From: Gemmatimonadota bacterium
GTDB taxonomy: Bacteria > Gemmatimonadota > Gemmatimonadetes > Longimicrobiales > Gaopeijiaceae
Direction: 5' to 3'
Assembly: GCA_028873845.1 (NCBI GenBank)
Contig: JAPPNO010000129.1
Location: 67,808 to 121,793, forward strand
DNA: 53,986 nt
The notes under the pieces are model-generated. The model was not told where the DNA came from. It worked only from the letters and a program-made list of their open reading frames with translations, and did no database searches. Both the position numbers and the translations under genes were made by a program. Shown in pieces: positions 1-53,986 of the stretch. Within the stretch, counting starts at the first letter, position 1, and the number at the start of each line of letters is the position of its first letter.

Positions 1-155
1 ATTCTGCTTTTTTTTTGGGTCTATTTGCGGGTGGGGTGCCGGGCGGGGCCCGGCGGGCCGGGGCGGGCCCGGGGGTAAACGTTTTTTCCGGGGCGGGCCG
101 CTCTTTGCATTCGGCGCACGACACGCGTACCGGCGCCGCGTGGGTCACAGGCTCG
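1..155. other. Window-edge non-coding stretch with GC and T runs
   Basis: There is no supported gene here. The stretch holds a run of nine T at about 8-16, then dense GGGC/CCCG blocks between about 36 and 75 that could pair in several ways, then a T-run near 81-87. It lies just past the stop codon of the minus-strand gene ending at 156, so it could include that gene's terminator. However, the T-runs are not placed correctly for a minus-strand intrinsic terminator. The low-complexity base use could also reflect poor sequence at a contig end. Confidence 0.4.
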
Positions 156-1199
156 TCAGCGACGCGTCCAGATCACGATGACCCCGCAGCTCGCTCCGGT
201 CGAAGTGTACTGCGCCGGCATGCCCGCGGTGGACGGGTAGATCTCGACGCCCGCGACCACGCCGGGAGTCAGCAGGTGGTCGATTCCGGCCGGTTCCTCT
301 CCGCCCCGGTGAACCAGGATGTCGTCGAGGTATACCCGCGGAAAACAGTAGTTCCCCTGCAGGTCGCCGATCCGGCCGCTGCGGAGAACGATCGACTTGT
401 CGATGCCGTCGGCATGCACGAGCACCCCCGGGATGCCCTGGAACATGTCGGTCATCTCGGCAGGCCCGCGGAATTCGATGTCTTCGCGATCGATGAACTC
501 TCCGAACCCCTCGGACTGGCGCTCATAGAAGCCGGTCTTCTGCAGCGCCACCTCACGTCTCTCCACCACGACCTCCAGGGGTGCGAGCTGCACGGGATCC
601 ACCGAGAGCGAAGCCTGAACGTTCGTCACCCGACCCCGAATCACCTCGATCGAATCCGACCTCGTGGCGTAGCCGAACTGCGAGAAGCCGATCACATGCC
701 AGCCGGCAGCCAGCTCCTCCAGCATGAAGCGGCCGCGTCCATCGGTCAGCGTGCCTCCCTGTCCGCCGTCGAGCTGCACCCGCGCCCCGGCGAGGGGGGA
801 CCCGGAATCCCGGTCGGTCAGCACGCCCATGATACCCGTGATGACCTCGCTGCCCGACACGATGACCGGTGCCATCGCCGTTTGAAAACCTCCTGCGCGG
901 AACACGTTGAAGTCGCCTACCGCCGGGTTGTACGCCGGGTGCGTAAGCTGGAGCCGATACCCGCCGATCGCGATCCGCTCCACCGAGAACTCGCCGTTGA
1001 CGTCGGTTTCGAAGCGAAGGCCGAGCCCCTCCACCACCACCGCCACTCCCTCGATGGGCTCCCCGGTTATCGCATCGATCACCCTGCCGGTGATGGCGAC
1101 GAATTCACGTTGGGGCACCTGCGCAGCCACTGCCCCACTCCCCGCGAGGAGTGTCATGGCGAGGCACGCCGGAAAAATCGGGAATCGCAAGATTCGCAT
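156..1199 (-). CDS. Exported carboxypeptidase-regulatory-like / TonB-plug-only protein (paralog 1)
   Basis: A 347-residue protein with a signal peptide (residues 1 to about 26, ending AVAAQ). Two beta-sandwich regulatory-like repeats follow (about 36-115 and 120-205; motifs ITGRVIDAITGEPIEGV and GVLTDRDSGSPLAGA). A C-terminal region of about 130 residues resembles the plug of a TonB receptor (FIDREDIEFRGPAEMTDMF, PGVLVHADG, VAGVEIYPS), but there is no beta-barrel. Two cysteines (NYCFPRVY and ASCGVIVIW) are shared with the paralog at 4716-5900, as is the C-terminal WTRR. I chose the ATG at 1199 because GGAGG lies 7 nt upstream; a GTG at 1202 is the alternative. It directly follows the amidohydrolase gene and is probably co-transcribed with it. 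The role is unknown; a periplasmic or surface-associated accessory is an inference. Confidence 0.8.
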   Translation of the reverse strand: MRILRFPIFPACLAMTLLAGSGAVAAQVPQREFVAITGRVIDAITGEPIEGVAVVVEGLGLRFETDVNGEFSVERIAIGGYRLQLTHPAYNPAVGDFNVFRAGGFQTAMAPVIVSGSEVITGIMGVLTDRDSGSPLAGARVQLDGGQGGTLTDGRGRFMLEELAAGWHVIGFSQFGYATRSDSIEVIRGRVTNVQASLSVDPVQLAPLEVVVERREVALQKTGFYERQSEGFGEFIDREDIEFRGPAEMTDMFQGIPGVLVHADGIDKSIVLRSGRIGDLQGNYCFPRVYLDDILVHRGGEEPAGIDHLLTPGVVAGVEIYPSTAGMPAQYTSTGASCGVIVIWTRR

Positions 1200-1203
1200 C
1201 ACT

Positions 1204-4200
1204 CTACCTCCTCTGTGACTGTCCCGCCCCGGGGGGTTCCACTCTCCACCACCACTGGGTGGGCAGCGGCCTCCGGCGCGGCCAGACCTCGGTCAGTGTG
1301 GCCGCCTCGTAGAGACGGCCGTTCTTCATTACGTATTCGATGTCTATCGTGTTGTCCAGGTTGTCCAGCGGGTTGGACCCCAGAACCTGCAGGTCGGCCA
1401 GCTTGCCCTCCTCCAGCGACCCGATGTCCCCCGCGAGCCCGATCGCGTCGGCACTCATGAGGGTCGCCATGCGCAGTGCGTCGTGGTTGTCCATGCCACC
1501 CGATGCCATCATCCACAGTTCCCAGTGCGTGCCCAGGCCCTGGACCTCGCCGTGGGATCCCAGCCCGGCCTGTCCCCCCGCTTCCATCCACTTCACCAGT
1601 TGTTCGGCGTGCAGGAAGTGCGGGTACTGGTCGTCGCGGTACCAGGTGGTGGTCTTCCACTTGTCAAGTTCGTCGTGCGGGGTGAAGGTGCGCAATCTCT
1701 CGATCTCGTCCAGGTTGGTGCGCGTCAGGTAGTACTGGCGGCCGGAAGGCCCCCCATAGGCGACGATGAGAGTGGGCGTGTAGACCATTCCGCTGAAGGC
1801 GCCCAGCTGGACGACATCGCGGTAGAACGGGCTGATCGGGAGGTTGTGTTCGAGGCCGGCGTAGCCGTCCTGGGCGAGGGTCAGGTTCATGGTGAAATTG
1901 GAGCCGCCCTCGGTGGTTGGCGTAAGGCCGAGCTCGCGGGCCGCCATGATGATCCACTGCCGCACCCTGCGGTCGCCCGCCATGTACTGCTTGATCGTGA
2001 GCGTGTTGAAGTGGTCCGAGTAGCGCCGGAGCACGTCGCGCGCGTCGTCGAGGCTGGAGATGGCGTCGCTGCTGAAGACGCCCGGGCCGGTCGAGTAGAT
2101 GCGCGGCCCGATGAGTTCGCCGGTCTCCATGAGGTCGCTGTAGGTGACCACGTCCTCCGACGATGTCTGGGGGTCGCGCTGCGTGGTTACGCCGTAGGCC
2201 AGTTGCGCAAGGAACTGGGAGACCTGGCCGCGGTGCACCCCCCACGCGACCCAGGCGTGTGCGTGGATGTCCACCAGTCCCGGCAGAATCGTCTTGCCGG
2301 ACATGTCGCGCACTTCGGCGCCCTCGGGGACGGCCACGCTCCCGGTGGCGCCCACGGCGGCGATCCGGTTGTCCCGTATGACGATGTCGCCGCGGGGAAG
2401 CACCTCGTCGCCGCGCATGGTGATCACGCGCGCCCCGCTGAGAACGACCGTGCCGCGCGGCTTGTCCTTCGCGACCGTGATCTCCACGTCATAGCGGGCC
2501 GCCTCGTAGACCGGTCCGTCTTCGGCGGCGTCCTCTTCGTCCCCCTCGGCCACGACGACGTCGGCGGAGTCCCCGGCAGCCTCGTCCGCGGTGTCCGGAC
2601 TCTCCGCTTCGGTTTGCCGCCGGGCGCGCGCCGCGGCCACCGAATCGGCCACCAGGGAGTCGCTCAGGGCGACATCGTGCAGGAAGAAACTGCGCCCGAT
2701 GGAGTAGAAGCCGGCCGAACCGTCCGGATTCCATCCCACGAAGTCGCCGCCGATCCTCGTGAGCCGGCGGGTGGGCATGGAGGACGAGGAGGCTACCGAC
2801 ACGGTGGGCGCCTGGCCGCCCGCCGGAGGCACCGTGATCATGTACACGTTGCGGTTGGCCCGCACAATGGCTCGCCTGCCGTCCGGCGAGAGCACGACTT
2901 CGTCGGGTGCGCCCCCCGCCCCGGGACCCCCCCGCGACGGCGCGCTCACCTTGACGACGGTGCGGATGTCGGTGCCGTCGTAGCGCATCGACAGCAGCCC
3001 CTCCGCGCCCGCCCAGACGTAGATGCGGTCCGGGTCCGGTCCCGGGTGCGGGGCGTTGCGTCCCTGCTGGGTCGCACCCCGTCCGACCCACGCGATCCGC
3101 GTCGGTTCCCCGCCTTCCGCGGGCAGCCACACGTACTCGAGTTCGGCGGCGGGACCATGGGAGCCGAAATCCTCCAGCGTGCGCATGCGGTGCATCTTCG
3201 AGCCACGCACGGCCAGGATGCGCGTCCCGTCACCGTTGTACGCCACCCGGTCGAAGAATGCCGGGGCGGTGCTCAGCCTCTCCGGCTCCCCGCCTCCGTC
3301 GGCGCGGATCCGCCGGATGTCCCCGCCGGTGGAGTCGTTCCAGGTGACATAGGCGATGTGGCGCCCGTCCGGGGACCAGGCGGGACCGTGCTCGACGTCG
3401 GTGGAGGAGGTGAGGCGGCGGGCGTCGCGGATGTACGGGTAGCCCTCCGTCTGCGTCCCCCCGGGCTCGGGCAGGGTGCCGATCCAGAGCCGGTCCAGGG
3501 CCGCGAAGACCAGTTGGCGGCCATCGGGCGAAGGGCGTGCACCCCGGATCTGGGAGACGGTCAGGGTGGAGTCGTCGATGGGGTAGTCGAACTTCACGAG
3601 CGGGCCGAGTTCCTGCTGCACGTGCGCCGTGAAGGGGATTTCGGCCGTCTCCCCCGAGGGCACGTCCACCCGCATGATCCTGCCGCCGTAACTCGTGATC
3701 AGCGCGCGCGAATCCGGAGTCCAGGCCGAGCCGGGATAGACGTCGCGGTCGCGCATGCCCCCGCCCTGCGAGTCGTCGCGCTGCACATCCATGACGAGCC
3801 AGGTCTCTTCGCCGCTCGACAGATCGAGCAGCCGGAGCGCCTGGCGCGCGTCGTAGCGGGTGGCGTACACCAGCCAGCGCCCGTCGGGGCTCGGCATCGG
3901 CCGAAAGGCGCCCTCGTGTTCGTGCGTGCGGACGAAGGCGTCCCCCGTCTCGCGGTCCAGCAGCGCGATCTGGTAGTCCCCGATCCGGCGCGCCGAACTG
4001 CGCCCTGAGTGATCCGGGCCGAAGTGATGGGGTTCCGGGTCCGCGGCCGGGTCCCCCAGCGCCGCGAAGCCACCTCCCGGATTGCCCCTGACATTGACCC
4101 ACAGGTACCGGGGATCGGAGCCGAAGGCGGCGCCGATGTGCGAGGGAGGCGGCGGGCCGCCTTCGACCCGGTGTCCGGTCAGCTGGATGCCCGAACCGCC

Positions 4201-4719
4201 GTCCTCGTGGTAGAGCCACAGTTGCGATCCCTTGTTGGCGATGACGTACTCGCCGTCGGGCGTCCACAGCGGAGACATGTAGCTGTCGCGCCGGGTGTCG
4301 GTCAGCTGGCGGGCCCCGGTCCCGTCGGCGCCGGCCACCCAGAGGTTCTCGGAACCGTTGCGGTCGCTCACGAAGACGAGTTCGGCGCCATCGTGCGAGT
4401 AGCGCGGCTGCATGTCGTAGCCCGGGCCGCTGGTGATGCGGGTCGCGGTGCCGCCGCCGACGGGCAGGGTGTACAGATCCCCCAGCAACTCGAAGACGAT
4501 GGTCTGCCCATCCGGCGACAGGTCGAGCGATATCCAGGAGCCCTCGTCGGTCGTGAAGTCGAGCGTGCGTGCCGGGATGAGGGGGAGGGAGTTCGTGCGC
4601 TGCGCCGCGCGGGCGGCACTGTCGTTCTGCTCGGCCGTCTGGGCGAGGATGGGCACCGCCGCGAGTGTCGCCACCAGAGGCGCAAACCCGGCCCCGGCGA
4701 CGCGTGGAAACCTGATCAG
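1204..4719 (-). CDS. Exported TolB-type beta-propeller / amidohydrolase fusion
   Basis: About 1171 residues. After a signal peptide (LATLAAVPILAQ) comes a long series of TolB/WD40-like propeller repeats with the recurrent 'SPDGR..(I/L)VF' pattern, to about residue 740. An amidohydrolase-superfamily domain follows: its metal-binding HAHA sequence (GLVDIHAHAWVAWG) is near residue 817, and the C-terminal GDIGSLEEGKLADL box is typical of the superfamily. The substrate cannot be read from sequence; known family members include peptidase- and imidazolonepropionase-like enzymes. No ATG, GTG or TTG fits. A CTG at 4719 overlaps the TGA of the upstream paralog gene by 4 nt and gives a good signal peptide, so translational coupling is likely. 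The next in-frame GTG (about 4674) would truncate the signal peptide. Confidence 0.85.
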   Translation of the reverse strand: MIRFPRVAGAGFAPLVATLAAVPILAQTAEQNDSAARAAQRTNSLPLIPARTLDFTTDEGSWISLDLSPDGQTIVFELLGDLYTLPVGGGTATRITSGPGYDMQPRYSHDGAELVFVSDRNGSENLWVAGADGTGARQLTDTRRDSYMSPLWTPDGEYVIANKGSQLWLYHEDGGSGIQLTGHRVEGGPPPPSHIGAAFGSDPRYLWVNVRGNPGGGFAALGDPAADPEPHHFGPDHSGRSSARRIGDYQIALLDRETGDAFVRTHEHEGAFRPMPSPDGRWLVYATRYDARQALRLLDLSSGEETWLVMDVQRDDSQGGGMRDRDVYPGSAWTPDSRALITSYGGRIMRVDVPSGETAEIPFTAHVQQELGPLVKFDYPIDDSTLTVSQIRGARPSPDGRQLVFAALDRLWIGTLPEPGGTQTEGYPYIRDARRLTSSTDVEHGPAWSPDGRHIAYVTWNDSTGGDIRRIRADGGGEPERLSTAPAFFDRVAYNGDGTRILAVRGSKMHRMRTLEDFGSHGPAAELEYVWLPAEGGEPTRIAWVGRGATQQGRNAPHPGPDPDRIYVWAGAEGLLSMRYDGTDIRTVVKVSAPSRGGPGAGGAPDEVVLSPDGRRAIVRANRNVYMITVPPAGGQAPTVSVASSSSMPTRRLTRIGGDFVGWNPDGSAGFYSIGRSFFLHDVALSDSLVADSVAAARARRQTEAESPDTADEAAGDSADVVVAEGDEEDAAEDGPVYEAARYDVEITVAKDKPRGTVVLSGARVITMRGDEVLPRGDIVIRDNRIAAVGATGSVAVPEGAEVRDMSGKTILPGLVDIHAHAWVAWGVHRGQVSQFLAQLAYGVTTQRDPQTSSEDVVTYSDLMETGELIGPRIYSTGPGVFSSDAISSLDDARDVLRRYSDHFNTLTIKQYMAGDRRVRQWIIMAARELGLTPTTEGGSNFTMNLTLAQDGYAGLEHNLPISPFYRDVVQLGAFSGMVYTPTLIVAYGGPSGRQYYLTRTNLDEIERLRTFTPHDELDKWKTTTWYRDDQYPHFLHAEQLVKWMEAGGQAGLGSHGEVQGLGTHWELWMMASGGMDNHDALRMATLMSADAIGLAGDIGSLEEGKLADLQVLGSNPLDNLDNTIDIEYVMKNGRLYEAATLTEVWPRRRPLPTQWWWRVEPPGAGQSQRR

Positions 4720-5900
4720 CGTCTCGTCCAGATCAGGATGGTTCCGCAGAAGGTGCCATGCCCCTGGTATTCGGGCGGAAGGCCACTCACCGACGCGTAC
4801 ACTTCGACCCCGGCAACCACACCCGGATCCACGAATGTGTCCAAACGGGCGGGCTCGTCTCCCCCGCGGTGGGCGATGATGCCGTCGATGTAGACGCGGG
4901 GAAAGCAGCGCTGGTAGATGTCGGTGGGCCTCCCGGGTCCCGGGTCGTCGTCGGCCAGCGTCCTCGGCTCCAGGGTCATGTGGCGGCCACTGCGGAGCAC
5001 CACCCATTTCTCAAGCTGGTTCAGCGGGTCGGCGTACAGGTCGACACCCGCCATCCCGCTGAAGAGGTCCGTCATTTCACTCGGCCCCCGCATTTCGATC
5101 TCTTCGCGGTCAATGAACTTCCCGAAGCCCGTCTTCTGCCGGTGGTAGAATCCCCTTCTCTGCAACACGATCTCGCGCCTCTCGACGGAGACTTCGATGG
5201 GGTCGAGCTGAACGGGATCGACGGACAGCGAAACCTCCACGGTCGTGACCCGCCCGGGCACTACCCGGATCGTGTCCGCCCGCGGGGTGTAGCCGATCAT
5301 CGAGAACCTGACCACGTGCTGGCCGCCGATGAGCCGGTCGAGCACGAACTCGCCTCGCAGGTCCGACAGGACCCCCTGCGTCCCGCTGCCCATCGCGACG
5401 TGCACACCGGAGAGCTGGGAACCCGAGTTGCGGTCGGTGACCACCCCGATGATCCCCGTCATGAGTTCGTCCGACCCCCGGCCCAGCGGCTTCATCGACG
5501 TGACGAAGCTGCCGGGACGCATGACCGTGAATTCGCCCACCGCCGGATTGTAGTCCGTGTGGGAGAGTTCGAGCCGGTATTCACCCACGAGGATCGTGGA
5601 CACCTGGAATTGCCCATCCGCGTCCGTTTCGGCCCTGAGGTTTCCATCGGGACCCGCGCCCGCGCCGCGCACGACAACTTCCACGCCGGCGATGGGATCT
5701 CCGGTGACCGCATCCACCACGCGGCCCGTGATCGAAACCGGATCCCCCCGCCTTTCCTGGGACATCGCGTCGCCTGGTGCAGCCAGCAGGACCGCCGACA
5801 GCGCCAGGGCGGCGGCCGCGATCAAAGGCCCGCGAACTACCGCTCGAGGGCGACCTGTCCAAATCCGAGGCGGTCGTACCAACTGACTCAAATCGATCAT
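4716..5900 (-). CDS. Exported carboxypeptidase-regulatory-like / TonB-plug-only protein (paralog 2)
   Basis: A 394-residue protein, paralogous to the one at 156-1199 across its whole length. A basic N-terminus and hydrophobic stretch (LIAAAALALSAVLLAAP) form the signal sequence. Two regulatory-like domains follow (ITGRVVDAVTGDPIAGV; GVVTDRNSGSQLSGV), then a plug-like region (FIDREEIEMRGPSEMTDLF, PRVYIDGIIAHRGGDEPA) and a final IWTRR. No barrel is present. Compared with paralog 1 it has an insertion in the plug region (around TLADDDPGPGRPTDIY). The ATG at 5900 has a GGAGG 8 nt upstream and was preferred over an earlier in-frame ATG at 5990. It is the first gene of the coupled set 5900-156, its stop overlapping the amidohydrolase start. 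Function is unknown. Confidence 0.82.
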   Translation of the reverse strand: MIDLSQLVRPPRIWTGRPRAVVRGPLIAAAALALSAVLLAAPGDAMSQERRGDPVSITGRVVDAVTGDPIAGVEVVVRGAGAGPDGNLRAETDADGQFQVSTILVGEYRLELSHTDYNPAVGEFTVMRPGSFVTSMKPLGRGSDELMTGIIGVVTDRNSGSQLSGVHVAMGSGTQGVLSDLRGEFVLDRLIGGQHVVRFSMIGYTPRADTIRVVPGRVTTVEVSLSVDPVQLDPIEVSVERREIVLQRRGFYHRQKTGFGKFIDREEIEMRGPSEMTDLFSGMAGVDLYADPLNQLEKWVVLRSGRHMTLEPRTLADDDPGPGRPTDIYQRCFPRVYIDGIIAHRGGDEPARLDTFVDPGVVAGVEVYASVSGLPPEYQGHGTFCGTILIWTRR

Positions 5901-6190
5901 GTCTCTTGCCTCCAGGCCGGATTGAATGCACTTCGCAGATTCCCGGAGCCCGTCTCGGCCGGCGAGCGACAGATCATGGAAACGAAGCACGCTGCCGCGC
6001 CCGACCGTCTCCCCCGTTCGGCCACCGGTTGCCAGGACTCCACAAGCAGAATACGCATTTCATTCGAGGACGTTACCCGAAAAACCTAGGTATCGGAACA
6101 CGCCGTCGCCAGTCCCGAGCGAGAACACCTGAAGCCCGCTCTGGTGCTCCGGCCGTGACCTGGCGACGCACCCTAACCTTTGCTACCCCC
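5901..6190. other. Intergenic region between divergent plug-protein and metH genes
   Basis: The whole gap between the two divergent genes is about 580 bases. This left part holds no open frame I trust. It must contain the minus-strand promoter for the 5900-156 operon, but I cannot pick out a convincing -35/-10 pair. The sequence near 6065-6100 is locally AT-richer than its surroundings. Confidence 0.4.
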
Positions 6191-6219
6191 TTGATTCACA
6201 CCGAGTTCCCGGCTATGAA
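6191..6219 (+). promoter_or_regulatory. Candidate sigma-70-type promoter for metH
   Basis: TTGATT (6191-6196) and TATGAA (6214-6219) are separated by exactly 17 bp, in front of metH and in an otherwise very GC-rich region. Transcription would begin near 6226, leaving a leader of about 250 nt before the ATG at 6480. Such a long leader fits a leader-RNA regulator. Confidence 0.4.
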
Positions 6220-6284
6220 TGGGAAAACGGGTCTTCGCCGCATGGCGAGTACCGAATCGATGACACGGCGATTTGTGGCGTATT

Positions 6285-6425
6285 GCGGCCGGGAACAGCT
6301 AAAAAGCCACCCGCAGCGTGCGGGTCCCTCCCGGGCCACCGGATCAGGGCCGGGGTCTTTCCCTGTCGCGTCACGCCACGCGTCGCCCCGCGGGAGCCGG
6401 CCTGTGCCGGAGACCCCGCCGCGCC
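6285..6425 (+). ncRNA. Possible degenerate cobalamin riboswitch in metH leader
   Basis: Four pieces occur in the order of a cobalamin riboswitch: GGGAA (6291-6295); a CCCGCA-GCG-TGCGGG hairpin (6310-6324); GCCACCGG (6335-6342), resembling the GCCACTG box; and GCCGGAGACCCCGCC (6406-6420), resembling the conserved GCC-x-GGAGACC-x-GCC segment. Several other conserved blocks (GGTG..ATCC, CCGCCACTGT) are not visible, so the call is tentative. The downstream gene, cobalamin-dependent metH, is a sensible target, although such switches more often repress the cobalamin-independent enzyme. Confidence 0.25.
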
Positions 6426-6479
6426 GGGGTGCCGGCGGAGGAGGCTTGGCAGCAAGTGAGATCGACCAGGGCGGGTGGC

Positions 6480-10386
<3,907 letters not shown>

Positions 10387-10394
<8 letters not shown>

Positions 10395-12231
10395 CCTGCG
10401 CGCGATGCTCGCCGACGGGCGGGTGCTCGTGGCGGACGGCGCCATGGGCACCATGCTGTACGACAGAGGTGTCTTCGTGAACGTCTGCTACGACGAACTG
10501 AACGCCACGCAACCGAGGCTGGTGGAGGAGGTGCACGCCCGGTACCTCCGGGCCGGAGCGGAGATCCTGGAAACCAACACCTTCGGCGCGAATCCGGTGA
10601 AGCTGTCGTCGCACCGGCTGGAAGAGCGCACCGAGGAACTGAACCGGCTCGCCGCCGGGATCGCGGTGCGGGCCGCGGGGGGCGGGGCGGCGGTGGTGGG
10701 CGCAATGGGTCCGCTGGGTATTCGCGTCGAACCGCTGGGTCCGACATCCCTGGAGGAGGCTCGCGAGTACTTCGGCAGGCAGGTGGACGGGCTGCTCGAG
10801 GGCGGCGTGGACGGGTTCATCCTGGAGACCTTTTCCGACCTGGTCGAACTGGAGCAGGCGTTCCGTGCCGTGAAGAGCCGGTGCGATCTTCCCGTGATCG
10901 CGCAGGTGACGGTCGAGGGCGACGACGGCCAGACCGCTTCGGGCGCCTCCGCCGAGCAGGCCGCGCGCACGATCGAAAACTGGGGCGCGGATGTGGTGGG
11001 GCTCAATTGCTCGGTCGGTCCGGCGGTGGTGCTGGAGGCGCTGGAAGCCATGGCCCGGGTCACGTCCCGTCCCCTCTCGGCCCAGCCCAACGCCGGATTC
11101 CCGACAACCGTTCGCGAGCGCAAGATGTACCTCACCCGCCCCGACTACATGGCCCGGTACGCCCGCCGCCTCGTTGACGCGGGCGCGCGAATCGTGGGAG
11201 GATGCTGCGGAACGACGCCGGAGCATATCCGCCGCATCAGCGAGCAGGTCGCGGCGAGCCGGCCCCGCAGGGCGTCGGTGCGGGTTGACCGGGTGTCGGA
11301 GACCGGCGTGCGTGGGAAGTCGGCCCCGTCCCTCGCGGCACGTTCCGCACTTGGCCGCCGCCTTGCGGAATGCGAGTTCGTCACCTCCGTACAGGTCCTT
11401 CCCCCAAGGGGTTGGGACACCGCGGCCCTGCTGGAGGATTGCCACGCCCTGGCCGCGGCCGGGGCGGACGTGATTGCCGTCCACGAGGACCGCGGTGCCG
11501 CCCGTCTCGGCGTGTTTGCCGCCGCCGCAACGGTCGGGCGCTCCTGCCCCGGCGCGGAACCACTCGTCCACTACACCTGCCGGGACCGCAAGCTGTCCCG
11601 CATGATGAGCGACCTCCTGGGCGCGGCAGCCACCGGTGTGCACAACCTGCTTCTCCTGACCGGCGACCCGCCCGGTCCCGCCCCCTACCCCGACTACCGG
11701 TCAGTCGTCGATGTCGACTCGATCGGACTCACCAATGTGGTCGCGGGACTGAACGCCGGGGTCGACCTGTCCGGCAACGATATCGGCGACCCGGCGCGAT
11801 TCGTGGTGGGCGTCGCCCTCAACCAGGCGGCCGACGATCGGACGCGGGAGTTGGGCCGTTTCCACTGGAAGGTGGATGCGGGAGCCGACTTTGCGGTGAC
11901 CCAGCCGGTGTTCGACGTTGGCCGGTTGCGGGGATTCCTGGCCGAAGCCGATCAGGGAATCCCCGTCCTGGCAGGGATTCTGCCGCTGGGGAGTGCCCGC
12001 CAGGCGGAGTTTCTGCAAAACGAGGTTCCGGGCGTGTACGTGCCGGACCGGGTGGTCGAGAGGATGCGGCGGGCAGAGGGGCTGGGAGCCGGCCGCGCAG
12101 TGGCCGAGGGGATGGAGATCGCGCTCGAAGTCGCCCGGGAGCTGCGGGACGAGGTCGCCGGATTCCAGGTTTCGGCCTTGCGCGAAGGGATGGAAGGCGT
12201 GCTGGGGGTGGTGGAGGGGCTGGGGGGTTAG
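10387..12231 (+). CDS. Homocysteine S-methyltransferase / methylenetetrahydrofolate reductase fusion
   Basis: 614 residues in two modules. Residues 1 to about 295 form a homocysteine methyltransferase domain ([22 protein letters not shown], zinc cysteines in GLNCSVGP and [11 protein letters not shown] near 271). Residues about 325-600 form a 5,10-methylenetetrahydrofolate reductase barrel ([33 protein letters not shown]). The architecture matches the bifunctional YitJ-like family. The ATG lies within the end of metH (8-nt overlap), so the two genes form a methionine operon. Together they could supply methyl-folate and use it. Whether the homocysteine domain here is redundant with metH, or uses another methyl donor, cannot be told from sequence. 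Confidence 0.92.
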
Positions 12232-12239
12232 CTGGACCG

Positions 12240-13154
12240 CTACCCCCCCACGACCCTCCCCAACCGCACCGCCACCTCGCGGCTGCGCAGGTTGCTCACA
12301 TACACCTTCTCCGCCCCTACCTCCCTGAGACGGCGGATCGACCGAGCGCAAATCTCGTCCGCGCTCGATCCGGCCGCGAACTCCGCCGTTATCTCGCGGC
12401 CGGGAACCGGAAAGTAACGGTTGAGGTAGTCGAGTGTCCGCGGATTCGCGCTCCGGTACAGGAACACTCCGTACACGATCGGAATCTTCACGTTCATCCG
12501 TTCCAGTTCGGCCTGGAAGCGCTCCACGCGGCCGAGCGAATGGTGCGAGACGATCTGCGTGAGGACGAAACCGGCGCTGAAGTCGTCCGCGGCGACGAAC
12601 CGGGCCTGCTCGACCGGATCCCGGTGCGGATTCGCCCACCCTCCGAGCGGCAACCCGGGTTGCTCACGTCGCAGAATCGCGCGCAGATCCTTCCCGTGCG
12701 GGACGCAGCGCCGGGGGCCGACCGATCGGTCGCCTCCCACCACCGCCACCCCCGCCACCCCCAGCCCCACCGCCCTTCGCGCGAACAGCCGGCAATACTC
12801 CAGCGGGTGCTTGCACGTCAGGAACGGCACCACCGTCTCGAGGTCCGCTGTGCCGCCCAGGTTGGCCGCCAGGTGCGCCAGGCTCTCCTCCTCCGGGTCC
12901 CCGGCCGCGTCGTCGGTCAGCAGGACGAATGTGTCGCTGCGGGCAAGGCGCCGGACCGCATGGTACATGTCGATCCAGACGTCCATGCCCCGCACCGCAT
13001 CCAGTCCCAGCCGGGGCGGCCGCAATTCCACGCCGACCATGGGTCCGGGGCGGCCCAGGCGCGCCGCGATGTCGACGAACCGGCCCGCGCGTTCGCCATC
13101 GTCCGACCGGTAGCCGTCTGTCCCGCCCCCATGACCGGCCGCACCGGAACTCAT
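12240..13154 (-). CDS. Stand-alone methylenetetrahydrofolate reductase-like protein
   Basis: 304 residues with the arrangement of an MTHFR-type TIM barrel: VGVELRPPR near the N-terminus, LTCKHPLEYC, VAVVGGDRS, GGWANPHRDPVEQARFV, TQIVSHHSLGRVERF. These follow the order of the FAD/folate-binding segments of MetF, but the sequence is clearly diverged from the fused reductase at 10387-12231. The ATG at 13154 overlaps the stop of aminopeptidase P by 4 nt (ATGA), so it is the last gene of the 16728-12240 operon. It ends tail-to-tail with the methionine operon. The exact folate substrate is an inference, and a specialised C1 reductase of the same fold is possible. Confidence 0.7.
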   Translation of the reverse strand: MSSGAAGHGGGTDGYRSDDGERAGRFVDIAARLGRPGPMVGVELRPPRLGLDAVRGMDVWIDMYHAVRRLARSDTFVLLTDDAAGDPEEESLAHLAANLGGTADLETVVPFLTCKHPLEYCRLFARRAVGLGVAGVAVVGGDRSVGPRRCVPHGKDLRAILRREQPGLPLGGWANPHRDPVEQARFVAADDFSAGFVLTQIVSHHSLGRVERFQAELERMNVKIPIVYGVFLYRSANPRTLDYLNRYFPVPGREITAEFAAGSSADEICARSIRRLREVGAEKVYVSNLRSREVAVRLGRVVGG

Positions 13155-14470
13155 CTCCCCGCCGGCTCCCGCAACGCGTCAGGATCCAGGGGCAATGCGG
13201 CCGTGAGCACCTCCGCACCCTCCGGCGTCACCAGCACGTCGTCCTCGAGCCGGATTCCGGTTCCCTCCAGGCGCGGCCTTCCCGGACTGCTCCCCGGCGG
13301 GAAATAGAGGCCCGGCTCCACCGTGAACACCATGCCGGGCTCCAGCTTGGCCGGGCCGCCACGGTCGTGGTACGGCCCGGCGTCGTGCGTGTCGAGCCCC
13401 AGCCAGTGCGAGGTGCGATGGGGGAAGAAGCGGCGGTGGGACCGCTCGTCCAGCACCTCGTCCACCGTGCCCTCCAGGATGCCCGCGGCCACGAGCCCCT
13501 CCGCCATCCTCCGCGCGGCGGCCCCGTGAACCCCCTCCAGCGTGCCGCCCGGGACGCTGGCCGCCACCGCCGCGCGGTGCGCGTCCAGCACCACCTCGTA
13601 GACCTCGCGCCGCACCCCCGCCAACCGCCCCGACGCGGGGACGGTCCGGGTGATGTCGGCCGCATAGAAGTCGAATTCGGCCCCCGCATCGACGAGGACG
13701 AGATCATCCGCGCAAATCCGGGCGCTGTTGGCCGAGTAGTGCAGCGTGCAGGCGTTCACGCCCGCGGCCACGATCGTCGCAAAGGCCGGGCCGTTCGCCC
13801 CCCGGCTGCGAAAGCCCGCCTCGAGCGCGGCCTCCACCTCCCACTCCCCCATCCCCTCCCGCACGCTCCCCAGCACCGCCCGGAACGCGGCCACCGAAAT
13901 GCGGGCGGCCTCGCGCATCCGCGCGATCTCGGCCGGGCACTTGCGGCGGCGCATCGAGTCGAGGACCTCCCCCGGATCCACAACCGCACACGGACCCACC
14001 CCGTGTCTGGCCCTCTCTCTCCGCCCGTTGCGCAGGGTGTCCCGCACCACCCGGTCGCACGCTTCGCACGCGCCGAGCCTGTAGTGGATCCCTTCACCGC
14101 CCGCCAGCAACCCGGGAGCCTTTTCGCTGAAGTCGCGCCGGCCGAGGACCTTGTCGGCACCGAAAACCGCCCGTACCTCCTCCGGGTCGCGGCGCGGCCC
14201 CGTCCACAGTTCCCTTTCGGGGTTCCTTTCCGGCACGAACAACACGAACCGGTCCTCGTCCGCAAAGCCCCGCAGGAGCGCGATGCACTCCGGCGCGTCC
14301 CACCCGGTGAGGTACAGCAGCTCCGAATCGGGGCGGTAGCGGTACTCGGAGTCGCCGTTCCTGAAGCGCACCGGCGCCGCCGGCAGGAGCATGGAGGTGT
14401 TCCCCAACCGAGCGAGCGCCCGGTCGCGCCGGTCACCGTACGGGATCGGCGGAAACGGGTGGCCCCTCAC
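13151..14470 (-). CDS. pepP: Xaa-Pro aminopeptidase (aminopeptidase P, M24)
   Basis: 439 residues, close to E. coli PepP in length. It removes N-terminal residues preceding proline. The N-terminal domain has the family sequence RYRPDSELLYLTGWDAPE. The catalytic pita-bread domain shows the metal ligands in order: Asp in LVDAGAEFDFYAADITRT (near 258 and 269), His in SHWLGLDTHDAG (near 355), Glu in VEPGLYF (near 386) and Glu in GIRLEDDV (near 405). The GTG at 14470 overlaps the stop of the S9 peptidase by 4 nt (GTGA). The frame stays open far upstream, but only because it reads antiphase through that peptidase. No signal peptide is seen, so it is probably cytoplasmic and finishes peptides generated outside. 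Confidence 0.93.
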   Translation of the reverse strand: MRGHPFPPIPYGDRRDRALARLGNTSMLLPAAPVRFRNGDSEYRYRPDSELLYLTGWDAPECIALLRGFADEDRFVLFVPERNPERELWTGPRRDPEEVRAVFGADKVLGRRDFSEKAPGLLAGGEGIHYRLGACEACDRVVRDTLRNGRRERARHGVGPCAVVDPGEVLDSMRRRKCPAEIARMREAARISVAAFRAVLGSVREGMGEWEVEAALEAGFRSRGANGPAFATIVAAGVNACTLHYSANSARICADDLVLVDAGAEFDFYAADITRTVPASGRLAGVRREVYEVVLDAHRAAVAASVPGGTLEGVHGAAARRMAEGLVAAGILEGTVDEVLDERSHRRFFPHRTSHWLGLDTHDAGPYHDRGGPAKLEPGMVFTVEPGLYFPPGSSPGRPRLEGTGIRLEDDVLVTPEGAEVLTAALPLDPDALREPAGR

Positions 14471-16728
14471 CCGCGGCCGGAACCCGTCGCGGCGCGGCTC
14501 CGGGGCGGGTTGTCGATCAGGAAGTGCACGAACCAGCTGCGGATGCGTTCCAGGCGATCCACGAGCAGCCAGGGCTCGCCGGTCCGCGACAGTCCGTGCG
14601 ACGAGCGGGGATAGCGCACCATCTCCACCGGGACGCCCCGCTTCTTCAGCGACATGAACCACTGTTCGGCGTCCCCGATCGGCGTCCGGTAGTCGTTCTC
14701 GCTGTGAATGATCAGCGTGGGTGCCGTGACGTTCTCGACGTACGATATGGGCGAGAGGCGGCGGTACAGGTCGCGCTGCTCCCACGGAGGACCATGGAAC
14801 TCGTACTCGGTCAGGCGCTGCGCGTCCGAGGTGCCCCACCAGCTCTCCCAGTTGGTGATCGAGCGCGAGGTCACCGCCGCGCGGAAGCGGTCGGTCGTCG
14901 CGGTGAGCCAGTTGGTCATGAAGCCGCCGTAGCTGCCTCCCGAGACGCCCAGGCGGTTCGCGTCTATCTCGGGGTACGCCGCCAGCGCCGCCTCGACGCC
15001 GCCCAGGTAGTCCTCCCGGTCCACGATACCCCACTCCCCGCGGGTCGCGTACTGGAAGTCGTGCCCGTATCCGGAGGAGCCCCGGGGATTGGTGTACAGG
15101 ACGAAGAACCCCGCGGCCGAGAGGACATGGAATGTGGGGAAGAAGGTGTTCCCGTACGCGGAGTGCGGTCCGCCGTGGATCTTCAGGATCATCGGATAGG
15201 AGCCGCCGGGACGGAAGCCCGCGGGCTTGACGACCCAGCCCTCCACTTCGGTTCCGTCCTCGGCGTTCCAGGTCAGCCGTTCCGCCGGCATCAGGTTCAC
15301 GCCGGACAGCCACCCGTCGTTGAAGCGGGTGACCTTCTGCTCGCTCGATCCGTCCGCCGGACCGACGTACAGCTCGGCGGGGGTGACGGCGTCGGTACCG
15401 GTGAAGGCCATCACATCCCCCGCGGCGGAAAAGGAGAAGGACGACAGTCTGCGGGCCCCGCTGGTGACCTGCCTTGCGAGACCGTCCAGTGCCGCGCCGC
15501 CGCCCAGTGCCGCGTGGAAGAGGTGGCTGTCGCCGCCGATCCCGGCTGAGAAGTACACGCCCGCGCCGTCGGCGGCCCAGGTGGGCGCCCCGGGTCGCAG
15601 ATGAAAGACCTCGGTGAGGTTGACCGGCAGGCCGCGGAAATGGCCATCGGACCCTATCTCGGCCACGAGCAGGTCGGTCTGGCTGCCGCGCGCGGGGGTG
15701 GACAGAAAGGCGACGTGGCGGCCATCCGGCGACACGGCGGGTGCGCTCTCGGTGCCCGGGTTCGTGGTCAGCCGCCGCACGGTCCCGCCCTGGGCGTCGA
15801 CCGCCCAGATGTCGCCCGTGTTCTCGCTGCCGAGTTCGTCGTCTTCGTCTTCGTCGCCGGTGAAGAAGATCACCTGTCCGTCCCGCGACCAGACCGGGAC
15901 GCCCGCGTTGAACGGCAGCCGGGTGAGCTGCCGCGGGGTGCCTCCGGCCGCGTCCACGACCATGAGCTGCCGCTTGGCCCGGGACAGATAGTGCGGCTGC
16001 AGGGCGAGGCGCCCGTCGCGCTTGTAGCGGGTGGAGGTCACGACCCGGCCATCGAAGCGGGCCGCGTCCAGCGTACGCGTCACCGCGTCGGGAGCGATCC
16101 ACCCCTTGCGGCTCTCGTCCCCGCCGTCGGTCCCGGCATCGTCCGCATCCCCGTCCGGCGTTCCCACGTAGGCGATCAGGGCACCATCGGGGGACCAGAC
16201 CGGGAGGCCCTCGACCCCGTCGATGTGGAATGCCTCGCCTCCCGCACCGTGCACGCGCAGGAACCAGACCGGATTCGGGTCGTCTCCCCGCGTGGACGAA
16301 AATGCGAGCAGCGATCCATCAGGAGACCAGCGGGGGGCGCTCGACTCCTCGTTGGAGCTGGTCACGGGGAAGGGGTCACCCGCGGGGCGGCCGTCCTCCA
16401 GGGGCTGCAGCCACACTTCCCGGTGGCGGCGGTTCTCGGCTTCGACCACCGTCGTGACGGTGAAGGCAACGAAGCTGCCGTCGGGGGCAACGGCCACCTC
16501 TCCAACGTCCACCAGGCGGTAGTACAGGTCCGGAGCATATCCGGGGCTCTGCGCAGCAATCCCGGACGCCGTGAACGGTAGGATCGCGGCCGCCGCGGCG
16601 GCCGTCAGAAGGAGCTGGCGGCAAGCGCCGGCGGTGGCGGTGCGCGGACGGGATCCCCGCACCACCCGAACGGCGATGCACCCGGTCCGGCCGCTTCGCT
16701 CCTCCGACCCAAACTGTAAGGCACACAT
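14467..16728 (-). CDS. Exported S9-family (prolyl oligopeptidase / DPP-type) peptidase
   Basis: 753 residues. A hydrophobic signal (LLLTAAAAAAILPFTASGIAAQ) precedes a TolB-like propeller with 'SPDG' repeats and an acidic loop (DEDEDDELGSEN). A C-terminal alpha/beta hydrolase follows, with catalytic Ser in GVSGGSYGGF (near 597), Asp in SENDYRTPIG (near 680) and His in SSHGLSRTG (near 709). These are the S9 triad in the usual order. The ATG at 16728 lies inside a repeated regulatory motif (16725-16753), so the true start could be a little further in. It is the first gene of an operon with aminopeptidase P and the MTHFR-like gene, which suggests staged degradation of imported peptides. Confidence 0.92.
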   Translation of the reverse strand: MCALQFGSEERSGRTGCIAVRVVRGSRPRTATAGACRQLLLTAAAAAAILPFTASGIAAQSPGYAPDLYYRLVDVGEVAVAPDGSFVAFTVTTVVEAENRRHREVWLQPLEDGRPAGDPFPVTSSNEESSAPRWSPDGSLLAFSSTRGDDPNPVWFLRVHGAGGEAFHIDGVEGLPVWSPDGALIAYVGTPDGDADDAGTDGGDESRKGWIAPDAVTRTLDAARFDGRVVTSTRYKRDGRLALQPHYLSRAKRQLMVVDAAGGTPRQLTRLPFNAGVPVWSRDGQVIFFTGDEDEDDELGSENTGDIWAVDAQGGTVRRLTTNPGTESAPAVSPDGRHVAFLSTPARGSQTDLLVAEIGSDGHFRGLPVNLTEVFHLRPGAPTWAADGAGVYFSAGIGGDSHLFHAALGGGAALDGLARQVTSGARRLSSFSFSAAGDVMAFTGTDAVTPAELYVGPADGSSEQKVTRFNDGWLSGVNLMPAERLTWNAEDGTEVEGWVVKPAGFRPGGSYPMILKIHGGPHSAYGNTFFPTFHVLSAAGFFVLYTNPRGSSGYGHDFQYATRGEWGIVDREDYLGGVEAALAAYPEIDANRLGVSGGSYGGFMTNWLTATTDRFRAAVTSRSITNWESWWGTSDAQRLTEYEFHGPPWEQRDLYRRLSPISYVENVTAPTLIIHSENDYRTPIGDAEQWFMSLKKRGVPVEMVRYPRSSHGLSRTGEPWLLVDRLERIRSWFVHFLIDNPPRSRAATGSGRG

Positions 16729-16753
16729 TACATTATGTCATCTTCAGTATACA
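16725..16753 (-). promoter_or_regulatory. Triple half-site motif at the S9-peptidase start
   Basis: Read on the minus strand: half-site TGTATACT, gap GA, half-site AGATGACA, gap TAA, half-site TGTAATGT. The 8-2-8-3-8 spacing and sequence match motifs near carB (42773-42801) and before the Oar-like receptor (47550-47578). The third half-site covers the proposed ATG. TATACT also resembles a -10 hexamer, so the site may combine promoter and operator. Confidence 0.45.
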
Positions 16754-16870
16754 TTTTTCCGCTCCTCCCGTGGCGGGCCACCAGAATGGTTCCGAGACGC
16801 GAACGCCAACGTAGGCAGACCGCCCATTCGGCTCAAGTCGGCGTCGCTGCCCCCGCCCCCGCGCGTGCCT

Positions 16871-16957
16871 CCGGCCATGCCTGGGGCAATCCCCCTCGTG
16901 TCCGGCCCTTTGAGGTGCCACTGGCGCGCGCCCCGGCCATGCCCTGGGGCAATCCCC
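16871..16957. repeat. Pair of ~24-bp direct repeats with GGGG-CAAT-CCCC core
   Basis: Copy 1 (16871-16894) and copy 2 (16933-16957) differ by one inserted C. Each begins CCGGCCATGCC and ends TGGGGCAATCCCC, whose core is a GGGG/CCCC dyad around CAAT. The copies start 62 bp apart, about six helical turns, in the divergent promoter region. Paired operator sites are one reading; a chance tandem duplication is another. Confidence 0.5.
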
Positions 16958-17015
16958 GGCCCGCCGCCGCTCCGCCCGCTCCCGGTGACAACGCACGCCG
17001 GCATGCCCCACCAAC

Positions 17016-17045
17016 GGACATGCCGATTGTTCGGCGGCGTATTAT
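17016..17045 (+). promoter_or_regulatory. Candidate promoter for the exported protein/TonB receptor operon
   Basis: CGGACA (17016-17021) and TATTAT (17040-17045) are separated by 18 bp. Transcription would begin near 17052, after the upstream ATG at 17047. This supports the GTG at 17095 as the real start of the next gene. Confidence 0.4.
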
Positions 17046-17094
17046 TATGAACCGACTATCAGGGATGATCTCACCCCGCCATGTGGAGGACCCC

Positions 17095-18858
17095 GTGACA
17101 CGCCCCCCGGTTCATCTCATCCGCTCCATCCTTCCTCTGCTGCTGGCAGGGAGCATCCCCGTCCACGCGGACGCCCAATCCGTACGTGGCCGGCTCCTGG
17201 ACCCCGACGGAGAAACCGGCCTGGGCAGCGCCATGATCGTCCTCGAGGACCGCAACGGCAACGAGCTCCAGCGCACCCTGTCGCGCAGCAACGGTCTCTT
17301 TCAGCTCGACGCACCCGTGCCCGGCAGCTATCGGCTGAGAGCCGAGCGGATCGGCTACGCGACCACCTACTCCGACTACCTCGACCTGGCGGCCGGCGAG
17401 ACGATCACGCAGAACCTCGTGGCCGCGGTGGAAGTCACCACCCTACAGGGACTGGTCGCCGTTGGCGAACGCAAGTGCACGGTGCGGCCGGAAGAAGGGT
17501 TGGCCGTCACGCGCGTCTGGGACGAAGCGAGGAAGGCCCTGAGCGCGGCGGCCTGGACCCAGGAACGCGGCTACTACCAGTACGAGATGATGAACATCAC
17601 CCGGCGGCTGGAGCCCGAAAGCCGGAAGATCATCAACGAACAGCGGAGCTATAACCGCGGCTACATGCAGGCCCCCTACGTGTCGCGCCCGGCCGATTCC
17701 GTCGTCCATGGAGGATTTGCCCGCATCAACGCCAGGGAATCGGTGTATTGGGCACCCGATGCCGAGGTCCTGCTGTCGGACGCCTTTCTGGACACCCACT
17801 GCTTCAACCTGAAGACCGACGCCGGGGAGGCCCCCGGGCTGATCGGGCTCACCTTCGAACCGGTTTCGGGCCGGCGCCTTCCCGATATCGGCGGCACGTT
17901 GTGGCTGGACCTGGCGACCTCCCGGCTGGAGCGATTGGACTACACCTACCGGAACCTCGATCTGCCGCGAACGATCCTGACCAGCGGGATCGGGGGCACG
18001 CTGGAGTTCGAGGCGCTGCCCAACGGTACCTGGATCGTGAACAAGTGGAGGATCCACATGCCCAAGGCGGGCATGGGAACCAATGTCCTCTCGGGGGGAG
18101 GCACGGCGATTCTCGAGGAGATCATCGTCCAGGGAGGCGATGTCATCAGGGTACACGGCAACGAGGGCACGGTTCTCGAGTCCGACCTCGGAGGCGGAAT
18201 CGCCGGCGTGGTCCGCGACACCATGAGGGCCGGACTGCCCAATGCCCGCGTGTACGTGGTGGGAACCGGGATCGAGACGTTCACCGACGCCGAGGGGAAG
18301 TTTCAGCTGGCGGGGCTGGACGCGGGCGTCTACTCGGTCACCTTCAGTCATCCCTATCTGGAGCCGTACGCCTACACCCCCGAGCCCTTCGAGGTGGAGG
18401 TGCTCGCCGACACGGATACGCCGGCCCAGGTCAGCTTCACCGCGCCCAGGGCGGCCAGGATCATCCGTGGACTGTGCAGTGACGTGGAGCGCCCCCCGGC
18501 ATTGGTGTCAGGGGGGCAGGAAGTCTCGACCAGCGGCATCCTCGTGGGCCGTGTGACCGATTCCGGTGGCAATCCGGTGCCGAACGCGATGGTCCGCATT
18601 CTGTCGAATCAGTTCGATGTGGGAGGACCCGTGCTGAGAATGGACCGCGGCGGGACCGTCGTGTCGACCAACGAATCGGGGTACTACCGTGCGTGCTGGA
18701 TGCCGGTCGACTCGCCGCTCAACGTGGCGGTGCTGGATCCGGATGAGGGGGATCCGTCGGATATCGATGCGGCCAAGCTCCTTACCGGGGAGCAGGAGGT
18801 CATCCTGAGTCCCGTGGCTCCGCTGGGAAGGATTGATCTGCGGATCAATCCGAGGTGA
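17095..18858 (+). CDS. Exported protein with N- and C-terminal carboxypeptidase-regulatory-like domains
   Basis: 587 residues from a GTG with GGAGG 5 nt upstream; the in-frame ATG at 17047 would precede the likely transcription start. A signal peptide (IRSILPLLLAGSIPVHADAQS) leads to a regulatory-like beta-sandwich (VRGRLLDPDGETGLGSAMI, ending QNLVAAVEVTTLQGL). A central beta-rich region follows (PDIGGTLWLDLATSRLERLDYTYRN; GTLEFEALPNGTWIVNKW), then further regulatory-like domains (GIAGVVRDTMRAGLPNARV; GRVTDSGGNPVPNAMV). No barrel or plug is visible. The TonB receptor follows after 30 nt, so the protein may be its periplasmic or surface partner. Function is otherwise unknown. Confidence 0.85.
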   Translation: MTRPPVHLIRSILPLLLAGSIPVHADAQSVRGRLLDPDGETGLGSAMIVLEDRNGNELQRTLSRSNGLFQLDAPVPGSYRLRAERIGYATTYSDYLDLAAGETITQNLVAAVEVTTLQGLVAVGERKCTVRPEEGLAVTRVWDEARKALSAAAWTQERGYYQYEMMNITRRLEPESRKIINEQRSYNRGYMQAPYVSRPADSVVHGGFARINARESVYWAPDAEVLLSDAFLDTHCFNLKTDAGEAPGLIGLTFEPVSGRRLPDIGGTLWLDLATSRLERLDYTYRNLDLPRTILTSGIGGTLEFEALPNGTWIVNKWRIHMPKAGMGTNVLSGGGTAILEEIIVQGGDVIRVHGNEGTVLESDLGGGIAGVVRDTMRAGLPNARVYVVGTGIETFTDAEGKFQLAGLDAGVYSVTFSHPYLEPYAYTPEPFEVEVLADTDTPAQVSFTAPRAARIIRGLCSDVERPPALVSGGQEVSTSGILVGRVTDSGGNPVPNAMVRILSNQFDVGGPVLRMDRGGTVVSTNESGYYRACWMPVDSPLNVAVLDPDEGDPSDIDAAKLLTGEQEVILSPVAPLGRIDLRINPR

Positions 18859-18888
18859 TCCCCGGCGTATCGGCGTATTGAGAATCCC

Positions 18889-20988
18889 GTGACCGTACGA
18901 ACCCTCACGCTGGCGGGGCTGGCCTGCGCGGCCGTGCCACCGGCGGCCTCCCCCACCCTCGCCCAGACCGCGGAGGGAGACACCATCACCCTCGCGCCTG
19001 TCGTGGTGTCGGTGCTGCGTTCTCCGGTGCGGCTGGACCGCCTCCCCTTCTCGGCCTCCGTGATCGCCGGACCCGACCTCGCGGAGGGCACGGCCGGCCT
19101 GTTCATCGAGGAGGCCCTGCACGCCCTGCCGGGTGTGAGGGTGCAGAACCGCTACAACGCCTCGGTAGGCGAGCGGATCTCGATTCGCGGCTTCGGCGCC
19201 CGTTCCCAGTTCGGCGTCCGCGGCATCAAGATCCTCGTCGACGGGATTCCGGCGACCCTTCCCGACGGCCAGACCACCCTGGATCACCTGGACGTGGGTT
19301 CGCTGGGACGGGTGGAAGCGCTGCGGGGCCCGGCGGCGGCGCTGTACGGGAACGGCGCGGGCGGAGTGATCCTCTTTCGCAGCGCGGCGGCTTTCGAGGG
19401 TGCCTACCGCCAGGATGCGACCGTCGTGGCCGGGTCCGACGGCCTGCTCAGGCTGCAGGCGACGGGGTCCGGGTCGACGGGCGGGATCGGTGTCCGTGCC
19501 AGCGTGGCGCGGAGCGTCTTCGACGGATTCCGGACCAACGACTCCGAAACGGGAGAGGATCCGTACAGCCGGGCGGAGCGGACCACCATCAACGCCGCGC
19601 TGACCTCGCCGGCCGGCGGCGGCATCCTGACGGTCCAGCTGAGCGGTCTCGATCTCGACGCGCTCAACCCGGGTTCCCTTCCGGCCAGCCTGTTCGAGGA
19701 GGGGAGCAACCAGGCGTGGGGCTTCAATGTCGCGCGGAAGACGCGCAAGGACGTCAGGCAGGGTCAGGCGGGGGTGAGCTGGAGGGGGCCGCTCGCCGGG
19801 CTCGATGGGATGATCTCGGCGTACGGCGTGAGCCGGGAGCTGGACAACCCGATTCCGACCCGGGTCATCGACCTGAAGCGCCGCGGCGGGGGCGTGCGCG
19901 CGGCGGTGGGCAGGGAGTGGGGCGCAGGCAGCCGCAGGGGCCGGGTGGACTTCGGGCTGGAGGGAGAGTTTCAGGGTGACGACCGCAGGAACTACGCGAA
20001 TCAGGGGGGTGAAGCGGGGGACCTGCAGGTGGACCAGCAGGAGAACGTGCGGGCCATGGCGGTCTTCGGGCAGCTTCGCCTGCCCCTTGGCACGCGGCTG
20101 GAGGCGATGGGCGCGCTCCGTGTCGACCGTTTCAGCTTCAGCGCCGAGGATCGGCTGGTGGGAGCCGGCAACCCCGACGACTCCGGAGACCGTGGCATGG
20201 GCGGCATCAGCCCGTCCTTCGGAGTGCATCTGGACCTGGGGGATCACGGTGTCTTCGCCTCCGTCGCCCGCTCCTTCGAGACGCCCACCACGACCGAACT
20301 GGCCAACCGGCCCGACCGCGCCGGGGGCTTCAATCCCGGCCTCGAGCCGCAGCGGGGATGGACCCTCGAAGGCGGACTGCGGGGCACGCTGGGCAGTCGC
20401 GCCGCCTATGATGTCACGGTCTTCAATACCGCTCTGACGAACCAGCTGGTGCCCTTCGAGGTCCCGGACGCACCGGGACGGCGGTTCTACCGGAATGCGG
20501 GCAGGTCCCGTGTGCGGGGGTTCGAGTTCGCCACCCGCACCGCGCTCTCGTCCCTGCTGACGGCCCGGGCGGCATACGGGTACGTGGACGCCCGCTTCGA
20601 CGAGTTCGCCGTGGGAGACAACACCTTCGACGGCAACCGCGTTCCCGGTCTGGCTCCGCACCGCCTGGAGGGTGCGTTGCGGATCGGCGGCGGGGTCTGG
20701 TTCGGCGAATTTCGCGTCGAAACCAGGGGCGAGGTACCCGCCAACGACGCCAACGACGCCGCCGCCGCCGGTTTCACCCTCGTGGACCTGCGTTTCGGAG
20801 CGACGGGTGTGCGCGCCGGCGGTCTTCGGCTCTCACCCTTCGCCGCGGTAACCAACCTGACGGATGCGCGCTACGCCTCTTCGGTCGTGGTGAACGCCTT
20901 CGGCGGGCGTTACTTCGAACCCGGGCCCGACCGCGGCGGCTATGTCGGGCTGTCCCTGACCTGGGAATCCACCCCGGAGTCGCCCTGA
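18889..20988 (+). CDS. TonB-dependent outer-membrane receptor
   Basis: 699 residues from a GTG, with a signal peptide ending PTLAQ. A plug domain follows (IEEALHALPGVRVQNRYNASVGERISIRGFGARSQFGVRGIKILVDG split into the usual RGFG and VDG landmarks, LGRVEALRGPAAALYGNGAGGVI), then a long barrel with alternating beta-strand pattern. Size and plug resemble siderophore or small-ligand receptors (FecA/FepA-like), but the ligand cannot be named. No Fur-like box was recognised. It forms an operon with the exported protein at 17095-18858. Its 3' end overlaps the convergent glycosidase gene by 49 bp. The C-terminus does not end in the usual aromatic residue. Confidence 0.93.
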   Translation: MTVRTLTLAGLACAAVPPAASPTLAQTAEGDTITLAPVVVSVLRSPVRLDRLPFSASVIAGPDLAEGTAGLFIEEALHALPGVRVQNRYNASVGERISIRGFGARSQFGVRGIKILVDGIPATLPDGQTTLDHLDVGSLGRVEALRGPAAALYGNGAGGVILFRSAAAFEGAYRQDATVVAGSDGLLRLQATGSGSTGGIGVRASVARSVFDGFRTNDSETGEDPYSRAERTTINAALTSPAGGGILTVQLSGLDLDALNPGSLPASLFEEGSNQAWGFNVARKTRKDVRQGQAGVSWRGPLAGLDGMISAYGVSRELDNPIPTRVIDLKRRGGGVRAAVGREWGAGSRRGRVDFGLEGEFQGDDRRNYANQGGEAGDLQVDQQENVRAMAVFGQLRLPLGTRLEAMGALRVDRFSFSAEDRLVGAGNPDDSGDRGMGGISPSFGVHLDLGDHGVFASVARSFETPTTTELANRPDRAGGFNPGLEPQRGWTLEGGLRGTLGSRAAYDVTVFNTALTNQLVPFEVPDAPGRRFYRNAGRSRVRGFEFATRTALSSLLTARAAYGYVDARFDEFAVGDNTFDGNRVPGLAPHRLEGALRIGGGVWFGEFRVETRGEVPANDANDAAAAGFTLVDLRFGATGVRAGGLRLSPFAAVTNLTDARYASSVVVNAFGGRYFEPGPDRGGYVGLSLTWESTPESP

Positions 20989-21905
20989 CCGTTCCTGCAG
21001 GCGGCCCCGTCCTGCACGAGCCACAGGCTGTTGCCGACCGGGCGCTCTCCCGCCGCGTCCGACGGACTGCTGACCATCCGTCCCCCGACGGTCATGACCG
21101 ACGACCCGCCACCGTCGAGGTTGAGCGCCTCCTCCACGCCGAGGGCCAGGAAGAGTTCCGCCAGCTCCGGCAGCGACATCCCGGCGGAATGGGGCAACTG
21201 GCGCCCGTCAACCACCACCAGCCAGAGAAAGCCGCCCCCGGCATCGAATCCCACGGCCGTGCGCGGATGACGCGCGGCCGCGAAGCTCGGCCGGCCACCC
21301 ACCTCGAGGTCCCCCACGCGCATGCCACCGTCCAGCAGCTCGGGGAATCCCCCCACCACCTGAAGCCCTTCCGTCGCGGAATCGCCGCTGGCGGACAGCG
21401 CATCGGGACCTATTCGCGGAACGCGGCCCCCGTCCCACGCGATGGCGGGCCGGCGCGACGTGCGCCGTGTGCCGGATGTGACCTCCGGCCCCACCGGCGC
21501 CCCTCCCGGGGAGAAGAAGTCGCCGTTGACGCCGGCCAGCGCCACCACCGCCCCGCCCGGTGACATCGCCGTCACGGTCCTGCGCAGGCGGGTCGTTCCG
21601 TCCTCCGCCAGCGCCGGAACCACCACGAGTTCGAGTTCGCACCGGTTCAGATCGGCTCCCACGAGGTGGAGCGCCCACGGACCCCGCGCGGACCAGGCGA
21701 AGTGATACGAGACGCCCTCCGCGACGGCCCCGCTCCGCACGGAGTCGGGCTCCAGCCAGTCGAGCACGCCCGCGGGCAGCGGCGGGTCGGCATCGACGGG
21801 CCGGTCCGGCGCCACGCAGGCGGAAACGGCGAGGGCCGCGATCGCCGCAACATGGAGGCACGAGAGGCACGCCAGGCGAACAGAATCATGCGCCACGGGT
21901 ATCAT
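20940..21905 (-). CDS. Exported phosphodiester glycosidase (NAGPA-domain) family protein
   Basis: 321 residues from the ATG at 21905, which starts a signal sequence (LACLSCLHVAAIAALAVSAC). That sequence ends in a possible lipobox cysteine (LAVSAC), so a lipoprotein is likely. Family landmarks of the NAGPA domain are clear: AGVNGDFFSPGG, RTAVGFDAGGGFLWLVVVDGR, GMSLPELAELFLALGVEEALNLDGGGSS (the conserved DGGGS) and PVGNSLWLV. Family enzymes cleave sugar-phosphodiester linkages; the natural substrate here is unknown. It is divergent from the small barrel-like gene at 22006. Its 3' end overlaps the TonB receptor by 49 bp. Confidence 0.85.
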   Translation of the reverse strand: MIPVAHDSVRLACLSCLHVAAIAALAVSACVAPDRPVDADPPLPAGVLDWLEPDSVRSGAVAEGVSYHFAWSARGPWALHLVGADLNRCELELVVVPALAEDGTTRLRRTVTAMSPGGAVVALAGVNGDFFSPGGAPVGPEVTSGTRRTSRRPAIAWDGGRVPRIGPDALSASGDSATEGLQVVGGFPELLDGGMRVGDLEVGGRPSFAAARHPRTAVGFDAGGGFLWLVVVDGRQLPHSAGMSLPELAELFLALGVEEALNLDGGGSSVMTVGGRMVSSPSDAAGERPVGNSLWLVQDGAACRNGQGDSGVDSQVRDSPT

Positions 21906-21968
21906 CGGATGGTTCCGCCCTGTTGTTCCGAATGCGGAGCATCGGGCCGGTTTCCGGATTCGTCCACC

Positions 21969-21997
21969 TGGAAACCGCCCCGTCGATCCAGTATACT
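21969..21997 (+). promoter_or_regulatory. Candidate promoter giving a near-leaderless transcript
   Basis: TGGAAA (21969-21974) and TATACT (21992-21997) are spaced by 17 bp. Transcription would start near 22004, two bases before the ATG at 22006. No Shine-Dalgarno sequence lies before that ATG, consistent with leaderless translation. Confidence 0.45.
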
Positions 21998-22005
21998 CCC
22001 GCGCC

Positions 22006-22527
22006 ATGACCCTGTCGCCCCCCACCCGCACCCCCACCCGTGCGCACCGGCCGCTGCTCGCCGCGGCAACCTTCCTCACGGCGCTCACCATCGCCGAAAC
22101 CGGCGCCGCCTCGGCCCAGTACCGTTTCGGCGTCTCCCTCGGCGGCGCGAGCACGGTCGCGCTGGTCGTCGAGCACCGCTGGGCGCATCAGGGCCTCGAA
22201 TTGCAGGTGGGGACCTGGCAGTTCAGGGACCTGAGCCTTTCGGTCACCGCCAGGCAGTACGTGGGCTCCTACCGGGTCGAGCCGTTCGTGGGTCTGGGAC
22301 TGTGGGGGATCGTGGCCCGTGCGGAGGAGGGCACCGGCTACGGGCTGATCGCCCGCATCCCGACCGGCCTCAACTGGGACATCGGGTCGCGGCACGCGGT
22401 GTCGATGAACATCTATCTCAACCGGGCCCTCGCTCTCAAACGCCCGGACCCCGAGGACCGGCGGCCGCCCCGCACGACGCTGATCCCGCTGCCGGAGTTC
22501 AGCTACCGCATTCAGCCCGGAAGCTGA
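22006..22527 (+). CDS. Small exported beta-barrel-like hypothetical protein
   Basis: 173 residues. A signal peptide (LLAAATFLTALTIAETGAASAQ) is followed by short alternating hydrophobic/polar strands rich in Gly and aromatics (YRFGVSLGGASTVALVVEHRW, LQVGTWQFRDLSLSVTARQYVG, VEPFVGLGLWGIVARAEEG, AVSMNIYLNRAL). The pattern looks like a small outer-membrane barrel. I do not recognise a family. It seems to be transcribed alone from the promoter at 21969-21997 and ends 2 bp from the convergent threonine synthase gene. Confidence 0.7.
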   Translation: MTLSPPTRTPTRAHRPLLAAATFLTALTIAETGAASAQYRFGVSLGGASTVALVVEHRWAHQGLELQVGTWQFRDLSLSVTARQYVGSYRVEPFVGLGLWGIVARAEEGTGYGLIARIPTGLNWDIGSRHAVSMNIYLNRALALKRPDPEDRRPPRTTLIPLPEFSYRIQPGS

Positions 22528-22528
22528 A

Positions 22529-23719
22529 TCACGCCAGCGGCTCCATCCCCACATACTTCAGCCCGCTGCCGGTACTGAAGAGGACAACCTCGTCTCCGGC
22601 ACCGATGAGTCCCATCTCGCGCAGCCGGGGCACCGCCGCGGCCGTGGCGCCTCCCTCCGGCGCCGCGAAGATCCCGGTCGCGGCGCCCATCCTCCCCACC
22701 CACTCCTCCATTTCGCCGTCGGGCACCGCCACCGCCCCGCCCCCCGACTCCCGGATCGCGCGCAGAATGAGAAAATCCCCGACGGCTCCGGGCACTCTCA
22801 GCCCCGCCGCGTAGGTGGTTGCGTCCTCCCACGTCCCCGCTTCGTCCAGGCCGCGTTCCCACGCCCGCACCATGGGGGCGCAGCCCGCCGCCTGGACCGA
22901 GAACATCCGCGGCCGTCCACCACCGATCCAGCCCAGCGCCTCCATCTCGTCGAAGGCCTTCCACATGCCGATCAGGCCCGTCCCGCCCCCCGTGGGGTAC
23001 ACGATCGCGTCCGGAAGGCGCCCGTCCAGCTGTTCGAACAGCTCGTAGCCCATCGTCTTCTTTCCCTCCAGCCGGTAGGGTTCCTTCAGGGTGGAGAGGT
23101 CCCACCATCCCGCCTCGTCGCAGCGTTGCCGAACGGCCCTGCCGCAGTCGCTGATCAGACCGTCCAGAAGCTGCACATCGGCTCCCAGCGCGCGGATCTC
23201 GGCCAGGATCGGCGCCGGCGTGTCCGTCGGCACGACGACGTGGACCGGCAGCCCCGCGGCGGCGCCGTAGGCCGCTGTGGACCCGGCCGCGTTGCCCGCG
23301 GACGGGATTGCCAGTTCGCGGGCGCCGAGCTCGAGGGCGCGGGAAACCGCCATGCACAGCCCCCGGTCCTTGAAGGAACCGGTCGGGTTCTGTCCCTCGT
23401 CCTTGATCCACAGCCTCCTCACGCCAAGCGAGCGGGCCATGCGGGGCGACTCCAGGAGCGGCGTGAACCCTTCTCCCAGGGAGACCCGGCAGGCGCGGTC
23501 ACGCACCGGCAGCACCTCCTCGTAGCGCCAGAGCGTCGGGGGCCGGCCCGCGACGGCCGCGGGGGTGAAGCGGTCCCGGATGGCCTCGAGGTCGTACCGG
23601 GCCAGCAGCGGCTTGCCCGCCGGCGAGAGACCGATCAACCGCTCGGACTCGAAGGTGGCGCCGGTGGCACCGCATTCCAGAAAGGCTGCGCCGGGGAGTC
23701 CGGGTACGGTCTGGCTCAT
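22529..23719 (-). CDS. thrC: Threonine synthase
   Basis: 396 residues; it converts O-phosphohomoserine to threonine with pyridoxal phosphate. The PLP lysine is in GQNPTGSFKDRG (Lys near 116), the phosphate-binding loop in PTGGGTGLIGMW, and IPSAGNAAGSTAAYG is the conserved Asn/Gly segment. The N-terminus has only one cysteine (LECGATG) of the short metal-binding-like leader seen in some relatives. The C-terminal STGSGLKY is typical. It is apparently a single gene, since no other threonine-pathway genes are nearby. It reads away from the sigma-factor promoter region. Confidence 0.93.
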   Translation of the reverse strand: MSQTVPGLPGAAFLECGATGATFESERLIGLSPAGKPLLARYDLEAIRDRFTPAAVAGRPPTLWRYEEVLPVRDRACRVSLGEGFTPLLESPRMARSLGVRRLWIKDEGQNPTGSFKDRGLCMAVSRALELGARELAIPSAGNAAGSTAAYGAAAGLPVHVVVPTDTPAPILAEIRALGADVQLLDGLISDCGRAVRQRCDEAGWWDLSTLKEPYRLEGKKTMGYELFEQLDGRLPDAIVYPTGGGTGLIGMWKAFDEMEALGWIGGGRPRMFSVQAAGCAPMVRAWERGLDEAGTWEDATTYAAGLRVPGAVGDFLILRAIRESGGGAVAVPDGEMEEWVGRMGAATGIFAAPEGGATAAAVPRLREMGLIGAGDEVVLFSTGSGLKYVGMEPLA

Positions 23720-23782
23720 CGATCGGGGTCCCTGGTGTTGAAGGCGTCGTTGTCAGGCCGGCGCTAAAGCTGGCTTCCCCCG

Positions 23783-23854
23783 GTCCGCGGTGGAAGCGCG
23801 GGCGGGGCCTTGGGGGGGGCGGGCGCCCGGTCGTTCCCGTCCGGGGTGGAAGCG
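23783..23854. repeat. Imperfect 16-bp direct repeat upstream of ECF promoter
   Basis: GTCCGCGGTGGAAGCG (23783-23798) and GTCCGGGGTGGAAGCG (23839-23854) match at 15 of 16 positions, 56 bp apart. They lie between threonine synthase and the sigma-factor promoter. Function is unknown; an activator-binding pair is one possibility. Confidence 0.4.
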
Positions 23855-23863
23855 GGGTGAGGG

Positions 23864-23892
23864 GCAACCCTAAATTGTCCTGACCGCGTCTC
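23864..23892 (+). promoter_or_regulatory. ECF-sigma-type promoter before the sigma-factor gene
   Basis: GCAACC (23864-23869) and CGTCTC (23887-23892) are separated by 17 bp. This closely matches the AAC...CGTC pattern of promoters read by ECF sigma factors. The expected transcription start (about 23899) lies after the ATG at 23893, so that ATG cannot serve this transcript. Autoregulation by the encoded sigma factor is a standard arrangement. Confidence 0.6.
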
Positions 23893-23986
23893 ATGGGCGA
23901 CGGCAGGGAAGCAGGGCCTGTTCCAGCGGGAAACGGTCCGTCCGGTTCAACCGTGCCTCCGGGCACCACAACCTGGATCCAGAGAC

Positions 23987-24544
23987 ATCGAAGCCCAACT
24001 GATTCGCCGCGCGTGCGAGGGGGACGGTCGAGCCGTCCGCGCCCTCTACGACCGGTATTCCCCCCGGGTGTACGCCGTGGTGCGGCGGATCGCGGGCGAC
24101 GATGATCTGGCGGAGGACTACGCCCAGGAAGCGTGGATTCGGGCCATCCGGGCTCTTCCCACCTTCCGGGGCGAGGCTCGCTTCTCCACCTGGCTGCACC
24201 GGATCGCCGTGAATTCGGCGCTCCAGGCGGTCAGAAAGGAGAAAACGAGAAGGAAGCGCGAGGCGCCGCTGCCGGACGTCATACCGGTGCCGCCCCGCAT
24301 GGGCGACACACTCATGCAACGCAAACTGGAGGAGGCTCTCGCACAGCTCCCCGACGGAATGAGAAAGGTCCTGATCCTGCACGACGTCGAGGGCTACACC
24401 CACGAAGAAATCGGCGCCGCCCTGGGGGTGACCTCGGGAACGTCCAAGTCGCAGCTGTTCAAGGCGCGGGCGAAGATGCGGCGCATGCTCAAAGGATACG
24501 AAAACGAAACACGTACCAAGGAAATCGAAGCATGGAGCGTTTGA
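23987..24544 (+). CDS. ECF-type RNA polymerase sigma factor (start codon uncertain)
   Basis: The frame shows sigma region 2 (ALYDRYSPRVYAVVRRI, DDLAEDYAQEAWIRAIRALPTF, STWLHRIAVNSALQAVRK) and region 4 (LEEALAQLPDGMRKVLILHDVEGYTHEEIGAALGVTSGTSKSQLFKAR). The usual N-terminal helix (DIEAQLIRRACEGDGRAV) is encoded upstream, but the frame, open from 23861, has no ATG, GTG or TTG before the GTG at 24068, which would cut into region 2. Candidates are a non-standard ATC (23987) or CTG (23918, after AGGGAAG), or a single-base error. The coordinate given covers the conserved domain. The anti-sigma gene overlaps the end by 13 nt. Confidence 0.85.
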   Translation: MEAQLIRRACEGDGRAVRALYDRYSPRVYAVVRRIAGDDDLAEDYAQEAWIRAIRALPTFRGEARFSTWLHRIAVNSALQAVRKEKTRRKREAPLPDVIPVPPRMGDTLMQRKLEEALAQLPDGMRKVLILHDVEGYTHEEIGAALGVTSGTSKSQLFKARAKMRRMLKGYENETRTKEIEAWSV

Positions 24545-25173
24545 ATCTGGAACAGTTGGCTCGGCTGGTCGACGAGCCGCCGACGCCGGAGGAACGGGCG
24601 GTCCTGGAAGGAGATGCCGGTCTGCGGCGGGAGCTGGAAGCGCTGCGGTCGCAGACGGAGGCGCTGGGCGATCTCCCCGCGGTGCTCCCCCCTCCCGGTG
24701 GCTGGCACGAACTCGAGAAGGAGCTCGTGGCGGCGGGCCTGGTCTTCGGCCGCCGCGACAACGTCCACCTGTGGCGGAAGTGGCTGCAGGTTGCAGCCGC
24801 CCTGGTGATCTTCGTCGGCGGTACCGCGGTCGGCTGGGTGACGGGATCCGCCCCGGCCGGCATCGGCAACGCGGGCGCCGAAACCGGGCTGGCGTCCGAT
24901 GCGTCGCTGGAGGAAAGGCTTGCGGCCGTGGACGAAGCCGCCAGGCAGTATCGGGCCGCGTACGGCGGACTCCAGCAATACGTGCGCGCCCAGGGCATGC
25001 AGCGCGGTTCCCGGGATCCCGCCGCGCAACTGGCGGCGCTCCAGACCGTCATGGCCGCCAGCCGCGCGGCAATGGAGAAGTCTCCGGGCGACCAGTTCTG
25101 GCCGGAGCTGTACATACGCTCGCTGGCCGAGCACGACCAGGCCGTGAAGCAGGCCATCGCGGATTGGCGCTGA
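24532..25173 (+). CDS. Anti-sigma-like membrane protein
   Basis: 213 residues starting inside the sigma gene (13-nt overlap), a typical coupled arrangement. The cytoplasmic N-terminus (LNLEQLARLVDEPPTPEERAVLEG, then a charged helical region to about 75) is followed by one membrane segment (WLQVAAALVIFVGGTAVGWV, near 81-100). The periplasmic part is helical (SLEERLAAVDEAARQYRAAYGGLQQYV). Topology and position fit a membrane anti-sigma factor holding the sigma factor at 23987-24544. There is no recognised zinc (HxxxCxxC) motif, so it would belong to the zinc-free type. Confidence 0.75.
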   Translation: MERLNLEQLARLVDEPPTPEERAVLEGDAGLRRELEALRSQTEALGDLPAVLPPPGGWHELEKELVAAGLVFGRRDNVHLWRKWLQVAAALVIFVGGTAVGWVTGSAPAGIGNAGAETGLASDASLEERLAAVDEAARQYRAAYGGLQQYVRAQGMQRGSRDPAAQLAALQTVMAASRAAMEKSPGDQFWPELYIRSLAEHDQAVKQAIADWR

Positions 25174-25177
25174 AGCC

Positions 25178-26260
25178 GTGACTCCGCGTCCTCGTCCCGG
25201 CCCGAGATACCCCGGCCTGTTCGGGATTCTGGCGGCGATGGCCGCCAATGGTCCGGCGGTGACGGCCGTCGGCGCGGCCCAGGATACCGTGGCCATGCCG
25301 GAGCAGGGATGGATCGGGATCCGTCTCGACATGGAGGACACCCCGGCGGAGCCCCTCCACGGCACTATCCGGCTCGTCGTTGCGGATGTCTACCCGAACA
25401 GCCCCGCGGACCTGGCGGACATTGTTCCGGGCGACTGGTTCGTCTCCATCGACGGCAATCCGCTTTCCACCTACGAAACCTGGCTTCGCTTCACCTCCGA
25501 CCTGCGGCCCGGGCAGTCCGTCCTTCTGGTGGTCGGCCGGAACGGGGACAGGAACGAGGTGACCCTGGTCGCGGATCCGGCTCCCGCGTTCGTCCCCCCC
25601 AACCCGCTTGGCGGACTGGAGGTTACCTGGGCGCGGTTCGATTCCATCCTGGATGCCTTTCTGGGCTACTCTCCCGCCGCTCCACCGTGGCCGTGGCACA
25701 CGCTGCCGGGCATCTCGATCTACGGAGGATTCGGACCTGATTCGGCCACACTGACCATTACCGTGGGACCGCAGACCACCACCGGAAGCGTGGTCGTGCG
25801 GCCGCGCGAGGACGGGGGCGAAGTTTTCATGAGGATGCGCCAAACCGGTATCGCCGGTGCCGGAACGGAGTCTCCCCCCCCGGCCGGCGGTGGTGGGACG
25901 GACTTGACGATGGCACTCGACAGGTCTGCCGAAGGAGAGCTCTCGGTTCTCATCCCCCAGCTCCTCGATGGCCCCATGGTGCTGGTGCTGGGAGGCGTGC
26001 TGGTGCGCGACCTGACCACGGAACTCGGGCGCTCCTTCGCGGTTGAACAGGGTGTCCTGGTCACCGAGGTGTTGCCGATGAGCCCGGGGCTGCAGGCCGG
26101 TTTTCTTCCGGGCGACGTCATCGTGTCAGTGGATGACAAGGCCTTCGAGGATGCAATGGGTCTTCGTGGCCTGTTGGCCGAACTGGATACCCCCATTGAA
26201 CTCGCGGTGGTTCGGCGCAAGAAGCCGCTGAAGATCATCTACCCCCGTCCGCGAGGGTAG
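25178..26260 (+). CDS. Exported double-PDZ-domain protein
   Basis: 360 residues from a GTG 4 nt after the anti-sigma stop. A signal segment (GLFGILAAMAANGPAVTAVGAAQ) precedes a first PDZ domain (LVVADVYPNSPADLADIVPGDWFVSIDG, about 65-135). A middle beta-rich region follows, then a second PDZ (LVTEVLPMSPGLQAGFLPGDVIVSVDDKAF, about 285-355). No protease catalytic triad or zinc motif is present. Clustering with a sigma/anti-sigma pair suggests a periplasmic sensor or regulator of anti-sigma cleavage, such as binding exposed C-termini of unfolded outer-membrane proteins. That role is an inference from position. It ends 11 bp from the convergent MacB-like gene. Confidence 0.85.
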   Translation: MTPRPRPGPRYPGLFGILAAMAANGPAVTAVGAAQDTVAMPEQGWIGIRLDMEDTPAEPLHGTIRLVVADVYPNSPADLADIVPGDWFVSIDGNPLSTYETWLRFTSDLRPGQSVLLVVGRNGDRNEVTLVADPAPAFVPPNPLGGLEVTWARFDSILDAFLGYSPAAPPWPWHTLPGISIYGGFGPDSATLTITVGPQTTTGSVVVRPREDGGEVFMRMRQTGIAGAGTESPPPAGGGGTDLTMALDRSAEGELSVLIPQLLDGPMVLVLGGVLVRDLTTELGRSFAVEQGVLVTEVLPMSPGLQAGFLPGDVIVSVDDKAFEDAMGLRGLLAELDTPIELAVVRRKKPLKIIYPRPRG

Positions 26261-26271
26261 CCAGGCGGGCT

Positions 26272-27486
26272 CTACTCGTACCGCAGGGCGTCGATCGGAT
26301 CCATGGTGGAGGCACGCCGCGCCGGCCAGATGCCGAAGAAGAGACCGATCACGATCGAGAAGCCCATCGCCACGACGACCGCCTCCACCGCAACGGCGGT
26401 GTCCCGTTCGTAGAGCCGGGTCACGAGTTCCGCACTCCCGAAGCCGAACCCCACGCCCAGAATGCCGCCCAGCAGGCACAGGACCAGGGCTTCGACCAGG
26501 AACTGGAACAAGATCGCCTTGCGGGTGGCCCCCAACGCCTTGCGGACTCCGATCTCGCGTGTCCGTTCCGTGACGCTGACCAGCATGATGTTCATGATGC
26601 CGATTCCGCCCACCAGCAGGCTGACGCCCGCGATGCCCACCAGCAGCATGGTGAAGGTCTCGGCCGTCTCGCCCAGGGTCTCGAGGAAATCCGAGGCCTG
26701 CTGGATCCGGAAGTCGGCGTCCTCGGTGGCCCGAATGCGGTGTTCACGCCGGATGATCCGGTCGATTTCGCCCCAGGCCGGTTCCAGCTCCTCCGGCGAG
26801 GGGGCGGCCACGTACAGGGCTCGAAGGAACTCGCGCCCTCCCATGACCCGGTACAGGGCCGTCGAGAGCGGAATGTACACCTGTTCGTCCGGGTTCTCCC
26901 ACCCCATGCTGCCCTTCTCCTCCAGAACGCCGACCACCTCGAAGCGGATGCCGCGGATCTGGATCTCGCGGCCGACGAGAAGCGGCGCCGGGGTGTTCAG
27001 GGCTTCAGGAATGCCGTAGCCGAGGACGGCGACCCGCTGGCGGCCCTGGAGTTCTCCCTCATTGAAGACGCGGCCGTGCTCGACGTGCCGCTCGTGCATG
27101 TCGAAGAAGGTCGGCCAGGTCCCGATCACCTGGTTGGAAGTGTTCCACCGCAGGTAGGAAATCTGTAGTCGGCTCTCGGCCTCCGGGGCGATGTCGTACA
27201 TCGCTCCCATCTGGTCGCGGAGCGCAAACGCGTCGCTTTCCTTCAGTCGAACGCTGCCGCCGGAGACGCCTCTCCACCATTGCTGGCCCGGCCGCACGGT
27301 GAGGACGTTGGTGCCCATCCTCTCGATCTGAGCCTGCACGGCCCGCTGGGCACCCTCGCCCAGCGCGACCATCGTGATCACGGCGCCCGTGCCGATGACA
27401 ATGCCCAGCGTTGTGAGAAGGGAACGAAGCGCGTTGGCGCGGATCGACGCCAGCGCGACGTTGATGGTTTCCCTGAAGATGAACAT
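26272..27486 (-). CDS. MacB/FtsX-family ABC transporter permease
   Basis: 404 residues. The N-terminal segment (ALASIRANALRSLLTTLGIVIGTGAVITMVALG) is the family hallmark. A periplasmic MacB core domain follows (GTNVLTVRPGQQWW; TWPTFFDMHERHVEHGRVF), then three C-terminal helices (LLVGIAGVSLLVGGIGIMNIMLVSVTERTREIGVRKALGA, ILFQFLVEALVLCLLGGILGVG, VVVAMGFSIVIGLFFGIWPARRAS). Unlike E. coli MacB, the ATPase is a separate protein (29329-30087). It is the last gene of the ECF-controlled operon. The likely role is powering MacA-TolC export of a peptide, macrolide-like compound or lipid; the substrate is unknown. Confidence 0.93.
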   Translation of the reverse strand: MFIFRETINVALASIRANALRSLLTTLGIVIGTGAVITMVALGEGAQRAVQAQIERMGTNVLTVRPGQQWWRGVSGGSVRLKESDAFALRDQMGAMYDIAPEAESRLQISYLRWNTSNQVIGTWPTFFDMHERHVEHGRVFNEGELQGRQRVAVLGYGIPEALNTPAPLLVGREIQIRGIRFEVVGVLEEKGSMGWENPDEQVYIPLSTALYRVMGGREFLRALYVAAPSPEELEPAWGEIDRIIRREHRIRATEDADFRIQQASDFLETLGETAETFTMLLVGIAGVSLLVGGIGIMNIMLVSVTERTREIGVRKALGATRKAILFQFLVEALVLCLLGGILGVGFGFGSAELVTRLYERDTAVAVEAVVVAMGFSIVIGLFFGIWPARRASTMDPIDALRYE

Positions 27487-27532
27487 GGACGGAACCCCTT
27501 CCGGCTAGCCTGTCATGTGGAGGTACACGGGA

Positions 27533-29329
27533 TCAGAAGGGCCGCATGCGTTGCCGCATGCGCTCCATTTGGGCCTGCTGCCTGGCCTGCAGCTGTGCGG
27601 CACCGATGAGCGCCAGTTCTTCACCCGCCTGGAGCCCCGCCAGGACTTCGACGTAGTCCCAGTCGCTCAGACCGATCACCACCGGCCGGGCTTCGATGGT
27701 GCCGGCATCGTCAATGACGAAGACGACGGCGGGCCGGTACGGCAGGTCATTTCCGCCGCGCATCGCGGCCATCATGCCACCGAAGCCGCCTCCAGCACCA
27801 CCCGCACCTCGCCCGGCTCCCCCGGCACCGCCGCCACCCCAGCCTCCCATGCCGGCGGGTCGTCCGCCGCCACCACCCTGCCGGTTGCCCCCTGCGGCAG
27901 CACCGGCCTCGGCCTGGCCCGCGTTTCCGCTCCCTCCCGCGTTCATTCGTCCGGCGGCGCCCCCCGCGGCACCCGCGCCGGCACCCGACTGCCCCCGCAT
28001 GGCGGAAAACAGCGCACGCGCCGAGTCCTGGGAAATCTCGCCGGACATCATCTTCTGCCGTATCTCGTCCACCGATGACATGCCGTTGGCCGCCGCCTCC
28101 CCGGCCACGCCGCCGGCCGCCTCGTCTCCGGACGCGGCGTCCTCGCCGTCCGCCGCCTCCGCACCCTGCCCCTCACCAGCCGCCGCACCTCCAAAACCGC
28201 CGCCGCGACCACCCGGGAACCCGCCCCCGGCCATCCTGCCGGCGCCGGCGTCGCGGCCCGTGTTGCTGCCCCCCAGCTCGGCGAAACGCGCGGCGGCCTG
28301 GCCCATGAGGGTCCCGAACGCCTGGAAGTCGATGGACGTGGCATCCGGGTCCATGCCCAGCACCTCGGCCGCGGCCTGGACCTCCTGCGGCTGCACGATC
28401 GCGTTGTTCGGCACGGCGAGCGTTTCCACCCGCTCGTCCACGAGCACCTCGACCTCGGCGTTCATGCCCGGCTTGAGCAGCCCCGAGCTGTTGTCGAGCA
28501 GCACGATCACCGGGAACATCGTGACGTTCTGCTGCGCGATCGCCTGCGGCTCGATCTTCTCGATGTACCCCTGGAAGGGACGATCCGGAAACGCCTCCAC
28601 GCTCACGGTGGCCGGCAACCCGGCCGCCAGCTTGCCCACGTCGGTCTCGTCGACGAGCGTGCGGACGCGCATGTTGTCCAGATTGGCCATCATGAAGAGC
28701 GTCGTGCCGCCCGAAACGTTCTGGGTGGCCGACTGGATCACCTGGCCGTACTCGACCAGCTTCTCGAGGATCGTGCCCGACATGGGCGCGGTAATCGTCA
28801 CGTCGGCGCGTCGAAGGTCCGCCAGCTCGCGGTTCGTCTCGGCGCGCACGAACGAGGCCTCGGCGTTGGCGAATTCCAGTTCCCGCGACTCGAACTCCTG
28901 CTTGGTGATCACCTCCGCCGCGAGGAGACCCCTGCTGCGGTCCCGCTGCTCCTCGGCAAGATCCCTCCGCACCCTGGCCACCTGGTAGTCCGCGACCGCC
29001 TGGTCCCAGGCGTTCTTCACGTCGCGGGGATCGACCCTGGCCAGCGTGTCCCCCTCCTGGACCTCGTCGCCGGAGTCCACGAAGAGTTCGAGGATCTCCC
29101 CGGACGCCTTGGACTTCACCTCGACCTTGAGGACCGGTTCCAGCTGTCCGCTCGCCTCCGCGGTGATCCGCATTCCGCGCATTTCCGCCGGTGTCGACTG
29201 AATGGAGATGCCATCGGTCTCCGCGGCCTCCTCGCATGCCAGGGCGCCGAGCAGCAGCACGGCCGCCCCGGTCCGGGCAATCCGGGGGAATCCCCGTCCG
29301 CAGGTTGTGTCTCGAGTCAGGTTGCGCAT
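27533..29329 (-). CDS. MacA-like periplasmic adaptor with long Gly/Ala-rich insertion
   Basis: 598 residues, far longer than usual adaptors (about 370-400). The first 350 residues are standard: a signal sequence with a possible lipobox (LLLGALACEE), barrel-sandwich hybrid (VKSKASGEILELFVDSGDEVQEGDTLARVD), coiled-coil hairpin and beta-barrel (VRTLVDETDVGKLAAGLPATVSVEAFPDR). At about 355-525 comes a low-complexity Gly/Ala insertion. It embeds a charged helical motif (DEIRQKMMSGEISQDSARAL, about 28000-28083) resembling one in two small proteins near 46550-47440. The C-terminal membrane-proximal domain resumes (AVVFVIDDAGTIEARPVVIG). The ATG overlaps the ATPase stop by one base. Confidence 0.92.
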   Translation of the reverse strand: MRNLTRDTTCGRGFPRIARTGAAVLLLGALACEEAAETDGISIQSTPAEMRGMRITAEASGQLEPVLKVEVKSKASGEILELFVDSGDEVQEGDTLARVDPRDVKNAWDQAVADYQVARVRRDLAEEQRDRSRGLLAAEVITKQEFESRELEFANAEASFVRAETNRELADLRRADVTITAPMSGTILEKLVEYGQVIQSATQNVSGGTTLFMMANLDNMRVRTLVDETDVGKLAAGLPATVSVEAFPDRPFQGYIEKIEPQAIAQQNVTMFPVIVLLDNSSGLLKPGMNAEVEVLVDERVETLAVPNNAIVQPQEVQAAAEVLGMDPDATSIDFQAFGTLMGQAAARFAELGGSNTGRDAGAGRMAGGGFPGGRGGGFGGAAAGEGQGAEAADGEDAASGDEAAGGVAGEAAANGMSSVDEIRQKMMSGEISQDSARALFSAMRGQSGAGAGAAGGAAGRMNAGGSGNAGQAEAGAAAGGNRQGGGGGRPAGMGGWGGGGAGGAGRGAGGAGGGFGGMMAAMRGGNDLPYRPAVVFVIDDAGTIEARPVVIGLSDWDYVEVLAGLQAGEELALIGAAQLQARQQAQMERMRQRMRPF

Positions 29330-30087
29330 CAGATTGCCATCCCTTCGTTCATGAAGTCGCGCTCCACCAGGCCGTCCATGAGATGGACCTGGCGGAATGC
29401 CGCGGACGCGATGTCCGGTTCGTGTGTCACCAGCAGTATTGTCTGTCCCGCGTTGTTCAGGGCGCTCAGGATTTCCACGATTTCGCTCGAGGTCTGCGAG
29501 TCCAGGTTTCCCGTCGGCTCGTCCGCGAGCAGCAGGGCGGGATCGTTCACCAGCGCACGCGCGATCGCCACCCTCTGGCGCTGTCCCCCGGAGAGCTCCG
29601 GCGGCTTGTGATGCATCCGGTCGGCCAGGCCAACCCGCACCAGCTTCTCCTCGGCGCGCTTCTTGCGCTCCCTTGCCCGCATGCCCGCGTAGATGAGCGG
29701 CAGTTCCACGTTGTGGAGCGCCGATGCCCGCGGGAGCAGGTTGAAGGTCTGGAAAACGAACCCGATGTCGCGGTTCCGCACCCGGGCCAGCTGGTTGTCG
29801 GACAGCTCCGAGACCTCGCGGCCGTTCAGCCAGTAGCTGCCGGCCGTCGGCGTGTCCAGGCAGCCGATGAGGTTCATGAAGGTCGACTTGCCGCTCCCCG
29901 ACGGACCCATGATCGCGACGAATTCGCCGCGTTGCACCGTCATGTCCACGCCGCGCACGGCGCGCACCGTCTCGGCGCCCAGGACGTAGTACTTGCGAAG
30001 ATTCTCGGTGCGGATGACGGCGCCGTTGCCGATCGGGCCGTTGGTCGGGCTCCTCCTGGCCGCCGCTCCTGTTGCGCTGGTCCTCAT
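29329..30087 (-). CDS. ABC transporter ATP-binding protein (MacB/LolD type)
   Basis: 252 residues. Walker A is GPSGSGKST, the signature is [15 protein letters not shown], Walker B is [12 protein letters not shown], and the H-loop is TILLVTHEP. The motif order and the [19 protein letters not shown] stretch are typical of the LolD/MacB/FtsE group. The N-terminus has an extra polar tail of about 25 residues before [10 protein letters not shown]; a later start is possible but none has a better ribosome site. The stop overlaps the adaptor ATG, and the start abuts the TolC stop (TAG then ATG). It therefore supplies energy to the permease at 26272-27486. Confidence 0.94.
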
Positions 30088-31395
30088 CTAGAGTTCCCTC
30101 CCCACGATTGATTCGAGTTCGGCCCTGGCGAGCGCGTAATCGTACCGGGCCGCCACCAGGTTGGCCTCGGCCTGATCCAGAGCCACCTGGCTGGTGATGA
30201 TGTCGAGGATGGTGGCCGCGCCGCCGGCTTCGTAGAGCACCGTGTTGAGCCTGAGGTCCTCGACCGCGACCGCTTGGGCTTCCATGGCGATGGCGATCGC
30301 CAGTTCCTGCGTTTCCAGGGTTCGGAGCGCGGCGTCCACTTCCTGCCGTACGCTGCGGCGCGCGTCCTCCTCGGTAAGACGGGCCACGCGCTGGCTCTCG
30401 GTCGCCTGGCCGAGGCTCTGCTCGCGCGCGAATCCGTCAAAGAGCGTATAGCTGCCCGAGAGCCGGAAGCTCCAGCTCGTGTTGCCGCCCGTGAGAGAAC
30501 GGTCCTGGTTCGCCCAGGAGTAGCTGGACGAAGCCGACAGGGACGGCAGGTACGAACTCCTCGCGGACCCCAGCGAGGACCGGGCCACCAGGGCGGCCGC
30601 CTCGGCTGCTCGCACCGCCGGGGATACCGACTCGGCGAGCGCGATGATCTCCGTCTCGGAGAGCGCCAGAGGCGCCGGAGCGAGATCGGCCACATCCTCG
30701 GGAGCGACGGGACCGTCCAGCCCCACCTGCCGGCCTAGGGCAAACTGCGCGGACCGGAGCTGATTCTGGGCCTGCAGGAGTGACTGGCGCGCATTCGCCA
30801 GCTCCAGGCGCGTGCGAAGCGTGTCCGAACGCTTGGCGGATTCCAGGCTGAAAAGGGTCCTCGACGTCGCCAGACTCCGGTCGGCGCGGGTCACGCTCGC
30901 TTCCGACACGGCGACCAGGTCACGCTGGCGCAACGCGTTGATGTACAGCGTCGTGGTCTGGAGCACGACCGAATAGCGCTGGCTCTGAAGCCGCGCCTCG
31001 GCTTCCATGCGGGCCGAAGCACTCCGGCTGAGCTCGTGGTACTTGCGGCCGCCCTGGAAGATCTGGTAGTTCGCGCTCAGGCTCGCGTTGTACGAATCGC
31101 TGCTGCCCTCGACGACGCGCTGCGTATTCGGATCGAAGCGGCTCGAACTGTTCACCGAAGCGCCCGAACCCACGCTGATGTTGGGCAGGAAGGACCCCCA
31201 TGCGCGCCGCTGGCTGCTTCCGGCGTTGATCAGGTTCGCCTGCGTCTGGGCCAGCTGCGGACTGTGAATGAGGGCCAGTTCGATGGCCCGTGTCAGCGAC
31301 ACCGTCTGAACGCCGCCCTGCGCGGCCGCTCCCGCGTCCGGCGCGGACACCAGGAGCGCCGAAACGCACGCCATCCATATCGATTTCTGTCTCAT
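30088..31395 (-). CDS. TolC-family outer-membrane efflux protein
   Basis: About 435 residues. A signal peptide (ACVSALLVSAPDAGAAAQ) is followed by the internally duplicated outer-membrane-factor pattern: LTRAIELALIHSPQLAQTQANLINAGSSQR near the start, and its second copy EIIALAESVSPAVRAAEAAALVARSSLGSAR about 190 residues later. Both are rich in long heptad helices. It provides the channel for the MacA/MacB-like proteins encoded next. Two starts are possible: ATG at 31395, one base after the upstream stop, or ATG at 31407, overlapping it by 11 nt. Neither has a strong Shine-Dalgarno sequence. Confidence 0.93.
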   Translation of the reverse strand: MRQKSIWMACVSALLVSAPDAGAAAQGGVQTVSLTRAIELALIHSPQLAQTQANLINAGSSQRRAWGSFLPNISVGSGASVNSSSRFDPNTQRVVEGSSDSYNASLSANYQIFQGGRKYHELSRSASARMEAEARLQSQRYSVVLQTTTLYINALRQRDLVAVSEASVTRADRSLATSRTLFSLESAKRSDTLRTRLELANARQSLLQAQNQLRSAQFALGRQVGLDGPVAPEDVADLAPAPLALSETEIIALAESVSPAVRAAEAAALVARSSLGSARSSYLPSLSASSSYSWANQDRSLTGGNTSWSFRLSGSYTLFDGFAREQSLGQATESQRVARLTEEDARRSVRQEVDAALRTLETQELAIAIAMEAQAVAVEDLRLNTVLYEAGGAATILDIITSQVALDQAEANLVAARYDYALARAELESIVGREL

Positions 31396-31396
31396 C

Positions 31397-31897
31397 CTAC
31401 CGTTCATCCCCGCTACTGGGACGACCTCTGGCGCGCCCATCCCCGGACTCGTCGCGGCTGCGATCCCGGTTGCTGTACCTGACCGCCATCAGCGAGTCAT
31501 AGAGGGCGCTCTGCTCGGGCGTCAGGATGGACTTGATCGAGTCCAGGGCATGGCGATACAGCTCTCGCTGCCTCGGCCGGTACGCCTGCTGGTACTCGTC
31601 GTTCAGCACCTCCATGCGGTCCCTGTAGTCCTCGAACTCGGCGTACAGCGCACGCATGCCGACCATGAAGTGCTGGATGATCTCCTCGACCTCGGCGCGC
31701 TTCCCGGGCTCGAGGCCCACTTCGTCGATGACCATGCGGCGGTCGCCCCGGTCGCGCCGCTGATCCTCCCCACCTTCTTCCCCCTGGGCCGAGACGACCT
31801 GGCTCCTCTGCCACGCCACTCCTCCGAGAAACCCGGCGGCGAGAGTGACAACGAGGAGCGTGATCGAAAGCACACTGGCTTTTCTCACACCTGCCAT
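31397..31897 (-). CDS. Spy/CpxP-like periplasmic helical protein
   Basis: 166 residues. An N-terminal membrane anchor or uncleaved signal (SVLSITLLVVTLAAGFLGGVAW) precedes a charged, all-helical domain: MVIDEVGLEPGKRAEVEEIIQHFMVGMRALYAEFEDYRDRM, then DSIKSILTPEQSALYDSLM, with the 'LTPEQ' turn typical of Spy/CpxP/heavy-metal-resistance proteins. The tail is basic and polar. Such proteins buffer unfolded periplasmic proteins or sense envelope damage. The ATG abuts the stop of the preceding gene (TAAATG). Placement between an anti-sigma-like gene and efflux genes suggests a sensor or chaperone for the operon's stress signal (inference). Confidence 0.75.
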   Translation of the reverse strand: MAGVRKASVLSITLLVVTLAAGFLGGVAWQRSQVVSAQGEEGGEDQRRDRGDRRMVIDEVGLEPGKRAEVEEIIQHFMVGMRALYAEFEDYRDRMEVLNDEYQQAYRPRQRELYRHALDSIKSILTPEQSALYDSLMAVRYSNRDRSRDESGDGRARGRPSSGDER

Positions 31898-32350
31898 TTA
31901 CGGAACATTCCCTTCCACCATGGCCATGAAGGCCACCGGATTCGCAGGGGCCTGGCCGTTCATGACGACCGGCAGCACCCCGTCTTCGACTTCGTTCGCG
32001 AGCACGTCCTCCAGAGCCAGTGGAGGCGAGGCGTCGGCCGCATGCCGCACCTCGCTGCCGACGAGGAAGGCCGCCACGGCCGCCGCCGCGACCGCCACCG
32101 GAATCAGGCTCCTGGACCACCCCGAGAGAACCGCGGCCACCGACTCGCGGGCGAGCCTGCGCCGCCTCGCCAGTTCGAAGGCCGCGCTCTCCATCACCGC
32201 GGCGTGGAAGCGCTCCCAGTAGCCCGGCAACCGGTACCCCGGATCCACGGCTTCCAGCGAGGCCGGCGCCTCGCGGGTGAGGCCCCCGCTCACATTGCCG
32301 ACCGGGGTGTCGCCCCGGCCCGCCTTGCGATCTCCGTTCTGCGTGTTCAT
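31898..32350 (-). CDS. Putative anti-sigma-like single-pass membrane protein
   Basis: 150 residues. A polar N-terminal half carries a helical stretch (PGYWERFHAAVMESAAFELARRRRLARESVAAVLSGW), then one transmembrane segment (SLIPVAVAAAAVAAFLVG, near 82-100), then a short periplasmic tail (EVRHAADASPPLALEDVLANEVEDGVLPVVMNG). It lies one base after the ECF sigma stop, where an anti-sigma factor is expected, and has the right topology. No conserved anti-sigma motif is recognisable, so the call rests on position and topology. Confidence 0.6.
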   Translation of the reverse strand: MNTQNGDRKAGRGDTPVGNVSGGLTREAPASLEAVDPGYRLPGYWERFHAAVMESAAFELARRRRLARESVAAVLSGWSRSLIPVAVAAAAVAAFLVGSEVRHAADASPPLALEDVLANEVEDGVLPVVMNGQAPANPVAFMAMVEGNVP

Positions 32351-32351
32351 C

Positions 32352-32909
32352 TCAGACGTCCTTTCCGTAGTCCTTCCATTCGGACAACTGAACCCGTAAC
32401 GCCTTGCGGGCGAAGTGCAGGTGGGACCTGACCGTGCCGGACGGCATGCCGAGCCTCTCGGCGATCTCGGCGTGCTTCCACCCCTCCAGGTCGTGAAGGA
32501 GAACGATCTCCCGCTGCACCTCGCTCAATGTGTTCAAGGCCTCCGTAAGCCTGGCCCGCAGGGCCGATATGTCGGCGGCGCGCTCCGGGCTGGGCCCCGA
32601 AGAACTGGCGCTCGCCGGAATCTCGTCACCTCTCCGGAGGCTTTCCCTGCGGATGAGGTTGCGAGAGCGGTTGCGCACGATCGCCAGAAGCCAGCCGGCG
32701 AACCGGGCCGGGTTCCGGCACTCCTCGAGCCGCTCCAGAGCGACCAGGAAGGATTCCTGGGCCGCGTCCTCGGCGTCCTGGTGCCTGCCGATGACGGAAA
32801 GCGCCACGGAGTAGGCGGCCCGCTGATACCGCAGGACCAGTTCTCCGTACGATTCGCCGTCGCCGGCACGCGCCTGGATCACCAACTCGGCGTCCGAGCG
32901 CTCCTTCAT
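32352..32909 (-). CDS. ECF-type RNA polymerase sigma factor
   Basis: About 185 residues from the ATG at 32909. Region 2 is clear (GELVLRYQRAAYSVALSVIGRHQDAEDAAQESFLVALERL; RFAGWLLAIVRNRSRNLIRRE). Region 4 follows a short linker (LTEALNTLSEVQREIVLLHDLEGWKHAEIAERLGMPSGTVRSHLHFARKAL). An earlier in-frame TTG (32951) has its GGGAG immediately adjacent and is less likely. A weak ECF-like element (CAACG then TGTCTT, similar spacing to the promoter at 23864-23892) lies just upstream and may allow autoregulation. It heads the efflux operon down to 26272, so it probably controls that export system. Confidence 0.92.
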   Translation of the reverse strand: MKERSDAELVIQARAGDGESYGELVLRYQRAAYSVALSVIGRHQDAEDAAQESFLVALERLEECRNPARFAGWLLAIVRNRSRNLIRRESLRRGDEIPASASSSGPSPERAADISALRARLTEALNTLSEVQREIVLLHDLEGWKHAEIAERLGMPSGTVRSHLHFARKALRVQLSEWKDYGKDV

Positions 32910-33017
32910 TTCTGGGAACAAGACACCTGTAGCGCGTTTCCCGTTGAGCAACTCCCGGGTCGCTGCAGGGTGGACACGGGCCAGAAACCTGGCGTTAGCG
33001 GCGCCATCTTTGGCGGC

Positions 33018-33593
33018 TCAACGGTTTCGCCGCCGGAAACGCCGGGGTCCGCGAGGTTTCCCGGCGGGACGGGCAGACGCGCTCGCCGGGTCAGCCTTGT
33101 CGATCGCCTTCATCACCAGGTCCCTGAGCGCGCTTTCGTCCACATCGCCGAGTTCCGACGCCACCAGGTAGTGGGTACCCTCGGGATCCGGACGGTCTCC
33201 GGGTGCTTCCAGACCGACGCTGAGCAGCCGGGCGCCCGGTGCATTTCCGGATCCAACCATGGTCGACCCCCTGAGCAATACGCTCCATACCTCGTTTCCG
33301 ACCTCGACCTCGCGCGCAACCACCTCTGAAACCGGCCCGTCGGTCAGTTCGCGGGCGGGCGATGGAACAGGGCCTCGCCGGGTATTCGCTCGACGCCGCC
33401 GAACCGGAGCCTGCCGCGCGGGACCGGGGTTGTACCGCCGGCCGGGCTGCATCGCTTCCCTCACCGACGCCGGTCGCTCGGATGCCGGCGGCGGAGCGCC
33501 CGCAGCGAGGCTGTCGTCCGCTTCGGTTCGCCCCCCGTCCGGCCGGGTCGGAGGAGGTTGCGGTCGCCGCCGGCCGGCAGCGCCGTCGCTCAT
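33018..33593 (-). CDS. Hypothetical protein with disordered basic N-terminus
   Basis: 191 residues. The first half is low-complexity and rich in Pro, Arg and Ala (likely disordered). The C-terminal part has a small alpha/beta look (EVVAREVEVGNEVWSVLLRGSTMVG; GARLLSVGLEAPGD; THYLVASELGDVDESALRDLVMKAIDKA) and a very basic tail (KPRGPRRFRRRNR). The ATG at 33593 overlaps the HNH nuclease stop by 4 nt and has GGAGGAG just upstream, so it is translated as part of that unit. I do not recognise a family. The basic tail could bind nucleic acid, but nothing in the sequence proves it. Confidence 0.65.
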   Translation of the reverse strand: MSDGAAGRRRPQPPPTRPDGGRTEADDSLAAGAPPPASERPASVREAMQPGRRYNPGPARQAPVRRRRANTRRGPVPSPARELTDGPVSEVVAREVEVGNEVWSVLLRGSTMVGSGNAPGARLLSVGLEAPGDRPDPEGTHYLVASELGDVDESALRDLVMKAIDKADPASASARPAGKPRGPRRFRRRNR

Positions 33594-34216
33594 GTGCTCC
33601 TCCACCCTGCCGCGGATCTGCCCGTCGTCCCCAAAGGCACGACATCCTCACCGAAGAACATGCGGATGTACTTCGCCTGGATGGGCGTCACCGTCCGGAC
33701 GGCCCACACCAGCTCCACGTGGTTCGGCTCGACGGGACGCGCCAGCAGCCGCAAGCCCGCCTCCCGGGGCAAACGGTTCCCCTTGCGGTGATTGCAGGTC
33801 GAGCAGGCGGTGACGACATTCTGCCACGTGTTGTCCCCGCCCCGCGAGATGGGGAGGATGTGGTCGCGCGTGAGGAACTCGCGGTTCTTCAGCTGTCGCT
33901 TGTGCCGCTGGCAGTACTGGCAGGAGTAGCCGTCGCGAGCGAAGAGGAAGGTGTTCGTGACCTGCCTCCGGAAGCGTCGCGGCACGTGCACGTAACGCAC
34001 CAGGCGGATGACCACCGGACAGGGGTGGTGCACGCGGACGGAGCGGAAGGACCGGTGCGCGTCCTCTTCGAGCACCTCGGCCTTGCGGTCCAGCACAAGG
34101 CGGATCGCCCTTCGGGAAGGGACGATCATCAATGGCTCGTACGAAGCGTTCAACGCCAGACAGCTCACGCCTGCCTCCTCAATGAAGAACCCGGGCTCGA
34201 ATGCACACGGGACCAT
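33590..34216 (-). CDS. HNH endonuclease family protein
   Basis: 208 residues from the ATG at 34216; upstream in-frame ATGs add only unrelated residues. The conserved N-terminal part (CLALNASYEPLMIVPSRRAIRLVLDRKAEVLEED) precedes an HNH/McrA-type core: cysteines in CQYCQRHKR, then FLTRDHILPISRGGDNTWQNVVTACSTCNHRKGNR, which carries the DH..P, N and second CxxC elements that bind zinc and a catalytic metal. The C-terminal part is MFFGEDVVPLG. These chromosomal HNH proteins are widespread in bacteria and of uncertain biological role. It is followed by the overlapping hypothetical gene and preceded 73 bp upstream by priA. Confidence 0.88.
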   Translation of the reverse strand: MVPCAFEPGFFIEEAGVSCLALNASYEPLMIVPSRRAIRLVLDRKAEVLEEDAHRSFRSVRVHHPCPVVIRLVRYVHVPRRFRRQVTNTFLFARDGYSCQYCQRHKRQLKNREFLTRDHILPISRGGDNTWQNVVTACSTCNHRKGNRLPREAGLRLLARPVEPNHVELVWAVRTVTPIQAKYIRMFFGEDVVPLGTTGRSAAGWRST

Positions 34217-34289
34217 AACGAGAATAACGCCAAGCGGGGCAGGGTGAAAATTCCCGCAGGCACCGCGAGCGGCGAGGCGGGGCGGTGCG

Positions 34290-36563
34290 TTACATGAGAT
34301 GCAGGGGGTCCCTGTCGAGCGAGACGCGAACATCCGATCCCCTGGCCGTGAATCCCCCGGCCACCGCTCGAAGCGTCCGCCCGACGCCCGGGGCGGAGCC
34401 TCGAAGCAGGACGTGCCAGCGGAAACGCGCGTGGAGCCTCTCGATCGGCGCCGGGGCCGGCCCCAGCACCTCGACCCCCCTGGTGGAACGCTCCCGCAAC
34501 CACTCGCCCAGCGATTCGGCCGCGGCCATCGCGTCGGCCTGGACCGGGCTGCTCAGCAGGATCCTGGCCATGCGCAAATGTGGCGGATAGGGAGGATCGG
34601 TCCTCGCGCCTAGTTCGCGCTCAACGAAACCCCGGTAGTCGTGCGCGACCGCCGCCCGCACAACGTAGTGGTCCGGCACGTAGGTCTGGATGACCACCTC
34701 ACCCGGAAGGCTCCCCCGCCCCGCCCGCCCCGCCACCTGGGACAGCAGCTGGAAGGTCCGTTCGCAACTCCGGAAGTCGGGCAGATGCAACCCGGTGTCG
34801 GCGTTGATGACCCCCACCAGCGTCACCCGGGGGAAATCGAGACCCTTGGCGATCATCTGCGTCCCCAGCAGGATGTCCACCTCCCCCTTGCGGACCCGCT
34901 CGAGAATGTCCCGGTGCGACCACTTTCCCCTGGTCGTATCCACGTCCATGCGCGCGACCCGGCCGCCCGGGAAGCTCTCGACAAGGACGCGCTCGACCTG
35001 TTCGGTCCCCAGCCCCCGGTACGTCATCTCGCGGGAGCCGCAGCGGGGACAGCGCGAGGGCGGGTCCTCGGTGTGGCCGCAGTGGTGGCAGATCATGCGC
35101 CGCCGCGCCCGGTGCAGCGTCATGGACACCGAGCAGTCGACGCACTCGCCGACCGCGCCACAGCACTCGCACAGGGCGAAGGTCGCGTAGCCGCGGCGAT
35201 TCAGCAGCAGAATCGTCTGTTCCCGGCGCGACAACCTTTGTCGCACCGCGTCCGCGAGCAACGGTGAAAGGATGCGCACGGGGGGTTGGGGCGGCACAGG
35301 GGCGCCATCCGGGGCTGGCCGGCGACCCGCGGCCGCCGGAGGCTCCTCGGGAGGCCGCACCCTCAGGTCGACGACACGCACCCCGGGGAGGACGCCGCCA
35401 CCGACCCTGTCGGGCAGCTCGAGGAGCACGTACTTCCCCGAGCGCGCGTTCATCCAGCTCTCGAGCGAGGGGGTGGCCGAGCCCAGCACGCAGACCGCGC
35501 CGGTGCGCCGGGCACGCACCACGGCCACATCGCGCGCACCGTACCGCGGTGCCTCGGACTGCTTGTAGCTGCCGTCGTGCTCTTCGTCCACGACAATGGC
35601 GCCCAGCGCGGAAACGGGCGCGAACACGGCCGAGCGGGCACCCACGGCGATGCGCTTCCCGCCGGACCGCAGTTGCCGCCAGGCGTCGTGGCGCTCGCCG
35701 TCGGAGAGTCCCGAGTGCAGCAGGGCCACCAGGTCCCCGAAGGCCTGCCGGAAACGGTTGACGGTCTGGGGGGTCAGCGCGATCTCGGGCACCAGCACCA
35801 CGGCGTCCCCGCCCTGCGCCAGCACCCGCCGGATCAGCTCGATGTAGACCAGGGTCTTCCCGGAACCGGTGACCCCGTGCAGAAGGAAAGCCCCGCCGCC
35901 CTCTCCCCGCGCGGCATCGAGCCGGGCGAGAACCCGGCGCTGGGCGGTTGTGGGAGCGTGTGTCGGCTCCGCTTCCACCGCCCGGTCCCGGAACGGGTCC
36001 CGCACGAACACCTCCTTCGCCACCCTCACGAGTCCCTTCTTCTCCAGCCCCCCAACCACGCCGCGGCTGAAACCGCCCTCCAGCAGCGCGGCCAGCGCCT
36101 GGCTCCCACCCGCGCCCACAAGCTGCTCGTATGCCTCGCGCTGCCTCCGGGCCCGGCCGAAGATCCGGTCCAGTTCCTCGAGCGTTCCGACCGGGCGGGC
36201 CACGCGGACCACGGCGCGACGCGCGGGCGCCGGCTCCCTGGCGGCCGGGTTGGCCATGCGCGCGGGGAGCATCGCGCGCAGCACGACTCCGAGCGGTACG
36301 ACGTAGTACTTCGCGATCCACTGTGCGAGTTGCCACAACTCGGTACCGACCGAGGGTTCCCGGTCGAGCACGGAGACCACGTCCCTCAGGCCGGGAACCT
36401 CCGACCCGGGACCCACCACCCAGCCCACCACGGTGCGGTTCCTGAAGGGGACGCGCACACGCGTTCCCGCCGGAGGAACCGGTCCGTCGAGGCGATAGTT
36501 GAAGGCGCGCCGCATCGGAAGCGGGAGCGCGACCTCCACGATCGAACCGTCGCGGGATGACAT
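34290..36563 (-). CDS. priA: Primosomal replication restart helicase PriA
   Basis: 757 residues. It restarts stalled replication forks by recognising forked DNA, unwinding with 3'-5' polarity and loading the primosome. The N-terminal DNA-binding domain (VALPLPMRRAFNYRL, GTRVRVPFRNRTVVGWV) is followed by a helicase core: Walker A in GVTGSGKT near 233, DEEH box near 325, and TQMIAKGLDFPRVTLVGV. The cysteine-rich zinc insertion (CECCGAVGECVDC, CHHCGHTEDPPSRCPRCGS) is near 460-509. All expected cysteines are present. The gap to the upstream M24 peptidase gene is 141 bp with nothing recognisable in it. Confidence 0.96.
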   Translation of the reverse strand: MSSRDGSIVEVALPLPMRRAFNYRLDGPVPPAGTRVRVPFRNRTVVGWVVGPGSEVPGLRDVVSVLDREPSVGTELWQLAQWIAKYYVVPLGVVLRAMLPARMANPAAREPAPARRAVVRVARPVGTLEELDRIFGRARRQREAYEQLVGAGGSQALAALLEGGFSRGVVGGLEKKGLVRVAKEVFVRDPFRDRAVEAEPTHAPTTAQRRVLARLDAARGEGGGAFLLHGVTGSGKTLVYIELIRRVLAQGGDAVVLVPEIALTPQTVNRFRQAFGDLVALLHSGLSDGERHDAWRQLRSGGKRIAVGARSAVFAPVSALGAIVVDEEHDGSYKQSEAPRYGARDVAVVRARRTGAVCVLGSATPSLESWMNARSGKYVLLELPDRVGGGVLPGVRVVDLRVRPPEEPPAAAGRRPAPDGAPVPPQPPVRILSPLLADAVRQRLSRREQTILLLNRRGYATFALCECCGAVGECVDCSVSMTLHRARRRMICHHCGHTEDPPSRCPRCGSREMTYRGLGTEQVERVLVESFPGGRVARMDVDTTRGKWSHRDILERVRKGEVDILLGTQMIAKGLDFPRVTLVGVINADTGLHLPDFRSCERTFQLLSQVAGRAGRGSLPGEVVIQTYVPDHYVVRAAVAHDYRGFVERELGARTDPPYPPHLRMARILLSSPVQADAMAAAESLGEWLRERSTRGVEVLGPAPAPIERLHARFRWHVLLRGSAPGVGRTLRAVAGGFTARGSDVRVSLDRDPLHLM

Positions 36564-36704
36564 CAGGCGGCCCCGCGACTCGCCGCGAGGGGAACACGGG
36601 TTGCACCGGCGCCGGGTGCCGGCGCGCCCCGGAAAGAGTACGGGCCGCGGCCTGGGGACGACGGAGGAAAGGGCGGTCTGCGCGCCTGTGAACTCACCAG
36701 GGGA

Positions 36705-37913
36705 CTACAGCAGCAGAAACACATCCTGCTGCGGCTCCGACACCGTGACCTCCGGCCCCTCCGGTCCCATGTACACATTGATTTCGGTTCGCAGCCCCAC
36801 GTCGTCCGCGATGTAGATGCCGGGTTCCACGGAAAAGCCCACCCCCGGCACCAGCACCCGATCGTCGCGGGTCTCGAGGTTGTCCAGGTTGGGACCGCGG
36901 CCGTGGAGGTCCAGATCGATCGAGTGGCCGGTGCGATGGATGAAGAACTCGCCGAACCCCGCGTCGGTGATGATCTTGCGGGCCACATCGTCGCCCTCGA
37001 AGCCGCGCAGCACTTCGCCCCGGGCCCAGCGCGCCCGCAGCGAATCGACCACCCCGTCACGCGCGGCCCTCACCGTTTCCCACAGCTCGGCGATGCGCGG
37101 TGGGAGTTCGCTCCCCATGAACCCCATCCAGGTCTGGTCGGCGGGCACGGAGCCCTCGTGCAGGGCGCCCCAGAGGTCGATCAGGAGGAGGTCGCCGGCC
37201 CGGATGCGTTCGCCGGTCTCGCCGGGGTCGTAGTGGGGATCCGCGGCCTTCGGGCCGATCGCCACGATGCAGTCCGCGTGGACGGGCGCGCCGCGCCGCA
37301 CCAGCTCGCCGCGGATCCAGGTGGCGAGCGCGCCCTCGGTAATGGTCTCGCCCCGGGAGACGTGGTCGGCGGCGCGTGCGAAGGCGTCCCGGGCCAGCAC
37401 CCTGACCAGCTCCGACGCGCGGCCGTGCTCCTCGCGCTGCACCGGGGTCCAGACCGCGTAGAAGGACGACACCAGGTCGCCGGAACTGTGGAGTTCGACT
37501 CCCATGTCGACGATGATATCGCGGATGCCGGCGGGGAGGAGGTCGAGGTACGGCACGTCGCCCCGCGCCGAGGTTTCGGTGGCCACCCGCATGCACCCGG
37601 CCAGCAGGCCGCGCAGCCGGTCCACCATTTCGATGCGGCTCGAATAGCTCTCCCGGGGCCAGTCGAGGTGGCGCCAGGACGAGTGCTCGATGGCGTGGAT
37701 CAGGAGGCGCGGGGGACCCGAGGCGGGAACGAGAGCAAAGCCGCGCCGGGTGGTCCACTCCAGCCCGAGCAGGGCGCGCCCGATCGGGTTGCGGTCCTTG
37801 AAGTCATAGAGCAGCCAGCCGTCCAGTCCCATGTCGCGGAGCGCCGCCTGCACCCTGGCGACGCCCTCTCCGGTGGTCAGCAATGCCCTCGAATCACCCG
37901 CTTCGGGGTTCAT
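36705..37913 (-). CDS. M24-family metallopeptidase (Xaa-Pro peptidase-like)
   Basis: 402 residues. The N-terminal creatinase-like domain (LRDMGLDGWLLYDFKDRNPIGRALLG) is followed by the pita-bread domain. Metal ligands are Asp residues in LLLIDLWGALHEGSVPADQTW, His in HRTGHSIDLDLHG, Glu in SVEPGIYI and Glu in RTEINVY. The first Asp pair is spaced differently from the classic aminopeptidase P motif, so specificity may differ from the enzyme at 13151-14470. The ATG at 37913 overlaps the stop of the CcmH-like gene by 4 nt. The frame remains open upstream, but only in antiphase to other genes. Confidence 0.9.
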   Translation of the reverse strand: MNPEAGDSRALLTTGEGVARVQAALRDMGLDGWLLYDFKDRNPIGRALLGLEWTTRRGFALVPASGPPRLLIHAIEHSSWRHLDWPRESYSSRIEMVDRLRGLLAGCMRVATETSARGDVPYLDLLPAGIRDIIVDMGVELHSSGDLVSSFYAVWTPVQREEHGRASELVRVLARDAFARAADHVSRGETITEGALATWIRGELVRRGAPVHADCIVAIGPKAADPHYDPGETGERIRAGDLLLIDLWGALHEGSVPADQTWMGFMGSELPPRIAELWETVRAARDGVVDSLRARWARGEVLRGFEGDDVARKIITDAGFGEFFIHRTGHSIDLDLHGRGPNLDNLETRDDRVLVPGVGFSVEPGIYIADDVGLRTEINVYMGPEGPEVTVSEPQQDVFLLL

Positions 37914-38512
37914 AGCTGTGCTTCCTCCATCTCTTCGAGTTCCGCGAGGGCCGTGTCCAGCCGGCCCCGCTCGTCTTCGGTGATCGCATCGGTCTCCACA
38001 GCTGCCGGAACAGGCCCTTTCAACCGGCGCAGAGCGACCACGACCAGGCTCAAGCCCAGCAGCAGCGCCAGCGGGGGCACCAGCCAGGCCAGCAGGCCGG
38101 CTCCGCTGGTCTCCGGCAGGGCGCGATACTCCTCGCCGTAGCTGGCGATCATCAACTCCACCAGGCTGTCGGCGCTCAGACCCGCGAGGGCACCGGCCTG
38201 GAGGCTGTCGCGCAGCTCCTCGGCGTCGCTCGAGGTGCATACTTCGAGCATGAACCCTTTGCAGAACGGCGAGCGCAGCTTCGAAATCGCGTCGCTCGCC
38301 TCGGGGTGGAGTTCGACCGCCACCGACGACGCCTCCCGAGAAGCGAGTTCGGCAGCTTCCGGGGGGAGACCGGATCCGCATGCAGCCACCACCACCGCGA
38401 AGAGTGGGGCAAGCCACCGCCCGGCGCCGGTGTCTCCCGTCAGCCGGACATTCACTTCGCTTCCGGCCATGCCGAACCTGGCCACTGCCGGCCCAACTCC
38501 GATTCCCTTCAT
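37910..38512 (-). CDS. CcmH/NrfF-like membrane lipoprotein lacking the first heme-lyase cysteine
   Basis: 200 residues. A hydrophobic leader with a lipobox-like end (LFAVVVAACGSG) suggests a lipoprotein. The middle resembles the CcmH domain (DAISKLRSPFCKGF ... SSDAEELRDSL ... LVELMIASYGEEYRALPETSGAGLLAWLVPPLALLLGL). Its final transmembrane helix and 'YGE..LAWLVP' signature are characteristic. However, the canonical LRCxxC motif reads LRSPFC: the first Cys is Ser, and another Cys lies 8 residues after the remaining one. No other cytochrome c maturation genes are in the window. It may be a redox-altered paralog rather than a working apocytochrome reductase. It is coupled to the M24 gene and starts 3 nt after the deacetylase stop. 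Confidence 0.7.
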   Translation of the reverse strand: MKGIGVGPAVARFGMAGSEVNVRLTGDTGAGRWLAPLFAVVVAACGSGLPPEAAELASREASSVAVELHPEASDAISKLRSPFCKGFMLEVCTSSDAEELRDSLQAGALAGLSADSLVELMIASYGEEYRALPETSGAGLLAWLVPPLALLLGLSLVVVALRRLKGPVPAAVETDAITEDERGRLDTALAELEEMEEAQL

Positions 38513-38515
38513 CGT

Positions 38516-39499
38516 TCAGACATCCATCGAGACCCCTGCAAGCGCCCGGATCACGGCCACGCACCCCGCACCGGTGCGCTGCGGGTCGTAGCCACCTTCC
38601 AAGAATACCACAACGCGGCCCCCGCAACAGCGATCCGCCGCCTCCATCACCATCCGCGTGGTCCGGTGAAGGTCCCCGGGCTCCAGCAGCTGCCCGCCGA
38701 GCGGATCTCCGGCGAGCACGTCGAAACCGGACGACACCAGAATGAAGTCGGGCTCGGAGCGGGAGACCGCCGTCTCCAGCGCCATCCCGAACACCCGCAG
38801 ATAGTCTTGACGGGGCGTTCGCGGGCTCAGCGGCACGTTCAGCGTGAATCCCTCCCCCCTCCCCCTCCCCGTCTCGTCCGCGGCCCCCGTGCCCGGATAG
38901 TGCGGGTACTGGTGAAGCGACAGGAAGAACACGTCCGGGTCCTCGTAGAAGCAGTCCTGCGTGCCGTTCCCGTGGTGGACGTCCCAGTCCACGATGAGCA
39001 CGCGCTCGGCCTCGCCCCGGTCGCGGAGCCTCGCGGCCGCAGTCGCAATGTTGTTGAAGAGGCAGAATCCCATTGCGCGGCCCGGCGTCGCGTGATGCCC
39101 GGGAGGGCGCGCGGCCACGAAGGCGCTGCGGTAGCGCCCCGCCACCACCCCGTGCACGGCCTCGAGCCCAGCCCCCACCGTCCCCAGGGCCGCCTCCCAC
39201 GACGCCCCCGAAACCCGCGTGTCGGCATCGATCGCCGCCGGCTGGCCCCACTCACGCGCCTGGTCCACTGCTTCACGCACCGTCTCGATCAGCGCACCCT
39301 CGTGCACGAGCGCCACGTCCTCCTTGCTGCCCGCCTCCGGCTCCACCTGCACCACCTTGCCGTGGAGCGCGACCAGGTCCGCCTTCAGCGCCGATGCGAT
39401 CGCGCGCAACCGCCCCTGGTGTTCCGGGTGACCCCAGCCGGTGTCGTGCAGCACCGCCGAGGGATGCATGAGGAAGGCGGTCGGAAGTGATTCGGCCAT
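38516..39499 (-). CDS. Histone-deacetylase-family amidohydrolase
   Basis: 327 residues; a zinc-dependent deacetylase fold acting on acetyl-lysine, acetyl-polyamines or related amides. The motifs are in order: HPSAVLHDTGWGHPEHQGRLRAI, AARPPGHHATPGRAMGFCLFNNIATAA (paired His), VLIVDWDVHHGNGTQDCFYEDPDVFFLSLHQYPHYPGTG (Asp/His zinc ligands) and LVSSGFDVLAGDPLGG (second Asp). All catalytic residues are present. The ATG at 39499 lies 10 nt after the carB stop and gives the family-typical N-terminus. It may be co-transcribed with carB and with the CcmH-like and M24 genes. The true substrate is unknown. Confidence 0.92.
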   Translation of the reverse strand: MAESLPTAFLMHPSAVLHDTGWGHPEHQGRLRAIASALKADLVALHGKVVQVEPEAGSKEDVALVHEGALIETVREAVDQAREWGQPAAIDADTRVSGASWEAALGTVGAGLEAVHGVVAGRYRSAFVAARPPGHHATPGRAMGFCLFNNIATAAARLRDRGEAERVLIVDWDVHHGNGTQDCFYEDPDVFFLSLHQYPHYPGTGAADETGRGRGEGFTLNVPLSPRTPRQDYLRVFGMALETAVSRSEPDFILVSSGFDVLAGDPLGGQLLEPGDLHRTTRMVMEAADRCCGGRVVVFLEGGYDPQRTGAGCVAVIRALAGVSMDV

Positions 39500-39509
39500 G
39501 CCCCCCAGC

Positions 39510-42500
39510 CTACTCCGCCCCAACCGGCTCCGGCACCCGCGCGATCCGCTCCTGAATGCTCAGGATCTCGGCGCGCCGGGTCCGCATCGCCGTCAGGGCG
39601 TCCACCGCCGCGGAGGTCGCCGACATCGTCGTCAGGTACGGCACTCCGTACGCGATCGCCGCCCGCCGCATGGCATAGTCGTCGTACTGGGACTTCTTCC
39701 CCAGCGGGGTGTTGATCAGCAACCCCACCTGCCCGCTCACGATCCGGTCCACGATGTTCGGCCGCCCCTGCCCCACCTTGTGAATCCGTTCACAAGGAAT
39801 GCCGAGCTGCGTGAGATGGTTCCGCGTACCACCCGTCGCCAGCACCCGGAAGCCCAGATCCGCCAGCCGCCGCGCCAGCGGCGTCACCGTGGGCTTGTCC
39901 GAGTCGTTGACCGTCACAATCACCGAAAGTCCCTCCTCCCCCTCCGGCAGCCGGTTCCCCGCCGACACCTGCGCCTTGGCGAACGCCATCCCGAAAGAGT
40001 CGTCCACGCCCATTGCCTCGCCCGTCGACCGCATCTCGGGTCCGAGCAGCGTGTCCACGTCGAACCGGTTGAAGGGAAAGACCGCCTCCTTGACCGCAAC
40101 CCCGTTGACCTCGGGCTCCGACGGCACGCCCAGGTCCGCCAGCTTCTCCCCCGCCATCACCCGCGCCGCCAGCCGCGCCAGCGGCACCCCGGTCGCCTTC
40201 CCCACGAACGGCACCGTCCGCGACGCCCGCGGATTCACCTCGATCACGTACACCTGCCCGTCCTTCACCGCGTACTGCACGTTCAGCAACCCGACGACCC
40301 CCAGCTCCAGCGCGAACCGCCTCGTCAGCCGCCGCATCTCGTCCAGCTCCTCGCGTCCGAGCAGATACGGCGGCAGCACGCAAGCCGAGTCCCCCGAGTG
40401 CACCCCAGCGTCCTCGATGTGCTGCATGATCCCGCCGATCACCACGTCGGTCCCGTCGCCGAGCGCGTCCACGTCCGCCTCGAAGGCGTCCTCCAGGAAG
40501 CGGTCGATCAGCACCGGACGGTCGGGCGACGCCTTGACCGCCCTCGCGAAGTACCCCTTCAGCGACTCCTCGTCGTAGACGATCTCCATCGCGCGCCCGC
40601 CCAGCACGTACGACGGCCGCACCAGCACCGGGAAGCCGATCTCCCGCGCAATCTTCAGCGCCTCGGCCTCGCTCATCGCGGTCCCGTTCGCCGGCACCCG
40701 CGCCCCGATCCGCCGGCAGACCTCCTCGAAGCGCCGCCGGTCCTCCGCCCGGTCGATCGCGTCCACCGAAGTCCCCAGGATCGGCACCCCCAGCTCCGCC
40801 AGCTTGTACGCCAGGTTCAGCGGCGTCTGCCCGCCCAGCTGCACGATCACCCCCACCGGCCGCTCCCGCTCGACGATCTCGACCACGTCCTCCAGCGTCA
40901 GGGGCTCGAAGTAGAGCTTGTCGCTCACGTCGAAGTCGGTCGACACGGTCTCCGGATTGGAGTTCACCATGATCGTCTCGAAGCCGGCCTCCTTGAGCGC
41001 CAGCACCGCCTGCACGCAGCAGTAGTCGAACTCGATCCCCTGCCCGATCCGGTTCGGCCCGCTCCCCAGAATGACGATCTTCCGCCGGTCCGTGGGGTCG
41101 GATTCGTCCTCGGATTCGTAGGAGGAGTAGTAGTAGGGGGTCGCCGCGGGAAACTCGCCGGCGCAGGTGTCGACGACGTTGTACGTCGGCCGGATCCCCC
41201 ACTGTCGGCGCCGCGACCGTATGGCGGCCTCCTCCACGCCGCGCAGCGCCGCGAGCTGCGCGTCCGCGAACCCCTCGCGCTTCATGCGCCGCACCGGGGC
41301 CGCAGCGAGGGACGGCAGATCCCTGAACCAGCGTTCCAGCTCGAGGATCTGCACGAGCTGGTCGAGGAACCAGGGGTCGATGCCGGTGGCGCGGTGGAGT
41401 CGGTCGATCGAGACGCCCGCCTCGAGCGCGCGCTTGAGCTGGTACTTGCGCAGGGTGGTGGGTCTCCGCACCGCGGCGAGCAGCGCCTCGGGATCGTCGG
41501 ATTCGAGCCCGTCGTCCTCCAGCGTCTCGCCCGCGACCCAGCCGGTGCGCCCTACCTCCAGGCCGCGCAGCCCCTTCTGCCACGCGGAGCGGAAGGTGCG
41601 CCCGATCGCCATCGTTTCGCCCACCGCCTTCATCTGCACCCCCAGCGTGTCGTCCACCTCGGGGAACTTCTCGAAGGCGAAGCGGGGGAACTTCACCACC
41701 ACGTAGTCGAGCGCGGGCTCGAACGACGCCGGCGTCGTCTTCGTGATGTCGTTGGGCAGCTCGTACAGGCGGTAGCCCACCGCCAGCTTCGCGCCCACGC
41801 GCGCGATCGGAAAACCGGTCGCCTTCGACGCCAGCGCCGACGACCGCGAGACGCGCGGATTCATCTCCACCACCAGCATCTCGCCGTCTTCGGGGTTGAC
41901 CGCGAACTGGATGTTGCACCCCCCGGCCTCGACGCCGATCTCGCGGATGATCGCGATCGCGGCGTCGCGCATGCGCTGGTACTCCACGTCCGAGAGCGTC
42001 TGCGCCGGCGCCACCGTGATCGAGTCGCCGGTGTGCACCCCCATCGCGTCGAAGTTCTCGATCGAGCAGACGATGATGACGTTGTCCAGCCCGTCGCGGA
42101 CGACCTCGAGCTCGTACTCCTTCCACCCGATCACCGAGCGGTCGATGAGCACTTCGCGGATCGGACTGGCGTCCAGCCCCTTGCGCACCTGGGCCTCGAA
42201 CTCGGCCAGGTTGTAGGCGGTACCGCCCCCGGTCCCCCCCAGGGTGAACGACGGCCGGATGATCGCCGGGTAGCCGGTGTCCTCGATGATCGTGAGCGCC
42301 TCGTCGAGGCTGCGCGCGAATCCCCCGTGCGGGACCGCGAGGCCGATCCGGTTCATCGCCGCGGTGAACTCCTCCCGGTCCTCGGCCATCACGATCGAGC
42401 GCTCGTCGGCCCCGATCAGCTCGACGCCGTGCGCGGCCAGCACCCCGTTGCGGTGCAGGTCCATCGCGATGTTCAGCGCCGTCTGTCCCCCCATCGTGGG

Positions 42501-42761
42501 CAGCAGCGCGTCCGGCTTCTCGCGCTCGATCACCCGTTCCACCCACTCCGGCGTCAGCGGCTCGATGTAGGTCCGGTCGGCCAGGTCCGGATCCGTCATG
42601 ATCGTGGCCGGATTGGAGTTGACCAGGACGACCCGGAAGCCCTCCTCCTTGAGCGCCCTCACGGCCTGCGTGCCGGAATAGTCGAACTCGCAGGCCTGCC
42701 CGATCACGATGGGACCCGACCCCAGGATCAGGATCGAGTCGATGTCGGTGCGTTTAGGCAA
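39510..42761 (-). CDS. carB: Carbamoyl-phosphate synthase large subunit
   Basis: 1083 residues, full length. It makes carbamoyl phosphate for arginine and pyrimidine synthesis from ammonia supplied by CarA. Two homologous ATP-grasp halves are visible ([19 protein letters not shown] and [32 protein letters not shown] and [17 protein letters not shown]). A C-terminal allosteric MGS-like domain follows ([18 protein letters not shown]). The start is a TTG with only a weak ribosome site. carA is not in the window. A palindromic triple half-site (42773-42801) lies 11 nt before the start, around the probable promoter. Confidence 0.97.
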
Positions 42762-42772
42762 GGTGGACCCAC

Positions 42773-42801
42773 TGTAAACTACAGTTTACATATTGTAAAG
42801 T
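42773..42801. promoter_or_regulatory. Palindromic triple half-site operator/promoter of carB
   Basis: On the plus strand: TGTAAACT (42773-42780), AC, AGTTTACA (42783-42790), TAT, TGTAAAGT (42794-42801). Halves 1 and 2 form a perfect 8-2-8 palindrome. Halves 2 and 3 form a second dyad (TTTACA/TGTAAA, 3-bp gap). On the minus strand, TACAAT (42797-42792) could be the carB -10 hexamer, so a protein bound here would cover the transcription start. Similar sites lie at 16725-16753 and 47550-47578. Confidence 0.6.
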
Positions 42802-42888
42802 CGTTTTGACATCGCGGCCAACTGAGCGGGGCGGCGCAGCGTGGACGCAGCGCCGGTCGAATGCCTGGACGGTGTTGTGCACGAGCTG

Positions 42889-43002
42889 CTAATCGGCGCT
42901 CTTGGCGGATTCCTTCCGAATCGCGGTGCGGAGGGCTATCGCGAGGCCTCCCCACACGAACGCCATGATCACGATCATGGTGATCCAGGTTGCTGTGGTC
43001 AT
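42889..43002 (-). CDS. MetS-like single-pass micro-protein (NSS transporter small subunit-like)
   Basis: 37 residues: MTTATWITMIVIMAFVWGG, then LAIALRTAIRKESAKSAD. The pattern is a short N-terminus, one hydrophobic helix with a central Trp-Gly-Gly, and a basic tail. It matches the small subunits that accompany sodium:amino-acid symporters (MetS type). GGAAC lies about 7-11 nt before the ATG. No large transporter subunit is nearby, so the gene is an orphan between carB and blaI. A longer frame continues upstream to 43374, but its sequence is low-complexity Arg/Pro typical of a shadow frame. Confidence 0.5.
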   Translation of the reverse strand: MTTATWITMIVIMAFVWGGLAIALRTAIRKESAKSAD

Positions 43003-43168
43003 CAGGGCGGTTCCGTTCGACTTTCGCGGTGGGTGTCCGGGTGGTGCCGTGGAAGGTCGGCCGGGGCGCGAGGAACGGGTCGGGGGACCGGTTCCGCGAG
43101 GCCGCCCCGGCGTGGGCTTCCGTGGCCGCGATAAGGTGCGGAAACGGGGGCGGCGGGGCAAGACGGGG

Positions 43169-43214
43169 TTGACGTGCACGACGACACGTCTTAACGTCAC
43201 GACACAACGTCGTG
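43169..43214 (+). promoter_or_regulatory. blaI promoter with two overlapping dyads
   Basis: TTGACG (43169-43174) and TAACGT (43192-43197) are 17 bp apart. One dyad (GACGTG...CACGTC, 43171-43190) lies between and over the -35. A second (CACGAC-ACAAC-GTCGTG, 43198-43214) lies just after the -10. ACGACAC is directly repeated at 43181 and 43199. These are good candidates for autoregulatory sites of the encoded BlaI-type repressor, although they are not the classic TACAnnTGTA box. Confidence 0.5.
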
Positions 43215-43239
43215 TAACCCCTTCCGAACGAGGCCTTCC

Positions 43240-43605
43240 GTGACGACACGCCCCCTGCCCGATTCCGAACTCGCGGTAATGGAACAGCTCTGGCGGAGCG
43301 GCCGGTTGACCGCCCGCCAGATTATCGAGCGGCTCTATCCCGATGCGGCCAGACCCCAGCATGGCACCGTACAAAGACTCCTGCAGCGTCTCGAAGCCAA
43401 GGGGTTCGTGGAACGTGACCGCAGTCTGGGTATCAACGTCTTTTCGCCGGCCATCGGTCGCGAGGCCTACACCAGCGGCCAGCTGGAGTCGCTGGCGAAG
43501 CGGTTGGGCGGGGGATCCCTGGTGCCCATGGTCAGCCGGCTGGTCGAAGACAACAAGCTGTCATCCGCCGAGATCGCAAAGCTCCGGCGGGTATTGGAGG
43601 AATAG
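43240..43605 (+). CDS. BlaI/MecI-family transcriptional repressor
   Basis: 121 residues from a GTG with GAGG 6 nt upstream. The winged-helix core is clear: LPDSELAVMEQLWRSGRLTARQIIERLYP, then HGTVQRLLQRLEAKGFVERDRS with the recognition helix. A C-terminal dimerisation helix follows (SLVPMVSRLVEDNKLSSAEIAKLRRVLEE). In known systems such repressors are inactivated when the partner M56 membrane protease senses a ligand. The M56 gene follows immediately (stop TAG, then ATG one base later). Dyads in its own promoter suggest autoregulation. Targets beyond its operon are unknown. Confidence 0.93.
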   Translation: MTTRPLPDSELAVMEQLWRSGRLTARQIIERLYPDAARPQHGTVQRLLQRLEAKGFVERDRSLGINVFSPAIGREAYTSGQLESLAKRLGGGSLVPMVSRLVEDNKLSSAEIAKLRRVLEE

Positions 43606-43606
43606 G

Positions 43607-45100
43607 ATGACCGACCTTCTGCTTCAGATCGGGGCCACCAAGCTGGTGGTATCGCTGGTGCTGGCCGGCTTGGCGTGGGTGACGCGCCGGCGTGGTGCAC
43701 ACCCCTCCGTCTCCCATCTTCTCTGGTTGCTGGTGCTTGTCATCCTCCTCCTTCCAGCGGTGGTTTCGGTCCCGATACCTCCGGGTACAACCGGTACGGC
43801 ATCGGTGGCCACCGGCGACCTGCAGTCCGCAGGGCATGCGAACGCGCGGCCATTTGCGCCAGCGCTCGGCACTGAAGACACCGGACCCGGCCCGTTCCCT
43901 TCCCGTTTCGGCGGCAATGCAAGGGCCGGAGTCGCAACCGTTTGGCTCGCCGTCACCGTGCTGCTGCTCGGGTGGACCCTGGTCCGTACACTCCGGTTCC
44001 GGCGGCTGCTCGCCCGGACCTCGCAGGCGGCTCCGCCGGCACTGGGGCGCGAAGTTGCCAGGATCGGACGCGGCCTCGGGCTGGTCCACAGGCCGGAAGT
44101 GCTCACTACGACCGCCCGTGTCTCACCGATGGTCTGCTGGACCGGGGGCAGGGTCCGCCTCGTGGTTCCCTCCTTCCTCCTGGTCGAACTCGACCACTAC
44201 GAACTCCGGGCCGTGCTGGCGCACGAGCTGGCGCACGTTCGGAGGCGCGACCACCTGGTGCGCTGGATCGAATGGCTGGCGTGTTCGGTCTTCTGGTGGA
44301 ATCCGGTGGCCTGGTGGTCCCGCCGCGAACTCAGGGCCGCCGAAGAAGCGTCGTGCGACGCGCTGGGGGTGGCGGCGATCGGTTCGACGCCGCGGGCCTA
44401 TGCGAAATCGCTTCTCCAAGTGCTGGAGGTGATGTCCAAACCGCCGACGCCCCCGACGCCCACCCTGGCGAGCGGAGTCGCGAGCGGGCGGGGTTCCAGG
44501 TCGCTCGAGAGGAGGCTCAGGATGCTCGTTACGGGAAGATCGAGCCGGCGGGCCCCCCGCTGGATCCGTGCGATGGTTATTGGGGGGGCCGCGTTTCTGC
44601 TCCCGCTCGGACTCGTGTATTGCGGCCCCGGCATCCGGACGACCCCGACGGAGCCGGAAGAGCCGCCCGTGCCGCCGCCGGGAGCCGCGCTGGTCGTCGT
44701 CAACGGACCTGCCGGCTCCGATTCGAGAGCAGGGGAGCCGAGGGAGCTCCTGCGCGGCGACCCGGGGTATGCCTACTGGACGTTCGGCGCAGACGGGACG
44801 GATGGCCCCCGGCCGCTTCGCGAGGCGCCGGTGCAGCCGGTGGAATGCCGGATGGATCTGGAAGAACCGGACGAACAGGCCCATGATGCAGCCATGGCCG
44901 CGTGCGCGAAGGCGCTGGCCAGGGACCTCCCGCGGACGGAAGGCTCCGAAGACCGGAATGTGTGCGTACAGCGGGAGTACAGGACCGGCCTCCGCTGGCG
45001 CGGGATCTGCGAAGGCTGGGAGCCGGGGGAACGATATCGCGTGCGCGGCAACGCCACCGGCAGCTTCCTGCTGGAGCGCATCGCTGCAGGGAGGGAGTGA
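43607..45100 (+). CDS. M56-family (BlaR1/MecR1-like) membrane sensor protease
   Basis: 497 residues, with GGAGG 6 nt before the ATG. Membrane segments lie near 7-24, 37-54 and 108-125. The cytoplasmic zinc protease domain has LAHELAHVRRRDH (HELAH near 206-210) and the downstream Glu in AAEEASCDALG. A last membrane segment (IRAMVIGGAAFLLPLGLVYC) is near 315-335. The extracytoplasmic C-terminus (about 160 residues) begins with a Pro-rich spacer and contains four cysteines (VECRMDLE, MAACAKAL, NVCVQREY, RGICEGW). It is not a penicillin-binding sensor domain, so the signal is unlikely to be a beta-lactam bound in the BlaR1 way. An internal ATG at 44522 has an AGGAGG site. Confidence 0.9.
   Translation: MTDLLLQIGATKLVVSLVLAGLAWVTRRRGAHPSVSHLLWLLVLVILLLPAVVSVPIPPGTTGTASVATGDLQSAGHANARPFAPALGTEDTGPGPFPSRFGGNARAGVATVWLAVTVLLLGWTLVRTLRFRRLLARTSQAAPPALGREVARIGRGLGLVHRPEVLTTTARVSPMVCWTGGRVRLVVPSFLLVELDHYELRAVLAHELAHVRRRDHLVRWIEWLACSVFWWNPVAWWSRRELRAAEEASCDALGVAAIGSTPRAYAKSLLQVLEVMSKPPTPPTPTLASGVASGRGSRSLERRLRMLVTGRSSRRAPRWIRAMVIGGAAFLLPLGLVYCGPGIRTTPTEPEEPPVPPPGAALVVVNGPAGSDSRAGEPRELLRGDPGYAYWTFGADGTDGPRPLREAPVQPVECRMDLEEPDEQAHDAAMAACAKALARDLPRTEGSEDRNVCVQREYRTGLRWRGICEGWEPGERYRVRGNATGSFLLERIAAGRE
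44510..44524 (+). promoter_or_regulatory. Internal ribosome-binding site and in-frame ATG within the M56 gene
   Basis: AGGAGG (44510-44515) is followed after 6 nt by an in-frame ATG (44522). Translation from it would give a 192-residue product made of the last membrane segment, a lipobox-like LVYC and the extracytoplasmic domain. The same place in the decayed duplicate (46541-46552) became the ribosome site of a free-standing gene. The bases also simply encode Glu-Arg-Arg-Leu, so the site may be fortuitous. Confidence 0.35.
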
Positions 45101-46341
45101 TGAGGTTCGTGATCGGCACGGTAGTCGTCGCCTGGGCGGCCACCGCGTGCGGCGAACGGGGCGGCACGGCCGAACTCGGGTCCGAAACGCGCGACAGTGC
45201 CGGCATCCGCATCGTCGAGAACGCTCGTCCGCCCGACGGATCCCGGCTGGGTTGGAAAGTCGATTCGGTGCCTTCGGTGACGATCGGGGAACTCGAAGGC
45301 GACGACTCCTACCTGCTGCATCAGGTCCGTGACGCGATGCAGCTGTCCGATGGCCGGATCGTCGTCGCGAACCGGGGCTCACAGGAGCTTCGGGTCTTCG
45401 ACGCGTCCGGTGTCCATCTGGCGACCTGGGGGAGGCGAGGTGAGGGACCCGGCGAGTTCAGCAGCCTGCTTGCGGTCGCGCCGTGGCCGGGTGACTCGCT
45501 GATTGCGTGGTATTCGCAGCAGGACCGTCTTTCCGTCTTCGACCTGGAAGGAAACTTCGGCCGCGCGTTTGTCCCCGGCGATCCCGGCGATCTGCGCAAC
45601 AGCGTTGAAGCGGTGTCCGCCCAAGGCACGATCGTCGTTTCCTCCCGCTTCACGACCGGCGAGGCGGCTCTTCAGGATGGCCTGGTCCGCCGGGAGCGGC
45701 AGCACGAGGTCGTGGACGCCGAGGGTCAACTGGTCACGTCCCTGGGAGTCCATCCGGACGCGGAAATGTACACCTCGATTTCCGGGGACCAGGACAGCTA
45801 CCGGTTCAATATCACGTCGATCCCCTTCACCCGCTTGATCCGCACCGCCGTGTGGGCCGGCCGGTTTGTCGTAGCCCCCAACGACAACTACGAGATCCGG
45901 GCCTACGGCCGCGAAGGGACGCTCGACCTCATCGTCCGGCGCGACCATGCCCTGATCCAGCCGACGCCCGCCCACCGGGACGCCTACATCGAGCGGCGGG
46001 TGGCGGCCAGGCCCCCCGAGGAACAGGCTGAGAGGCGCCGGACGCTGCGCGAGAGGCTCGCCGACCTGCCGATGGCGGAGACGTTCCCGGCCTTCGACGA
46101 GATCGTGGCGGACGCCCTGGGCCATCTCTGGGTTCGGGAGTACGACCTGCCCGGCGAAGAACGCACGAAGCCCCTGTGGACATTGTTCGACCCGGAGGGA
46201 CGCGTCCTCGGTTTCGTTGAGACACCCCCTGGTCTGCGGATCCATGAAATCGGCGAGAGCCACATCCTCGGCCGTGCCACCGACAGTCTCGGAGTGGAAT
46301 ACGTGCAGGTGTGGCCCCTGAACCGTGCGCCGCCGAATTGA
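45100..46341 (+). CDS. Six-bladed beta-propeller lipoprotein
   Basis: 413 residues. A lipoprotein signal (FVIGTVVVAWAATACGER) precedes SAGIRIVENARPP and NHL-like propeller blades (LSDGRIVVANRGSQELRVFDASGVHLATWGRRGEGPGEF; SLIAWYSQQDRLSVFDLEGNFGRAF; RFVVAPNDNYEIRAYGREG; GHLWVREYDLPGEE). This matches the 6-bladed propeller lipoproteins common in Gemmatimonadota and Bacteroidota, whose roles are mostly unknown. The ATG shares one base with the M56 stop (TGATG), so it is translationally coupled to the sensor protease. It could present a ligand or bind the sensor's outer domain (inference). Confidence 0.87.
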   Translation: MRFVIGTVVVAWAATACGERGGTAELGSETRDSAGIRIVENARPPDGSRLGWKVDSVPSVTIGELEGDDSYLLHQVRDAMQLSDGRIVVANRGSQELRVFDASGVHLATWGRRGEGPGEFSSLLAVAPWPGDSLIAWYSQQDRLSVFDLEGNFGRAFVPGDPGDLRNSVEAVSAQGTIVVSSRFTTGEAALQDGLVRRERQHEVVDAEGQLVTSLGVHPDAEMYTSISGDQDSYRFNITSIPFTRLIRTAVWAGRFVVAPNDNYEIRAYGREGTLDLIVRRDHALIQPTPAHRDAYIERRVAARPPEEQAERRRTLRERLADLPMAETFPAFDEIVADALGHLWVREYDLPGEERTKPLWTLFDPEGRVLGFVETPPGLRIHEIGESHILGRATDSLGVEYVQVWPLNRAPPN

Positions 46342-46540
46342 TCGACGAGGAAATTCGTTCGATCCTGGCACACGAACTCGCCCAAGTGCGGCGGTGGAAC
46401 TACATTAGGGCGGTGGATGGAGTGGGCAGCCTGGCCGGTTTTCTCGTGGAAACCCCACGGAGTGGTGGGCGAGTCGTCAATTCCGCGCGCCGGGTATCGT
46501 GAGCCCGGCCAACGTTGGCGGACAGACCAGATGTCACGAA
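46338..46540 (+). pseudogene. Frameshifted, deleted remnant of a second M56 protease gene
   Basis: Immediately after the propeller stop, one frame reads LIDEEIRSILAHELAQVRRWNYIR. This matches DHYELRAVLAHELAHVRRRDHLVR of the intact M56 protein, but the second metal-binding His is Gln. The next frame then continues the match: RWMEWAAWPVFSWKPHG (46411 onward) against RWIEWLACSVFWWNPVA. A frameshift therefore lies near 46405. The Glu/Asp-containing middle of the protease is missing, and the sequence resumes at the ERRL tail before 46550. No start codon or full zinc site remains. Confidence 0.7.
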
Positions 46541-46549
46541 AGGAGACTC

Positions 46550-46918
46550 ATGACAAGCGCCGAAGGAAGCACTGCAAACACCCCACAATTGTTGCGCACG
46601 GTGGCATGGATCGCGGTGATCTGCGTGGTGCCGCTCGGCATCGTGTCCTGCGGCCAGCCGGACACGCCCGCCCTACCCGACGGGGAGACGACGGAAACGG
46701 CTGATCCGGTGCCCAATTACGCCGCACAGGCCAACGACGCCGACGACTCGGACGAGGAGACTCGGACGAGCAGGTTCAACCAGCTCCGCCGCGATCTGCG
46801 CGCCAAGGTCGCAGCTGGCGAAATCACTGAAGAGCAGGCTCGGCAGCGGATTTCCAGAATGCGTCAGCGCATGGAAGCCGCGCAGGGCGAGGGACGCGGC
46901 AGTGACGGCGGCAGGTAA
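46550..46918 (+). CDS. Small lipoprotein-like protein derived from an M56 tail
   Basis: 122 residues, with AAAGGAG 4 nt before the ATG. The N-terminus (LLRTVAWIAVICVVPLGIVSCGQPDTP) is a membrane or lipoprotein signal ending in Cys. It resembles the last membrane segment of the M56 protein (WIRAMVIGGAAFLLPLGLVYCGPGIRTTP). The codons before the ATG still encode ERRL, as in M56. The mature part is acidic, then helical (QLRRDLRAKVAAGEITEEQARQRI, SRMRQRM), with the GEIT motif also seen in the MacA-like insertion and the next gene. It looks like a gene made from the end of a decayed duplicate. The role is unknown. Confidence 0.65.
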   Translation: MTSAEGSTANTPQLLRTVAWIAVICVVPLGIVSCGQPDTPALPDGETTETADPVPNYAAQANDADDSDEETRTSRFNQLRRDLRAKVAAGEITEEQARQRISRMRQRMEAAQGEGRGSDGGR

Positions 46919-47005
46919 GGATTTCATGCCTGCCGCCCCGCGGAAACCGTCGCCAGGTATTGGAGTTTGGAGTGTGGACTTCAGCTTCCGAGTGGAACCT
47001 ATGCC

Positions 47006-47440
47006 ATGACTATTTCAAACCACGCTCGCCGATTCCGGTCGGCCCTGTGCGTCGCAATCCTGCCCCTCCTGTCACTCGCCCTGGCGTCCTGCACCTCGGA
47101 CGTGGAGCCGGAGGAGGAGATGCTGGACATCGAGGCGCTGCAGTCGGCCCTCGACGAGGCTCACGCGGCCCACGACGACCAGGGTGACGAGACCCTGGAC
47201 GACATCGCAACCGCCGCCCACAGGCGCATCCGCGCCGAGGTGGGCCGCGGAACTCTCAGTGTAGAGGAAGCCCGGCGCCTGAGCCGGGCGATCTCTGGGA
47301 TGAAGGCGCGCTTTGAAGGGGCGGTCGAATCCGAACGACTGACGATTGAGGCCGCGTGCGCCCGCTTCCGTGAGGAGATCGTGCGCCTTTTCGAGGAGTT
47401 GCGCAAAGCAAGGGAGCGACGGAGCCGCGGGACCCGCTGA
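47006..47440 (+). CDS. Small helical lipoprotein
   Basis: 144 residues. A lipoprotein signal (FRSALCVAILPLLSLALASCTSD) precedes an all-helical, highly charged body (EEEMLDIEALQSALDEAHAAHDDQ; AAHRRIRAEVGRGTLSVEEARRLSRAISGMKARF; ACARFREEIVRLFEELRKARERR). The segment RIRAEVGRGTLSVEEARRL parallels the GEIT motif of its neighbour at 46550-46918. I know no named family; a Spy-like or SHOCT-like helical hairpin is possible. The ribosome site is weak (GGAACC about 9 nt upstream). It probably belongs to the same transcript as the preceding genes. Confidence 0.7.
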   Translation: MTISNHARRFRSALCVAILPLLSLALASCTSDVEPEEEMLDIEALQSALDEAHAAHDDQGDETLDDIATAAHRRIRAEVGRGTLSVEEARRLSRAISGMKARFEGAVESERLTIEAACARFREEIVRLFEELRKARERRSRGTR

Positions 47441-47549
47441 CCGCCAGCACGGGATAGCCGCGGCGGTCTCCTTATCTACCTCTCCCCCGCTCGTTCGGCG
47501 AACTCCTCGTCCGCGCGCGAAGCACAGGTGGCCCGGACCGGGTGATCGC

Positions 47550-47578
47550 AGTCAACCACGGTTGACATCATGTAAGCC
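47550..47578. promoter_or_regulatory. Palindromic triple half-site before the Oar-like TonB receptor
   Basis: AGTCAACC (47550-47557), AC, GGTTGACA (47560-47567), TCA, TGTAAGCC (47571-47578). The first two halves form a palindrome with a 2-bp gap. The whole follows the same 8-2-8-3-8 plan as 42773-42801. It lies 88 bp before the receptor ATG. A strong GC hairpin (about 47580-47605) follows. Confidence 0.5.
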
Positions 47579-47666
47579 AGCCGCGCGCCCGGCCGGCGCG
47601 CCCGGTTGCACGCCGAATCCGCGTTTCACCATTGTTCTTCACCGCGTTTCACTCCAGGGGACGACG

Positions 47667-50600
47667 ATGACCAGCAGGCAACGACCGAGAGACCCGCCTC
47701 GAACAACGTGGCGCCGGACATCCTGGATACGCCCTGTCATCCCCCTCCTGGCCACCCTGGCCACCACCCTCCCCCTCTCCGCCCAGAGCGCTTCCACCGG
47801 CGGCCTTCGCGGCCGCATCCTCGACCGGGACGGCATGCCCGTCGAGGCCGCGCTGGTCACCCTCGTGCACACCCGGACCGGCGTAACCAGCACCGTGCTC
47901 AGCGTGGCCGACGGACGGTATTCCCTGCGCGGACAGCGTCCCGGCGGCCCCTACACGGTCACGATCACGCGCCTAGGGTTCCGCGAGTTCACCCGCGAAG
48001 GCATCGAACTGCTCCTCGGACGGTTCGTGGACCTGGACCTCACCCTCGTGTCGGAGGCCATCGAGATCGAAGGGCTGGTTGTCGAGGCGGAAGCGGATCC
48101 GGTGTTCAACCCGGGCCGCATCGGGATCTCCACCCTGGTCACCTCCGAGGTCCTGCGGGAACTTCCCACCCTGACCCGCAACTTCCTCGACTTCGCGGCG
48201 CTCTCCCCCCTGGTCCGCACTTCCGAGGAGGGCGTGTCGGTGGCGGGAGCCAGCTACCGCTTCAATACCCTCAACATCGACGGAGCCCTCAACCAGGACG
48301 TGTTCGGGCTGTCCACCAACAACATCGCGGGCGGGCGCGCCGGGGCCCGGGTCATTCCGCTCGAGGCCGTCGAGCAGTTCCAGGTGGAGGTCGCGCCCTT
48401 CGACATCCGCCAGTCGGGGTTCACCGGCGGCGCTCTGAACGCCGTCACCAGGTCGGGGACGAACGAGTTCGAGACATCCGCCTTCGGCTTCTACCGAGGG
48501 AGCGGACTGGTCGGCGAGCTGGTGATCGACGACGTCCGAACCGAGCCCGAGCTGTCCACCGCGCGCGCCGGGTTCACGACGGGCGGACCCATCCGGCGCG
48601 ACCGCGCGCATTTCTTCATCGCCGGTGAGTGGGAACGGGCGCGGGAGCCGCCCACCGGCTTCCACGTGGGCGAGTCCGATCCGTTCCGGATGTCGCTGGT
48701 GCCCGACTCCGTGGCCCGAATGCGGTCGTTGCTGCAACAACTCGGGGCGGACCCGGGGACTGCCTCTTCGTTCCCGCTGGAGAACCAGCTGGCCAACCTT
48801 TTCGCGCGCGTCGACTGGAAGCTCGGGGACCGTCACGACGCCATGCTGCGATACAGCTTCGCCGCGGCCGACGACGAGCCGGATCCCAACCGGCTTCCCG
48901 GCGCCGCCTACGAGTTCTCGTCGGGCGGCAGCGAGATTCGGTCGCGCAACCACTCCGCGGTGCTTCGGCTCGTGTCGTCACTGGGCAACCGCCTCACGAA
49001 CGAGTTCGCGACCAATGTTCAGCTGCTGAGAGATGACGAAACCGCGCGGTCCGCCTTCCCCCAGTTGGAAGTCTCCATGGACGGCACGATCGGCGACCTG
49101 TGGGTGACGCGCGACGTCCGCGCCGGGGCCGACTTCTTCGCCCAGGACAACGGGCTCGAGCAGCGCATCATCCAGATCTCCGACAACCTCAGTTACGACG
49201 TGGGAAGCCACCAGCTGCTCGTCGGCGCGTCGGGCACCTGGTTCAACTTCGACCGCCGCTTCGTGCCCGGGGTGTTGGGCAGCTACGAATTCGACAGCCT
49301 CGAGGACCTCGCGCTGAACCGGCCGGACCGCTACGAGGTGACGATACCGCTGACGGACCAGGGAGCCGCTCCGTCCTTCGGGGTGCGGGAACTGGCACTG
49401 TACGCACAGGACGAGTGGGAGGCCGGCGACCGCCTCACGGTGCGTGCGGGGGCGCGCGTGGACATCCCGACCTTCGCGGGCCGTCCCGAAGCGAACGAGG
49501 AGCTGGAGCGGGAACTCGGGATCGACGCCTCACGGCTCCCCGACAGGCGTCTCAACCATTCGATGCGCGCGGGACTCAACTGGCGTCCCTTCGAAGGAAC
49601 GCAACTCAGGGCCGGAACCGGGGTGTTCTCCGGCCGCCCCGCCTTTTCGTGGCTGGCCAACGCCTTTCAGAACAACGGTCTCGCGGTCACGACGATCGTG
49701 TGCAGGGGCGACCAGGCGCCGGCCTTCGACCCCGCCGGGCCAACGCCCAGGGAGTGTGTGGGCGGCCCGGGTACGGGCGAGTCACCCCCGATCATCAACT
49801 ACTTCGACCCGGAGTTCCGATTCCCGCAGGACTGGCGCACGACCTTCGCCGTCGACCACCGGCTTCCAGGCGGTGTAGTGCTCTCCGCCAGCTGGATCTC
49901 GAACCTGGCGCTCCGGCAGATCTTGATCACGAACGAGAACCTCAGCCCCGACCCCCATACGGGAGGTCCGGAGGACGGCTTCGGGTTCGGACTGCGCAAC
50001 GTGTGGGGAACCCCGGTCATCTTCAGAGACGAGCAGCTGTGGGTGGGAGGCAGGATCAGCGACCTGTTCGGACCGGTGCTGCGGGTCGGGAACCGGGACG
50101 GCAACTATTCCTACGCCGCCACGGTCGAACTCCGAAAAGACTTCGGCAACGCCCTGGCGGTGCGGGCCGGCTACTCGCTGACACGTTCCTCCGACCTGCA
50201 GGACCTGCTGTCCATCGACGTCACGTCCAACTACGCGACGACGCCGATCGGCCGCCATCCCAACGACCCGGCTTCGCAACGATCCAGATTCGACCGGCCG
50301 CACAAGGTGGTCGCCAGCGCCCGGATGAGACTCCTTCCACGTTTCGGCGGAACGGAGATCAGCACGATATATGTGGGACAGTCGGGAGTCCCCTACTCCT
50401 ACGTCTACGACGGCGACGTGAACGGGGACGGCTTCAACGGGCCCCGCGCCGCCGGTCTGGCCAACGACCTGATCTACGTCCCCCGCTCGAGCCGTGAACT
50501 CCCGTCCCTATTCGTGTCCCAGATCATATGGGCGGGTTTTCTCGAGGAGGAGGAATGCGTGCGGGAGCAGTGGGCCCGCATTCTTGCGCGGAACACCTGC

Positions 50601-50927
50601 CACACGCCCTGGTCACACCGGATGGACCTGCGGGTGTCGCAGAGGGTCGACGTCCGCGGATTCAAGGCCGACCTGACGCTCGACATGCTCAACGTCCTCA
50701 ACTTTCTGAATTCGTCGTGGGGGGTGGTCCAGGTGGCCAACCCGGTGGTTCAGCTGTTCCGGGTGCGCCGGGACATCGAGACTGGTGAACTGATGGCCCA
50801 ATACATCGGTGCATTGCAGCGGGACCGGGTCACCGGCAAGGTGAGGGCAGCGCGGCCGGTCGCCCCCGAGGTAGCGTCGTCGCAATGGCGCGCGCAGTTG
50901 GGGATGCGGGTGTCACTGGCGCGCTGA
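47667..50927 (+). CDS. Oar-like TonB-dependent receptor with carboxypeptidase-regulatory-like N-terminus
   Basis: 1086 residues. A signal peptide (IPLLATLATTLPLSAQ) precedes a regulatory-like domain (GGLRGRILDRDGMPVEAALVTL, about 45-120). A plug follows (LTRNFLDFAALSPLVRTSEEGVSVAG, NTLNIDGALNQDVFG, IPLEAVEQFQVEVAPFDIRQSGFTGGALNAVTRSG), then a long barrel. The DIRQSGFTGGALNAVTRSGTN stretch is typical of Oar/CirA-like receptors that handle proteins or peptides, and in Myxococcus Oar is involved in protein secretion. The C-terminus (LGMRVSLAR) is near the barrel end. Its motif-bearing promoter region and its position after the BlaI-M56 block suggest separate but possibly linked control. Confidence 0.93.
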   Translation: MTSRQRPRDPPRTTWRRTSWIRPVIPLLATLATTLPLSAQSASTGGLRGRILDRDGMPVEAALVTLVHTRTGVTSTVLSVADGRYSLRGQRPGGPYTVTITRLGFREFTREGIELLLGRFVDLDLTLVSEAIEIEGLVVEAEADPVFNPGRIGISTLVTSEVLRELPTLTRNFLDFAALSPLVRTSEEGVSVAGASYRFNTLNIDGALNQDVFGLSTNNIAGGRAGARVIPLEAVEQFQVEVAPFDIRQSGFTGGALNAVTRSGTNEFETSAFGFYRGSGLVGELVIDDVRTEPELSTARAGFTTGGPIRRDRAHFFIAGEWERAREPPTGFHVGESDPFRMSLVPDSVARMRSLLQQLGADPGTASSFPLENQLANLFARVDWKLGDRHDAMLRYSFAAADDEPDPNRLPGAAYEFSSGGSEIRSRNHSAVLRLVSSLGNRLTNEFATNVQLLRDDETARSAFPQLEVSMDGTIGDLWVTRDVRAGADFFAQDNGLEQRIIQISDNLSYDVGSHQLLVGASGTWFNFDRRFVPGVLGSYEFDSLEDLALNRPDRYEVTIPLTDQGAAPSFGVRELALYAQDEWEAGDRLTVRAGARVDIPTFAGRPEANEELERELGIDASRLPDRRLNHSMRAGLNWRPFEGTQLRAGTGVFSGRPAFSWLANAFQNNGLAVTTIVCRGDQAPAFDPAGPTPRECVGGPGTGESPPIINYFDPEFRFPQDWRTTFAVDHRLPGGVVLSASWISNLALRQILITNENLSPDPHTGGPEDGFGFGLRNVWGTPVIFRDEQLWVGGRISDLFGPVLRVGNRDGNYSYAATVELRKDFGNALAVRAGYSLTRSSDLQDLLSIDVTSNYATTPIGRHPNDPASQRSRFDRPHKVVASARMRLLPRFGGTEISTIYVGQSGVPYSYVYDGDVNGDGFNGPRAAGLANDLIYVPRSSRELPSLFVSQIIWAGFLEEEECVREQWARILARNTCHTPWSHRMDLRVSQRVDVRGFKADLTLDMLNVLNFLNSSWGVVQVANPVVQLFRVRRDIETGELMAQYIGALQRDRVTGKVRAARPVAPEVASSQWRAQLGMRVSLAR

Positions 50928-50978
50928 GGGGTGGGAACCCGGTTTGCGGCTGGTCCCCGGACTCCCGATGGACAAACG

Positions 50979-51914
50979 CTACCCCTCGTCACCTATCCCG
51001 AAGAACGACTCCCGCCGGGCGAGCGCGCCGCGCAGCACATCGGGCTCGGCGCGGACGAAGCGGACCGGTGTGCCCGGCCGGGCCTGCGCAAGGTCGTCCA
51101 GAGCGATCGGGTCGACGGAGCCGAGCTTCGCGTAGCCGCCGATGGTCGGGCGGTCCCGCATGAACACCAGCGGGAGGCCGTCGCCCGTGACCTGGACGGT
51201 CCCATCCACGAGGGGCGTCGAGTCGAGGACGCGCGGACCGCTGGTCATGGCGGGACCGGCCAGGCAGCTCGCGGTGCGGTCGCTCGCGGGGTCCAGGGTC
51301 CATGCCGCATCCAACAGCCGTGTCCTGTCGTCTCGCGAAAACTCGGCCCACTCGTACCCGGTCACCAGGGGTATCGTCAGCGAGCCCGGGACCGGCGGAA
51401 TGAGTTCGCCGGGCAAACGCCGGACCGGACACCTGTGGCCGGGTGCGTGCCATCGCAGTGGCTCCCCCGCACGCAGGCAACGGCCCAGCAACCCGGGCAG
51501 CCCGTCCCGCACGACGGCCGACGCTGAACCGAAGGCCGTGGTGACATCCAGCCCGCCGGGAAAGGCGAGATAGGCACGCATGCCGGACGAGCCGTAGCCA
51601 AGGCGCAGCAGCTGGCCCGGCCTGACACGCACGGTGCGCCACGAGCCCGCCTCGACGCCGTCAAGCGCGGCGGCGCAGCCCGCGCCCGTGACCGCGACCA
51701 CGGTTTCAACCGCAAAGCGCAGAGCGAAACCGCCAAGGGTGATCTCGAGCGCGGCCGCCGCCGGGTCGTTTTCGAGGAGCCGGTTGGCCCACAGACAGGC
51801 CCGCTGATCCATGGCGCCCCCGGGAGCGAGGCCGGCACGGCGCCCGCTCCGCCTCCCCAGGTCCTGGATCGTGCAGAACGGCCCGGGGCGCTCCACGACG
51901 CCGTGCGGATTCAT
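50979..51914 (-). CDS. pxpC: 5-oxoprolinase subunit C (biotin-dependent carboxyltransferase-like)
   Basis: 311 residues from the ATG at 51914, which overlaps the pxpB stop by 4 nt; a GTG at 51920 is the alternative. Family features are VVERPGPFCTIQDLGRRSGRRAGLAPGGAMDQRACLWANRLLEN, LEITLGGFALRF, LRLGYGSSGMRAYLAFPGG and DGLPLVFMRDRPTIGGYAKLG. It is the AHS2/PxpC half of the ATP-dependent enzyme that opens 5-oxoproline to glutamate, working with PxpA and PxpB. All three subunit genes are adjacent. It ends 51 bp from the convergent TonB receptor gene. Confidence 0.93.
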   Translation of the reverse strand: MNPHGVVERPGPFCTIQDLGRRSGRRAGLAPGGAMDQRACLWANRLLENDPAAAALEITLGGFALRFAVETVVAVTGAGCAAALDGVEAGSWRTVRVRPGQLLRLGYGSSGMRAYLAFPGGLDVTTAFGSASAVVRDGLPGLLGRCLRAGEPLRWHAPGHRCPVRRLPGELIPPVPGSLTIPLVTGYEWAEFSRDDRTRLLDAAWTLDPASDRTASCLAGPAMTSGPRVLDSTPLVDGTVQVTGDGLPLVFMRDRPTIGGYAKLGSVDPIALDDLAQARPGTPVRFVRAEPDVLRGALARRESFFGIGDEG

Positions 51915-52582
51915 CCGCACTCCGCCTCGTACGCCCTGCGATCGATCATGCGGAACTCGACGGTGCCGCCGGGACGGAAACGGGCGATCCGCTCAACGGG
52001 ATCCTCGAACAGGGCCGGAGGGACACGGCCGACAAGACGCCACCCACCCGGACCCGCCGCCGGATAGACGCCGGTGCGCCGGTCCGCAATCCCCACCGAC
52101 CCCGTCTCCACCCGTCGGCGCGGCGTGCGCAGGCGCGGCATGGCGATCCGTGGATCCACGTCGCCCAAATACGCGAAACCCGGCGCGAAACCGGTCGCCA
52201 GCACGACGTAAGTGGTTCTGCTGTGGAGCCGCGCGACCTCCGCCACACCGAGTTCCGCGCTGGCTGACAGGTCCTCCAGGTCCGGGGCCAGTTCCGGATC
52301 ATAGCAAACGGGCAGCGAAACAGGGTCGCCAGGTTCGATATCCGGGACCTCCAGAAGGCATTCCTTCGCAGCAGCCGACAGTCGGGCTTCAACGTCGACC
52401 GGATCCCAACTGTGGGGCGAACCCTCGATCAGCAACCGGTTGAACGCCGGAATCTTCACCCGCACATCGGGCAGCGCGTCACGCGCGACGCGCTCAAGCC
52501 CGAGGACTCGCGCGATCCCCTCCCGGTCGGCCGGCACCGGCAGTGTGACCAGGGCGCTGACTGGGCCCGGGAAGGTAATCAC
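51911..52582 (-). CDS. pxpB: 5-oxoprolinase subunit B
   Basis: 223 residues from a GTG overlapping the pxpA stop by 4 nt. It belongs to the AHS1/PxpB family: ERVARDALPDVRVKIPAFNRLLIEG, SLPVCYDPELAPDLEDLS, TYVVLATGFAPGFAYLGDVDPRIAMPRLRTPRRRVETGSVGIADRRTGVYPAAGPGGWRLVGR. The family landmarks PGFAYLG, GSVGIA and GPGGW(R)LVGR are intact. It forms the ATP-using complex with PxpC that activates 5-oxoproline for PxpA. The gene lies between pxpA and pxpC with coupled starts on both sides. Confidence 0.94.
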   Translation of the reverse strand: MITFPGPVSALVTLPVPADREGIARVLGLERVARDALPDVRVKIPAFNRLLIEGSPHSWDPVDVEARLSAAAKECLLEVPDIEPGDPVSLPVCYDPELAPDLEDLSASAELGVAEVARLHSRTTYVVLATGFAPGFAYLGDVDPRIAMPRLRTPRRRVETGSVGIADRRTGVYPAAGPGGWRLVGRVPPALFEDPVERIARFRPGGTVEFRMIDRRAYEAECG

Positions 52583-53310
52583 CCGCCGCGTGGCACCAGC
52601 TCACGGATGCGGCGCAGAACCTCCCGTGCCGACGGATTGTCGCCGTGGACGCACAACGTCTCGGCCTGCACCGTCAGCCGCCCCTCCGGCGTCTCCACGA
52701 ATCCGCCAACGAGATTTGCCACGTGCCCGGCAACCGCATCGTGATCGCTCAGAACCGCTCCCCGCATCGAGCGCGGCTGGAGGCGACCATCGGAGGCGTA
52801 GGCGCGGTCGGCGAAGGCCTCGAACGCCAGCAGCAGCCCCGTGTGCGCGAGCATCGCCGCGTGCCGCTCCCGGTCCGGCGTCGCCTGCAGGACGAAGATG
52901 AGCGATGAATCCACCGCGGCCACGCCCTCGGCCAGCCGCATGAGCAGCCGGTCGTCGTTCATCATGGCAAGGTAGAGGGCCCCGTGCGGCTTCACGTGGT
53001 GGAGGCGCGTCCCCAGCGCGGCCGCAACCGCCCCGAGCGCCCCGATCTGCGCCTGAATCTCGCGCACGAGCGAGTCGAGCGGCCAATCCAGCCTAAGGCG
53101 CCCGAAGTTGCGACGGTCCGGATACCCGGGATGCGCCCCCGCCTGCACACCGTGTTCGACCGCCAGCGACAGCGTCCGCGCCATGGTGTCCGGGTCTCCC
53201 GCATGTCCCCCGCACGCGATGTTGGCCCAGTCGATGAGCGGCATCACGGCTTCGTCGGCCCCCTTCTCCCAGGGACCGTAGCTCTCCCCCATGTCGCAGT
53301 TGATCAGCAT
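52579..53310 (-). CDS. pxpA: 5-oxoprolinase subunit A (LamB/YcsF family)
   Basis: 243 residues. The N-terminus (MLINCDMGESYGPWEKGADEAVMPLIDWANIACGGHAGDP) is diagnostic, with AGAHPGYPDRRNFGR, HHVKPHGALYLAMMND, EAFADRAYASDGRLQPRSMRGAVL and LCVHGDNPSA also typical. The ATG at 53310 lies 7 nt inside the end of the HD-domain gene. Together with pxpB and pxpC it would hydrolyse 5-oxoproline, a product of glutamine/glutathione breakdown and of peptide degradation, to glutamate. The frame is open far upstream but reads antiphase to the HD gene. Confidence 0.95.
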   Translation of the reverse strand: MLINCDMGESYGPWEKGADEAVMPLIDWANIACGGHAGDPDTMARTLSLAVEHGVQAGAHPGYPDRRNFGRLRLDWPLDSLVREIQAQIGALGAVAAALGTRLHHVKPHGALYLAMMNDDRLLMRLAEGVAAVDSSLIFVLQATPDRERHAAMLAHTGLLLAFEAFADRAYASDGRLQPRSMRGAVLSDHDAVAGHVANLVGGFVETPEGRLTVQAETLCVHGDNPSAREVLRRIRELVPRGG

Positions 53311-53891
53311 GCCCCCCGCCTCGCCGCCATGTCTTCCCCCCGAACCTCCAGCACATCCCCCACCGTCTTCAACCCGTCGATCACGTTCCGGATGTGCTCG
53401 GCACGCGGCAGCCCGATCAGCTCGATGCCGAGGTGCACCGCCTCCCGGTGCACGCCGCGCGCGAAGGCCTTGTCCTTCATCTTCTTCGCCACCGACTTCG
53501 GCTTCAGGTCGTCGATGCCGTTTGGGCGCACCAGGCAGCAGGCGTAGACCAGCCCGCTCAGTTCGTCGCAGGCGTAGAGGACGCGTTCGAGGGGCGACTC
53601 GGGGGCCACATCGGTGCGGTCGGGGTAGCCATGCGTCAGGACGGCGCGGACGACTTCGTCGGGATAGCCGAGTTCGCGCAGCCGTGCGACGCCGACGTGG
53701 GGGTGCTCGTCGGGATGGCGCTCCCAGTCGAGGTCGTGCAGCAGCCCGGCCAGCCCCCACAACTCCTCGTCCTCGCCCGTGAGGCGGGCATAGTGGCGCA
53801 CCGCCGCCTCCACTGCGAACATGTGCTTCCGGAGGGCTTCGCTCTCGACCCATTCCTCGAGCAGGGCGACGGCATCGGATCGGGTGGGCAT
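53304..53891 (-). CDS. HD-domain phosphohydrolase
   Basis: 195 residues from the ATG at 53891; ATGs at 53921 and upstream are possible. The HD metal-binding motif is complete: His in RKHMFAVEAAVRHYA, HD in LAGLLHDLDWERHPDEH, then VVRAVLTHGYPD and a later Asp in LYACDELSGLVYA. Such proteins hydrolyse nucleotides or other phosphorylated metabolites; the substrate cannot be told. It leads the pxpABC genes and overlaps pxpA by 7 nt, which is unusual company for 5-oxoprolinase. A partial copy of the repeated half-site motif lies 25-42 nt upstream. Confidence 0.85.
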   Translation of the reverse strand: MPTRSDAVALLEEWVESEALRKHMFAVEAAVRHYARLTGEDEELWGLAGLLHDLDWERHPDEHPHVGVARLRELGYPDEVVRAVLTHGYPDRTDVAPESPLERVLYACDELSGLVYACCLVRPNGIDDLKPKSVAKKMKDKAFARGVHREAVHLGIELIGLPRAEHIRNVIDGLKTVGDVLEVRGEDMAARRGAC

Positions 53892-53915
53892 CGGGGATGG
53901 ACCTTTCGCGGTTCG

Positions 53916-53933
53916 TGTCATGCATGATTTACA
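53916..53933 (-). promoter_or_regulatory. Partial copy of the half-site motif before the HD gene
   Basis: Read on the minus strand: TGTAAATC, gap AT, GCATGACA. This matches the first two half-sites and 2-bp gap of the motif at 16725-16753 and 42773-42801. The expected third half-site is not seen. It lies 25 nt before the proposed ATG and overlaps an alternative ATG at 53921. Confidence 0.3.
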
Positions 53934-53986
53934 ACCCGGATCCTGCGGCCAGAAATGGGAGCGCACCGCCCGGGGCCTTAGATTAC

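Follow-up and report, generated by a model that had tools for sequence, protein, structure and literature searches.

A dispersed double operator in one Gemmatimonadota genus is very probably that of an XRE-PBP_like regulator heading a mod operon

Transport of molybdate and tungstate is reportedly controlled by TaoR, in which an oxyanion sensor resembling periplasmic-binding proteins (PBPs) is fused to a DNA-binding domain. This DNA-binding domain is excisionase-like, and we know of no genome-wide dispersal of TaoR sites. Repressors of the CI type typically bind as paired dimers to operators spaced by about two turns of the helix. In Geobacter sulfurreducens, the molybdate-linked regulator ModE is encoded beside modABC and has predicted sites beyond the mod genes (consensus ATCGCTATATA-N6-TATATAACGAT), which have decayed in a relative that lost the DNA-binding domain of the regulator, according to the available part of the source (PMC2700814).

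The motif analysed here was found in a 53,986-nucleotide stretch of DNA (the window) from a 4.05 Mb, 137-contig draft genome of Gemmatimonadota (G000). Its DNA-binding-site-like unit spans 39 bp and consists of two 18-bp palindromes (TGTMAWNYNNRNWTKACA), each of the form TGT-N12-ACA, with a 3-bp separator and 21 bp between centres. One copy lies 5' of carB (42773-42811, minus strand; matrix score 56.7, none in controls), with its first palindrome at 42773-42790 (TGTAAACTACAGTTTACA) and its second at 42794-42811 (TGTAAAGTCGTTTTGACA). The other (16715-16753, plus strand; matrix score 55.5) pairs palindromes at 16715-16732 (TGTAAGGCACACATTACA) and 16736-16753 (TGTCATCTTCAGTATACA), between the S9 peptidase gene (14467-16665, minus strand) and the next gene (17065-18858, plus strand). 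Using a position matrix built from 48 sites, these two full copies scored 55-57 and every other independent position of the window scored below 5, position 42752 passing 5 solely as an overlapping frame; reversed or Markov-resampled window sequence gave no score above 4.

An earlier note on this DNA had described three half-sites in an 8-2-8-3-8 plan before carB, at the S9 peptidase gene and before a receptor gene, with a partial copy before an HD gene. Checked against the sequence, the half-sites are present letter for letter and in place, and a recount again gave a match between the receptor and carB copies at 19 of 29 positions; for the peptidase copy, put at 19 of 24 half-site positions, we count 20 of 24. 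The three half-sites are therefore real, but a fourth had been overlooked, and this fourth half-site at carB, together with the pairing of palindromes at the S9 locus, identifies the true unit as 18-3-18 bp. The receptor and HD copies did not survive as further instances, each being a single, unconserved palindrome. Before the receptor gene lies a lone weak palindrome (47550-47567, AGTCAACCACGGTTGACA; 39-bp score 0.5), with no counterpart found in G009 or in the syntenic G021; it is not accepted as a full site. The HD copy (53916-53933, TGTCATGCATGATTTACA), an exact 18-bp match before the HD gene, has no second palindrome (39-bp matrix score -4.3), was not found in syntenic G021, G001 or G009, and is no more than a half site or a decayed one. 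Close to carB on its upstream side, a BlaI/MecI-type repressor gene (BlaI, 43240-43605) lies on the opposite strand, and an M56 (BlaR1-type) peptidase gene comes after it, the pair spanning 43240-45100. The known BlaI box has inverted half-sites 2 bp apart, and BlaI was set aside as a candidate binder.

The claim that the motif is repeated far above chance was borne out: TGTAAA-N6-TTTACA with up to 2 mismatches occurs 189 times in the genome, as compared to 11 times for the reversed pattern. When the box is counted as one palindrome with at most 1 mismatch, 22 of the 23 congeners, with G000 among them, each have 24-355 copies, against 0-2 for the reversed-pattern control. The sole congener with zero boxes at this threshold is G009, a draft that is about 94% complete, whilst 17 genomes of other genera hold 0-1 boxes each, again at up to 1 mismatch. 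Among the genomes counted, multiplication of the box is restricted to this one Gemmatimonadota genus of marine bacteria. No Watson-Crick covariation was observed across the dyads, which argues for double-stranded protein-binding sites rather than hairpins; an RNA or single-stranded DNA hairpin was rejected on this ground and by the lack of an Rfam match for the motif. Several tests thus support the motif behaving like a protein-binding site.

Candidate binders were tried in succession: TyrR, ParB, ArgR and then an XRE-PBP protein. In G001, a site stands shortly before an XRE gene whose product has a PF12727 sensor domain. We consider it very probable that the motif is the predicted double operator of this XRE (HTH_3)-PBP_like (PF12727) regulator, which heads an xre-modABC operon. 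Its gene in G000 lies outside the window (G000:C24:20488-21585) and is the first of xre-modA-modB-modC; this operon was seen in the loci read, with TIGR01256 and TIGR02141 above cut-offs. The protein is present in 22/22 site-bearing congeners (identity to the G001 query of 52% in G011 and 62-89% in the others) and was not found in the site-less G009, so that regulator and site co-occur across the genus, in 22 positive congeners and one negative. In all 22, a 39-bp site is located 33-150 bp upstream of the xre start, with matrix scores of 33-58. A structure prediction for the protein (pLDDT 88) shows an HTH joined to a type-2 periplasmic-binding-protein fold, and the PBP domain model resembles the ModA, TupA and LysR effector domains; from this fold and the mod operon we infer a molybdate- or tungstate-like ligand. 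The part of the earlier proposal that posited a regulator site therefore stands, in that a specific regulator can be named, but its promoter-centred nutrient regulon is unsupported, as detailed below.

Like TaoR, this regulator joins a PBP-like sensor to a DNA-binding domain, but its DNA-binding domain is XRE/HTH_3 rather than excisionase-like. The nearest PDB sequence to the HTH domain, and its nearest solved relative, is CylR2 (1utx, 2xiu); CylR2 and CI-like XRE repressors lack the PBP sensor domain and are local regulators. A literature search found no description of XRE-PF12727 mod regulators. ModE belongs to an unrelated protein family with a different operator, and a ModE regulon was rejected, the protein beside modABC being HTH_3 plus PF12727 and the motif unlike the TATATA-N6-TATATA-like ModE consensus; the decay of ModE sites in the relative nevertheless parallels the site-less G009, and the available part of that source describes neither a mobile repeat nor intragenic conservation of ModE sites (PMC2700814).

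As some of the analyses were selected with the data already in view, the main independent check is a cross-phylum operator test. Homologues encoded on Deinococcus and Thermomicrobium plasmids share 31-37% identity and stand at the head of mod operons; a short way upstream of xre they have the same 21-bp-spaced double palindrome, with mismatches at 2-5 of 16 positions (p 0-0.007 by shuffling). For the first six homologues tested, the operator is unequalled by any other 100-bp window of the locus, the weakest having 5 of 16 mismatches; three checked later gave one strong operator and two weak ones. In several of these operators, half-sites 2 and 4 fall on a -35 hexamer (TTGACA) and on one resembling a -10 element, which are 17 bp apart as read by eye, and the Gemmatimonadota consensus has a TTKACA-N17-TACATT geometry in both directions. 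This overlap makes promoter occlusion the natural reading of repression. Against the XRE-PBP protein as the binder stand distant homologues that lack the operator, namely those of outgroups G024 and G027, which lie beside mod-type transporter genes, and two in Nostoc, one near nif genes. In addition, most genes beside the sites have no relation to molybdenum, the sites could be bound by a different XRE protein, and G011, the genome with most sites, encodes a regulator shortened to 261 aa in which the PBP domain is partly missing (L277:3484-4269).

Two sites are kept inside genes across the site-bearing congeners. In smc, the 39-bp site lies at the same codons in 22/22 site-bearing congeners, with no length difference as compared to the site-less G009, although its third half-site is degenerate in about half of the 22. 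GC3 of smc is 0.34 within the site as against 0.80 beyond it, and the equivalent codons of G009 have a GC3 of 0.92: the site in smc is under DNA-level constraint. An AMP-ligase gene has a site at the same place in 20/20 site-bearing genomes in which the gene was found, and has none in G009. At both loci the half-sites are largely kept, whilst spacers and protein sequence vary.

Other copies, including both in the window, are associated with a larger MITE-like repeat that starts near AGCAGTCCGTGGA and ends with an inverted copy, TCCACGGACTGCT, forming terminal inverted repeats. The left part of this repeat is present in 23/23 genomes, G009 included, and the right part in 21. Alignment to repeat copies revealed a decayed left part at the carB operator (42812-42888, minus strand), beginning beside the stop codon of the upstream small ORF, and another beside the S9 operator (16650-16714, plus strand), whose local alignment score of 28 compares with at most 15 in shuffled flanks. 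The carB operator is present in just 4 of 21 congeners examined; it lies within inserted repeat in the three aligned cases (G000, G021 and G007), and G011 also has it. Most congeners have, after the upstream stop codon, either no insert or an insert without a box, so that the locus exists in empty, box-less and box-bearing states and the repeat shows both the inverted termini and the insertion polymorphism of a MITE. The S9 operator is missing in syntenic G021 and G001. Repeat-like flanks were detected at about a quarter of sampled G000 sites (13/50, two of them marginal, with both window copies among the 13), at 3/30 in G001 and at 16/23 in G011. Given these findings, the window copies are best read as having arrived by insertion and not as part of an ancestral regulon. 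Viral spread of the larger repeat was rejected, its left part having no exact match in viral contigs.

Such features recall MITEs and palindromic repeats (Correia/CREE, ERIC, REP), which are likewise short and dispersed, have terminal inverted repeats and carry a protein-binding site; what sets the present case apart is that the 39-bp core also occurs without the repeat and is the predicted operator of an identifiable regulator. Dispersal could be purely selfish, the 39 bp being the core of a MITE-like repeat and the conserved copies functionless relics, as the frequency of repeat flanks in G000 and G011 and the insertion at carB would suggest. We regard this as unlikely, because the smc site shows no length change relative to G009, because the smc and AMP-ligase half-sites are kept across the tested site-bearing congeners as spacers and protein diverge, and because the same site is the predicted operator of the xre-mod operon.

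The placement of sites was analysed for those among the matches listed and in sequence stretches, a subset of all genomic sites. Four site-bearing genomes supplied 394 kb of contiguous sequence, in which the strong sites are all intergenic, one overlapping a gene by a few bases. Pooled loci, placed using heuristic gene calls, comprise 50 tandem, 22 divergent and 18 convergent arrangements, as compared to 49, 23 and 17 expected from intergenic length alone (p 0.95), which indicates that promoters are not preferred. A further 19 pooled sites fall within called genes, of which some are probably miscalled gene starts. Genes nearest the sites share no common theme, and coxM was rejected as a conserved molybdoenzyme target since the identical 18-mer in G018 sits at an unrelated locus.

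These data bear on the nutrient regulon proposed in the earlier note, in which a conventional regulator would act at the carB, peptidase, receptor and 5-oxoproline promoters. The sites themselves are real, some precede orthologous genes in several species, and an amidohydrolase gene has an upstream site in 4 genomes. However, the sites track intergenic length rather than concentrating before genes, with some between convergent genes and some inside coding sequence. The proposed check on conservation also went against the regulon: the carB, S9, receptor and HD sites are unconserved. The neighbours of the sites in general share no theme. Both full window copies, at carB and S9, belong to a MITE-like repeat and lack conservation as targets, so they do not denote a nutrient regulon; site position and conservation largely refute this reading, which we now hold to be very improbable.

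We give similarly little credence to the idea that these are chromosome-architecture sites akin to those of parS, matS or Noc, with a separate binding protein. Dispersal within and between genes without promoter bias, and the conservation of one site in smc, would fit such a role, but each congener searched has one canonical ParB, and even the site-less G009 has it, on which ground ParB/Noc was rejected as the binder. A second ParB match occurs in G015 alone and is weak and below cut-off, the sites of the complete genome G001 are unbiased in position relative to the parB locus (KS p 0.36), and a better candidate binder exists in the XRE-PBP protein. Paired ARG boxes have an 18-3-18 bp architecture, carAB being a classical ArgR target, and the TyrR consensus is TGTAAA-N6-TTTACA, so that paired spacing and half-site respectively equal those found here, yet there is next to no chance that the boxes belong to either: ARG half-sites are spaced differently, ArgR was not detected in G011 (most sites; a draft, 96% complete) and is present in outgroups without sites, and no conserved TyrR-type HTH_50 protein was found (none in G003, other HTH_50 matches in the genus being mostly weak).

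For the predicted XRE-PBP operator, we propose that two dimers would bind on the same face of the DNA, one per 18-bp palindrome and 21 bp (two turns) apart, and would repress the xre-mod promoter, with a molybdate- or tungstate-like oxyanion as the presumed signal. In the genus, the operator has multiplied to tens or hundreds of dispersed copies, probably by two routes: carriage on the MITE-like repeat (both window copies and most sampled G011 sites) and, as at smc and the AMP-ligase gene of every site-bearing congener tested, origin or retention at the locus itself. The promoter geometry in both directions means that dispersed copies could be regulated promoters, roadblocks or decoys. We tentatively suggest, as a possibility somewhat short of even, that a local repressor of molybdate uptake became a chromosome-wide DNA-binding protein, whose dispersed operators, some selected in genes and some spread by the repeat, have genome-wide roles. 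If so, the operators could act as roadblocks to elongation, as portable, bidirectional promoters responsive to oxyanions or as a titration reservoir. Here sequence analysis puts a name to a dispersed motif, its likely binding protein, the probable ancestral operon and a means of spread. This provides a system for testing how the operator of a local repressor invades a genome and whether new genes come under a metal-oxyanion signal through mobile repeats, and for asking why essential genes such as smc keep binding sites. The XRE-PBP operator can also help to annotate mod operons in Deinococcus and Thermomicrobium.

Viral contigs display the same double operator directly upstream of XRE repressor genes; in L240, L241, L243-L245 and L248, the operator and XRE repressor gene are followed by an ImmA/IrrE-like metallopeptidase gene. 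The xre-mod operon of G000 is directly preceded by two adjacent GPP34-like genes (L274:6871-8336; Pfam match for the second gene only), and similar genes also precede it in G013, G018 and G021. G002 and G018 have in common an in-gene site (L308, L292) towards the 3' end of an apparent valyl-tRNA synthetase gene. On contig C28 of G011 (L214:191-476), the larger repeat is present in tandem with 247-bp spacing, and two successive units carry an identical 39-bp operator.
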